The position numbers and the translations under genes were made by a program. A stretch of 42,531 nucleotides of DNA from Cystobacterineae bacterium (GTDB lineage: Bacteria; Myxococcota; Myxococcia; Myxococcales; Myxococcaceae): NCBI GenBank assembly GCA_009782175.1, contig WRKR01000024.1, positions 1 through 42,531 on the forward strand, written 5' to 3'. This document shows positions 1-42,531 of the stretch, piece by piece; the stretch's first letter is position 1, and every line of letters starts with the position of its first letter. The notes beneath the pieces are model-generated. The model did no database searches. It saw only the letters and a list, made by a program, of their open reading frames with translations, and was not told the DNA's origin.

Positions 1-6
1 TTTTTG

Positions 7-38
7 GTTACTTTTTTTGTCCAGACAAAAAAAGTGAC
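7..38. repeat. Near-perfect 15-bp inverted repeat
   Basis: The arms at 7-21 and 24-38 pair with one mismatch around a 2-base loop and contain seven-base T and A runs. The structure could act as a hairpin in either direction. No gene flanks it inside the window, so its role is unknown. Confidence 0.5.
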
Positions 39-469
39 GTGCGGAAGGCAAGGTGCGCCCGCAGGGCGAAATGAGCCGGGCCGCAGGCCCCCTCCCCCCC
101 CACGGAGTGGAAAAAAACAAAACTAAAAGCGAAAAAACCCTTCGCCGGAGGCGACTCTCCCCCCCCCCGGAGGGGAAAAATAAAACCAAAAACAAAAACC
201 CCCCACAAAAAAAACTTTTTCCTTTGAAAAAAGCCGGGCCGCAGGCCCCCTCTGCAAAACAACCTCTGCCCGGGAGGGCAAAAAAACCCCTCTGAAAAAC
301 AACCTTCACGGTACAAACACAACTCGCGCAGGGGGAAAAAGCCACGCTGTCGGGCGCGGGAAAGCCGCTTTGGGAGGTGTGTTGAGCACAGCCGAACAAG
401 CCAAAAGAGCCCCCTCAAGGCAAAAAGAAAATCCATCTCTAAGCTCTTAAGCTCTTAGGCCCTGGGCGC
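39..469. other. Low-complexity non-coding stretch with short hairpins
   Basis: No convincing gene is visible. The stretch alternates A-rich and C-rich runs with small GC hairpins such as CCTTCGCCGGAGG. A 20-bp string, GCCGGGCCGCAGGCCCCCTC, occurs twice exactly, at 75-94 and 233-252. The open frames here give low-complexity Phe/Gly/Arg-rich peptides and look like chance. Confidence 0.5.
299..360. repeat. Dispersed repeat, copy 1
   Basis: About 60 bp here (core GGTACAAACACAACTCGCG, then a GCCACGCTGTCGGGCGCGG block) match 2644-2704 in the same orientation, with a few substitutions and a short indel. Copy 2 lies immediately before the HEPN/Toprim gene. This copy lies in non-coding DNA. It may be a small mobile or duplicated element. 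Confidence 0.6.
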
Positions 470-1024
470 TCAGTACCACTTTTTTTCCATGCATTCGTCC
501 ATTTGCTTTCTCTCGCTTGTGTCCGATGTCGCAAGTCCCCTTTGGTAGCTAAGCGCAACAAGGCGCCCATCCTGGAAGGCACAGAACTCGAGCCGTTCGG
601 ATTCATACTCGGTTGGGCCCGTATTTATAAAAATCACATGTCGACGGTTTGGCTGCAAAGAGGGGGGCGGTGCTGTTAAAACCTCCCAGCCTTCGCCCAA
701 CTCTTGCCCCCATTTTAAAGGGTTGGGGCAGGGCAAAAGCTCGGAGGCTTGAGCACGCCATTCTGTGCGAGCCTCTCTCTGCACTTCTGTTTGTGGATAT
801 AGCGTATAAGAATATACCCCTATGCTGCGGCACAAAACAGGCGATCCGTCTTCATAGACAATGGAGAAAGCAAGCTTGTCGCCCTCATTCATGGCGTCAG
901 GCGCCAGTTTCACGCTGAAAGGTTTGAAATCAGAATCGGGGCCGCAACATACGGGAAAGCAAGCCATGGATAATATGCAATAACCCACACTTAACAACCC
1001 ACAGACAAACAAAAAGTTTCGCAT
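470..1024 (-). CDS. Cys-rich exported hypothetical protein
   Basis: This 184-residue protein is not recognised. It starts with a short n-region and a hydrophobic stretch (residues 3-20) followed by Ala-Cys at 21-22, so it is probably exported. The cysteine could be a lipidation site, but the box Ser-Met-Ala-Cys is not a good lipobox. Several more cysteines follow. The mature part is polar with predicted beta character, which would suit a periplasmic or surface protein. The ATG at 1024 is supported by a GGAAGGAG ribosome site 11 bases upstream. It stands alone: the next gene to the right is on the other strand about 200 bp away. No function is proposed. Confidence 0.55.
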   Translation of the reverse strand: MRNFLFVCGLLSVGYCILSMACFPVCCGPDSDFKPFSVKLAPDAMNEGDKLAFSIVYEDGSPVLCRSIGVYSYTLYPQTEVQREARTEWRAQASELLPCPNPLKWGQELGEGWEVLTAPPPSLQPNRRHVIFINTGPTEYESERLEFCAFQDGRLVALSYQRGLATSDTSERKQMDECMEKKWY

Positions 1025-1121
1025 CGCCCAAAGTGCTCCTTCCTCTGCTTTTAGCTTCTTCTATGCATCAAGTACATACTATGGTGCGCTGAGCCTCAAC
1101 TCCAGCTCACTGTGGCTATCA

Positions 1122-1217
1122 TCACACAATCGTGAAGCGAAAAACACCAGCCCTTGGGTATATATTTTTCCAATGAAAATAACGCAAATCGACGGCTGCT
1201 TCACTCTTATGTTAGGC
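1122..1217 (+). other. Possible attC-like recombination site
   Basis: GTTAGGC at 1211-1217 fits the integron core GTTRRRY. GCTTCAC (1198-1204), just before it, is exactly complementary to GTGAAGC (1132-1138), as expected of the L'/L'' boxes. The opposite R'' box near 1122-1128 is a poor match to RYYYAAC and no integron integrase is visible. A promoterless small gene starts six bases after GTTAGGC, as in gene cassettes. This is a speculative call. Confidence 0.25.
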
Positions 1218-1222
1218 GTTAA

Positions 1223-1600
1223 ATGCTGACGCTAGAGCAGCTTGATGGACTTCGTGGTTATCTAATAGCAGGCGTGCTTCTGTCATGTGTCATCGTCGGT
1301 CTGTGCCCAAAAGGCACAAGCACTGCGGCCAGGCTCTCGCGCATCATTGCGCAAATAGTCGGCGGCATCGCGGGCTTATCGCTGTTTGGAATGCTGAGTT
1401 TTATTGCCGGGTGGGATGAATATTTTGCCGCCAAAGCAGCTGGCGCACCCTCCTTCGAGTACCACGGGCCTCACGTCGCCGCTGCACGCCTGATTCAAAC
1501 TCTCGGTGAAATGCACGCATCGGCTTTGGGAATTGTGTTTGGCTTGCTAGGGCTTGTTCTTCTTTGCGCTGCCTTCCTGGAGTGGTTCCATAAGCGCTAA
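1223..1600 (+). CDS. Small three-helix membrane protein
   Basis: This 125-residue protein is not recognised. It has three hydrophobic segments at about residues 12-29, 40-63 and 99-119. Between the second and third lies a soluble loop containing the sequence EYHGPH. It ends in the basic motif FHKR, so it is probably an inner-membrane protein. No ribosome site is obvious. The start lies just after the integron-core-like GTTAGGC, and small promoterless membrane proteins of this kind are common in integron cassettes. However, no convincing attC follows the stop codon, so cassette status is unproven. The role is unknown. Confidence 0.6.
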   Translation: MLTLEQLDGLRGYLIAGVLLSCVIVGLCPKGTSTAARLSRIIAQIVGGIAGLSLFGMLSFIAGWDEYFAAKAAGAPSFEYHGPHVAAARLIQTLGEMHASALGIVFGLLGLVLLCAAFLEWFHKR

Positions 1601-1664
1601 GGCGTTGCGCGCTCAGTTGTGTGTCCACAGACTTCGGAAGAATACCTCAGAGCATCAACCCCTG

Positions 1665-1704
1665 AAAAAACAAAACCCCACAAAGCTTTTTAGACTTTGT
1701 GGGG
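1665..1704 (-). terminator. Rho-independent terminator
   Basis: CCCCACAAAG (1676-1685) pairs perfectly with CTTTGTGGGG (1695-1704). On the minus strand it is followed by TTTTGTTTTTT. No minus-strand gene ends here. It lies just beyond the tRNA-Glu-like fragment at 1715-1732, so it may be the original tRNA-Glu terminator displaced by an island. Confidence 0.65.
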
Positions 1705-1714
1705 CTGCCTGGAC

Positions 1715-1732
1715 GCCCTGCCGGCCTTAGAA
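1715..1732 (-). other. Candidate att site: degenerate copy of tRNA-Glu 3' end
   Basis: Read on the minus strand, TTCTAAGGCCGGCAGGGC matches the T-arm and acceptor of tRNA-Glu (6458-6475) at 14 of 18 positions, including nine consecutive bases. It has the same orientation as the tRNA and is followed by a terminator. This fits the far attachment site of an element inserted in the tRNA 3' end. The match is short. Confidence 0.35.
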
Positions 1733-1782
1733 TTAAGGCTGCAACACTTTAATTTAAATAAATAATTCAGAAGCGCTTTTTT

Positions 1783-1811
1783 CGTGTTACCCTGAAAGTT
1801 ACCCCGGTTTT
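1783..1811. repeat. Paired GTTACCC repeats, left copy
   Basis: Two GTTACCC boxes at 1786-1792 and 1798-1804 closely resemble the pair at 6314-6343: same spacing, same orientation, and an initial TCG in both. Both pairs lie just inside the proposed attachment sites. They may be arm-type integrase-binding sites. Confidence 0.4.
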
Positions 1812-2035
1812 TTTGTGGGTGCCTTGTGGCCCTCCCCCTTAGCCTGTTTTTACCACCAACAGCCAGCTTAGCAATATGCATATACGGCTTGACGGCTGAG
1901 CAGGTGGGCGCACCAACATGCTCTTAGGTGGATGCATGCGGACTTATACGGACTCATGCAGCATTGCTTTTTCATTCAGCCAGCGGTATTTTCTTCTTGC
2001 AGTGATGGCTTAACCCACAAAAAGGAGGTGCGGAC

Positions 2036-2206
2036 ATGGCCAAACCCATCAAGCCAACCCCCGTCCTGACGGGCAAGGCCGCAGAGCGTTTTATCAAAAA
2101 ACTGGAAGTAGAAAAAAATATCCCTGTCTATCCATCAGAAAAAACAGCGGATATGGCAGCCCTCCGAGAAATTGTTGCCAACATTGAACGCAAGAAATTC
2201 AATTGA
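2036..2206 (+). CDS. Small antitoxin-like protein
   Basis: This 56-residue protein begins MAKPIKPTPVLTGK and then has two charged helical stretches, ending ERKKFN. A strong ribosome site, AAAGGAGG, lies at 2021-2028 and a clear terminator follows the stop, so it is a well-formed single-gene unit. Short proteins with this MAKPI-x-PTPVL-x-G start are known to me as small conserved proteins that often sit in accessory regions beside toxin-like genes. I see no toxin gene immediately next to it. The antitoxin call is inference from size, composition and setting. It lies within the proposed tRNA-Glu island. Confidence 0.6.
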   Translation: MAKPIKPTPVLTGKAAERFIKKLEVEKNIPVYPSEKTADMAALREIVANIERKKFN

Positions 2207-2227
2207 GTTTGGCGGATATGCGCTTTC

Positions 2228-2265
2228 CCCCGTGACAGACTTTGGAGTTTTCACGGGGTTTTCTT
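2228..2265 (+). terminator. Rho-independent terminator of the small antitoxin-like gene
   Basis: CCCCGTGA (2228-2235) pairs with TCACGGGG (2251-2258), followed by TTTTCTT. It begins 22 bases after the stop codon at 2206. Confidence 0.8.
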
Positions 2266-2643
2266 GTGGAGACGCAGACTTAGGCCCTCGTTGGCAAGGC
2301 CGTCTATTTCGTAAATAGCCCTTTGAAGGCGTTTGAAGCCTTTTTCGGCAGTGTTTTTGTCATCCATTTATGTCTCCTCGGGTTTTGACTGTCTCTCTGA
2401 GCTTGCTCAACGAGTCCGAATTGCCCATCTTCGTGCCTCCTTCTGGCGGTTATGGAAAACCACCCTCCCAACGAAGGTGGCCAGGTACTTCGAAACCGCC
2501 AACAGAACGGCCCATGGCCTTAGCCCCGAAGGGCTGTTTTTCAGCTCCCGCGCTACCCGGCCATACGAATGGCACTATGTCGAGCACACTTATATTTATT
2601 CAAAACTCTAGCGAAGCTGCCCGACATTCCCCAGCGCCTCCCA

Positions 2644-2704
2644 ACAACATTCAAGGTACAAACACAACTCGCGCCGGGAAAAAAGCCACGCTGTCGGGCG
2701 CGGA
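2644..2704. repeat. Dispersed repeat, copy 2
   Basis: This copy matches 299-360 in the same orientation. It ends about 12 bp before the start of the HEPN/Toprim-associated gene, so it may carry that gene's promoter or mark a recombination junction. Confidence 0.6.
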
Positions 2705-2716
2705 AATAGAATGCAA

Positions 2717-3560
2717 ATGGGAACGATGATTTCGCTCAGCGTCGGCGGCATTGATGTGGATTGGGGCAAGAATGAGTTCTTCACGGGCTATGCCAACCTA
2801 TTTCAACCAGGTGACAATGGGGTCAACGAATACGAATATGCGCCAGAAGATGACAGCCCTATCGTTGAGGCAAAGCCATGCCTTCGCCGCTCCCTCCGGC
2901 GAATATTGCCCCGCCTTCGATCTGCTCGGCTACAACCTAGACACTTGCCAGACAAGGCTCAATGCTTGGCTAAGCATCACACCTCCGCCACGTGTTGCAA
3001 CGGTGTTTGCTGGCCTCAGTCGCTCCGAGTGGACCCAATTTAAGCGTTGCAAACCCCTGCCTGACTCATTTGTCGACTTCTGCGACTACAGCGAATGGGT
3101 GGCGCTCGAGGCACGCGCAAAGTCCGAAAGTCAGTTGAAACCGTTCATCGCAATTCCAATCACCTGCGCAGCTTGGAAGGAGTGGAAGCGAAAATTACCC
3201 AAAAGAGCCAACAACTCAATCCTCGGTTATGCCACTCACCTATTCCAAGAAAGAATTTTGAGCATCATCCATAGCGCCCGGGAGCGAACTGACAAATCCA
3301 TTCTTCCACATCGGCATATGTTGCTCGTCACAGAGGAAATCGGGCAAGACTTGGCTTTCGATGTCTCTCATCTTTGGGAGGTCTGCATCCCTCTGGTATG
3401 CATGGAGCTAAGGCTGGTGCCGATATGCTTGGCTCTTGCATTCTTTGAATATCCGCTTTTTGAAAAGTTTCTCCGGGCAAGGGACGCCATCGACCTCTTC
3501 CGCCCCTTCAAAGGAGGCGAAAGGTGCCGAGAGCGTCGAACCGTTGCGCAAAAGCTTTGA
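2717..3560 (+). pseudogene. Frameshifted HEPN/Toprim-associated domain protein
   Basis: The first frame starts MGTMISLSVGGIDVDWGKN and runs to about EDDSPIVEAK. The homologous continuation, HAFAAPSGEYCPAFDLLGY and onward, lies in the +1 frame and stays open to 3560. Joined, they give about 280 residues. The N-terminus matches my knowledge of the HEPN/Toprim-associated domain: MG-x-x-x-SL start, acidic middle, then LLGY-x-L-x-x-C. Proteins with it are often linked to defence against phages or plasmids. The break falls near 2862-2882 and is either a real frameshift, a sequencing error or, least likely, programmed. The start at 2717 is chosen over 2711 from the family's usual beginning. It lies in the proposed tRNA-Glu island, directly after repeat copy 2. 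Confidence 0.6.
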
Positions 3561-3631
3561 ATGAAAGCGCCCCCAGAAACTTATATGCTCACCTGCCCAC
3601 TCAAACGCTTTGACAAGTCTTCCTGTGTTGT

Positions 3632-3880
3632 CTACAATTGATTTGTCAACGCTTTGTTTTCTTCGTTGTCAAACCCCACAAAAAGCACTTGGGCGATTTC
3701 ATCAGCGTTGAACAAATAGGTATGCTCTTGGCCGATGTTGCCTTCAGGATAAAAGCAAGCCACATAGTCATAGGTTTCCTCTGTGCCGGTATCCAGTTGT
3801 TGTTTGCCGTAAATCATCAGCGGTTTGTTGGCTTCTTTCAGCAAAACAACGGTTCCAATGGGGAGGTATTTATTCGTCAT
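3632..3880 (-). CDS. DUF4176 family protein
   Basis: This 82-residue protein reads LPIGTVVLLKEANKPLMIYG near the start, then YDYVACFYPEGNIG, then HTYLFNADEI. These are the three conserved blocks of DUF4176, and the length is normal for the family. DUF4176 proteins are best known from type VII secretion and LXG-toxin loci of Gram-positive bacteria, where the role is unknown but an accessory or immunity function is suspected. Here it lies 48 bp downstream of a toxin-carrier-like protein on the same strand, so the two are probably co-transcribed. The ribosome site is weak (AGGGA). The family in this setting is unusual and fits horizontal acquisition. Confidence 0.8.
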   Translation of the reverse strand: MTNKYLPIGTVVLLKEANKPLMIYGKQQLDTGTEETYDYVACFYPEGNIGQEHTYLFNADEIAQVLFVGFDNEENKALTNQL

Positions 3881-3928
3881 ATGGGGAGTCCCTATTTTAA
3901 GTGCATGAAGACAAGCGCATTATAACCC

Positions 3929-4966
3929 TTATCGGCCTTTTATGTTCAGCGCGGCATTCACCAATTTACCCACTCCAAAGCCACTCGCACCCTGTGCCCA
4001 TTCAGGCCCTCCGTTTTGCTCTACAACTTTTTTCGTTGCCTCTTGTGCGCCATAGGCAGCCACGGCTTTGACGGAGGATTTTATTGGGTTCGCCTTGAGT
4101 TCTTTTAAGCCGGTAGAAGGTTTGACTGCATGTAGGAGCTCTTTGTTGGCCGCCTTCAGCTCCTCTTTGGCTGCCGTCACCTTCCCTTGGGCTGCCGTCA
4201 GTTTTTGGTTGGCATCTTTCTCATTCCTTATGGCCGTTCTCTCGTTAGCGCTGGCTTTCTTCAGATCCCCTCTTTTGACCGCATACTTCTCGTCTCTGGC
4301 CGCTTTCACCTCTGGTGATGTGTTCGCCTTCGCCCCTGCTTTTTGTTGGGCCAATGTCTGCTTGTCTTGGGCCGCCTTATACACTTTTTGGGCATCCTCC
4401 TTCACCTTTGTAGCCTTGGTCACCTGTGCTTGGGCTGCCTTTGCACCCTTGCCTGCTTTTGCGCCTTTAGCGAGCGAGGTTGCGGCTTTCACACCCTTGA
4501 CTGCCGTCGTTGCCACTTTGCCGCCCGGAATGGCGCCTGCCAACGACAAGGCCGCTTCTCCGAAGTTTCCTTCCGCCGCATGAAGGCCTGCATCAACCAC
4601 TGCGGCCACGGCGCCTACGCCTGGAACGAAGCTGGCCGCTCCCAAAACGTGGTGCGCAATCTCGGACGCCGACATGTTGCTGACAGCCTCTCCCACGGCC
4701 TTGGTGGCATTGCCTACAGCCTCTCCTGTGGCTTTGGCCGCCTTGCCTATGGCTTCTCCTGTGGCCTTGACTGCCTTGCCGACATTCTCTTTAACTTCAT
4801 TCACTTTGTCGCCAACGGCCTGTTTGACTTCCTTTGCCTTCTCAACACCCTTCTCGAAGACGTCTTTTGTCGTGTTGACAGCCTTCTGTGTGACTTCTTT
4901 CGCCTTATTTACAACTCCAGTCGCAGTGTCTTTTATCGTTTTAAGTGGATTGAATGAAATACCCAT
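3929..4966 (-). CDS. Toxin-carrier-like helical repeat protein
   Basis: This protein has 345 residues. Residues about 10-95 are repetitive Lys/Ala/Glu-rich amphipathic helix with 11-residue-like units such as KATGEAIGKAA, resembling LEA proteins. Residues about 100-165 contain AASFVPGVGAVAAVVDAGLH and GNFGEAALSLAGAIPGG, which match the hydrophobic pre-toxin segment found before C-terminal toxin domains in Rhs, PAAR and related polymorphic toxins. A Lys/Ala-rich coiled coil follows (about 180-285). The last 60 residues show no nuclease, protease or other toxin motif that I recognise. The start ATG has AGAGG nine bases upstream. A DUF4176 gene follows 48 bp downstream. I infer a secreted-effector scaffold, or an effector with an unfamiliar C-terminal domain. 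Confidence 0.55.
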   Translation of the reverse strand: MGISFNPLKTIKDTATGVVNKAKEVTQKAVNTTKDVFEKGVEKAKEVKQAVGDKVNEVKENVGKAVKATGEAIGKAAKATGEAVGNATKAVGEAVSNMSASEIAHHVLGAASFVPGVGAVAAVVDAGLHAAEGNFGEAALSLAGAIPGGKVATTAVKGVKAATSLAKGAKAGKGAKAAQAQVTKATKVKEDAQKVYKAAQDKQTLAQQKAGAKANTSPEVKAARDEKYAVKRGDLKKASANERTAIRNEKDANQKLTAAQGKVTAAKEELKAANKELLHAVKPSTGLKELKANPIKSSVKAVAAYGAQEATKKVVEQNGGPEWAQGASGFGVGKLVNAALNIKGR

Positions 4967-5348
4967 GGCTTTAACCTCTCAAAAATATTAATGTATAGGA
5001 TGCCTCCCCCCAATGAACACCCTCACAAACTCAGGACTTTTTCTACATTATCTGTCCGACACATACAAATTATCTATCCGAAACATGCAAAGTTGCTAAG
5101 ACTGCGAGAAAAACTTTCAGTTTGTTTGAAACCCTTTGAAAATATTTGGATTATTTTTTCAAGCCCACCTGGATTTCACTTTTTGCTGAGGTGATTTATA
5201 AAAAGTGAGGGCACCACAAAGAGGAGAAAGCCCGGCAAGCGCGTGGCAAAGGCAATAAGGGCATGGCTGTTTTTGAAAGAAGGAACACCTGCCACATATG
5301 CCGCAGGAAGAAATCCGGTTTTTCTCAGGGGTGGATTTTCAACCCGTG
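4967..5348. other. Intergenic stretch with operator-like direct repeats
   Basis: No supported gene is present. The AT-rich part nearest 4967 should hold the promoter of the carrier-like gene. A 17-bp direct repeat lies at 5048-5086, and a 9-bp inverted repeat TCACTTTTT/AAAAAGTGA lies at 5176-5184 and 5200-5208. I see nothing in 5230-5348. Confidence 0.4.
5048..5086. promoter_or_regulatory. Tandem 17-bp direct repeat, candidate operator
   Basis: TTATCTGTCCGACACAT (5048-5064) and TTATCTATCCGAAACAT (5070-5086) differ at two positions and are 22 bp apart, two helical turns. They lie about 80-120 bp upstream of the carrier-like gene start. The regulator is unknown. Confidence 0.4.
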
Positions 5349-5843
5349 TCAGTTTTTGTGTTCGTCTTCCTCTGGCTTCGCGCCCATATAAACAACAACT
5401 TGCGGCTGCAGAGCTGCAGGGTTTTCGTCAAACAACCTATAACGTTTTGCTAACAATTCTAGGGCCTTCAGCTGGTTTTCTTTCTTCACAAAGCCTTTTC
5501 CCTCAATTTCCAGATATTGCCTCAAAAGGCCCCATGTGGCGTACTCTGCACCGTCTCGGCTCCCCGCAAACAGAAAAGGCACACGGTAGCGCGCTGTGAA
5601 GGCGAGGACGCTTTGGCAAGCGCTGTAACGCTCCCGGCCAAGGCAGGCCACCAGGTCAGCCAGGCTCTTTCTCTCTACGGCCACCCTGTCAGTCAGGCCG
5701 ACAAGGGAATAGTCCCCCGTGTCCAGGGTGCCGACTTCAACCTCTGTTCCGGTGTATCTCTCGTGTTTGAAGGTGAAGCCGCATTGCTCCCGGGTGTCGA
5801 TGAGGATTTTCACTTCTTCATTTTGGCGGCAGGAATGCGCCAT
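5349..5843 (-). pseudogene. ERCC4-type nuclease with internal deletion
   Basis: From residue 11 the protein reads VKILIDTREQ, then GTLDTGDYSLVG and VAVERKSLADLVACLGRER. This is the GD-(x)n-ERK-xxx-D nuclease core of the ERCC4/XPF-type domain. The end, LAFTARYRVPFLFAGSR and GAEYATWGLLRQYLE, is also family-like. Between them roughly 40 residues that normally form the domain centre are missing: LGRERY joins directly to SACQSVLAF. The first ten residues are read from integrase DNA in another frame. The original start was probably the GTG giving VKILID. The gene overlaps the truncated integrase by 34 bases, so a deletion joined the two. Activity is unlikely. Confidence 0.6.
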
Positions 5844-6308
5844 TCTGCCTTGGCAAAGTCAAACTCTGCCCACTCCGCTTGGCGAAGCTCTCCGGGTCTG
5901 ACAAAAACATAGGGTGCCATGCGCAGCGCATCCCGCACAATGAGGTTGCCTGTGTATGCATCGATGTCTCGCAACAATGCGCCGACGGCTTTGGGCTCTT
6001 TGATGCTGGCCAATGAGAGGAAAAATGTCTTTCTCAAGTCGAGCAATAATGTTGTCACCGTGGTTGGGTGCCCATGCGTCTTTCTTTCTTGCAACCCATT
6101 CGCGGGCAACCAGCTCAAACGTGTTTTCAACTTCAGCCCGCACGGCGGCCCTGTTGGCCTGTCGCTGTGCGCTCGGGTCAACGCCTTGAGCAAGGAGCTT
6201 TCTTGCTTCGTCACGCCTTCCCCGCGCCTCCTTCAGGCCGGTGTCGGGGTAAGTTCCGAGGGAAAGCAGCTTCTCCTTCCCCTCCATTTGGTATTTGAAA
6301 CGCCACCA
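5810..6308 (-). pseudogene. Remnant of a P4-type tyrosine integrase
   Basis: One frame reads WRFKYQ and then EGKEKLLSLGTYPDTGLKEA, with RRDEARKLLAQGVDPSAQR and FELVAREWVARK; it stays recognisable to about 6025. The next part, VGALLRDIDAYTG and VRPGELRQAEWAEFDF, lies in another frame. It then stops after RIPAAKMKK, exactly where the family continues toward the catalytic His-Arg-Tyr residues. The N-terminal arm-binding domain is also missing before WRFKYQ. So the gene is truncated at both ends and frameshifted. Such integrases insert elements at tRNA 3' ends, and tRNA-Glu lies 148 bp away in the expected orientation. The first catalytic Arg (RPGELR) is retained, but recombinase activity is impossible. 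Confidence 0.8.
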
Positions 6309-6313
6309 TATTT

Positions 6314-6343
6314 CGAGTTACCACCGAAAGCTACCCCTGTTTA
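6314..6343. repeat. Paired GTTACC/GCTACCCC repeats, right copy
   Basis: The boxes at 6317-6322 and 6330-6337 repeat the pattern at 1783-1811. They lie between the integrase remnant and tRNA-Glu, where arm-type sites are expected. Confidence 0.4.
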
Positions 6344-6393
6344 TCCCAGGCTGTCAACGAGCCTACATGAACGCGGGCGAAGCTGAAACAGGT

Positions 6394-6438
6394 GAAAAAC
6401 TAAAGCCCGTCAAGGCTTTGTGAACTTTGACGGGCTTT
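6394..6438 (-). terminator. Terminator downstream of tRNA-Glu
   Basis: AAAGCCCGTCAA (6402-6413) pairs perfectly with TTGACGGGCTTT (6427-6438). On the minus strand it is followed by AGTTTTTC. It begins 18 bases beyond the tRNA 3' end. Confidence 0.85.
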
Positions 6439-6455
6439 GCTGAACCACTTCATTT

Positions 6456-6528
6456 TGACCCTGCCGGGATTCGAACCCGAGTTTGTGCCGTGAGAGGGCA
6501 CCGTCCTAGGCCTCTAGACGACAGGGCC
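6456..6528 (-). tRNA. tRNA-Glu (anticodon CTC)
   Basis: The 73-base minus-strand sequence folds as a cloverleaf. Acceptor arm GGCCCTG pairs with CAGGGTC (one G-U pair), the anticodon stem GTGCC/GGCAC encloses loop CTCTCAC with anticodon CTC, and the T-loop is TTCGAAT. The D-arm region, GTCTAGAGGCCTAGGAC, is typical of tRNA-Glu. The CCA end is not encoded. It reads GAG codons. The 3' end serves as the likely integration site for the decayed element to its left. Confidence 0.95.
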
Positions 6529-6541
6529 AAACCGCAACCGC

Positions 6542-6570
6542 CTTCTATGCAAATGGCTCGCGCTCGTCAA
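6542..6570 (-). promoter_or_regulatory. Candidate tRNA-Glu promoter
   Basis: On the minus strand TTGACG (6570-6565) and TAGAAG (6547-6542) are separated by 17 bp. They are followed by a GC-rich discriminator and then the tRNA 13 bases later. The -10 box is imperfect. This suggests the tRNA has its own promoter in the short gap after serC. Confidence 0.55.
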
Positions 6571-6594
6571 CGCTAAACCCCATGGGCGCATCAT

Positions 6595-7683
6595 TTAGCC
6601 GTGCTGCCGGGCAAAACGCCTCATGAAGTCCACAAGCGTTTCAACGTCTTGCTGGCTTGTCGCATTATAAATGCTCGCGCGCATGCCGCCTGTGGAACGG
6701 TGCCCCTTCACCCCTGCCATCTGCTCTGCTGCTGCCGCCTTTACAAAAGCTTCGTCCAGGGCCGCGTTGGCCAAATGAAATACCACATTCATGTGCGAGC
6801 GGCTCTCTTTCTCTACGGGCGCTATATAAAACTCGGGAAGCTCATCCAACACGGCATAGAGCGCTTTGGCCTTCTTCTCATTGCGCAGGGCCATGCCAGA
6901 CACCCCACCCTCGGCCTTCAACCAACGCAGACAGTTGCGCAACATATAGACGCCAAATGTCGAGGGGGTGTTGAGGAGACTGTCGTGCTCCGCAAAAGTG
7001 GCATAGCGAAAAATGAGGGGAATATGCTCGGAGGCCGCCTTCAAAAATTCCTTGTGCACAAGCACTACCACCAGGCCCGAGGGCCCCAGGTTTTTTTGCG
7101 CCCCCGCATAAATAAGTCCAAACTTGGACACCTCCACCTTGCGCGACAAAATGTCCGAAGACATGTCGCAAACCTGCCACAACTTCCCTGTGTCCAAAAA
7201 TTGCCAATATTGAGAGCCAAACAAAGTGTTGTTGGAAGTCGTGTGCACATAGCAGGCTCGCTCGTCAAAAGAAACTTCGGCTTGCTTGGGCACGCGCACA
7301 TAGCGGCCTTGCACGTCTGTCTGCTGCCAGGCCGCACGCGCTTCTCCTACGCGCCGCGCCTCCTCGAGGGCCTTCTTCCCCCAGGTGCCCGTCACCACAT
7401 AGTCCGCACGCCTCCCCGCAGCTAAAAAATTCAACGGCACCAACGCAAACTGCATGGAGGCCCCACCCTGCATAAAAAGCACCTCGTGCGTCGCCGGAAC
7501 CTCCATCAACTCAATAAGCAATGCCTTGGCCTCTGCGTGCACACGCATATAGTCCTTGCCGCGGTGCGAGTGCTCCATAATGGACATGCCCGTGCCTTCA
7601 AAATCCAACATCTCCTTCTGCGCCAACTCCAAGGCCGGCAAAGGAATGGCGGAGGGGCCCGCATTAAAATTTATTTTTCGCAT
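6595..7683 (-). CDS. serC: Phosphoserine aminotransferase
   Basis: SerC converts 3-phosphohydroxypyruvate and glutamate to O-phosphoserine in cytoplasmic serine synthesis, and also acts in pyridoxal phosphate synthesis. The 362-residue length matches the family. It opens with INFNAGPSAIPLPALE, has MEHSHRGKDY, and the PLP-binding lysine is K197 in AGAQKNLGPSG. C-terminal GHRSTGGMRASIYNA is the conserved phosphate-binding and closing segment. The gene is the last of a minus-strand series: CitE-like lyase, DUF1015, serC. A SerC/DUF1015 pairing is seen in many bacteria, so co-regulation is likely. The identification is secure. Confidence 0.96.
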   Translation of the reverse strand: MRKINFNAGPSAIPLPALELAQKEMLDFEGTGMSIMEHSHRGKDYMRVHAEAKALLIELMEVPATHEVLFMQGGASMQFALVPLNFLAAGRRADYVVTGTWGKKALEEARRVGEARAAWQQTDVQGRYVRVPKQAEVSFDERACYVHTTSNNTLFGSQYWQFLDTGKLWQVCDMSSDILSRKVEVSKFGLIYAGAQKNLGPSGLVVVLVHKEFLKAASEHIPLIFRYATFAEHDSLLNTPSTFGVYMLRNCLRWLKAEGGVSGMALRNEKKAKALYAVLDELPEFYIAPVEKESRSHMNVVFHLANAALDEAFVKAAAAEQMAGVKGHRSTGGMRASIYNATSQQDVETLVDFMRRFARQHG

Positions 7684-7694
7684 GAGTGCCCTTT

Positions 7695-7745
7695 CTTAAA
7701 AACGGCGGCTTAAAAACGGTGGCTTAAAACCTGTAACTTAAAATT
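7695..7745. repeat. 14-bp tandem repeat between serC and the DUF1015 gene
   Basis: CTTAAAAACGGCGG at 7695-7708 repeats at 7709-7722 with one change, then in degenerate form at 7723-7736 and 7737-7745. It covers most of the gap and the stop codon of the upstream gene, a likely replication-slippage tract. Confidence 0.7.
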
Positions 7746-8970
7746 TGTGAGAGAAAAGCCCGCTGCGCAGCTTGGGCTCAAACCACGTGGACTTGGGCGG
7801 CATCAACAGCCCCGCGTCTGAAACCTCAAGCAACTCCCTCATCTGCGTCGGAAAAAGGCTGAAGGCCACCAGCTGCGCGTTGTCCGCTGCCGCTTCCTCC
7901 ATCTTCTCTATGCTGGAATACCCCCCAAAAAAGCTCAGCCGCTTGTCTGTGCGTGGCTCCACAATGCCAAACAAAGGCGCCAAAACCTCCTCTTGCAGAA
8001 TGGAGACGTCTAAACGCTCCACCAGGCCTTCAGGCAAAGCCTCCTCTCTCAGCTGCAAACTCCACCACTGCCCTGAAAGCAACATGCAAAAAGAAGCTTT
8101 CTGCTCTGGCCGTTTCTTCCCGTCTGCGCGCACATGGAATGCCTTCAAAAGCCTCTGCAGCAGTTGCTTGGGCAAAAGGCCTTCAGGCAAAAGCACCAGG
8201 CGGTTATAGGGCAAAATCCGCAGGTGACTCTCAGGGAAAGCAACGGCCAAAAATATGCCGTGCTCCAATGGAGCGTCTTCGCCGGGCCTCTCTTGCTGCT
8301 TTCTTAATTGGTGTACGCGCCAGGCGGCTGCGGAGCGGTGGTGGCCATCGGCAATATAGAGGCATTCCAAACGCTCAAAAGCTTCCACAAGCCTTGGCTC
8401 TGCGTCCGAAGGCATGCGCCAAAAACGGTGCTGTACGCCGTCTTCAGAAACAAAGGAAATGCGCGGCGGCATTTGCACCACCTGCTTCATGGCCTCGGAA
8501 ATTTCTTCGTCATCACGGTAGGCCAAAAACACAGGCTCGTCGTGCGCGCCCAACGCGTCAAGGTGCTCTGTCCTGTCGTCCTCTTTGTCTTTGCGCGTCA
8601 ACTCGTGGCGCTTTATGCGGCCACTCTCATAGGCTTCAACGCTAAAGCAACCCACAAGCCCCAGCTGGCAATGGCTGCCTGTGGACTGCTCATAGGCATA
8701 GAGGCCTGGGCGCTCGTCGGCGACAAGCCACCCTTCCCTCTTAAATAATTCGAAATTCTCCCTCCCCTTTGCGTGGGCCTCTTCGGAATGCTCGTCCACC
8801 TCCTTAGGTAAGTCTACCTCGGGACGGCTGATGCGCACATAGCTTTGCGTGTTGCGCTGCCGCAACACGGTGGCTTCTTCGCGGCCAATAACGTCATAGG
8901 GGGGGGCGGAAAGTTGTGCGGCTAATTCTGCCGGGGGACACAAAGCTCTAAACGGAAATAACAAACGCAT
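7738..8970 (-). CDS. DUF1015 family protein
   Basis: This protein has 410 residues, the usual length for DUF1015. It starts LLFPFRAL, then SAPPYDVIGREE, a family hallmark near the N-terminus. RIKRHELTRKDKEDDRTEHL and IADGHHRSAAAW are the strongest conserved blocks. The biochemical role is unproven. The family is frequently encoded beside serC or serA, which suggests a link to serine or PLP metabolism. Here it lies 54 bp upstream of serC and 60 bp downstream of a CitE-like lyase gene on the same strand. It has no signal peptide and is probably cytoplasmic. Confidence 0.9.
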   Translation of the reverse strand: MRLLFPFRALCPPAELAAQLSAPPYDVIGREEATVLRQRNTQSYVRISRPEVDLPKEVDEHSEEAHAKGRENFELFKREGWLVADERPGLYAYEQSTGSHCQLGLVGCFSVEAYESGRIKRHELTRKDKEDDRTEHLDALGAHDEPVFLAYRDDEEISEAMKQVVQMPPRISFVSEDGVQHRFWRMPSDAEPRLVEAFERLECLYIADGHHRSAAAWRVHQLRKQQERPGEDAPLEHGIFLAVAFPESHLRILPYNRLVLLPEGLLPKQLLQRLLKAFHVRADGKKRPEQKASFCMLLSGQWWSLQLREEALPEGLVERLDVSILQEEVLAPLFGIVEPRTDKRLSFFGGYSSIEKMEEAAADNAQLVAFSLFPTQMRELLEVSDAGLLMPPKSTWFEPKLRSGLFSHKF

Positions 8971-9030
8971 GCCATGCCTTATTCAAAAACAAATGCCTTT
9001 CAAAGCCCATAAAGCAAACAACAAAGCAAG

Positions 9031-9942
9031 CTAGGGCTCTTCCGCCATCGCCAAAAGCTTCTCCCAAATGGCCAGCTTCTTCGCCTCCACTTTGAGTGTG
9101 GCGGCATCCACCATCTCCTCACCAACAACAATGGCCCCCGTGCCTTTTTGAATGTCCGCCTGGCGGTAGGCCTCAATAATAGAGCGCGCTCGCTTCAACT
9201 CCTCCTCAGAGGGCGTAAACGCGGCGTGGATGGGGACAAGCTGGCTCGGGTGTATGGCCCATTTCCCGTCATAGCCCATTTTGGCCGCTTCCTGGGACTC
9301 GTGCGCCACCAGCGCCGCATCGCGAAACTGCACCGTCACCGCATCAATGGCGTCAACACCCGCAGCACGCGCGGCATTCAACATCTGCGCACGAGGGAAA
9401 TAAAACAAACGCTGAGCGTCTTCCTTGAAGTCCCGGGCACCCCAGTCGCCGGCAAAGTCCGCTATGCCAAAAATGAGGGAGCTGACGCGCGGCGAGGCCT
9501 TCGCAATCTCATAGGCATGGTGCAGCCCCAAAGCGGTTTCTATTTGCGCTTCAATTTGAATTTTGCCGCGCATAAGCCCCAAGTCGGCCTCCACCTGGCT
9601 AAGCAACTTGCACAGAAAATGAATGTCTGCACTCTGGTTCACCTTGGGCAGCACAATAACGTCCACATGCTTGCCGGAAGCCTGCAACACTTCCCAAACG
9701 TCGCGGAAACAAAAAGGGGTGTCCACAGCATTGACGCGAAATGCCTTCAGCTTGCCACCTCTAAATGGAAGCTCAGCCAATGCCTTGGCAACTTCCTGGC
9801 GCGCCTTGGCCTTTTGTGAAAAAGCACAGGCGTCCTCCAAGTCAAAAATAACCTCGTCCGCGTCGGAAGCGGCCGCCTTCTCCATCATCTTCATGGAGTG
9901 GCCGGGGCAGATGAGCTCAGAGCGTCTAACCTGATATGTCAT
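9031..9942 (-). CDS. HpcH/HpaI aldolase, CitE-like CoA-ester lyase
   Basis: This 303-residue protein belongs to the CitE/malyl-CoA lyase family, which cleaves or condenses 3-hydroxyacyl-CoA esters with a divalent metal. It shows RSELICPGHS near the start, EVIFDLEDAC (the metal-site Asp/Glu block), VLPKVNQ, QIEAQIETALGL (catalytic Glu and substrate loop), FGIADFAGD, and GYDGKWAIHPSQ at the C-terminal lid. The substrate cannot be told from sequence; malyl-, methylmalyl- or citramalyl-CoA are the usual ones. It is first in a possible operon with DUF1015 and serC. It is not a citrate lyase subunit, because no CitD or CitF genes are adjacent. Confidence 0.88.
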   Translation of the reverse strand: MTYQVRRSELICPGHSMKMMEKAAASDADEVIFDLEDACAFSQKAKARQEVAKALAELPFRGGKLKAFRVNAVDTPFCFRDVWEVLQASGKHVDVIVLPKVNQSADIHFLCKLLSQVEADLGLMRGKIQIEAQIETALGLHHAYEIAKASPRVSSLIFGIADFAGDWGARDFKEDAQRLFYFPRAQMLNAARAAGVDAIDAVTVQFRDAALVAHESQEAAKMGYDGKWAIHPSQLVPIHAAFTPSEEELKRARSIIEAYRQADIQKGTGAIVVGEEMVDAATLKVEAKKLAIWEKLLAMAEEP

Positions 9943-10380
9943 GTTTCTCCAGGGGCAATGCCAGGTGGAATGAACCGGCAGCGAGAATGCCCCAAATAGC
10001 CTCGAAGGGCAAACAGTGCCACTGAGAATTCAAAAAGCTGCCTTCTGCCTAAGTTTTCTATGGCGTTTCTATGTTGAAGTGAGCCTGTCGACCGGTTTCA
10101 ATGGAGGCAAGCAAAGCGAGCCTCAAGCGGAAGCGCTCTAGCAACAAACGGGTGCGGCAACAGCAGACTGGCCAATGGCTGATATTTCTCGACGGCTGTG
10201 GACAAATTTTCCACGCCAACCCTAAGCCGGTCTAAACAGAATTTTGCCTGGAGCAACCCATAGGCTTGCTTCACCGCTCCCTGTTGTTTGCCTCAAGGCC
10301 AAAACCTTAGAGAATGAGCAAAAAACAACCAACAAATGTATGCGGATAATAAATGGTTTTGGCAAAACGGCTTCTTTTTT
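9943..10380. other. Intergenic stretch without a supported gene
   Basis: Nothing is confidently assigned in these 438 bp. It should contain the promoter of the CitE-like gene. A short inverted repeat with DnaA-box-like sequences (TGTGGACAA at 10197-10205, TTTTCCACG at 10207-10215) is visible but isolated. Confidence 0.4.
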
Positions 10381-10989
10381 TCAGAAGTCCAAAAGCAAGC
10401 CATAAACCAACATAAAGAATGATCCGCCAACCAACATCCCTATAAGTACGCCAATGAGAAGAAAACCTCTGGAAGTCCAGCTTGCTGAGTTGGATACAGG
10501 GGGCATTGCACGCAGGCCTCTGCCATTTAGCGCTGCATCCACAGCAATGAGTGCGCCAGGCCGAGTATCCTCTTCGACATATTTCGCTTTCTTCACCTCC
10601 AGGAAACTGCCTGGCACTTCATTGTTTTCAGCGCTCAAAGCAAACGCTTCCTGAAAAAAAGCTTCTGCTTCCACGTTTGAATTTCCTGGCTCGTCTGGCT
10701 CAACACGTGCAGGCATGCCCCGAGGCGCCTCAGCAAGGCTACACTGGACAACAGGGATTGACTGCAGCGTTAAGCCTTCATCAGCCCTTTCTTTCAATGC
10801 CGACAAAGCACTCCTGGGAGACATACTCCATTCGCCTTTGGCTCCTTCAAGCATTTGAACAAGCTCTGCCTGGGTGAGGGCTTGCGTTTTTTCAGTGTCC
10901 TGCGCGTTTAAAGTTTCCTGGGCAATTTCAGAGTGAGAAGCCGCATCGGCCTTAGCGTTTTTCTGTTTTTTCCCCTGTGCCTGACTCAT
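10381..10989 (-). CDS. Tail-anchored hypothetical membrane protein
   Basis: This 202-residue protein is not recognised. Residues 1-170 are hydrophilic, Ala/Glu-rich and probably largely disordered. A single hydrophobic segment (about 174-199, GFLLIGVLIGMLVGGSFF and on) sits at the extreme C-terminus, so the bulk of the protein is likely cytoplasmic with a C-terminal anchor. There is no N-terminal signal. The ATG has GGAGGGG shortly upstream. It lies about 200 bp downstream of nadC on the same strand, with GC hairpins between, so it is probably a separate unit. No function is proposed. Confidence 0.6.
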   Translation of the reverse strand: MSQAQGKKQKNAKADAASHSEIAQETLNAQDTEKTQALTQAELVQMLEGAKGEWSMSPRSALSALKERADEGLTLQSIPVVQCSLAEAPRGMPARVEPDEPGNSNVEAEAFFQEAFALSAENNEVPGSFLEVKKAKYVEEDTRPGALIAVDAALNGRGLRAMPPVSNSASWTSRGFLLIGVLIGMLVGGSFFMLVYGLLLDF

Positions 10990-11122
10990 TTAACCCCTCC
11001 AAGGTCAGCAATGTTTCCAATGAGCACTCTAGCAGTTGCCAAGGAAAGCGACATTGAGAAAATGCTCTGCAATAACAAAGTTTCTTGCCAAGGCCTTATA
11101 GCATATACGGCATTCGCCTCAC

Positions 11123-11180
11123 CCACCCCATGTTGGGTGGCCCCTCTCGGGGGAGGGGTACTCCACTCCCCTGTGGGGAG
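11123..11180. repeat. Three adjacent GC-rich hairpins after nadC
   Basis: CCACCC/GGGTGG (11123-11140), CCCCTC/GAGGGG (11141-11158) and CTCCCC/GGGGAG (11166-11180) lie in series 12 bp downstream of the nadC stop. They lack a good T-run, so they may stabilise or attenuate the transcript rather than terminate it. Confidence 0.5.
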
Positions 11181-11191
11181 GGGGCATTGCT

Positions 11192-12049
11192 TTAGGTTCC
11201 CCTCACCATGGGCCTGAAATTCAGCGACAAATCCACTGCCCTTGCCGAATGCGTCAGTGCTCCCATGGATACCCAGTCAACCCCTAATGTTGCAAGCCGA
11301 AAAAGCCTCTCCAAACTTACCTGGCCAGAAACTTCAAGCAACACACGCCCTGCTGCAATGGCCACCGCCCTCTCTATTTCTTCGTCTCCCATATTGTCGA
11401 GCATGACAACATCCGCCCCCGCGGCAATGGCTTCTTTCAACCCCTCCACATGGCTAACTTCTACTTCTATTTTCAGCAAGCCGTGCGTCGCCTGCCTGGC
11501 TCTCAAAACAGCCTCCTGAATGCTGCCATTTAATGCGGCAAGGTGGTTGTCTTTTATGAGGACTCCATCAAAAAGGCCGAAGCGATGGTTTTGCAGCCCG
11601 CCATGGAGCACAGCTTGCTTGGAAAGCGCGCGCAAGCCCGGAGAGGTTTTGCGCGTATCCACCACGCGAAGCTTTGTCCCCTCAATGGCCGCGCGCACCC
11701 TGGCCGCAAACGTTGCCATGCCTGAGGTACGTTGGACCAAATTCAGCGCTGTCCTCTCTGCCGTCAACAAGGCGCGCATGGGCCCCTTTATGCGTGCAAG
11801 GCAAGCGCCTGAAGCACAGGCTTGGCCATCAAATGCCAACATCTCCACCTCAACGCGCGCGTCCATGTGCGAAAAGGCCATGGAAAATACTTCAACCCCG
11901 GAAAACACCAAAGCCTCTTTGGCCATTAACTCGCCTTCGCCCAACAAATGCTCAGGCACCAGGGCCATGGTGGTGATGTCGCCGGCAGCCCCCAAATCCT
12001 CATCATAAGCCAGCTGCAACAGGCGCTCTAAAAAACCTTTGGACACCAT
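11192..12049 (-). CDS. nadC: Nicotinate-nucleotide pyrophosphorylase (quinolinate phosphoribosyltransferase)
   Basis: NadC makes nicotinate mononucleotide from quinolinate and PRPP in de novo NAD synthesis in the cytoplasm. The length, 285 residues, is normal. Family blocks are DEDLGAAGDITT near the start, LNLVQRTSGMAT, the catalytic DTRKTSPGLRALSKQAV, GGLQNHRFGLFDGVLIKDNH, IEVEVS, and VVMLDNM. The start ATG overlaps the valS stop by one base (TAATG), and its ribosome site GGAGGA lies inside the last valS codons. The two are therefore translationally coupled. No nadA or nadB is in the window. Confidence 0.95.
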   Translation of the reverse strand: MVSKGFLERLLQLAYDEDLGAAGDITTMALVPEHLLGEGELMAKEALVFSGVEVFSMAFSHMDARVEVEMLAFDGQACASGACLARIKGPMRALLTAERTALNLVQRTSGMATFAARVRAAIEGTKLRVVDTRKTSPGLRALSKQAVLHGGLQNHRFGLFDGVLIKDNHLAALNGSIQEAVLRARQATHGLLKIEVEVSHVEGLKEAIAAGADVVMLDNMGDEEIERAVAIAAGRVLLEVSGQVSLERLFRLATLGVDWVSMGALTHSARAVDLSLNFRPMVRGT

Positions 12050-15000
12050 TATCTCCTCCGAGTTGGGCTCCGCTTGGCTGGTTTTTTAAATGCTGCTGTT
12101 TTTTTGGCCACTGCTGTTTTTTTGGACGCTGCTGTTTTTTTAGAGATGGGTTTTGGAGCTCGAAGCTTCAAGCTGCGGGTTTTCCCGGACTTGGGAGGTG
12201 GCTTCGATATTTTTCGCGAAGTTGTTTTTGGAGTTGTCTTCTTGGACTGTGCCAGTTGCTTTTTCGCAACACTTCCGACTTTTTTCTTGGAAACAACAGC
12301 AGCCTTTTTGACTTTTGCCGAAACACCCGGCCTGTTTCTGGCTTTCCTTTTTAGAGGCTTAAGCCCACGGCTTTCGCTGCGCCCTGCTTGCTCAAGCTTT
12401 GTTTCCTTCTTCAAAGCCCTCTTTGTTGTGGACTGTGTTTTGGACTGTGTTTTGGACTGTGTTTTGGGCTGTGTTTTGGACTGTGTTTTAAGTTGTTTTT
12501 TGAGCTGTGTTTTTGGCTGTGTTTTTGGCTGTGTTTTTGGCTGTGTTTTTATTGGTGTCTTTGCCGACACAGCCTTGGCTTTGGGTGGCGTCGTTTTCGT
12601 CTTCGTTTTCGTCTTTTTCAAAGCGGTTTTTGCTTTCTGTGGACTTGTTTTTTGAGTTGCTTTTTTAGGTTGTGCATGTGGAGAAGGCAACTTTGCCAAA
12701 GCCGGTTTTTTCGCCTTGGAAGCTGTTTTTTCAGGGGGGGCCTTTTTCAAAGGCGCATTCTTCTTGGCGCTGCCACGTGGAGAAGGCTTCTGTCGCTTGG
12801 GTTTTGGCCTGGGCAGCCTTCCGGCGGGCGTTGGGGTTTTTATGGGTGGTTGAATGTCCGGCATGAAGAAGTCTTCTTCCTGCATGGCCAAGTCTTTTTC
12901 AAGCATGGACAAGCCTTCTTCTATTATGGGCAAGTCCTTTTCTATCATGGACAAGTCCTCTTCTACCATGGCCAAATCCTCTTCCCGCATGGCCAAGTCC
13001 TCTTCGAGCAAGGGCACAGGAGAAATAGAAACTTTGTCTTCCAAGGCCATTATCTCTTCTGCATTTTCTTCATAAGCTTCGTCTTTCTCTGGGGGTGCAG
13101 CGCTCACTGTTTCTGCATTTTCCAAAGAAATGCGCTGCAAATGCTCGTTCATTTTTTGGAGTTTCGTTTGCAACTCCTCAATGCGCGCTTTGTCTTTCTC
13201 AATTATCTCTTGGGGCGCGCGCGCGGCAAAGTTGGGGTTTTCCAGTTTTTTCAAAAGCCCATTTAAGTCTTTCTCTGTCTTGGACATTTCTCTTTGAATG
13301 CGAAGGCGCTCTTCTTCTAAATTCACCACACCCTCCAAGGGGACAAAAACCTCCATCCCCTTGCAAAAATCTACGCCTGCGCATTTGGGCTTTTCTCCCA
13401 GCGGCTGAATATTCAGTTGAGAAAGGCCTGCAAGCAAAACAAGCATGGAGCATTGTTTTTCAAGCAAAGCCCTTGTTTCCAAGTCATCACTTTGGACAAT
13501 GGCCTGTATTTTTATAGAGGGAGGAATGTTGTTTTCCCCGCGAATGGAGCGCACAGCCTCCACAAAAGCCATGAGCAGCTCCATATCCAACTCACAACGC
13601 TCATCCCAATAGCGCGTGTCAGCTTTGGGGAATGGGGCAACACAAATGGACGGCTCCTCGCGCCGCATCGGCAACATTTGCCAAAGTTCCTCCGTAATAA
13701 AAGGCATGAAGGGGTGCAACAAACGCAAAACCACATCCAATCCCCAGGAGAGACATGTGCGGGTTGTGTGCTTGGCAGCTTCATCGTCACCATTTAAAGT
13801 GCTCTTGGAGAATTCAATATACCAGTCACAAAACTCTCTCCAGACGAAGTGGTAGAGCGCCATGGCAACTTCAGAAAAGTTGAAATTCTCAAGGCCGTTG
13901 TCCACCACTTCTATGAGGCGGTTTAAGCGTGACAACATCCAACGGTCTGCCAGCGAAAGCGCCTTAGGCGAAGGCAGGCTTTCAAACTCAAATGCGCCAA
14001 AATTCATCAGTGAGAAACGTGCCGCGTTATAGAGTTTGTTGCAAAAGGCTCTATAGCCATTGACACGCTCAATGGACAGGCGAATCTCCCGGCCTTGCTG
14101 CGTCAAGGAAGCCAGCGTAAACCGAAGCGCATCTGCCCCCATCGGCGCCATGCCCTGAGGAAATTTTGCGCGGATGGACAGCGGCAACTCTGAAGCCTCA
14201 GCGCCGTGAATAATCAGCAAAGGGTCCAGCACATTCCCCTTCACTTTGGACATTTTCTCCCCCTTCTCATCGCGAATCATCGCATTCAAATATACTTTTG
14301 AGAAGGGCACCTCTTTCATGAAGTGAATGCCCAACATCATCATCCGGGCTACCCAGAAAAAAATAATGTCGTGCCCCGTCTCCATCACAGCGTTGGGGTA
14401 GAAAGTTCTAAGCTCCTGGGTTTGCTTGGGCCACCCCAAAGTAGAAAACGGCCACAGCCCGGAAGAAAACCACGTGTCCAAAACATCCGGCTCCTGCACC
14501 CAATTCCCTGAAGGGTTGTCATCTCTAACACCAGGGTTTTCGTGGCTCACCACAGGTGTTGCGCGCTCAAAGTCAATGCTTCCATCTGCAAGTTTGGGGC
14601 TTGAGTCCAGAGGGTACCAGGCGGGAATTTGGTGTCCCCACCACAGTTGACGACTGACGCACCAGTCGTGAATGTTGTTCATCCACGAGTAGAAAGTGTT
14701 GGTCCACCCTTCTGGATAAAACTGTGTACGCTTGGTTTCAACCGCTTCTATGGCGGTTTCGGCCAGGGACTCTATTTTCACAAACCACTGCAGGCACAAA
14801 CGTGGCTCCACGGGGACGCCTGAGCGCTGGCTCACCGCCAACGAGAGGCGATAGGGCTCCTCTTTCACCAAAAGCCCCTGCTCCACCAAATCCTCAACCA
14901 CCTTCTTGCGCGCTTCAAACCTGTCCATGCCGGCATAGGGGCCCGCATTCTCGTTGGTGCGTGCGGCCTCATCAAAAATGGAAATGGTCGGCAAACCATG

Positions 15001-15873
15001 TTTCAAACCCATCAGGTAGTCGGTATGGTCGTGCGCAGGTGTCACCTTCACCGCCCCTGTCCCAAACTCTTTGTTAACCCACTGCGCATCCGCAATGACG
15101 GGTATTTCTCGGTTCAGCAAAGGCAACAGCAAGGTTTTGCCAATCCAATGTGCAAAACGCTCGTCTTCAGGGTGGACGGCAACCGCCACATCGCCCAGCA
15201 AAGTTTCAGGCCGCGTGGTCGCCACCACCAGACGCTCTTCGCTGTCTTTAATGGGGTATGCAATATGCCATAACAAACCATCGCATTCCTCATGCTCAAC
15301 TTCCAAGTCAGAAAGCGCCGTGCGCAAAGAAGGGTCCCAATGAATCAACTTCTGCGCGCGATAAATCAGCCCCTCTTCATACAGCCGGACGAAAGCCTCG
15401 CGGACGGCGGCGGAGGAGTTTTCATCCATCGTAAAACGCTCCCGACTCCAATCCAGAGAAGCCCCCATCATTTTGAGCTGCTCTGCAATGCAGTTGCCTG
15501 AAGCCTCCTTCCATTGCCACACCCGCTTTAAAAATTCTTCTCTGCCCAAGTCAAAGCGCGTCAGCCCCTCCTTCTTCAGCTCGCGCTCTACGACTGTTTG
15601 GGTTGCAATTCCTGCATGGTCTATCCCTGGAAGCCACAAAACGTTGTGGCCCTTCATCCGTTTGTGGCGGATTAATATGTCCTGCAGCGTTGTCGGCAAC
15701 GCATGCCCAAGGTGCAAAGAGCCTGTCACATTCGGCGGAGGCAAAACAATGCAATAGGGTGGTTTGTCTGAACTTGCTTCCGCGCGAAAAAGCGCCTTCT
15801 CCATCCACCAACCATACCAACGCTTTTCTACTTGACTGGGCTCATAGGACTTTGACAGCTCACGCTCATTCAT
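12049..15873 (-). CDS. valS: Valyl-tRNA synthetase with acidic and basic C-terminal extensions
   Basis: This enzyme charges tRNA-Val. Residues 1-915 form a complete ValRS: PPPNVTGSLHLGHALP with HIGH-type HLGH at 54-57, the editing region with VVATTRPETLLGD, DTWFSSGLWPFSTLGW, KMSKV at 540-544 (a KMSKS variant), and the C-terminal coiled coil (about 850-915). An extra 360 residues follow. First come about seven EEDLAM-type heptads (957-1004), then a Lys/Pro/Ala/Thr-rich tail (1010-1274) resembling histone-H1-like bacterial proteins, with tandem KTQP units. No stop or frameshift separates them. The ATG at 15873 has GGAG seven bases upstream; the frame is open further up only from a TTG. nadC overlaps the end. 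Confidence 0.95.
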   Translation of the reverse strand: MNERELSKSYEPSQVEKRWYGWWMEKALFRAEASSDKPPYCIVLPPPNVTGSLHLGHALPTTLQDILIRHKRMKGHNVLWLPGIDHAGIATQTVVERELKKEGLTRFDLGREEFLKRVWQWKEASGNCIAEQLKMMGASLDWSRERFTMDENSSAAVREAFVRLYEEGLIYRAQKLIHWDPSLRTALSDLEVEHEECDGLLWHIAYPIKDSEERLVVATTRPETLLGDVAVAVHPEDERFAHWIGKTLLLPLLNREIPVIADAQWVNKEFGTGAVKVTPAHDHTDYLMGLKHGLPTISIFDEAARTNENAGPYAGMDRFEARKKVVEDLVEQGLLVKEEPYRLSLAVSQRSGVPVEPRLCLQWFVKIESLAETAIEAVETKRTQFYPEGWTNTFYSWMNNIHDWCVSRQLWWGHQIPAWYPLDSSPKLADGSIDFERATPVVSHENPGVRDDNPSGNWVQEPDVLDTWFSSGLWPFSTLGWPKQTQELRTFYPNAVMETGHDIIFFWVARMMMLGIHFMKEVPFSKVYLNAMIRDEKGEKMSKVKGNVLDPLLIIHGAEASELPLSIRAKFPQGMAPMGADALRFTLASLTQQGREIRLSIERVNGYRAFCNKLYNAARFSLMNFGAFEFESLPSPKALSLADRWMLSRLNRLIEVVDNGLENFNFSEVAMALYHFVWREFCDWYIEFSKSTLNGDDEAAKHTTRTCLSWGLDVVLRLLHPFMPFITEELWQMLPMRREEPSICVAPFPKADTRYWDERCELDMELLMAFVEAVRSIRGENNIPPSIKIQAIVQSDDLETRALLEKQCSMLVLLAGLSQLNIQPLGEKPKCAGVDFCKGMEVFVPLEGVVNLEEERLRIQREMSKTEKDLNGLLKKLENPNFAARAPQEIIEKDKARIEELQTKLQKMNEHLQRISLENAETVSAAPPEKDEAYEENAEEIMALEDKVSISPVPLLEEDLAMREEDLAMVEEDLSMIEKDLPIIEEGLSMLEKDLAMQEEDFFMPDIQPPIKTPTPAGRLPRPKPKRQKPSPRGSAKKNAPLKKAPPEKTASKAKKPALAKLPSPHAQPKKATQKTSPQKAKTALKKTKTKTKTTPPKAKAVSAKTPIKTQPKTQPKTQPKTQLKKQLKTQSKTQPKTQSKTQSKTQSTTKRALKKETKLEQAGRSESRGLKPLKRKARNRPGVSAKVKKAAVVSKKKVGSVAKKQLAQSKKTTPKTTSRKISKPPPKSGKTRSLKLRAPKPISKKTAASKKTAVAKKTAAFKKPAKRSPTRRR
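12429..12551. repeat. 12-bp tandem repeats in the valS tail
   Basis: About ten imperfect copies of a GACTGTGTTTTG unit encode the KTQP/KTQS repeats of the ValRS tail. Later copies drift to GGCTGTGTTTTT. The array should be prone to length change in frame. Confidence 0.85.
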
Positions 15874-15884
15874 GCCTTCTCTCC

Positions 15885-15933
15885 AAATGCTATGCAAAAA
15901 ATGCTATGCAAAGAAAATGCTATGCAAAGAAAT
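15885..15933. repeat. Tandem repeat in the valS leader
   Basis: Three copies of AAATGCTATGCAAA plus a short A/G spacer start at 15885, 15898 and 15915. They fill the DNA just upstream of the valS ribosome site and may affect its promoter or leader. Confidence 0.7.
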
Positions 15934-15966
15934 GGCGGCCACTCTACACGAGTAACCGCCTTTTTT
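15923..15966. terminator. Hairpin between the receiver gene and valS
   Basis: GGCGG (15934-15938) pairs with CCGCC (15956-15960), with a further ACTC/GAGT pairing inside. A T-run (TTTTTTCTT) follows on the plus strand and a weaker ATTTCTTT on the minus strand. Only minus-strand genes are adjacent, so it could be a weak terminator or leader structure. Confidence 0.4.
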
Positions 15967-15998
15967 CTTATAAACCTGACTGGCAATAGAAAATCAAC

Positions 15999-17519
15999 CT
16001 AGCGTTTTTCGCCTCTTTCTTTGGCTTGAATCAGCCGCTCTATATGCTCGCGGATGAGGGTTTCTGCCAACTGAGGAACCACCTCCCAAATAACCTTTTC
16101 TAAAAGCTCCTTTGAGATGCTGGGCAACAACTCCCGGAGAGCAGCCTCAGGGTTTAATGCAGGGGGTGGGGCCTGAGGAATTAAGGTCTGTCCTCCCAAG
16201 CCGAAAGGATCTCTCCTGGGCAAAGCTCCCCCTGCAGTGGTTGGGTGTGGTACGGGTGCAGGCGCACGAGCAGAGGGGGGAGGTCGATAGCCAGGGGATG
16301 GATAGGGGGCCGGCCTCCCCAGAGGTGGAAACAAAGCCGTGGGTGCACTCGGAGAAAGGCGCTGAGGCAAAACAGCTCTAGGCACAAATGAAGGCGAAGG
16401 AGCCGCCCGAGCGGGAAACTGCTGTGCCAAAGGCAAGGGCCTGGGCATAGGCACACCATAAGCGGGCTGAGGCCTTGCCACATGAGCGGGAGGAGCCATT
16501 GGACGCAAAGGAGAAAATGCGGGAGCAAAGCCTGGCCGAGAAGGGCTGGACATGGGCACAGCCGTCGCTTGCAACACGGGGGCAGAAGGAGCAACCCCGG
16601 GCACAGGCCTTGCGGGAGCCAAGGGGGGGGACACAGGCGGCGCTCCAAATGGAGCAGCAGGCACACGCCTTGCGGCTATATTCCCTGGAATGGCTCCAGG
16701 CGGAGCGGCAGGAACAGCTCTTGGACTTGGCTCTCTCATGCCAACAGGAGCGGGTGCCGATAAAACCGGCGCAGGAGCAAAACCGGGTGAGGGGGCTTGA
16801 GCTCTCGGCGAAGGAGGTGGTTGAAAGAAAGCCGAGGGGGGCTCCGCAGCAGCCGGGGGAGGAGGCACCAAAACAGAGGCAGGAGGAGGAACCACAGGCG
16901 CCGGCATAACCACAGGCGTTGGCGTCAACACACGCGCTGGCATAACCACAGGCGTCGGCGTAAACACAGGTGTCGCCGGAGCCTCAGCTGTGGCCATAGA
17001 CGCCGACGAAACCGCAGGTGCGGGTGGAACCGCGGGGGCGGGTGGAACCACAGGTGCGGGTGGAAGTACAGGCGTTATGGAAGCCGCTTGAGGGGCAACA
17101 GGCTGTGGCCTTGCTATGGTGTGCACGCGCATGGGCAAAGGGGCCACCAGGGGCATGCCCAATATGCTGCATACTTTGTCAAGCAAGGCCTGGCTTTCAA
17201 AAGGCTTCGCCATATAAGCATCCGCCCCTGCAGCATGCACTTTTGCCTCGTCTATGGCTTCTTGGCCACTGACAAGAAGCAGGACGGGAATATGTGCTGT
17301 CTTCGGGTTTTTTTTAAGCAAAGCGCAAACCTCAAAGCCATCCTTGCCCGGCATCGACCAATCAGCCAACACCATGTCCGGAATCATCTCCTGAGCTTTG
17401 GCAACCGCATCCACGCCGTTATCGACCTCAACCAGATAAAAATCACCGGGAGGCAACACCAAGGAAACCACCTTGCGCATCGTCAACGAGTCATCAGCAA
17501 CCAGAACATTCTTCGGCAT
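15999..17519 (-). CDS. Receiver-domain response regulator with long Pro-rich linker
   Basis: The 506-residue protein starts with a complete receiver domain (1-122): acidic pair D9-D10 in VADDS, phospho-acceptor D53 in LADWSMPG, and conserved K105 in MAKPF. Residues about 130-435 are Pro/Ala/Val-rich with repeated PAPVVPPAP units and probably unstructured. The last 60 residues form a charged helix, LLEKVIWEVVPQLAETLIRE, a motif I associate with receiver proteins of Deltaproteobacteria. There is no DNA-binding or enzymatic output domain, so signalling is probably by protein contact, as in motility or polarity regulators such as RomR (an analogy only). No sensor kinase is adjacent. The ATG has GAGGG just upstream. 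Confidence 0.85.
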   Translation of the reverse strand: MPKNVLVADDSLTMRKVVSLVLPPGDFYLVEVDNGVDAVAKAQEMIPDMVLADWSMPGKDGFEVCALLKKNPKTAHIPVLLLVSGQEAIDEAKVHAAGADAYMAKPFESQALLDKVCSILGMPLVAPLPMRVHTIARPQPVAPQAASITPVLPPAPVVPPAPAVPPAPAVSSASMATAEAPATPVFTPTPVVMPARVLTPTPVVMPAPVVPPPASVLVPPPPAAAEPPSAFFQPPPSPRAQAPSPGFAPAPVLSAPAPVGMREPSPRAVPAAPPGAIPGNIAARRVPAAPFGAPPVSPPLAPARPVPGVAPSAPVLQATAVPMSSPSRPGFAPAFSPLRPMAPPAHVARPQPAYGVPMPRPLPLAQQFPARAAPSPSFVPRAVLPQRLSPSAPTALFPPLGRPAPYPSPGYRPPPSARAPAPVPHPTTAGGALPRRDPFGLGGQTLIPQAPPPALNPEAALRELLPSISKELLEKVIWEVVPQLAETLIREHIERLIQAKERGEKR

Positions 17520-18008
17520 GTAGCCCTCAAATAAACCAAAAATAACAAATACAGCCTAAGCCGTCGTAATCAGCAGTTGTATAATTATGTACAATACCCC
17601 TCAACAACTCACGGGGAAAATTTTAAACCTTTGTTGCTGAACACCTTTGCCCTTTAACACCTTTGCCCTACCCTCCACGGCCCTGGCATCCACTGCCTCG
17701 CCATCCACTGTCCTGGCCTTCACTGCCTCGCGCCTCGCCACCCATTGCCCTGCATTGCCCTGCCTTCCGCTTTGTCCCACCATGGGTGTTATACGCTGTG
17801 GGTGGTTTGCTCTAGGCTGTTTCTAGCATAACCCATTCTTTTTAAAGTATTTATCCTCTTTTTCCCTCTGGTTTTGCCTCAAAACGGCCCCTCCCTGGAA
17901 GCGGATAACCCATGTGCTGTTTCCCCTTTGTTTCCCCTGTGGCTCTCTTGTTTTAGCTTCAATGGCCTGTCTCGGGAAAGCACAACGTTCCGGAAAGCAC
18001 AAGCATTT
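17520..18008. other. Intergenic stretch with imperfect repeats
   Basis: No supported gene is visible. An inverted repeat, TTGTA/TACAA at 17577-17594 around an AT-rich centre, lies 60 bp upstream of the receiver gene and could be an operator. From 17636 to 17772 the sequence is built of drifting CACCTTTGCCCT and CACTGCCTCGCC units, probably slippage-derived. Confidence 0.4.
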
Positions 18009-18845
18009 CTATTTTCCTGGTTTTTTCTTTTTCTCCTCCACGCTTTTGAGCAAATCCGCCGCTTTTTTGGCTTCTGCACTCTTGGGGTGTACTCTGAGCA
18101 ACTCTTCAAGGGCCAGTTTGGCTTCGGGGAGTTTTTTAAGCTGTTTAAAGCACTCGTGGGAGCGCAAATAGGTCAGAGGAGCCGAGGCGGTTTTGGGGAA
18201 TTCCTGAATAACCTTTCCATATTCATAAAGCGCTTCTCTATAGTGTTTCTGCACAAAATAGCTTTCCCCAAGCTTAAAATGCACTTCGCCCGCGGCGCTG
18301 TCCTTGGGCCACCTGCGCAAAAACTCATTCAGCAAGGCCTGGCCTTCTTTAATATTTTCCCCTTTAAGCACCTCGTCCGTATATTTCAAAAAAGCCTTGG
18401 GCTCATCTGGCTTCGCAGGCTGTTTGGGCACAGCAGCTCCCGAGGTTGCAGAAGTCGTCGTTGCCGAAGTGGCCGCTGCCGCAGCGGCGGTGGTGGCAGC
18501 CAACTCCTGCGTTTGCACGCGCAGCGCCGCTTGTGCTGCTTCCAACTCTCGAATGCGGTGCTCTAACAACTCTAAACCCCCGCGCAAGCTCGCCACATCC
18601 TCCGCGGAGCGCTGCATCTGCACCCCAATGTCAGCGCCACTTTGCCTGGCCCATTGTTCCGTTTGGCTTAGCGCTTTGGAAATACGTTCTTGGCTCTCCT
18701 TCACCTCTGAGCTGAGCAACTCATTTTCCTGCGTCAGGCTTTGCAGACGCTCTTCCAACATGCGCCCCCTTTCCGCAGGAAAAAAACACCCCGTCAGCAA
18801 CACGGCAAAGGGCACAACAAGGCGCACTCCTGGGGCTACACCCAT
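18009..18845 (-). CDS. CpoB/YbgF-like TPR lipoprotein
   Basis: The protein has a lipoprotein signal ending LLTGC, a coiled coil (about residues 25-110 from the chosen start), an Ala/Thr linker, and a C-terminal region of TPR-like repeats, for example FKLGESYFVQKHYREALYEYGKVI. This order is that of CpoB/YbgF, the periplasmic coordinator of peptidoglycan synthesis and Tol-Pal constriction. Unlike typical YbgF it is probably lipid-anchored, a form common in deltaproteobacterial homologues. No tol or pal genes are in the window. The frame is also open from a GTG at 18884; I chose the ATG at 18845 because it gives a standard-length signal. It lies 103 bp downstream of the uncharacterised gene at 18987. 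Confidence 0.7.
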   Translation of the reverse strand: MGVAPGVRLVVPFAVLLTGCFFPAERGRMLEERLQSLTQENELLSSEVKESQERISKALSQTEQWARQSGADIGVQMQRSAEDVASLRGGLELLEHRIRELEAAQAALRVQTQELAATTAAAAAATSATTTSATSGAAVPKQPAKPDEPKAFLKYTDEVLKGENIKEGQALLNEFLRRWPKDSAAGEVHFKLGESYFVQKHYREALYEYGKVIQEFPKTASAPLTYLRSHECFKQLKKLPEAKLALEELLRVHPKSAEAKKAADLLKSVEEKKKKPGK

Positions 18846-18986
18846 AACCCTCAATAAATTCAAGGTTTTTATATTAAAAAACACACTGGCCTCTATTCTC
18901 GCTTTTCTAAGCTGTCTATGGCTTTTAACCCAGTTGAGGCCTCAACGGAAAAAACCTGACAGACAAAAAGCGGACTGACAAAAACT

Positions 18987-20300
18987 TTAGACTAAAATCA
19001 GCCTGGGGCCCTGCAGGCTTTTTCGAATAAGCTCAAAAGCGCCCTCAACCTCAGCCTCCGCTTCCGTAAGGCGGCGCAGCAAAACCGTGTGGGCATGGGC
19101 ATGAGGGCCACACATGTTTTTTAATTCTTCCAAAAGGCCCATCGCTGAATGGAGGGCTATTTGGGCATCTTGTTCTCTTAAAGCCTCTGGGGGAGCACCT
19201 CCTTTCTGCTCCTTGAGGTATGCGGAAAAACGCTGCAGCGTCATTTGCAGTTTTTCTCCAGAAAACTCACTTAAGGGTTTTTGCAAAAATTCACAATCCA
19301 CCTTCAACATCCGCAATGCGTTGCCCAGAGAAGGCCTGGGGGACAAGGGGTGAATGTTGAGCCTTTCAAAAGCCCCCAAAAGGGCATCCTCTTCAGGCGC
19401 AGGCCATGCATAGGGGACCAGCTCCAAAAAAACATACAAATCCGGAACTCCCTTTCGCACGACCTCCAGCTCTTCTTCTTCAATGGGAGGAAAAGTTTCA
19501 GGAAAGCCCGCAAACAACAAAGGGAAGACAACGGCCTCCCAAAAATCCTCTGAAACAGCTCCCGTAGAAGCGGAGCTTGCCCAAAGCCGCGCAGCAAGCT
19601 CACAAGTCTGCGCGTGTTTCTCCCACTGCTCCCCCATGGGTTTATGGGGCTCCATGGCGTCAAACACCGCTCGGAATTGGTTTTCCATATGCATTTTCAA
19701 CTCGGCAGGCAGCCCGCTCCCCGTGCGCGTTAAGGCCTCCTTGAGTTCCTGCATGAGTTGGCCTGGCAGACGCTTCCATGTGGCTTCTGCCTTTTCCATG
19801 TCCAAAGAAAGCATTTGGATGAAGTGTGAGTTGAACAAGCGTTGATAGAGTTGAGCATCCAACTTGGGTGCGCCCACCAAAGGAATTCCCGAAGCCATGC
19901 GTGCAGAGCTCAACGAGTTGCTCAGGTTTTGGCTCAGCTCATCCAACTTTCCCAAGCTGGCCATACTCAAAGCATCCAACACAGCTTCAAACGGAGACAA
20001 CACAATAATTGCATCCGCAAACCCCAGAGAAACGCCTGCCATAGAGTCGCAGTTGGGAAACCAAAACCCTTTATGCAAATAAAGCAACTTCTCTCCGAGA
20101 ATGGCTGTCAACCCCAGGGCAATGAGTTGGTGCTCTGGCTTAGAAAACTTGAATGCGCCGCCCAAAACTTTGATGACAGATTTTTCAATTTCACTCCAAG
20201 AGGCATTCAAATAATCCACTTCTCGCTTTTCAGCTGTCTTCAGCAAAAGCACCAACTGAGACAGTGCAGCTTCCATATGCGGTGGTTTTTCAATGTCCAT
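18987..20300 (-). CDS. Uncharacterised alpha-helical protein
   Basis: This 437-residue protein is not recognised. It is largely alpha-helical in appearance, with no signal peptide and no clear membrane segment except a mildly hydrophobic stretch around LIALGLTAILGEKLLYLHKG. It is acidic in the second half (FPPIEEEELEVVRKG). The C-terminus contains an Ala/Glu-rich helix. A cytoplasmic, clade-specific protein is likely. The ATG at 20300 is preferred over an upstream in-frame start because GGAGGGG lies just before it. It is followed on the same strand by the CpoB-like lipoprotein, so the two may be co-transcribed. The gene upstream is divergent. Confidence 0.7.
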   Translation of the reverse strand: MDIEKPPHMEAALSQLVLLLKTAEKREVDYLNASWSEIEKSVIKVLGGAFKFSKPEHQLIALGLTAILGEKLLYLHKGFWFPNCDSMAGVSLGFADAIIVLSPFEAVLDALSMASLGKLDELSQNLSNSLSSARMASGIPLVGAPKLDAQLYQRLFNSHFIQMLSLDMEKAEATWKRLPGQLMQELKEALTRTGSGLPAELKMHMENQFRAVFDAMEPHKPMGEQWEKHAQTCELAARLWASSASTGAVSEDFWEAVVFPLLFAGFPETFPPIEEEELEVVRKGVPDLYVFLELVPYAWPAPEEDALLGAFERLNIHPLSPRPSLGNALRMLKVDCEFLQKPLSEFSGEKLQMTLQRFSAYLKEQKGGAPPEALREQDAQIALHSAMGLLEELKNMCGPHAHAHTVLLRRLTEAEAEVEGAFELIRKSLQGPRLILV

Positions 20301-20394
20301 GGCCCCTCCATAGCATGTATGCAACGCTTGTCCGGAATTTCTCGTTTCCTCTCAGACAAAGGTTTGTCGGCCACACATATACCTGTTAAGCATA

Positions 20395-23364
20395 ATGGGA
20401 ATAATGCGTTTTCCAACGTTGCTTTGTCTTGCCCTTATTCTCAACGCTTGCGCCTCTCTTTCGACACGTTTCTCAACGCCCATTGCGACGGGGTTTGCAC
20501 GCGACGACATGTGGAAACTGACAACGCCGGAGTCAGAAATTTATTATCCCAAACAACATGAAGCGGAGGCTTTGCGCCTTGCCAGGCAAATGAAAAAATG
20601 TCTGGGGGCGCTGCGCAACAAAACGCAGGGGGATACGCCGACAAGGCGCATGTTGGTTTTTTTGACGTCGACAAATTTTAACAACGCTTATGTTTCAGGA
20701 GAATATGGGGGAGAGTTTCTGCACACGGTTAACCCGCTTTTCCTCACAAGTGAAACCTTCAACTGGTATAACATGTCCGGGGGGGACATTTCAGAAGTTG
20801 TCTGCCATGAAATTTTTCACTATGTGCATTTGGAGCAGACGCGCGGACTGTGGAGGTGGTTTAACCTTATTTTGGGTCCACAAGTTTCTCCCCAAGGTGC
20901 TTTGGAGCGGTGGTTTACGGAGGGGGTAGCGCAATTTTATGAGGGGCACCTTCAACACCCCACAGGAAGGCCCCACAGCCCCTATTATTATGCCCTCTTC
21001 TATTCGGGTGTCGCTGCGCGAAAAGGCAAAATATATGAGAGTGACTTGCACCCTCAAACACGCGACTTGTTGCCGGCTTCCGGTGCCTATCTCACCTCAT
21101 TGTTTTTCATTGAATACCTCGTTAAGCAATATGGGGAGGCCAAGCTTTGGGAGCTTATTTCCATGCAGGCCGATGCACTTTTTTTCCCTTTCGGCGTCAG
21201 CCTTCGCTTCAAAAGCGTCTATGGAAAAACACTCGCCGCTCTTTTTGATGAGTGGAGAAAAAGCCTCGCCCCCAAAGCTACCTCTCCGCCCACGCCTTCC
21301 AACCAAAAAACGCTGCTCCACCATGTGGGCTATATAGCAAGGCTGGGGGTGGCTTTGGACGGCAGCATGGCGGTGGTGCGCACTCACCGAGAAAAAACGC
21401 CGGCCCTCTTGCTGCTAAACAGCGACGGAAGTTTGCGTGCTCAGCTCTCACTCACTCAACATATACCCTATCGCCCCTGGGTTAACGCAAGTGCGTCGAG
21501 CATTTCAGGGCTCTCCTTCAGCGCGGATGGGCGTTGGCTTTTTCTGCACAACACCGACATTAACGCGTGGGGAAATAACGTTGGGCAACTGTGGAAAGTG
21601 GATGCGCAAACCGCCAAAGTGCTCCGTGTTTGGCAAGAGGCGGGAAGCCAGGGAGGCGCGCTTCACCCGGAGGGAAACCACTATCTCTGGGTGGAATTCC
21701 AGCCTGGAAAAACACGCTTGGTTGAGTTCCATCTGCACACGCAACAAAAACAAACGCTGCTCGAAGAAGGCCCGGGTATTTCTTTTGCAACGCCAAGCTA
21801 TTCTCCAGACGGCAAACAACTTGCTTTCTCCCGCTGGGAGGGCAAGGGTTGGGACATTCGCCTCTGTCAAATACGCAGGGGAAAAATAGGAGAATGCAAG
21901 CAACTCACGAAGGACTCGGCTTTTAATTATGCCCCAAAGTGGATTGACAATGACAACCTTCTCTTTGTGCGCAAAGAAGGAAACTCAGCCCAGGCATTCC
22001 GTTTGCACCTTCCCTCGCAAAAACGCACTCGCCTCACTCAAGCGCCTTTCTTTGTCATGGATGCAAGCCCCTCACGCAGCCATGTCCACTTCCTTAACCG
22101 GGTGGGGTGGGAGTGGAGCTTGGATAGCATAAAACTCAACCTGGAGGAGGAGGAAGAGAAGGAGGAAGAGGAAACGCCCCACCTTCCCCTGCTTCGCCAG
22201 GAGGGAGATGAAATGCTCCCCTCTGCTCTACCTTCAGCCTCCTCTTTTGAGTCTTTGCGCATTCTCTCGGAGGAGGAGGAGGAGGCGTTGGAAATAGAAT
22301 CCAACCGCCCCTATTCCGGGTGGGAGGAGCTTTGGCTGCCTCGGGCGCGCATTCCCTATGTGGACATTTATTTTCCCGCAAAATTCTGGAATGCAAAAAT
22401 AGGCTCCTCCATTGGGCTCTCCCTCTATGGGAGCGATCGCCTCAGCTTTCACAACTGGGCGCTGGATTTTCGCTTTGTTTCTCCTACAAAATCCTATGGC
22501 ACAGCGCTGGCCTATCTCAACCGACAGCTGGCACCTTGGACACTGTTTGCACAGCTCCACTATGAAAAAAACCCTCCCTTGCAATATTGGATGGGACAAT
22601 TTGGAGGGCAACGCACCTTTTTCACCACGCCTTTGCGTTTTTCTTTTCTTGCCATTGACAGAGCATATGCGGGTGAGCACCAACGCTACCTCGGCCCCTC
22701 CATTTCCGCGGACTATGCCGCAGGCTCCTCCACCGTCATGGGGGGAACCCAAAGCCTCTTCCAAATAGGGGTTTTAGGGAGTTTCTTTTTCAAAGACATG
22801 GGAAGTGTACGCAATGTCATCAGCCTCTCCGGCTATATGGGCCTGGGCATTCCGCTTCCTTTTTTGACACAGCACTCCTTCGTCCTCAACCTCAGAGGAC
22901 GCTCTCTGCCCAATGCCCCCAAAGGTACTTTGCAATTGGGGGGCATGGCCTATAACCCCGTCCTCCTGCAAAGCCAGGAGTCCAAATATGCTCCCTCCCC
23001 AGGCATTTTCCTTCCCAGCTTCTTTGGCGAGGCCATACGCGGTTTTGAAGACTTTTCCATCCGCGCCAACCATGCAGCCATCGCCCATGCCCGCTACCGC
23101 TATGCTTTTGTCATAGACAGGGGCTCCATCTCCACCTTCACCCTCTTTCCCTCCCTCTTCTGGCGACAAATAGACGTGGAATTGTTTGGCACTTCCAGCT
23201 ATAGCGACAACCTCTCACACCGCTGGCTACACGCCATAGGCGGTGCTGTTTTCCTGCGAACAACCATCGCCCAAAGCATCTCCCTCAACCTCTATTATCA
23301 ACTCTCTGTTCGCATCAATGTCCGGCTCCCTCCTCTGCACCTCATCGGCTATTCCATTGAATAA
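20395..23364 (+). CDS. Lipoprotein with metallopeptidase, beta-propeller and barrel-like regions
   Basis: This protein has 989 residues. A lipoprotein signal ends LILNAC (C19). The N-terminal domain is a gluzincin-like peptidase: HEIFH at 138-142 binds zinc and E176 in RWFTEGVAQFYEG is the expected third ligand. Residues about 310-580 hold TolB/PD40-like propeller repeats (FSADGRWLFL, YSPDGKQLAFSRW). A Glu-rich linker follows (about 583-640). The last 330 residues have alternating aromatic strands, such as LRFSFLAIDRAYAG, typical of an outer-membrane beta barrel, though the final residue is Glu rather than Phe. The domain order resembles large deltaproteobacterial surface proteases. Membership of a barrel family is inferred from pattern only. 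The gene is monocistronic or leads the small gene at 23515. The ribosome site is poor, so the start could be three codons later. Confidence 0.8.
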   Translation: MGIMRFPTLLCLALILNACASLSTRFSTPIATGFARDDMWKLTTPESEIYYPKQHEAEALRLARQMKKCLGALRNKTQGDTPTRRMLVFLTSTNFNNAYVSGEYGGEFLHTVNPLFLTSETFNWYNMSGGDISEVVCHEIFHYVHLEQTRGLWRWFNLILGPQVSPQGALERWFTEGVAQFYEGHLQHPTGRPHSPYYYALFYSGVAARKGKIYESDLHPQTRDLLPASGAYLTSLFFIEYLVKQYGEAKLWELISMQADALFFPFGVSLRFKSVYGKTLAALFDEWRKSLAPKATSPPTPSNQKTLLHHVGYIARLGVALDGSMAVVRTHREKTPALLLLNSDGSLRAQLSLTQHIPYRPWVNASASSISGLSFSADGRWLFLHNTDINAWGNNVGQLWKVDAQTAKVLRVWQEAGSQGGALHPEGNHYLWVEFQPGKTRLVEFHLHTQQKQTLLEEGPGISFATPSYSPDGKQLAFSRWEGKGWDIRLCQIRRGKIGECKQLTKDSAFNYAPKWIDNDNLLFVRKEGNSAQAFRLHLPSQKRTRLTQAPFFVMDASPSRSHVHFLNRVGWEWSLDSIKLNLEEEEEKEEEETPHLPLLRQEGDEMLPSALPSASSFESLRILSEEEEEALEIESNRPYSGWEELWLPRARIPYVDIYFPAKFWNAKIGSSIGLSLYGSDRLSFHNWALDFRFVSPTKSYGTALAYLNRQLAPWTLFAQLHYEKNPPLQYWMGQFGGQRTFFTTPLRFSFLAIDRAYAGEHQRYLGPSISADYAAGSSTVMGGTQSLFQIGVLGSFFFKDMGSVRNVISLSGYMGLGIPLPFLTQHSFVLNLRGRSLPNAPKGTLQLGGMAYNPVLLQSQESKYAPSPGIFLPSFFGEAIRGFEDFSIRANHAAIAHARYRYAFVIDRGSISTFTLFPSLFWRQIDVELFGTSSYSDNLSHRWLHAIGGAVFLRTTIAQSISLNLYYQLSVRINVRLPPLHLIGYSIE

Positions 23365-23514
23365 ACAAATTTAACCAAGCCACTTGGCCATGGTCTCTTT
23401 CGAAAATGGTTTTTAACAATAAGAGCTTTTAGAAAAGCGTATTTTGAGGTGCTTGCTTTTTCTTTAGGGCTTGCTTTTTAGGGGGGGGAAGGTTTTATAA
23501 TGGAGGCCATGCCT

Positions 23515-23829
23515 ATGCGCGTTTTCTTTTTGGGTTTGGGGTTTTCTTTCTTTTTGGCTTTGTCTGCGCAAGCACAGTCTGGGGACAGGCTGAATACTTT
23601 CTCTTCTTCAGGGAGCAAGTCTGAGGGGGAATTAATCAGCAGCTTTGCCCAGCAGCAAGAGTTTGGCCAAGAGCCTACGCAGCCTTTTCCTCTTATAGCT
23701 GTCTCTTTGGGGATTGTCGTTTTGTTGTGCGTAGCACCCTTTGCCATCAACTATTTTGGGAAGATGTCCAGAGAAATGCAAGACGCCCAGAAAAATGACT
23801 CTTCCTCTTCAAAAACGACGCGCCTTTAG
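23515..23829 (+). CDS. Small membrane protein with signal peptide
   Basis: From the ATG at 23515 the protein has 104 residues. A signal peptide (about 1-21, ending AQAQ) is followed by a polar segment, a membrane helix at about 58-78 (FPLIAVSLGIVVLLCVAPFA) and a polar Ser/Lys-rich tail. The layout suggests a small inner-membrane protein with its middle in the periplasm. GGAGG lies eight bases before this ATG; two earlier in-frame ATGs are too close to that site. It is not recognised. Its stop codon sits in a terminator-like hairpin shared with the convergent gene at 23839. Confidence 0.65.
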   Translation: MRVFFLGLGFSFFLALSAQAQSGDRLNTFSSSGSKSEGELISSFAQQQEFGQEPTQPFPLIAVSLGIVVLLCVAPFAINYFGKMSREMQDAQKNDSSSSKTTRL

Positions 23830-23840
23830 GCGCCTGTTTT
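23820..23840. terminator. Short hairpin between convergent genes
   Basis: GCGCC (23820-23824), loop TTTA, GGCGC (23829-23833), then CTGTTTT on the plus strand. It overlaps the stop of the plus-strand gene. It could serve the plus-strand transcript, and perhaps both. Confidence 0.5.
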
Positions 23841-24678
23841 AAAGCGGATCTTCCTCCACAATGGCTTGGTTGGCTGGGGCTTGGCGGGCCGGGGTTTGGC
23901 TGGCTGGAGGCAAAACAACGGGGGAGGCTTCTTGTTGGGGAGCGACGAGGGTTGTTCCTTGTTCCATCGACAATTGTCCTCGCGAGAATTGTCCTCGCAG
24001 AAAGTCCTCGGACAGTTTTTGAGCGACGGTGTCGAGCACCCAATGGATGCGGTTGCGGTATAAAGAAGGCTCTCTGGCGAGGACAAAAGGATCGACCACC
24101 GGCAGGCTGGACTCTTCTTCTTCGGCATGGAAGCTCCGTTTCCACAGGAGGCTTCCGTTTTTCAGGCGAAACATGCGCCCATAGCCACGGACCCAAAAAC
24201 GAACTTTTCCCTGGGCGCTGCGAATGCCATATTCCTCAATAACCATTTCGACGATGCTGTCCACATCCATGGCCAGAAGCCTTTTATAGTCAGGCTCCAC
24301 ATCTGCCTCATCCTGCATGAGAAAAATCCCCAGGGAGCGAGCCACCTTGGATGGTTCCGCCGCATCTTTAAAAGGCGCCACCTGCTCCAAACGCAACATG
24401 GTGCGGGCGCGCAAACCATCCGACAACTCATAATGCGGCAAGCCTCTGAGCATGCGCGCTGCCATGCGTCGGTTCCCCTCGGCCGGCTCCAGCCTCTTTA
24501 AGCCTTCTCTAAATGTGTTGTCATCCGTGAAGACGGTTGCCTTAGGCCCCGCATTTTTGGAAATGCGGCCTACAAAAGCAGGTTTTTGGATGCTCTCCAA
24601 AGCCGCAGCATCCAGAGACTTATGAGCGCAGCTTGCTCCCAATAAAGCCACAGCACTAAAAAGGCAAAAACGTTTCAT
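23839..24678 (-). CDS. Hypothetical lipoprotein
   Basis: This 279-residue protein has a clear lipoprotein signal ending LLGASC (C17). The mature part is mixed alpha/beta, including SIVEMVIEEYGIRSAQGKVR and a strand-rich VRGYGRMFRLKNGSLLWKR. That pattern recalls lipoproteins of the kind that report on envelope assembly, but I do not recognise the family. The C-terminal 40 residues are Gln/Pro/Ala-rich. It is the last gene of the likely minus-strand operon that begins at 30507, 55 bp after the cyclic-nucleotide-binding protein. It converges with the small membrane protein gene on its other side. Confidence 0.65.
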   Translation of the reverse strand: MKRFCLFSAVALLGASCAHKSLDAAALESIQKPAFVGRISKNAGPKATVFTDDNTFREGLKRLEPAEGNRRMAARMLRGLPHYELSDGLRARTMLRLEQVAPFKDAAEPSKVARSLGIFLMQDEADVEPDYKRLLAMDVDSIVEMVIEEYGIRSAQGKVRFWVRGYGRMFRLKNGSLLWKRSFHAEEEESSLPVVDPFVLAREPSLYRNRIHWVLDTVAQKLSEDFLRGQFSRGQLSMEQGTTLVAPQQEASPVVLPPASQTPARQAPANQAIVEEDPL

Positions 24679-24733
24679 GGGAGTGTTTTAACCCAAGGAC
24701 ATTTTCTCTGCGAGCACTGAAACACTCCCCTGG

Positions 24734-26839
24734 CTAAATTAAAAGCTCAAAATCCTCACTCTTCCACCCCAGGGACTCCAGTGAAAACTCCTCTTTCTCA
24801 TCCATGCGCTCTTCCATGAGGTGGCTGAGCAATTCGAGCACCTGAGGGTGTGTAGAGATTAAGGTGTTGAATTCATTGGCAGGAAGTTTAAGCAAAGCGC
24901 TTCGCTCCACAGCAATAACGCTGGCTGTGGCTGGTGCTTTGGTTAAGAGGGAAATTTCACCAAACAACTCCCCCTCTTTCAGGACGGCCACTTTTTGGCC
25001 ATTTTTAATAACCTCCAAATAGCCGACGAGGACGACGAACAAACCCTCGCTCATCTGGTTTTGGGCCACCACCACCGTCCCGGGGTTGACATCCAAGGCT
25101 TGAAAACAACGGATCAACTCTTGGCGATCGGCCTGAGCAAAAGGCCTGAACAGCAAGGAGCTGGCCATGACGTTGCTGAGCAACCGTTGTCGACAAAACC
25201 GCCACAGTGCCGTAGAAACTTGCGGAAATTTTCGAGAAAGCCCGGCAAGCACGTCTGCGGAAATTTCTAAAACTTGCGTGTCAGGCTCAACCGCTTCAAC
25301 AAAAGCCGAGCGCGGCTCCCCTGACAGCAAAGCCATTTCACCAAAAAACTCACCTTCCCTGAGGATGGCCAACTCCACTTGCTCAGCGCCCTGTACGCGG
25401 AATACGCGGACTTCCCCGGAGCAAATGACAAAGAAAGAATTCCCCTGCTCCCCTTGGCGGATGACGCGTGTTTGAGGTGCAAGCCTCCAAAGCGGGCAAT
25501 GGTTAAACAAAGCCATGAGCGCAGGTTGGGGCAAATCCGAAAAAAGCGGAATATTTAAGGGCAAACCCGCAGAGCGTGTTGCATGTTTGGCCACCGCCAA
25601 CCAAGCGTTCGGGTTTTCTCCTTGCTCCTCCAGACCGGCCTTCGCTGCATCTTCAATGGCATGAAAAGCACCCAAGCTTGGAGAGCGACGCTCTTTGGCC
25701 AAAGGGGGTTGCCTCACAACATCCGTCTGTTGGAGGTGGCCTGGTTGGGCATGGCCTTGTTGGAGAGGGCCTTGTTGGGCATGGCCCCTCATTTGTGGGG
25801 CACTCAAGGGTTCCTCTGTACTCTCCAACGCTGTGTCTTCCAAGTCAAAAACAGGTATGGCCTCGGTGGGCTCGCTTTTTTTCTGAGGCTTGTTTTTATG
25901 CAAAGCAGAGGAAGTTTTGGAAACAGAGGAAGCAGGGGAAACACCCGGGCTGCTCAACAAAACAGGCACAAGCGTCGGGCGGATGCTGGGGGGCTTCATG
26001 GTTTCAGCCCATGAGACAGAGGCGTGCTGTGCAGCCATTTCAGGTGCCTGAGGTGTTTTTTGAAAGCAAGCTTCAGCGGAGGAGGTTTCTTGTTGAGCTT
26101 TGGCCACTGGAGTGCTCAACGCTTTGGTTTGAGGTGAAGGCGGCTCAATGAGTGTACCCACAACAATGGGAATTTTCGCTTCTGAGTCTTCCTTCACATG
26201 CTCTGGAGAGCGCTCCTCTTGCCTGATAACAAGGGGTATTTCAACCTCCACAGAAAGCTCAGCAGATGGCAATGCCTCAAAAGCTTTGCTCGCAGGTGCC
26301 ATGGGCGCAGGAGCTATGGGCGCAGGAGCTATGGGGGGCGCAGGTGCCATGGGCGCAGGTGCTATGGGTGCAGGTACTATGGGCGTTGGAGAAGGCACTG
26401 TTTGTGCCGCTGCAGGCATGGGCTCTGTTGCAAAACCAGGCTTTGCTGCAGGCTCGGCCTTCTGGCTTGAAGGCTTGGGCTCCGGTGCAAGGGCCATGGA
26501 GGGAAAACTTGCTTTTTTCACAATGCCCTTGTGTACATAAAGCTCTTCCAGCATGCTCTTCACACCCAAATGTTCAGGCTCTATTTCCAAAACAAGTTTG
26601 CACGCGGCAATGGCACGGGGGAAAAAACCACTCTCCGCATATGAGTTGGCTGCCTGGTAATAAGCAGCTGTCGCTTTGTCTTTCTTTCGCAAACGCGACC
26701 AAGCATCGCCCAGACGAATCCACGCTTGGGAGTCTTTGGGTGCTTGCGCGCAATAACTCTCATAAATTTCCGCAGCCTTTGCAAATTTTCCCTTTGCAAA
26801 CGCAGACGCAGCTCGCTCGCGCAGCTCGCTTAAATCCAT
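24734..26839 (-). CDS. TPR protein with two cyclic-nucleotide-binding domains
   Basis: This is a protein of about 701 residues. The N-terminus (about 1-105) holds TPR-like helices (FAKGKFAKAAEIYESYC, SQAWIRLGDAWSRLRKKDKA). A Pro/Ala-rich linker of about 320 residues includes APIAPAPMAP repeats encoded by 15-bp tandem repeats near 26290-26390. Two cyclic-nucleotide-binding folds end the protein, each with the phosphate-binding cassette pattern GEFFGEMALLSGEPRSA and GELFGEISLLTKAPATA. The first has the Arg expected to contact the phosphate; the second has Thr-Ala there, so it may not bind nucleotide. The role is probably a cAMP- or cGMP-responsive scaffold. The start could instead be a TTG at 26860 that overlaps the upstream stop. 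Confidence 0.85.
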   Translation of the reverse strand: MDLSELRERAASAFAKGKFAKAAEIYESYCAQAPKDSQAWIRLGDAWSRLRKKDKATAAYYQAANSYAESGFFPRAIAACKLVLEIEPEHLGVKSMLEELYVHKGIVKKASFPSMALAPEPKPSSQKAEPAAKPGFATEPMPAAAQTVPSPTPIVPAPIAPAPMAPAPPIAPAPIAPAPMAPASKAFEALPSAELSVEVEIPLVIRQEERSPEHVKEDSEAKIPIVVGTLIEPPSPQTKALSTPVAKAQQETSSAEACFQKTPQAPEMAAQHASVSWAETMKPPSIRPTLVPVLLSSPGVSPASSVSKTSSALHKNKPQKKSEPTEAIPVFDLEDTALESTEEPLSAPQMRGHAQQGPLQQGHAQPGHLQQTDVVRQPPLAKERRSPSLGAFHAIEDAAKAGLEEQGENPNAWLAVAKHATRSAGLPLNIPLFSDLPQPALMALFNHCPLWRLAPQTRVIRQGEQGNSFFVICSGEVRVFRVQGAEQVELAILREGEFFGEMALLSGEPRSAFVEAVEPDTQVLEISADVLAGLSRKFPQVSTALWRFCRQRLLSNVMASSLLFRPFAQADRQELIRCFQALDVNPGTVVVAQNQMSEGLFVVLVGYLEVIKNGQKVAVLKEGELFGEISLLTKAPATASVIAVERSALLKLPANEFNTLISTHPQVLELLSHLMEERMDEKEEFSLESLGWKSEDFELLI

Positions 26840-26856
26840 GACTTCAACTTTCTCAT

Positions 26857-28938
26857 TCAAATATCGCTCATGCTATGACGAACTTTTTTAAAATAATCCT
26901 CACCCAGAGCTTCCAACATCTCCCCCGCGTCTCCAACCTTTAAATAACGCAAAACCCTCACTGCTGCCTGGCGGATTTCTGGAGATTCATGAAAAAGCTG
27001 GTTTTCAATCTCCTTGGATGCCACCTTGGCGTCCATCTCCTTAAGTGCTTCTAAGGCTGTCTTCTTTTCAACCACTGTCGCCGCGTTAAGCAGCGCCACC
27101 AGCTTCTCCTGTGCTCCTGTATGCTTGGCCTTCCCCAAGCAATGCGCAGCCAAACTGGCCTCTCGAATGCTTTTGTCCAAAAAACCCATCAAAATTTTCG
27201 CACTTTTTTCATCCAGCTGTGTGCAGGGCAAGAGGTTTAATAACGCTGAGCTTTCTTCTGCCCGCTTTTCCAAAGCGGCAAGCAGATGTTTTTCTCCTTC
27301 AATACCTGCTTCTATAAAAGCCTCGGCCACAGCCAGGCGAACTTTTTCGCTTTGGTCGAAAATACCTTGCTCTGCCAACTCCCAATGCTCTGCCCCCATG
27401 CGCACCCATGCGGCCAAAGCCACCGCCCGCAAAGAAACATCCGAGGCCCTCATGTGGCGCTTCAAATGCTCCTCTATGAGTTGCGGCTGCAAAAAACTCG
27501 CAAGCTTTAAAAATGCAGCCAACTGCTCCAACTCTGCCTGGCCCAAATTTTCTGCCAACTCCGGAAGCAACAAGGGCCTTGAAGCTTGTTTCCCCTGCTC
27601 TTTAAGCGACAGGGCGTTGCTTGCCTCAAGCCCCCTCAGCAACAACTCCTGGCGTTGTCTGCGCTCTAAATCCTTGGCACCCTCTTCAAAAATGCGCGTA
27701 CCAAACCCATCCTCCAGGGGAAATTTTATCCAAGGCTCTTCTCTCTTTGTTAAAAAATCCACCCGCTCCAATATATAGGCCATGTGCTTGGGGGGCTTCT
27801 CTTGCAGCTCCTTTTGCACATAAGCTTTTGAAAGCAAATGCGCAGCCAAAGCCGACAAAACAAGGTTTTCGGATTTTAGGAATGCCCAAATTTTATCAGC
27901 CTCCTGGCTCCAGGCGTTTGGCCAACGCATCAAAACCAACAAAGCTGTTTCTGCCATAGAGGCTTTGGAGAGCTGCTCCAACAAAGGCGGCAAAGCGCAA
28001 GGCGCTCTTTGTTGCAATGCGGAGGCTGCTTGAAGACGCAAAAAGCGGTTTTCAGAATGGATGGCAATATGACACATGGCTTGGTCTGCTTCGGGCGATG
28101 AAGGAAAGCTTGTCAGCCCCTCCAGTGCCCACAAGGCTGTCTCTTCTTCCGTTTCCACCAAGCGAGTCAGCAACGGAATGGAGCTTGTGGCTTGCAATTG
28201 GGCAACAGCCGCAATAGCGGCTTGGCGAATGTCAGCGTTGCTGCTCAATGCCAAAGCTTCCAGCTCCACCAATGCCGCGTGCACGCCCAGGGAAGCCAAG
28301 CCCTGAGCGGCAGCAACAACCAATACGGGCGCCTTCTCTTTCAGAAAGGGAAGCAACAATTCGGCGGCCTCAGGGCGACCACTCTCGGACAGCCGAACAA
28401 TGGCATTCACCTGCTCTGCAAGCGAAGGAGGTGAAGCCAACTCTTGCTGAGCTTTCTCCCACAACTCTTTGGCTTCAAAACTCACCGCTTGCTTCATCGG
28501 CTCTGCAACACCGGAGGCCTTCAGCGCTTGGACAATGGCCTGGCGCACGGGTTGGCGGCTTCTGGAAAAACGCAACAGCAAATATTTGCGCGCCTTCTCG
28601 TTGCCGTGTTGGCCCATGGCATGGGCCGCAGCCACTTGGACTCTCTCATCAGCATCCTTCAGCAGATCGCTCAGCAAGTCCAAAGCATAACCCTCCCGGC
28701 TTTTCCCAAGCCCCTCAGCAGCAACCGCGCGGACTTTGGGCTCTGTGTCTCTGGCTGCCAGCGCCAAATGCCCCAAGTCAGCTGGCTTCACCTTCTCAAT
28801 TATTTGCTTTAAAGCTTCAGCACGTGCCTCCGGAGGGAAATGGCTCCAGTTGGCTTTCCATGCTTCATCCTTCTTCTCGTTGCAAGCTGACAACAGCGAC
28901 AACACCGACAACACCGACAATATATGAATCCATCGCAT
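26857..28938 (-). CDS. HEAT-repeat lipoprotein
   Basis: A protein of about 693 residues. Its lipoprotein signal, starting MRWIHILSVLSVLSLLSAC, is partly encoded by 9-bp tandem repeats. The rest is a long array of HEAT-like helix pairs, clearest in the first third (EPKVRAVAAEGLGKSREG, DERVQVAAAHAMGQHGNEKAR) and repeated to the C-terminus. This is a probable periplasmic or surface-bound scaffold that binds protein partners. HEAT repeats here resemble the PBS-lyase type. The ATG at 28938 is chosen because it gives a normal lipoprotein signal. The gene's end meets the start of the TPR/cyclic-nucleotide-binding gene, so translation is probably coupled. The partner protein is unknown. Confidence 0.8.
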   Translation of the reverse strand: MRWIHILSVLSVLSLLSACNEKKDEAWKANWSHFPPEARAEALKQIIEKVKPADLGHLALAARDTEPKVRAVAAEGLGKSREGYALDLLSDLLKDADERVQVAAAHAMGQHGNEKARKYLLLRFSRSRQPVRQAIVQALKASGVAEPMKQAVSFEAKELWEKAQQELASPPSLAEQVNAIVRLSESGRPEAAELLLPFLKEKAPVLVVAAAQGLASLGVHAALVELEALALSSNADIRQAAIAAVAQLQATSSIPLLTRLVETEEETALWALEGLTSFPSSPEADQAMCHIAIHSENRFLRLQAASALQQRAPCALPPLLEQLSKASMAETALLVLMRWPNAWSQEADKIWAFLKSENLVLSALAAHLLSKAYVQKELQEKPPKHMAYILERVDFLTKREEPWIKFPLEDGFGTRIFEEGAKDLERRQRQELLLRGLEASNALSLKEQGKQASRPLLLPELAENLGQAELEQLAAFLKLASFLQPQLIEEHLKRHMRASDVSLRAVALAAWVRMGAEHWELAEQGIFDQSEKVRLAVAEAFIEAGIEGEKHLLAALEKRAEESSALLNLLPCTQLDEKSAKILMGFLDKSIREASLAAHCLGKAKHTGAQEKLVALLNAATVVEKKTALEALKEMDAKVASKEIENQLFHESPEIRQAAVRVLRYLKVGDAGEMLEALGEDYFKKVRHSMSDI
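28888..28921. repeat. 9-bp tandem repeat in a signal-peptide coding region
   Basis: About four copies of a GACAACACC-like unit encode the repeated Val-Leu-Ser part of the HEAT lipoprotein signal peptide. Copy-number change would alter signal length in frame, by three residues per unit. Confidence 0.6.
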
Positions 28939-28983
28939 GGGAACGTATATATACTGTCCTGGCCTCATTCCTGGCTTCATTCT

Positions 28984-29751
28984 TCATCTCTTGCGTATAG
29001 GTAAACCCACCACCAAGGGAGGCCTGGAGTGCCCCAAAGCCACAGCTTTCAACAATACACATTCTTCTTGCGTAAGTGCACGTAGTTGCCCAGGGTACAT
29101 GTTTAAAACAGAAATACCTGCCTGGGCTGGGCGGAACAAAGCCAAAACAGGGTGGCCTATGGCTGCAAACATGCGTTTAACCAGGTGGTAGCGCCCCTCC
29201 GTCACCGTCAACACCACCCAGCTGTTGGCTTTCAAAACGCAATGCAGCTTGGCACGCAAGGCTTGAGCGGGTCTCTCCTCACCTATAACAACCCCTTTGC
29301 ACAGCTGTTGGAGTGCCTCAGGGGAGGGTTGGCCACGCACTTTGGCAACATAGCTGCGAGGAATTTGAAAGCGTGGCATCAACAAGCGGTTAACCAAGTC
29401 CCCATCATCCGTCAGCAGCAAGGCGCCTTCGGTGTCATAATCCAGGCGGCCCACGGGGTATACACGTCCATGCTTTTTGCGCAGCCAATCCCCTATGCAG
29501 GGGCGGCCCTGGGGGTCTGCCAGGGTGGTTATGGTGCCGCGCGGCTTATACAATATGAAATATTGGTGCTGTTTTGGCAAACTCAGCTTCTGTCCTTCTA
29601 TGCATACCTCGTCATGCTCTGCATCCACCAGGCTGCCCAGCTTGCAAACCGTTTGCCCGTTAACTTGGACTTTTCCAGCCAACATGAGTTTTTCGGCTTT
29701 GCGCCGCGAAGCCACTCCTGCTCTGGCCAGGTATTTGTGCAAGCGCTCCAT
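28984..29751 (-). CDS. rluB: RluB/RsuA-type pseudouridine synthase
   Basis: This 255-residue enzyme converts uridine to pseudouridine in ribosomal RNA. The N-terminal S4 RNA-binding domain reads MERLHKYLARAGVASRRKAE and VNGQTVCKLGSLV. The catalytic domain contains YKPRGTITTLADPQGRP and GRLDYDTEGALLLT, where D104 is the catalytic aspartate. TVTEGRYHLVKRMFAAIGHPV is the conserved C-terminal block. The RluB assignment (23S rRNA, near position 2605 in E. coli) fits its size and S4 domain, but RsuA or RluE-type specificity cannot be excluded. It lies nine bases after the SDR gene. Confidence 0.88.
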   Translation of the reverse strand: MERLHKYLARAGVASRRKAEKLMLAGKVQVNGQTVCKLGSLVDAEHDEVCIEGQKLSLPKQHQYFILYKPRGTITTLADPQGRPCIGDWLRKKHGRVYPVGRLDYDTEGALLLTDDGDLVNRLLMPRFQIPRSYVAKVRGQPSPEALQQLCKGVVIGEERPAQALRAKLHCVLKANSWVVLTVTEGRYHLVKRMFAAIGHPVLALFRPAQAGISVLNMYPGQLRALTQEECVLLKAVALGHSRPPLVVGLPIRKR

Positions 29752-29760
29752 TTTTTCCGC

Positions 29761-30507
29761 CTATAAAGAGCGTCCTCCGTCCAGCACAAGAATTTGCCCA
29801 GTCATAGAGTTGTTGGAGAGCAAAAAAAACATGGCCTCCACCAGTGCCTGGGTTGATACTTTCTCTCCCATGGGAATTTTTGAAACCAGTTGTGCTGTGG
29901 CTTTGGCGGAAAGGCCTTCAGCGGGCAATACCAGCCCTGGGGCAATGGCGTTGACACGCAGCTTGGGGGCCAACTCTTTGGCCAGAGAGCGGCAAAGCTG
30001 CGCCAAGGCGGCTTTGGTCATCGCATAGGCGGCATAGCCATTCCACGTTTGGCTTGTTCCCGCAATGTCCAAAATATGCAGAATGTTTCCCCCCCCTCTT
30101 CGGGCCATGGGGGGTGCAAGCTGCTGGCTCAACAAAAAAGCCGCTCGCACATTCACCTTCCAAAGTTTGTCCAGGCAGGCTGCTGAGGTTTTGGAAAAAC
30201 GCTTCCCCTCCATAACAGCTGCGTTGTGTATTAAAATATGGGGTACTCCCATGCGAGCACACACCTCTTGTGCAAGCTGCTCTGGGCCAGAAAGTTTTTC
30301 AAAATCAGCCACAAAAACCTCTGCACAAACCCCTTGCCGCCTTAAATGCAAAGCCAAGGCATCTGCCCTTCGCGTAGAGTGCCTGCAATGCAGGGCAATG
30401 TCCACCCCTGCCTCTCCCAGGGCCTGGGCCAAAAAAGCCCCCAAGCGTGTACCTGCACCGCTGATTAAAGCCAGCTGCCTGGAGCTTTTGCCAAGTTGTG
30501 GTTTCAT
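29761..30507 (-). CDS. Pteridine-reductase-like short-chain dehydrogenase
   Basis: This is a short-chain dehydrogenase/reductase of 248 residues. The cofactor loop reads SGAGTRLG, matching the TG-xxx-RLG form of pteridine reductases (FolM, PTR1) rather than the usual TG-xxx-GIG. HCRHSTRRADAL fits their NADPH-binding RHS region. The catalytic Tyr and Lys are in YAMTK. The Ser position is in DIAGTS, and an Asp near here is typical of FolM-type enzymes. Possible substrates are dihydrofolate, biopterin or dihydromonapterin. The ATG at 30507 is chosen; the frame extends upstream but into the promoter of the divergent gene. It is first in the likely operon with the pseudouridine synthase gene. Confidence 0.75.
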   Translation of the reverse strand: MKPQLGKSSRQLALISGAGTRLGAFLAQALGEAGVDIALHCRHSTRRADALALHLRRQGVCAEVFVADFEKLSGPEQLAQEVCARMGVPHILIHNAAVMEGKRFSKTSAACLDKLWKVNVRAAFLLSQQLAPPMARRGGGNILHILDIAGTSQTWNGYAAYAMTKAALAQLCRSLAKELAPKLRVNAIAPGLVLPAEGLSAKATAQLVSKIPMGEKVSTQALVEAMFFLLSNNSMTGQILVLDGGRSL

Positions 30508-30536
30508 CTTCTTCACTCTTTCATTATAGGCATAGC
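30508..30536. promoter_or_regulatory. 29-bp divergent intergenic region
   Basis: Only 29 bases separate the SDR start (30507) and the rhodanese-E1 start (30537). A perfect TATAAT lies on the minus strand at 30527-30522, about 15 bases before the SDR ATG, so that mRNA may have almost no leader. The plus-strand promoter must overlap it or lie in the SDR gene. Confidence 0.4.
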
Positions 30537-31649
30537 ATGCCTTTAACCTTTGAAGAGTTATTGCAACAAGCACGGCAAAACATTCCGCTTGTTGATGTGT
30601 GTGAATTGTTTTCTCAACTCTCTCAAAAAAACCCTGGACTGCGGCTTATAGACATTCGGGAGGCCAACGAATATTCCAAAGGCAAAATCCCCAACGCCAT
30701 CATGCTTCCGCGCAGTCGGTTGGAAATAGACATTGAAACCCTTGTCAACCCTGAAGATACTTTGCTTCTCTATTGCTCGGGTGAAATCCGCTCTGTGCTT
30801 GCAGCCCAAATCCTCCAGCGCGACATGGGTTTTGAGAATGTGGCCGCGCTCAAGGGCGGCATGACGCAGTGGATTGCGCAAGGCTATCCCTGTGAGCCCT
30901 GTCTGGACCCTAAATCCCTCGAGCGCTTTGAGCGCCACATCCACCTTCCTGAAATAGGCGCGCGTGGGCAAGCACTGCTTCAAAATGCACGGGTGCTCAT
31001 TGTCGGCCTGGGTGGTTTGGGCTCGCCTGCCGCACTCTACCTCGCGGCCGCAGGCGTGGGAGAGTTGGGGTTGATGGATGCAGACATTGTCCAACTTTCC
31101 AACCTGCAGCGACAAATAGTCCACAGCATGCCCAGCCTTGGCCTCCCCAAAGCATGGAGTGCGGCTTATATGCTTCAAAAATTGCGAGGCGACCTGCAAC
31201 TCAAAGTTTTTCACGAGAGGCTGAGCCTGGCCAATGCAAAGCCGTTGATAGAGCGTTTCGACATTGTCGTCGACGCTTCGGACAACATAGAAACACGAGA
31301 GCTTATTAATGCTGCCTGCGTGCACACCCATACGCCTTGGGTTTATGGCTCTGTCTGCGGCTTTGAAGGCCAACTCACCCTCGTGGACGCACAAAATGGC
31401 CCCTGCTTTCGCTGTCTGTGGCCCAACCCTCCTGAAAACCTCTGTGCTTCAGGCCCACTCAACACAGCCGCGGGAATGGTGGGCCTCCTGCAAGCCAATG
31501 AGGTGCTCAAATGGCTGTTGGGGCGCGGAGAGCTTTTGAGTGGTCGGCTGCTCCTTTGGAATGCCCTGGAAAGCCGCTTGCGCGAAATTCAGTTTTCTAA
31601 AAAACCCGACTGCCCCATTTGTGGCGCCCATGCGCCAGGTGGCAGCTGA
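30537..31649 (+). CDS. Rhodanese–E1 fusion (MoeB/ThiF-like sulfur-carrier activator)
   Basis: The protein has 370 residues. Residues 1-118 form a rhodanese domain with IDIREANEYSKGKIPNA and active-site C80 in YCSGEIRS. Residues 125-370 form an E1-like adenylating domain: HIHLPEIGARGQ, the nucleotide loop VGLGGLGSPAA (156-166), DADIVQLSNLQRQ, and zinc cysteines in CFRCLWP and CPIC. Such proteins adenylate the C-terminal glycine of sulfur-carrier proteins (MoaD, ThiS or similar) and supply sulfur from the rhodanese. In MOCS3-type fusions the rhodanese is C-terminal; here it is N-terminal. The target carrier is unknown. The gene is divergent from the SDR and convergent with the kinase-like gene, whose stop lies 7 bp away. 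Confidence 0.9.
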   Translation: MPLTFEELLQQARQNIPLVDVCELFSQLSQKNPGLRLIDIREANEYSKGKIPNAIMLPRSRLEIDIETLVNPEDTLLLYCSGEIRSVLAAQILQRDMGFENVAALKGGMTQWIAQGYPCEPCLDPKSLERFERHIHLPEIGARGQALLQNARVLIVGLGGLGSPAALYLAAAGVGELGLMDADIVQLSNLQRQIVHSMPSLGLPKAWSAAYMLQKLRGDLQLKVFHERLSLANAKPLIERFDIVVDASDNIETRELINAACVHTHTPWVYGSVCGFEGQLTLVDAQNGPCFRCLWPNPPENLCASGPLNTAAGMVGLLQANEVLKWLLGRGELLSGRLLLWNALESRLREIQFSKKPDCPICGAHAPGGS

Positions 31650-31655
31650 GCTCCT

Positions 31656-34019
31656 TCAAAAAACGCCCCACAGGTGCAGCAACAAGGCCACAACCGCGCC
31701 TAAAATAACTCCCCCCAAAAAAACCCTCAAGGCGCCGCCTGTGCTGTGCGTTTGTTTCAACATGCCACCTGGACCCTCGCCGGAAACAGCCCAGTCCTCT
31801 ATGGGCGTCACCTCAGGAGCTTCGGACCATAGCTCCCTTAGCTCCCTGTTCGAAAATTTCATGGCACGTTCTGCACATTCTGCACGCTCGGCTTGCATGC
31901 GCTTGGTTTCTGCGCGCTTGAGCTCTTTTAGCGAAAGCTCGGCCCCCAGTTGAGACTTCTCTTGGGCCCACGCCGGAAACAGCTCCTTCATCCAATCTGC
32001 CATTTGTGAAGCATCCATCCCAAGCCCATTCTCAAGGAGGTGCGCTTCAATGGCCGTTTGGAAAGCCTTTGCGTCTGCATAGCGCTCTTCGGGGTTTTTG
32101 GCCAAGGCGCACATGATTAAGTCGTCTAAATGCGGGCTGACATCGGCCATCTCTGAGGGTTTGGGGGCCTTCTCCTTCGCTATGGCCTCCAAGGTAGCAA
32201 ACTCGGTTTTCCGCTTGAAAGGGCTTATGCCTGTCAGCAACTCATATAAAACCACTCCCAAAGAAAAAATGTCTGAGCGCAGATCTAAATAGGGGCCCGA
32301 GTTGTGGCCTTGGACTTGCTTGGGTTTCAGCAACTCCGGCGACACATAAGGAAGCCCTTCCTTCATGCGCTGATGCTGTTCGAACTCCTTCCAATAATCA
32401 ATGAATGGTGCCCACGCAATGCCAACGCCAGCCAGCTTGACAGAGCCGTCAAAGCTGATCCATATGTTCCATGGAGAAATGTGGTGGTGGATGAGCCCCA
32501 TGGGGTTTCCTTCCCCATTTTTCCAGGTGTGGATATGATGGAGGCCTGCACAAACATCCGCCACAACCCTCAAGGCCACCGCAGGAGGCACCCTGCGCTT
32601 CAACTCCAAACAGCGCTGCATGACACGCTTCAAGTCTTGGCCGTGAATGTGTTCTGTGGCCACAAAACCTTCGCCGTCGCACACTCCCAAGCCGAGAATT
32701 TGAACAATGTTGGGGTGAGACAACTCAGAGGCCAAACGCGCTTGAGTAAAGAATTCCTCACAAAATGTTGCAAGATGTTCGTGTCCGTATTCCACAAAGC
32801 TGGGTGAAATCCGCCTGATGACAACTTTCCGAGAGCCCCCTTCACCTGGCTGCTCTGCAAGCCATGCTTCGTAGGCTATTTGTTCCGCTTCAATTCTTTG
32901 GATGAGGCGGTAGTTGCCAAATTCCACGACTGCCCCCGCGTCTCGCTTCGCTTTTTCCATGGCCTCCACATTTTCTGGAGGGGCAGAGGTTTTGGGGAAG
33001 CGGCGCGCCTCTTCTTGAGAAAGCTCGGCCCCCAGTTGAGACTTCTCCTGGGCCCACGCCGGAAACAGCTCCTTCATCCAATCTGCCATTTGTGAAGCAT
33101 CCATCCCAAGCCCATTCTCAAGGAGGTGCGCTTCAATGGCCGTTTGGAAAGCCTGTGCGTCTGCATAGCGCTCTTCGGGGTTTTTGGCCAAGGCGCACAT
33201 GATTAAGTCGTCTAAATGCGGGCTGACATCGGCCACCTCTGAGGGTTTGGGGGGTTCCTCAAGAACCACTGCATTTAGGCTTTCCGGAGCGCTATCTCGC
33301 TTGAAAGGGCTCACGGCTGTCAGCAACTCATATAAAACCACTCCCAAAGAAAAAATGTCTACACCGGGGCTCAAGCTGTGGCATCGGACTTGCTCCGGCG
33401 ACACATAAGGAAACCTTTCCTTCATGCGCTGATGCTGTTCGAACTCCTTCCAATAATCAACGAATGGTGCCCACGCAATGCCCAAGCCAGCCAGCTTCAC
33501 AGCGCCGTCAAAGCTGATCCATATGTTCCATGGAGAAATGTGGTGGTGGATGAGCCCCATGGGGTTTCCTTCCCCATTTTTCCAGGTGTGGATATGATGG
33601 AGGCCTGCACAAACATCCGCCACAACCCTCAAGGCCACCGCAGGAGGCACCCTGCGCTTCAACTCCAAACAGCGCTGCATGACACGCTTCAAGTCTTGGC
33701 CGTGAATGTGTTCTGTGGCCACAAAACCTTCGCCGTCGCACACTCCCAAGCCGAGAATTTGAACAATGTTGGGGTGAGACAACTCAGAGGCCAAACGCGC
33801 TTGAGTAAAGAATTCCTCACAAAATGTTGCAAGATGTTCGTGTCCGTATTCCACAAAGCTGGGTGAAATCCGCCTGATGACAACTTTCCGAGAGCCCCCT
33901 TCACCTGGCTGCTCTGCAAGCCATGCTTCGTAGGCTATTTGTTCCGCTTCAATTCTTTGGATGAGGCGGTAGTTGCCAAATTCCACGACTGCCCCCGCGT
34001 CTCGCTTCGCTTTTTCCAT
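31656..34019 (-). CDS. Double pseudokinase membrane protein
   Basis: The protein has 787 residues with two near-identical kinase-fold domains (about 14-345 and 367-705) and a C-terminal membrane helix (about 762-782). Myxobacterial kinases read HRDVSPQN and DFG; here both domains read HHHISPWN and AGLG or AGVG, and the ATP-anchoring Lys is Arg (VVIR). The Gly-rich loop is absent. The structural blocks VSPE and DIFSLGVVLYELLT survive, so the fold is kept while phosphotransfer should be lost. The copies differ mainly around the activation segment, where the second has nine extra residues. ATG 34019 is preceded by GGAGGCC; the same sequence recurs before the second copy at 32960, so internal initiation is possible. 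Confidence 0.85.
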   Translation of the reverse strand: MEKAKRDAGAVVEFGNYRLIQRIEAEQIAYEAWLAEQPGEGGSRKVVIRRISPSFVEYGHEHLATFCEEFFTQARLASELSHPNIVQILGLGVCDGEGFVATEHIHGQDLKRVMQRCLELKRRVPPAVALRVVADVCAGLHHIHTWKNGEGNPMGLIHHHISPWNIWISFDGAVKLAGLGIAWAPFVDYWKEFEQHQRMKERFPYVSPEQVRCHSLSPGVDIFSLGVVLYELLTAVSPFKRDSAPESLNAVVLEEPPKPSEVADVSPHLDDLIMCALAKNPEERYADAQAFQTAIEAHLLENGLGMDASQMADWMKELFPAWAQEKSQLGAELSQEEARRFPKTSAPPENVEAMEKAKRDAGAVVEFGNYRLIQRIEAEQIAYEAWLAEQPGEGGSRKVVIRRISPSFVEYGHEHLATFCEEFFTQARLASELSHPNIVQILGLGVCDGEGFVATEHIHGQDLKRVMQRCLELKRRVPPAVALRVVADVCAGLHHIHTWKNGEGNPMGLIHHHISPWNIWISFDGSVKLAGVGIAWAPFIDYWKEFEQHQRMKEGLPYVSPELLKPKQVQGHNSGPYLDLRSDIFSLGVVLYELLTGISPFKRKTEFATLEAIAKEKAPKPSEMADVSPHLDDLIMCALAKNPEERYADAKAFQTAIEAHLLENGLGMDASQMADWMKELFPAWAQEKSQLGAELSLKELKRAETKRMQAERAECAERAMKFSNRELRELWSEAPEVTPIEDWAVSGEGPGGMLKQTHSTGGALRVFLGGVILGAVVALLLHLWGVF
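31935..34019. repeat. In-gene tandem duplication, 1059-bp period
   Basis: Sequence upstream of the activation segment is nearly identical between copies and offset by exactly 1059 bp (start codons at 34019 and 32960). Downstream the offset grows to 1086 bp because of a 27-bp insertion in the second copy. The middle part has diverged, and in copy 2 it resembles the neighbouring gene at 34154. Confidence 0.95.
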
Positions 34020-34153
34020 GGCCTCCACAGCTAGCAAAAAAACCGCTTCTATGACGGGCAAATGCGCCCTTCACCTCATTTGTGGGCACTCTGAAGGCAT
34101 GTTCCACCCCGCACCTTGCGCCATGGCTTTGTGGGCATTGCAGGGGTTAAGCC

Positions 34154-35899
34154 TCATGGGCTTGGGGCCAGCAAATGCTCCACGTCAACCGTTATTAAGC
34201 TTGTCTCTTCTCCGGGCTTCACCTCTGCTCTGAAGGGAACGGGCTCCTTGAGGGCTTTGCCGCGGAGCTCAAGCTCATAAACCCCCTCATAGAAGGGGAT
34301 GGGATAATCCACCACGGCAAAAAGCTTGGGGCTGCCTTTGAGGAATATTTCAACCCCAGCCACATTTTGGGGGTGCGTGACTATTCTCAGTTGGCCCTTT
34401 TCAAAGTTTTTTTGCAATGCAAAAACCTCGCCTTCGGCCAGCATGGGCAGCTGCACCTCATAGCGTATTTGGCTGAGCTCATTAACAAGCAAAAGCTTTT
34501 CTCCGGCCACAACGCCGCGGCGGTTTTTAAAAGGCGTGGCTCCAACAAAAACACGTTTTTTCCCCTCCTCGCGCAAAGCAAAAACCTGAGTGGGCGGCGT
34601 GGTTGAAATGCTTAAACCTATGGCTATGCCGGGAGGCAAAGGCTCCCTGGGCCCCCAAAAAGCAAGTGACAAAACCAGCAGAAGCACCGCCACAACAAGG
34701 CCTCCCACCCCCCATTTTGCCCAGCTGCGCCTGCCGCTGCTGGGCTCTGCAGCGGCTTTGTTGTTGACGGGCGTCAGCTCCAAAACTGTTTCTTCCTGCT
34801 CTGCCAAGGCCCTTGCCTTTTTTTGTGCCCGCTTTGCTGCATGCTTTGGGGTTTGCTTTGGGGCCTCTCTGGGTTTCCGGTTTTGTTTTAAGCGTGCTGG
34901 CACCGCGGGAAGCTCCTCCGTGGTGTCGTCTTTCCGCTGTATAGAGGCATGGGCCTCTTGCGCATCCGGAAACAACTCTTCCATTAACTCTGCAATGTGC
35001 ACAGGGTCGCCCCTGCCTCCCTGGGCCAGGAGGCATTGCTCAATGGCTGCTTGGAAAGCCTGTGCGTCTGCATAGCGCTCTTCGGGGTTTTTGGCCAAGG
35101 CCTGCATAAGCAAGGCATCCAACTTTGGGCTTATTTCTGCCACCTCTGAGGGTTTGAGGGCCTCCTCCTTTAATATGGCCTCCAAGGTAGCAAACTCGGT
35201 GTCCCGCTTGAAGGGGTGCACGGCTGTCAGCAACTCATATAAAACCACCCCCAAAGAGAAAATGTCCGAGTGCGGAGCCCATAGGCCTTGAATGTGCTCC
35301 GGAGACATACGGGAGAGTTGCTCATTGGACGCAGCAATGCCTTTGGCACTGTCTGGGTTGCTGTAGCGTGGCGCCTGCGCAATACCCACACCCGCCAGCT
35401 TTATGGAGCCGTCAAAGCCAAGCCATATATGCTGCACGCCCATGGGGTTGAGGCGAAACTCCAAGGGGTGTCCTTCTGTGTCCTCCAGGGTGTGCATATA
35501 ATGGAGGGCTGAGCAAAGCTCGGCAGCAATGCTCAACGCCACCTCAGAAGAAACCCAGCGCTCCAACTCTAAAGAGCGCTGCATAACACGGCCCAAGTGG
35601 GCGCCGTGTATATATTCCATGGCCACAAAATATTCCCCCTCGCACTCACCTGCCTCATAAATTTGAGCAATGTTGGGGTGGGAGAGCTGCGAGGCCAGAC
35701 GCGCTGGCCATAAAACCTGCTCCTCGACGAATATGGAAGCAGATTGGCTGTCCTCATTTTGCATGAAGCTTGGCAAAATGCGTTGAAGGAGGACTTGCGA
35801 AGAAAAGCCTTCTGTTTCTGCTTCTGCTTCTGCAAGCCAAAGCTCTGCAAGCTCATCTGTTGAAATTTTTTGAATAAGGCGATAGTTGCCAATGTGCAC
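34154..35899 (-). CDS. Pseudokinase membrane protein with PEGA-like outer domain
   Basis: This protein has 581 residues. Residues 5-295 have a kinase fold (HPNIAQIYEAGECEGEYFVAMEYIHG, MSPEHI, SDIFSLGVVLYELLT), but the HRD motif is FRL (148-150), DFG is AGV (169-171) and the ATP Lys is Gln (VLLQ). A basic linker (about 335-365) precedes a membrane helix (396-416). The outer part contains PPTQVFALREEGKKRVFVG and TPFKNRRGVVAGEKL, a PEGA-like beta domain common in myxobacterial kinases. The GTG start has GGAGG seven bases upstream. It lies 134 bp before the double pseudokinase gene on the same strand, and the two probably interact or share ligands. Confidence 0.85.
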   Translation of the reverse strand: MHIGNYRLIQKISTDELAELWLAEAEAETEGFSSQVLLQRILPSFMQNEDSQSASIFVEEQVLWPARLASQLSHPNIAQIYEAGECEGEYFVAMEYIHGAHLGRVMQRSLELERWVSSEVALSIAAELCSALHYMHTLEDTEGHPLEFRLNPMGVQHIWLGFDGSIKLAGVGIAQAPRYSNPDSAKGIAASNEQLSRMSPEHIQGLWAPHSDIFSLGVVLYELLTAVHPFKRDTEFATLEAILKEEALKPSEVAEISPKLDALLMQALAKNPEERYADAQAFQAAIEQCLLAQGGRGDPVHIAELMEELFPDAQEAHASIQRKDDTTEELPAVPARLKQNRKPREAPKQTPKHAAKRAQKKARALAEQEETVLELTPVNNKAAAEPSSGRRSWAKWGVGGLVVAVLLLVLSLAFWGPREPLPPGIAIGLSISTTPPTQVFALREEGKKRVFVGATPFKNRRGVVAGEKLLLVNELSQIRYEVQLPMLAEGEVFALQKNFEKGQLRIVTHPQNVAGVEIFLKGSPKLFAVVDYPIPFYEGVYELELRGKALKEPVPFRAEVKPGEETSLITVDVEHLLAPSP

Positions 35900-35932
35900 A
35901 GCTTGCCTCCGTTGCTTCTGTGTGCTGCGTAT

Positions 35933-36298
35933 ATGGCCTCAAAAGCTAGCAAAAAAAACACCGCAACGCCCGACAGAAGCACACGCCTTGTGCCTTTTTG
36001 CCAGTGCCCTGAAGGCCTGTTGCTGTTTGTGGCACTCAAACCCCGCGCCTCGCGCAATGCTTTGCTGGGCATATATAATGGAAAACTCAAAATAAGCCTC
36101 AGCGCTCCTCCGGTGGACAACCAGGCCAATGAGGCTTTGTGCCACTGGCTGGCCCAAGCCTTTGGGCTCAGCAAAAGCAACATTGAGTTGCTTTCAGGCC
36201 ACAACGCTCGCCACAAAAAACTTTTGCTGCGCGGCCCCTATGCTCAACTGCTTGAGCGCCTCCACAAGCTGCTTTCAGAAAAGCTTGAAAAAACCTAG
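35933..36298 (+). CDS. DUF167 (YggU) family protein
   Basis: From the ATG at 35933 the protein has 121 residues. The DUF167 core reads VALKPRASRNALLG, LKISLSAPPVDNQANEAL and LSGHNARHKKLLL, the conserved basic and Asn-rich blocks of this small alpha/beta fold. Length is typical, with about 25 extra N-terminal residues. The molecular role of DUF167 is unproven; it is often encoded near YggT or proline synthesis genes, neither of which is here. No ribosome site is obvious. It diverges from the PEGA-type pseudokinase gene across 33 bp, so their promoters must overlap. Confidence 0.85.
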   Translation: MASKASKKNTATPDRSTRLVPFCQCPEGLLLFVALKPRASRNALLGIYNGKLKISLSAPPVDNQANEALCHWLAQAFGLSKSNIELLSGHNARHKKLLLRGPYAQLLERLHKLLSEKLEKT

Positions 36299-36390
36299 CT
36301 GCGTCGACAACAATTGAAGGCAGTGCCAAACAACAAAAGCAAGGCCGTGCCCAAGGCCCACAAAACAGGCTTAAATGACGAAACAAACAA

Positions 36391-36425
36391 AGAAAAAGCC
36401 CACCTCCCCAGGGGAGGCGGGCTTT
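36391..36425 (-). terminator. Strong terminator of the Flp pilin gene
   Basis: Fifteen-base arms at 36395-36409 and 36411-36425 (AAAGCCCACCTCCCC and GGGGAGGCGGGCTTT) pair around a single base with one mismatch. A T-run follows on the minus strand. It starts about 29 bp after the flp stop codon. Confidence 0.85.
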
Positions 36426-36453
36426 GACGGCACAAGGCCGGGAGTGGGTTAAA

Positions 36454-36717
36454 TTAAACGCCCCCTGTAGCTTTGTTATTCTCACCAAAATTCTTCAGAT
36501 TCTTTTTCTCTAGCTTGTCATCTGACTTATTTGTTTTCACTTTAACACTGGTTTCGCCTGCCAACGCATCAGCGGACGTGCCAAAGAGGTTGCGAATGTT
36601 GTTGCCAAACAAGGTGACAACGCCAATGGCTGCAATGGCAATCAACGCCACAATGATGATATATTCAGTCATGCCTTGTCCGCGACGTGTCCTTCTGCTC
36701 TTTTGAATCTTTTTCAT
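36454..36717 (-). CDS. Flp-type type IVb pilin
   Basis: This 87-residue prepilin has a basic leader ending RRTRRG, then QGMTEYIIIVALIAIAAIG. Cleavage after Gly puts the conserved Glu at mature position 5, the signature of Flp/TadZ-system pilins processed by TadV-type peptidases. The hydrophobic helix is followed by NNIRNLFGTSADALAG and a Lys/Asn-rich soluble tail. The family forms Tad/Flp fibres for surface attachment, but no tad genes are in the window. The long untranslated leader contains alternative hairpins, and a strong terminator follows the gene. It is a single-gene unit and likely highly expressed. Confidence 0.9.
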   Translation of the reverse strand: MKKIQKSRRTRRGQGMTEYIIIVALIAIAAIGVVTLFGNNIRNLFGTSADALAGETSVKVKTNKSDDKLEKKNLKNFGENNKATGGV

Positions 36718-36754
36718 GGTCTTTCCCTTCTTTCCCTTTCATGCCCCTTCACCT

Positions 36755-36782
36755 GGGGACTTTTGTTGGTCCCCTTTCGGGG
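36755..36782 (-). promoter_or_regulatory. Mutually exclusive hairpins in the flp leader
   Basis: GGGGAC (36755-36760) can pair with GTCCCC (36769-36774), while CCCC (36771-36774) can instead pair with GGGG (36779-36782). The shared CCCC allows only one hairpin at a time. They lie about 40-65 bases upstream of the flp start. A regulatory role is inference. Confidence 0.4.
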
Positions 36783-37029
36783 CGCTGGTTAACTTCTGAT
36801 ATGATTCTCTTATAGTCCCACAAAAAGTTGAGGCATATACGTCATCAGGAGGATGCGAAAACGCTTCTTTTTTTGAAAACAAAAAAAGCTGACCAAAACC
36901 AATGGGTTGAAAGAATACAAACCCTCTGTATGGCCAAAGTTTGCCTTCCACACTGTGCTGGTTTTTTCAGCACTTTTGGAAAATAATGTCGAGAATGCCG
37001 GAAAGAAACAGTTTTTTATGGGGAGCATC
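36783..37029. promoter_or_regulatory. Divergent promoter region of flp and the YiiX-like gene
   Basis: No gene is visible. This stretch must carry the promoters of both flanking genes. A T7/A7 inverted repeat lies near 36868-36892. No confident -35 or -10 pair is assigned. Confidence 0.35.
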
Positions 37030-37656
37030 ATGCCCACTTTGAAACGGCCTGGCCCTTTTGCTGGGTTGCTCTTATGTCTCCTGGCTTTCTGGGGTGTTGC
37101 GCATGCCAAGCCCACCCTCCAAGAGGGGGACATTGTTTTCCATGCTTCGCGCTCAGCTCAAAGCCAGGCCATCCAACAGGCCACCCGCTCGCGCTATAGC
37201 CACATGGGCCTCATTCTGTTCAGGCAGGGCAAACCCTATGTGCTTGAAGCGGTTTCCACCGTAAAATACACACCACTGCACACATGGGTTGCGCGAGGTG
37301 AAGGTGGGCACTATGTGGCAAAGCGCCTGAAAACGGCACAGCAGACGCTGACGCCAGAGGCTTTGGAAAAGCTGCGCGAAATAGCCCACAGCTTTGTTGG
37401 CAAGCCCTATGACTTGACTTTTGAGTGGACAGATGAGCGGCTCTATTGCTCAGAGTTGGTGTGGAAAATATATGAGCGCGCGCTCGGCATACGCATTGGG
37501 AAGCTGCAAAAAATAAGCGAGTTCAACCTTGAAGCGCCCGTCGTTTTGCAAAAAATCCGCGAGCGCTATGGCAACCACAGCCACCTGCCGCTTGAGGAAA
37601 CCGTCATTTCTCCGCAAGCCATGTTCGAGTCGCCGCTGCTTTTGAGCGTTGAATAG
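37030..37656 (+). CDS. YiiX-like permuted NlpC/P60 amidase
   Basis: From the ATG at 37030 the protein has 208 residues. A signal peptide ends AHAKP, so it is exported. The mature protein matches the YiiX/YebB group of permuted papain-like enzymes: GDIVFHASRSAQSQAI, then RYSHMGLIL with the catalytic His, and YCSELVWKIY with the catalytic Cys in the later block. Members are proposed to cut amide bonds, perhaps in cell-wall or lipid-linked substrates; the true substrate is not known. GGGGAG lies a few bases before this ATG, which also gives a standard signal peptide. It diverges from flp and converges with the SCP2 gene. Confidence 0.85.
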   Translation: MPTLKRPGPFAGLLLCLLAFWGVAHAKPTLQEGDIVFHASRSAQSQAIQQATRSRYSHMGLILFRQGKPYVLEAVSTVKYTPLHTWVARGEGGHYVAKRLKTAQQTLTPEALEKLREIAHSFVGKPYDLTFEWTDERLYCSELVWKIYERALGIRIGKLQKISEFNLEAPVVLQKIRERYGNHSHLPLEETVISPQAMFESPLLLSVE

Positions 37657-37665
37657 AGCGGCGGT

Positions 37666-37992
37666 CTATCCCAACAGTTTGGCCAACTTCATGGCCAGGC
37701 CTATATCCATGGGTTTAAATGTAATTTTGCCTTGCATGGCCGCCAGAGAGGCGTTGAGTTCTTTTTTGCGGATTTTGACAAAATCATCCCCACTTATAAA
37801 AAGCGTCATGTGGGGCTCTCCGTGGGCACCGGCCACAATCCAATGGTCTGCTTTGGTGCAATCCAAAGTCCAAAGGCCACCACCTTCTCCAGCAACATTG
37901 AAGTGTACCACCACACCCAACTCCTGGAGCAGCTCTGGGTTTTCCGCCAAAATTTGAGGAACGTCAGTTTCAAAAATGTCTCTGGGCGTCAT
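37666..37992 (-). CDS. SCP2 sterol-carrier domain protein
   Basis: The 108-residue protein is a single SCP2 domain: ELGVVVHFNVAGEGGGLWTL, a short acidic turn, HMTLFISGDDFVKIRKKELN and GKITFKPMDIGLAMKLAKLL. The fold binds lipids or fatty acyl groups in a hydrophobic tunnel. In bacteria the ligand is usually unknown. There is no signal peptide, so it is cytoplasmic. ATG 37992 is chosen over an upstream GTG because GAGGAG lies just before it. Its position downstream of thrS, 109 bp away on the same strand, may be only accidental. Confidence 0.85.
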   Translation of the reverse strand: MTPRDIFETDVPQILAENPELLQELGVVVHFNVAGEGGGLWTLDCTKADHWIVAGAHGEPHMTLFISGDDFVKIRKKELNASLAAMQGKITFKPMDIGLAMKLAKLLG

Positions 37993-38101
37993 GCGCTCCT
38001 CAAAGCACACATTTTCTTCTCAAGCGAGTTTTTGCTTCTCTAAGCACTGCCTTCAGCGCTCCACTGGGTTTGGCTTTGTCAGCCTGGTGTGGGCGCCAAG
38101 C

Positions 38102-40033
38102 TCAAGTCAACATGAAATCCACGCTGGCTTCTTTGCGCAGCAAAAGAGAAAAATTTTCAAAACTCATCGACCTCAAGTCTTCCCCGCCGTGGCGGCGAGG
38201 AGAAACAGAGTGGCTTTGCTCCTCTTTGTCTCCCACAACAAGGGCAAAGGGAATTTTCTGCAATTGTGCGTCGCGTATTTTGGCGTTGAGCGTCATGCTT
38301 CTGTCATCCACCTCTATGCGAAACCCCTCGGAGCTCAGCTTTTCACAAAGCGCGTGTGCATAGGGCAAATGGCGATCTGCCACGGTTACAAATATGGCTT
38401 GCACAGGCGCAAGCCACAGCGGAAAAGCCCCCGCATAATGCTCTACCAGAATGGCAATAAAACGCTCGAAGGAGCCGAAAACAGCACGGTGCAAAACCAC
38501 AGGGCGGTGCTCGCTGTTGTCTTCGCCTATAAAACCCAAGTCAAAACGCTCCGCCGCCGCATAGTCCAGTTGCAAAGTCCCCAATTGCCACTTGCGGCCA
38601 ATGGCATCCGAAACATCAAAGTCCAACTTCGGCCCATAAAAAGCGCCGTCACCTTCTTTTAAGGCATAGGAAAGCCCCAACTCCTCCAACGCGTCTCGAA
38701 GCCCCGCCTCCGCCCGGTCCCACATGGCGTCGTCCCCCAGGCGCTGGGCGGGCCTTGTCGCAAACTGGGCCTCATAGCTTAGGCCAAAGGCGCGGTAGGC
38801 TTTGTCAAGCAGCTGCACAAAGCCTTTCACCTCGCTTTGCAGCTGGCTTTGCGCCAAATAAATATGCGCGTCGTCCTGGCAAAACTGGCGTACGCGCGTC
38901 AAACCGCCCAGGGCTCCTGTGGGCTCGTTGCGGTGCAGCACGTCCTGCGTCCACAAACGCATCGGCAACTCGCGGTAGCTTCGGCGCTTAAAGCCATAAA
39001 ACAAGTGGTGAGAAGGGCAATTCATGGGCTTGAGGGAGAGGCTGTGCTCCCCCGTCTCATCATCCATCACCAGAAACATGTTCTCCCTATATTTGCCCCA
39101 ATGCCCGGACTGCTCCCACAAACTCTTGTGGAAAAGCAGTGGGGTTTTAATTTCAACATAGCCCGCCTCCCGCACCAGCTTGCGCATAAACTCACTCAAA
39201 ATATTATAGAGTGTCGTCCCTCTGGCGGACCAGAAGGCAGCCCCTGGCGCTGTGGCGTGGAAGTGGAATAAGTCAAGCTCCTTTCCCAGTTTGCGGTGGT
39301 CCCTCTTTTTGGCTTCTTCTTGCTGTTTAAGCCAGGCGTCCATCGCCTTCTTGTCGAAAAATGAAGTCCCATAAATGCGCTGCAGCATGGGCTTTGTCGA
39401 GTCCCCGCGCCAATAGGCTCCTGAAGCGTTTAAAATTTTAATAACCCCCACCTTCGCCGTGGAAGGCCCATGTGGCCCCAGGCAAAAATCCACCCACTCG
39501 CCGTGGTAATAAAGCGTCAACTCTTTTGCGCCCTTGTCCACAATGTCGCGAATAATTTCCAGCTTAAAGGTTTCCTTCTTGGCCTCAAACAAAGCCAAAG
39601 CCTCTTGAGCGCTCACCTCCTGGCGTATAAAAGGTTGTTTTTCAGCAACAATCTCATTGGCCTTCGCCTCAATTTGCGCCAACTCTTCGGGGGAAAAAGG
39701 CCTGTCGCGAAAAAAGTCATAATAGAAGCCCTCTTCAATGGAGGGCCCCAAGGTGACTTGCGTTCCGGGAAACAAACGTTGCACAGCATCCGCAACAATG
39801 TGGGCTGCGTCGTGGCGAGCTACTTCCAGGGCTTCAGGGGCCTTGTCCGTAAAAACGTGGAGCTGCCCGTCTTCTTCGAGTTTAAAGGACAAGTCGACAT
39901 TTTTGCCGTTATAACGCGCAAACACTGCGGCTTTGGCCAAGCCAGGGCTGATGTTTGCGTGGACAAACTCAAAAATGGACGTTCCGCTTTCTATTTGTTT
40001 TTGGCTCCCATCCGGAAGCGTCACGCTAAGCAT
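38102..40033 (-). CDS. thrS: Threonyl-tRNA synthetase
   Basis: ThrRS charges tRNA-Thr. The 643-residue protein has the usual order: TGS domain (1-62, [12 protein letters not shown]), the editing domain with H74-xxx-H78 in HDAAHI, then the class II catalytic core with [12 protein letters not shown] (zinc Cys), [17 protein letters not shown] (motif 2) and [15 protein letters not shown] (motif 3), and the anticodon-binding domain (about 540-643). The ATG at 40033 is chosen because AGGTGG lies five bases before it. In many bacteria infC, rpmI and rplT follow thrS; here they do not. Confidence 0.96.
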
Positions 40034-40265
40034 ATGCCCACCTAGCAAATTGCTTGGCAAAGGACAAAACCAAGGAATGAAAAATGCGGCAAAGCCAAAA
40101 TTTTGCTGCTGCGGCCAAAACTTTGCACCTCAAACCCGGCGGCTATGGCCTGGGAAAAAGTTTTTTTTCGCCCTCCCGGCATGGGTATTGAGGCTCGCTT
40201 TGCTCTGTCTCCCCTCCCGGAATATTGCAAAGAAAAAAAATGAAGGGGTATCCACACCTTTCACC

Positions 40266-41864
40266 TCAAGTACCTTGTCTCTGTTGTTTTTTTATTTTTT
40301 GAATTTCCTCGCGTTGTCTCTTGATAAACCCCTTCAGCTCCTCACGTTGTTTATCTCGAACCTGTTCATCTTGAGTTTTTTTGTATTCTTCTTGGCTCAT
40401 TCTTGTTTCTTGGACAAAGTTCCCCTCTTTTATTTCAATGAGCATATATTTCTCATAATAGGACAGATAAGCCCCGCGCACATGTTTTATGTTTTTGTTT
40501 TCTGGAAGAAGCAGTGTTCCTGAAAACCAGTCTATTTTCAATGAAGTTTTTCCATCCAGAAATTCAGCTAAAAAACTTTTAGGCTCTGGTTTTCCCTCCT
40601 TTGAAAGGGTGAAGCCCTCCATGTCTTCCAAAAACAACTCATTGTTTTTAATTCTGAAAGTGGCCACATACCTTCTCATGAAGGGGAGGGGCATCCAAGG
40701 GAAAACCCCCTCTTTTTCCGGGTGTTTTATAAAATATTCGTTCAAGGGATGGCTGTGCAAAGCATATTTTTTGCCCTTATAAATGAGTTTGTCAAACTGC
40801 TCAGGTTGTTTGTCTATAAATTGTTTATATTTTTTGTTGTTTATTTTCGCTTCTTTGATGAGGTTTCCGTCTTTTATTTCAATGAATATATATTCCTCAT
40901 GAAAGGAGAGGCCCTCTGCCTGTTGGCCTTCTGGAAGCAGCAATATTCCTGAAAACCAGTCTGCTTTCGCCAAAGCTTTTCCCTCCAGAAATTCGGCTGA
41001 AAAACTTTTAGGCTTGGCTTCTCTATCCTCTGCAAGGTTGAAAACTTTAATGCCTTTCAAAAACAATTCATTGTCTTTGAGCTCAAAAGTTGCACTATGG
41101 CTGCTCATCCAGGGGGTGTCTGGTGAAGAAAAAATTCGCCTTTTTTGCGGATATTTTTTGAGATATTCCTGCGATGGGTTGCTATATAAAAAATATTCTT
41201 TGTCCTTATATATGAGTCTGTCACGCGTATCCTTTTGATAATATAGAGGTTTCTCAAGTGTCCTGGGTTGTTCATCTCGAAATTTTTTATTTTGAAATGG
41301 CCCATCTCGAAGTTGTTCCTCTCGAAATTTTTTGTTTTGAAATTGTTTATCTCGAAATTTTTTATATTCTTTGTGGCTCATTCTTTTTTCTTTGACAAAG
41401 TTCCCCTCTTTTATTTCAATGAGTATATATTTCTCATAAAGGGACAAATAGCCCAAATGCACATATTCTATTTGTTTGCCGTCTGGAACAACCAATGTTC
41501 CTGAAAACCAGTCTATTTTCATTGAATCCTTTTCGTCCAACAATTCAGCCAAAAAACTTTTCCGCTCTGGTTTTCCATCCTTTGAATGGACGAGTCCTTC
41601 AATGTCTTTCAAAAACAATTCTTTGTTTTTGAATTCAAAAGTGGCAATATAGCCTCTCCATAAAGCTGAGCTAACAGATTCTGTCTTTGGCCTTTTTTGG
41701 GGATGTTTTTGGAAATATTCTTCCAAGGGATTGCTGTGCAAAGCATATTTTTTGCCCTTATAAATGAGTTTGTCCGATATTTGTGCTGTTGCAAAAACCT
41801 CGGTTGAAAAAACAGCCCCCAAAAGAAAAAACAAAGCATAAAAATTGATGGCATATACCTTCAT
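40266..41864 (-). CDS. Secreted protein of three homologous repeats
   Basis: This 532-residue protein has a signal peptide (about 1-27). Three repeats of roughly 140-150 residues follow (about 31-175, 232-370, 373-515). Each has KLIYKGKKYALHSNPLEEYF or a close form, an ATFE-x-K strand, ELFLKDIEG, a WFSGTLLLP block, and EKYMLIEIKEGN. A short FQNKKFR repeat forms the first spacer and a basic coiled coil ends the protein. The repeat unit resembles a secreted hypothetical family that I know from varied bacteria, of unknown function. The gene is more AT-rich than its neighbours, which may mean recent transfer. The ATG has GAGGGG at ideal spacing. Confidence 0.75.
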   Translation of the reverse strand: MKVYAINFYALFFLLGAVFSTEVFATAQISDKLIYKGKKYALHSNPLEEYFQKHPQKRPKTESVSSALWRGYIATFEFKNKELFLKDIEGLVHSKDGKPERKSFLAELLDEKDSMKIDWFSGTLVVPDGKQIEYVHLGYLSLYEKYILIEIKEGNFVKEKRMSHKEYKKFRDKQFQNKKFREEQLRDGPFQNKKFRDEQPRTLEKPLYYQKDTRDRLIYKDKEYFLYSNPSQEYLKKYPQKRRIFSSPDTPWMSSHSATFELKDNELFLKGIKVFNLAEDREAKPKSFSAEFLEGKALAKADWFSGILLLPEGQQAEGLSFHEEYIFIEIKDGNLIKEAKINNKKYKQFIDKQPEQFDKLIYKGKKYALHSHPLNEYFIKHPEKEGVFPWMPLPFMRRYVATFRIKNNELFLEDMEGFTLSKEGKPEPKSFLAEFLDGKTSLKIDWFSGTLLLPENKNIKHVRGAYLSYYEKYMLIEIKEGNFVQETRMSQEEYKKTQDEQVRDKQREELKGFIKRQREEIQKIKKQQRQGT

Positions 41865-41875
41865 GCTGTCCCCTC

Positions 41876-41915
41876 ATACATTGAATTTATACATATTGAA
41901 TTTATACATTGAATT
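41876..41915. repeat. AT-rich tandem repeat upstream of the triple-repeat protein gene
   Basis: Three copies of ATACATTGAATTT, the middle one two bases longer, start at 41876, 41889 and 41904. They lie just before the ribosome site and contain TATAAA on the minus strand, so they probably include the promoter. Confidence 0.6.
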
Positions 41916-42156
41916 GTTGTCCCCTCTCCAAGCTGCGGCCACAGGCATGCTTTCCCCTGAGGCAGAAGCAGAGGCGCCCTGTCAATTCCGTGCAAAACCA
42001 AGCCGGTGTGAGCATCAACGCCTCTGTGCCCAAAAAAATCCGCATGCTCAGCACGGGCCGCAACATCTCATATGGGCAAGCAATAGCCCATGTACTTTCA
42101 TTTTGCACACTCTGCTTCGCAGCCTGCATCATGGGCGAATAGAATATTGGCGCGTG

Positions 42157-42314
42157 GGTTGGTGAAAGTTTTTCGATCCTCAACTTCCCATTCACTCCAA
42201 AACGTGAGACTCGCTTCGCTCGTCTAACTCCGCTCCATGAATGAAGAGAGAGAGCAAGCTCTCTCTCTTCATTCCCTCCGCTCCGTTTTGAGGCTCGAAA
42301 AACTTTCACCAACC
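42157..42314. repeat. Large nested inverted repeat
   Basis: Outer arms of 27 bp at 42157-42183 and 42288-42314 match at 26 positions. Inside, a perfect 17-bp inverted repeat at 42239-42255 and 42258-42274 contains the AGAGAGAGC run. No transposase is encoded, so it may be a MITE-like or other non-coding element. Confidence 0.75.
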
Positions 42315-42377
42315 ATGACGTTGAGGTTTTGAAAAAAAATTCAACGCAATTTTGGGGGCTCACGGAAGGATTCCGGA

Positions 42378-42463
42378 CGCCTCTTTTTGAGGCGGCGAAT
42401 TGCAGCTTAGGGCAATGTAATGGGTGTTTGCGAAAGTGTTTCTAGACACTAATATTCGCCGCC
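42378..42463. repeat. GC-rich stem-loop cluster
   Basis: CGCCTC/GAGGCG forms a hairpin at 42378-42394. The overlapping GGCGGCGAA (42391-42399) pairs with TTCGCCGCC (42455-42463), enclosing AGTGTTTCTAGACACT. This may be a second structured repeat beside the large inverted repeat. Confidence 0.45.
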
Positions 42464-42531
42464 GCCGACGGGGCAAAAGTAGTTGGTGCAGCAAGGAAGG
42501 AGCTAGGAAGCAACCGACGATGAGCCCCGCA

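Follow-up and report, generated by a model that had tools for sequence, protein, structure and literature searches.

Can a receptor kinase give up phosphotransfer altogether and still be kept as a protein? The question is raised by two adjacent minus-strand open frames, here called P1 and P2, in a Cystobacterineae DNA stretch of 42,531 nucleotides (the window), which makes up an entire contig of a genome assembly (G000) 2.7 Mb in size and 99.95% complete. Between them, P1 and P2 encode three kinase-fold domains (Table 1). The earlier note on this DNA had described the pair as an array of dead kinase domains in two membrane proteins. Both frames lie where that note had placed them, and Pfam Pkinase (PF00069) matched them far above chance, with E values of 8.8e-47 for P1 (in two stretches) and 2.6e-18 for P2. 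The predicted membrane helices were also recovered, hydropathy giving a single strong hydrophobic helix in each protein. The description of the starts as good holds for P2 but not for P1, the start of which is ambiguous. P1 has lost the outer domain that P2 possesses, and its membrane helix is close to the very end of the protein. Elsewhere in the window (24734-28980), two overlapping neighbour genes encode a TPR protein, in which two stretches are cyclic-nucleotide-binding, and a HEAT-repeat protein; the genes are syntenic in the congeners.

Table 1. Positions of P1, P2 and their parts in the window.
Feature	Position	Strand	Description
P2 gene	34154..35899	-	581 aa; dead kinase domain, linker, membrane helix, outer domain
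P2 start			GTG, with GGAGG upstream
P2 pseudokinase domain	34949..35893	-	VLLQ, LNP, GVG
P2 catalytic-loop equivalent LNPMGVQH	35429..35452	-	HRDxxxxN lost
P2 DFG equivalent GVG(IA)	35378..35392	-	
P2 membrane helix	34652..34708	-	residues 398-416
P2 outer domain	34157..34630	-	conserved with live orthologues; not a Pfam PEGA match
P1 gene	31656..34061	-	801 aa; two tandem dead kinase domains, tail, C-terminal membrane helix
P1 start	34061 or 34019		ambiguous: TTG (34061) or ATG (34019)
P1 pseudokinase domain 1	33027..33980	-	VVIR, HHH..SPWN, GLG
P1 pseudokinase domain 2	31941..32921	-	VVIR, HHH..SPWN, GVG
526-bp exact repeat unit	33504..34029	-	second copy 1059 bp further on (tandem copy)
P1 membrane helix	31677..31733	-	residues 777-795

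Both proteins have the Hanks-type (PknB-like) kinase fold, as judged from the Pfam hits and from PknB matches in the PDB (E about 1e-18). Fold modelling, which the earlier note had proposed, agreed with this assignment: AlphaFold2 produced confident kinase folds for P1 domain 1 (mean pLDDT 87) and for the kinase part of P2 (mostly around or above 90), and the top PDB matches of both models were M. tuberculosis PknB. The activation segment, linker and outer domain of P2 were modelled poorly, the outer domain having no relatives in the alignment used.

Alignment to live orthologues revealed that the three residues characteristic of an active Hanks-type kinase are absent from every domain. In P1 domain 1, P1 domain 2 and P2, respectively, the equivalents of VAIK are VVIR, VVIR and VLLQ, those of HRD are HHH, HHH and LNP, and those of DFG are GLG, GVG and GVG. 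The ATP lysine is therefore replaced by Arg, Arg and Gln, exactly as originally read, the HRD aspartate by His, His and Pro, and the DFG aspartate by Gly in all three. The reported loss of both aspartates thus stands, as does the HHH of P1, but the P2 HRD equivalent is LNP rather than FRL, and the original AGL/AGV reading of the DFG site began one residue too early. The glycine-rich loop ATGGMAEV has become EAEQIA-EA in both P1 domains and STDELAEL in P2, leaving zero glycines. The catalytic-loop Asn is present in P1 (SPWN) and is a His in P2. An HMM alignment retains the alpha-C Glu of P2 solely if an insertion directly follows it; read without gaps, the position is Pro. In none of the three domains did the alignment show a WNK-like relocated Lys in the glycine-rich loop or a relocated Asp beside the HRD or DFG positions; the alternative catalytic residues that the earlier note had named as evidence against dead kinases are not in place. 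With Lys, both Asp and the glycine-rich loop lost from every domain, there is no evident site for a nucleotide or a metal, and judging from these residues the domains should neither bind Mg-ATP nor carry out canonical phosphate transfer. The parts that remain are the C-lobe and, in P2, the outer domain; the ATP site and the catalytic residues are gone, as is a large part of the activation segment.

The origin of the two genes could be read from comparison with two congeneric genomes (G001 and G002). The P1–P2 pair, which the earlier note had suggested looking for in related genomes, does not recur there. Each congener instead carries, at the syntenic place (DUF167 / kinase / MoeB / SDR / pseudouridine synthase), one kinase-TM-sensor gene in which VVVK, HRD and DFG are all intact and which encodes the same outer domain; the G002 copy is divided by contig ends. 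P2 shares with this live orthologue the gene place and the domain order, at about 45-53% identity. Where the congeners have a single, catalytically intact copy, G000 has two genes whose three domains all lack the catalytic residues. A live copy is missing from G000: the next best match there is 36% identical, in a genome that is 99.95% complete. Neighbouring proteins are 57-90% identical among the three genomes versus about 44-53% for the kinase gene, and the G000 gene has changed faster than all its neighbours.

The live form of this gene prevails throughout the family. Matches were found in 58/58 family genomes sampled, and in most of these one orthologue stood out clearly, at 37-44% identity. 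HRD and DFG were intact in all 49 orthologues inspected (the two congeners included), and the VAIK Lys is an invariant column across the 46 live orthologues aligned; the homologues are thus intact live kinases, and the breakage by stops that the earlier note had held would count against its reading is not seen. Of about 96 family genomes searched, 86 have the outer domain once, and outside the family it is almost absent; that of P2 is 52-60% identical to those of live orthologues within the genus. Its description as PEGA-like could not be upheld. Pfam PEGA (PF08308) gave no match to the outer domain of P2 at E values up to 10, nor to that of G001, and the E of 0.12 obtained with one orthologue corresponds to 12.7 bits against a cut-off of 20.8; on these Pfam results the assignment is rejected.

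The three dead domains form one clade beside the kinase of the congeners (support 100/98). All three have in common V-to-A and D-to-G changes at the DFG site and a new catalytic-loop Trp, while an F-to-V change at the DFG site is found in P1 domain 2 and P2 only. Because P1 and P2 belong to one clade with a common DFG change, the DFG aspartate was most likely lost before the duplication, and the common change contradicts independent loss in each domain. The remaining catalytic losses differ between P1 and P2. The two domains of P1 are a later tandem copy with 93% nucleotide identity, 526 bp being exactly identical. They show no change over the first 155 codons and differ strongly in codons 198-242, where domain 2 is closer to P2 (nucleotide identity up to 0.88) than domain 1 is (0.73). 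This C-lobe mosaic suggests that conversion or exchange has taken place between dead domains. P1 domain 2 and P2 seem to have swapped part of this lobe, and recombination appears to have homogenised the array in part. Since the DFG loss is common with P2 and the P1 domains are near-identical copies, the losses cannot be counted as three separate events. The argument for selection that the earlier note had drawn from coordinated loss is accordingly weak: part of the loss goes back to a single dead ancestor, and two of the three domains are recent duplicates.

Evidence on selection comes from the distribution of losses and from codon changes. Each site invariant in the 46 live orthologues was assigned, from textbook knowledge of kinase function, to one of three classes (catalytic, activation segment or other), an assignment made after the alignment had been seen. 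Nine of the 14 catalytic sites were lost in all three domains versus 9 of 90 other sites (p = 2e-5), and 33 of the 37 C-lobe sites in this invariant set survive in one or more of the dead domains. A purpose-written codon model was applied to five close sequences on one tree, despite the signs of C-lobe exchange between P1 domain 2 and P2; its ratios are approximate because dS is high (about 0.9-1.2, reaching 2.5 in the outer domain). In this model, dN/dS was 0.11 on live branches and 0.56 on dead branches, a value of 1 being rejected for the latter (2 delta lnL 15.5). It was 0.43 for the P2 kinase domain, again with 1 rejected (2 delta lnL 12.2), and 0.70 for the P1 stem, where 1 was not rejected. 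Partition into N-lobe and C-lobe gave no sharper result. The P2 outer domain compared with those of the congeners gave 0.14-0.17, with synonymous sites near saturation, a constraint at least as strong as that between the two live ones (0.30). When neutral change was simulated at 0.1 substitutions per site, which is less than the branch lengths fitted by the codon model, the P1 frame stayed open in 0/400 runs and the P2 frame in 0.5%. The dN/dS of its kinase and outer domains, the site pattern and the open-frame simulation together identify P2 as a maintained protein. P1 is probably maintained as well; the statistics alone are insufficient here, and it is the open 801-codon frame and the kept fold residues that argue for its function. 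The earlier preference for selected pseudokinases over decay is thus borne out for P2 and for the dead set as a whole but not for P1 taken alone, the ratio of which is inseparable from 1.

These data bear directly on a rival account in which P1 and P2 are pseudogenes left by genome reduction, with frames open by chance. The 2.7-Mb genome, against mostly 5-13 Mb in the family, would suit such an account, as would the accelerated change relative to all neighbours, the missing outer domain of P1 and its dN/dS not different from 1. Decay does not readily explain 1382 open codons across two frames, a gene that was duplicated twice and not shortened, or losses that cluster at catalytic sites and mostly spare the other invariant ones. 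It is at odds, too, with the rejection of a dN/dS of 1 for P2 and for the whole dead set and with the strong constraint on the outer domain. We regard decay of P2 as unlikely, and decay of the locus as a whole as having a small chance of being correct. A division of fates, with P2 a working pseudo-receptor and P1 a non-functional or merely tolerated copy, deserves somewhat more credit, given that selection is evident in both P2 domains and, by dN/dS alone, not in P1. It is still improbable in our judgement, in view of the 801-codon frame of P1, its kept fold residues and membrane helix and its homogenised tandem domains.

Two further accounts concern the chemistry and the reality of the array. 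Kinase folds in other bacteria do perform other reactions (AMPylation by SelO and polyglutamylation by SidJ; cited in PMC8141879), and P1 keeps the catalytic-loop Asn; with Lys, both metal/base Asp and the glycine-rich loop gone from every domain, however, such a switch of chemistry in P1 or P2 is the least credible of the alternatives. An assembly artefact, whereby the tandem copy in P1 would be spurious and the true locus would hold two dead domains and not three, is scarcely more plausible. The 526-bp exact repeat does exceed short-read length, but assemblers usually collapse such copies and do not create them, the flanks of the two copies differ, and the copies themselves diverge by up to 27% in one 75-nt window downstream.

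We therefore favour, as the probable though by no means certain reading, the conversion of a receptor into a non-phosphorylating membrane sensor or scaffold with a truncated partner. The ancestor of P1 and P2 was an active receptor-type Ser/Thr kinase of a kind near-universal in the family, with a cytoplasmic kinase domain, a linker, one membrane helix and an outer sensor-like domain. In the line of the G000 species the DFG aspartate was most likely lost first, followed by gene duplication and then by further catalytic losses; P1 shed its outer domain as well, and a tandem duplication of its kinase domain came later. Both proteins keep the kinase scaffold, the C-lobe above all. P2 most likely still senses an outside signal and may pass it on, as a conformational or binding signal through its dead kinase domain, to a partner, for which a live kinase, a substrate or P1 itself are candidates. 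P1, with no sensor, could act as a two-headed membrane docking platform or as a competitor for the partners of P2. A relay based on binding, or competition for the partners of live kinases, would fit best, in whichever direction the effect runs. The membrane scaffold or sensor that the earlier note had proposed is consistent with this anatomy, the sensing and scaffold roles and the partners being putative. A more specific proposal is that the receptor was converted in place, within one genus, into a purely binding-based system comprising a sensing dead P2 and a tandem, sensorless dead P1, their surfaces kept matched by recombination. We put this forward tentatively and think it rather doubtful; if true, nature would here have run the experiment of swapping a phosphorylating receptor for one without catalysis.

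Among known systems, P2 resembles the PknB-type PASTA receptor kinases in that a domain of kinase fold precedes a single membrane helix and an outer domain. P1 and P2 differ from these in the absence of a PASTA match and of catalytic residues, and NCBIfam PknB_PASTA scored them at 289 and 131 bits against a cut-off of 450. In mycobacteria, the membrane-linked pseudokinase MviN recruits FhaA once phosphorylated by PknB. This pair may serve as a functional analogy for P1 and P2, the dead kinase domain at the membrane providing a docking surface. Fully degraded bacterial pseudokinases with all three motifs lost or divergent have been described as the families ActPs1, ActPs2, ActPs3, GLW and CP1, and GLW members have a TM region after the kinase domain (PMC12599244). 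Constraint patterns specific to each family mark ActPs1-3 and CP1, as they do the DYD and DLHK families of the same source. P1 and P2 do not carry the GLW signature (HRD to GLW, Leu/Trp at the beta3 Lys), having HHH/LNP and Arg/Gln at these positions. The fully degraded families are broad and conserved, several of them actinobacterial (PMC12599244), whereas P1 and P2 evolved from a live receptor inside a single genus.

Bacterial pseudokinases are thus already known, mostly as old families remote from any live ancestor, and P1/P2 is a new and unusually clean case with a clear live-to-dead history. With a live orthologue in the same position in two congeners, and in dozens of relatives too, the parts that the receptor retained after losing phosphotransfer are directly readable. 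Live and dead versions at one chromosomal place can be directly compared, at least one dead domain being still under selection. A further lesson is that a species possessing about 20 intact kinases can give up catalysis in a gene otherwise kept live across its family.

G000 contains other dead kinases besides its intact ones. One is a membrane pseudokinase in which HRD has become HKN and DFG has become NFG, both Asp being replaced by Asn (L020/L179, G000:C40:8553-9704; L181 in G001; L180 in G002), with 69-71% identity across the three congeneric genomes. Like P1 and P2, it is membrane-anchored and lacks the HRD and DFG aspartates, but it keeps the Lys, lies at another locus and occurs in all three genomes. 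A heavily degraded kinase-like protein (L027, G000:C10:48162-49499; FQE, IMN) has no orthologue in the two congeners, and its open frame holds a CCFNR-like simple repeat upstream of the likely start. All three congeners encode a protein (L023/L243/L266) that begins with a zinc-ribbon-like segment and whose kinase domain carries HLN and DVG; the C-terminus of L023 looks like a formylglycine-enzyme domain. The HKN/NFG, HLN/DVG and L027 proteins indicate that pseudokinases are recurrent in G000, as in M. xanthus, for which 11/99 kinases were reported as pseudokinases (PMC6791715). Two further observations concern kinase-like genes. A large insert separates the N- and C-lobe matches within one open frame in L014/L025 (G000:C25:27174-28289), L237 (G001) and L262/L268 (G002), and G002 encodes a further degraded kinase-like protein with HGA and GYG (L267, G002:C103:385-1005).
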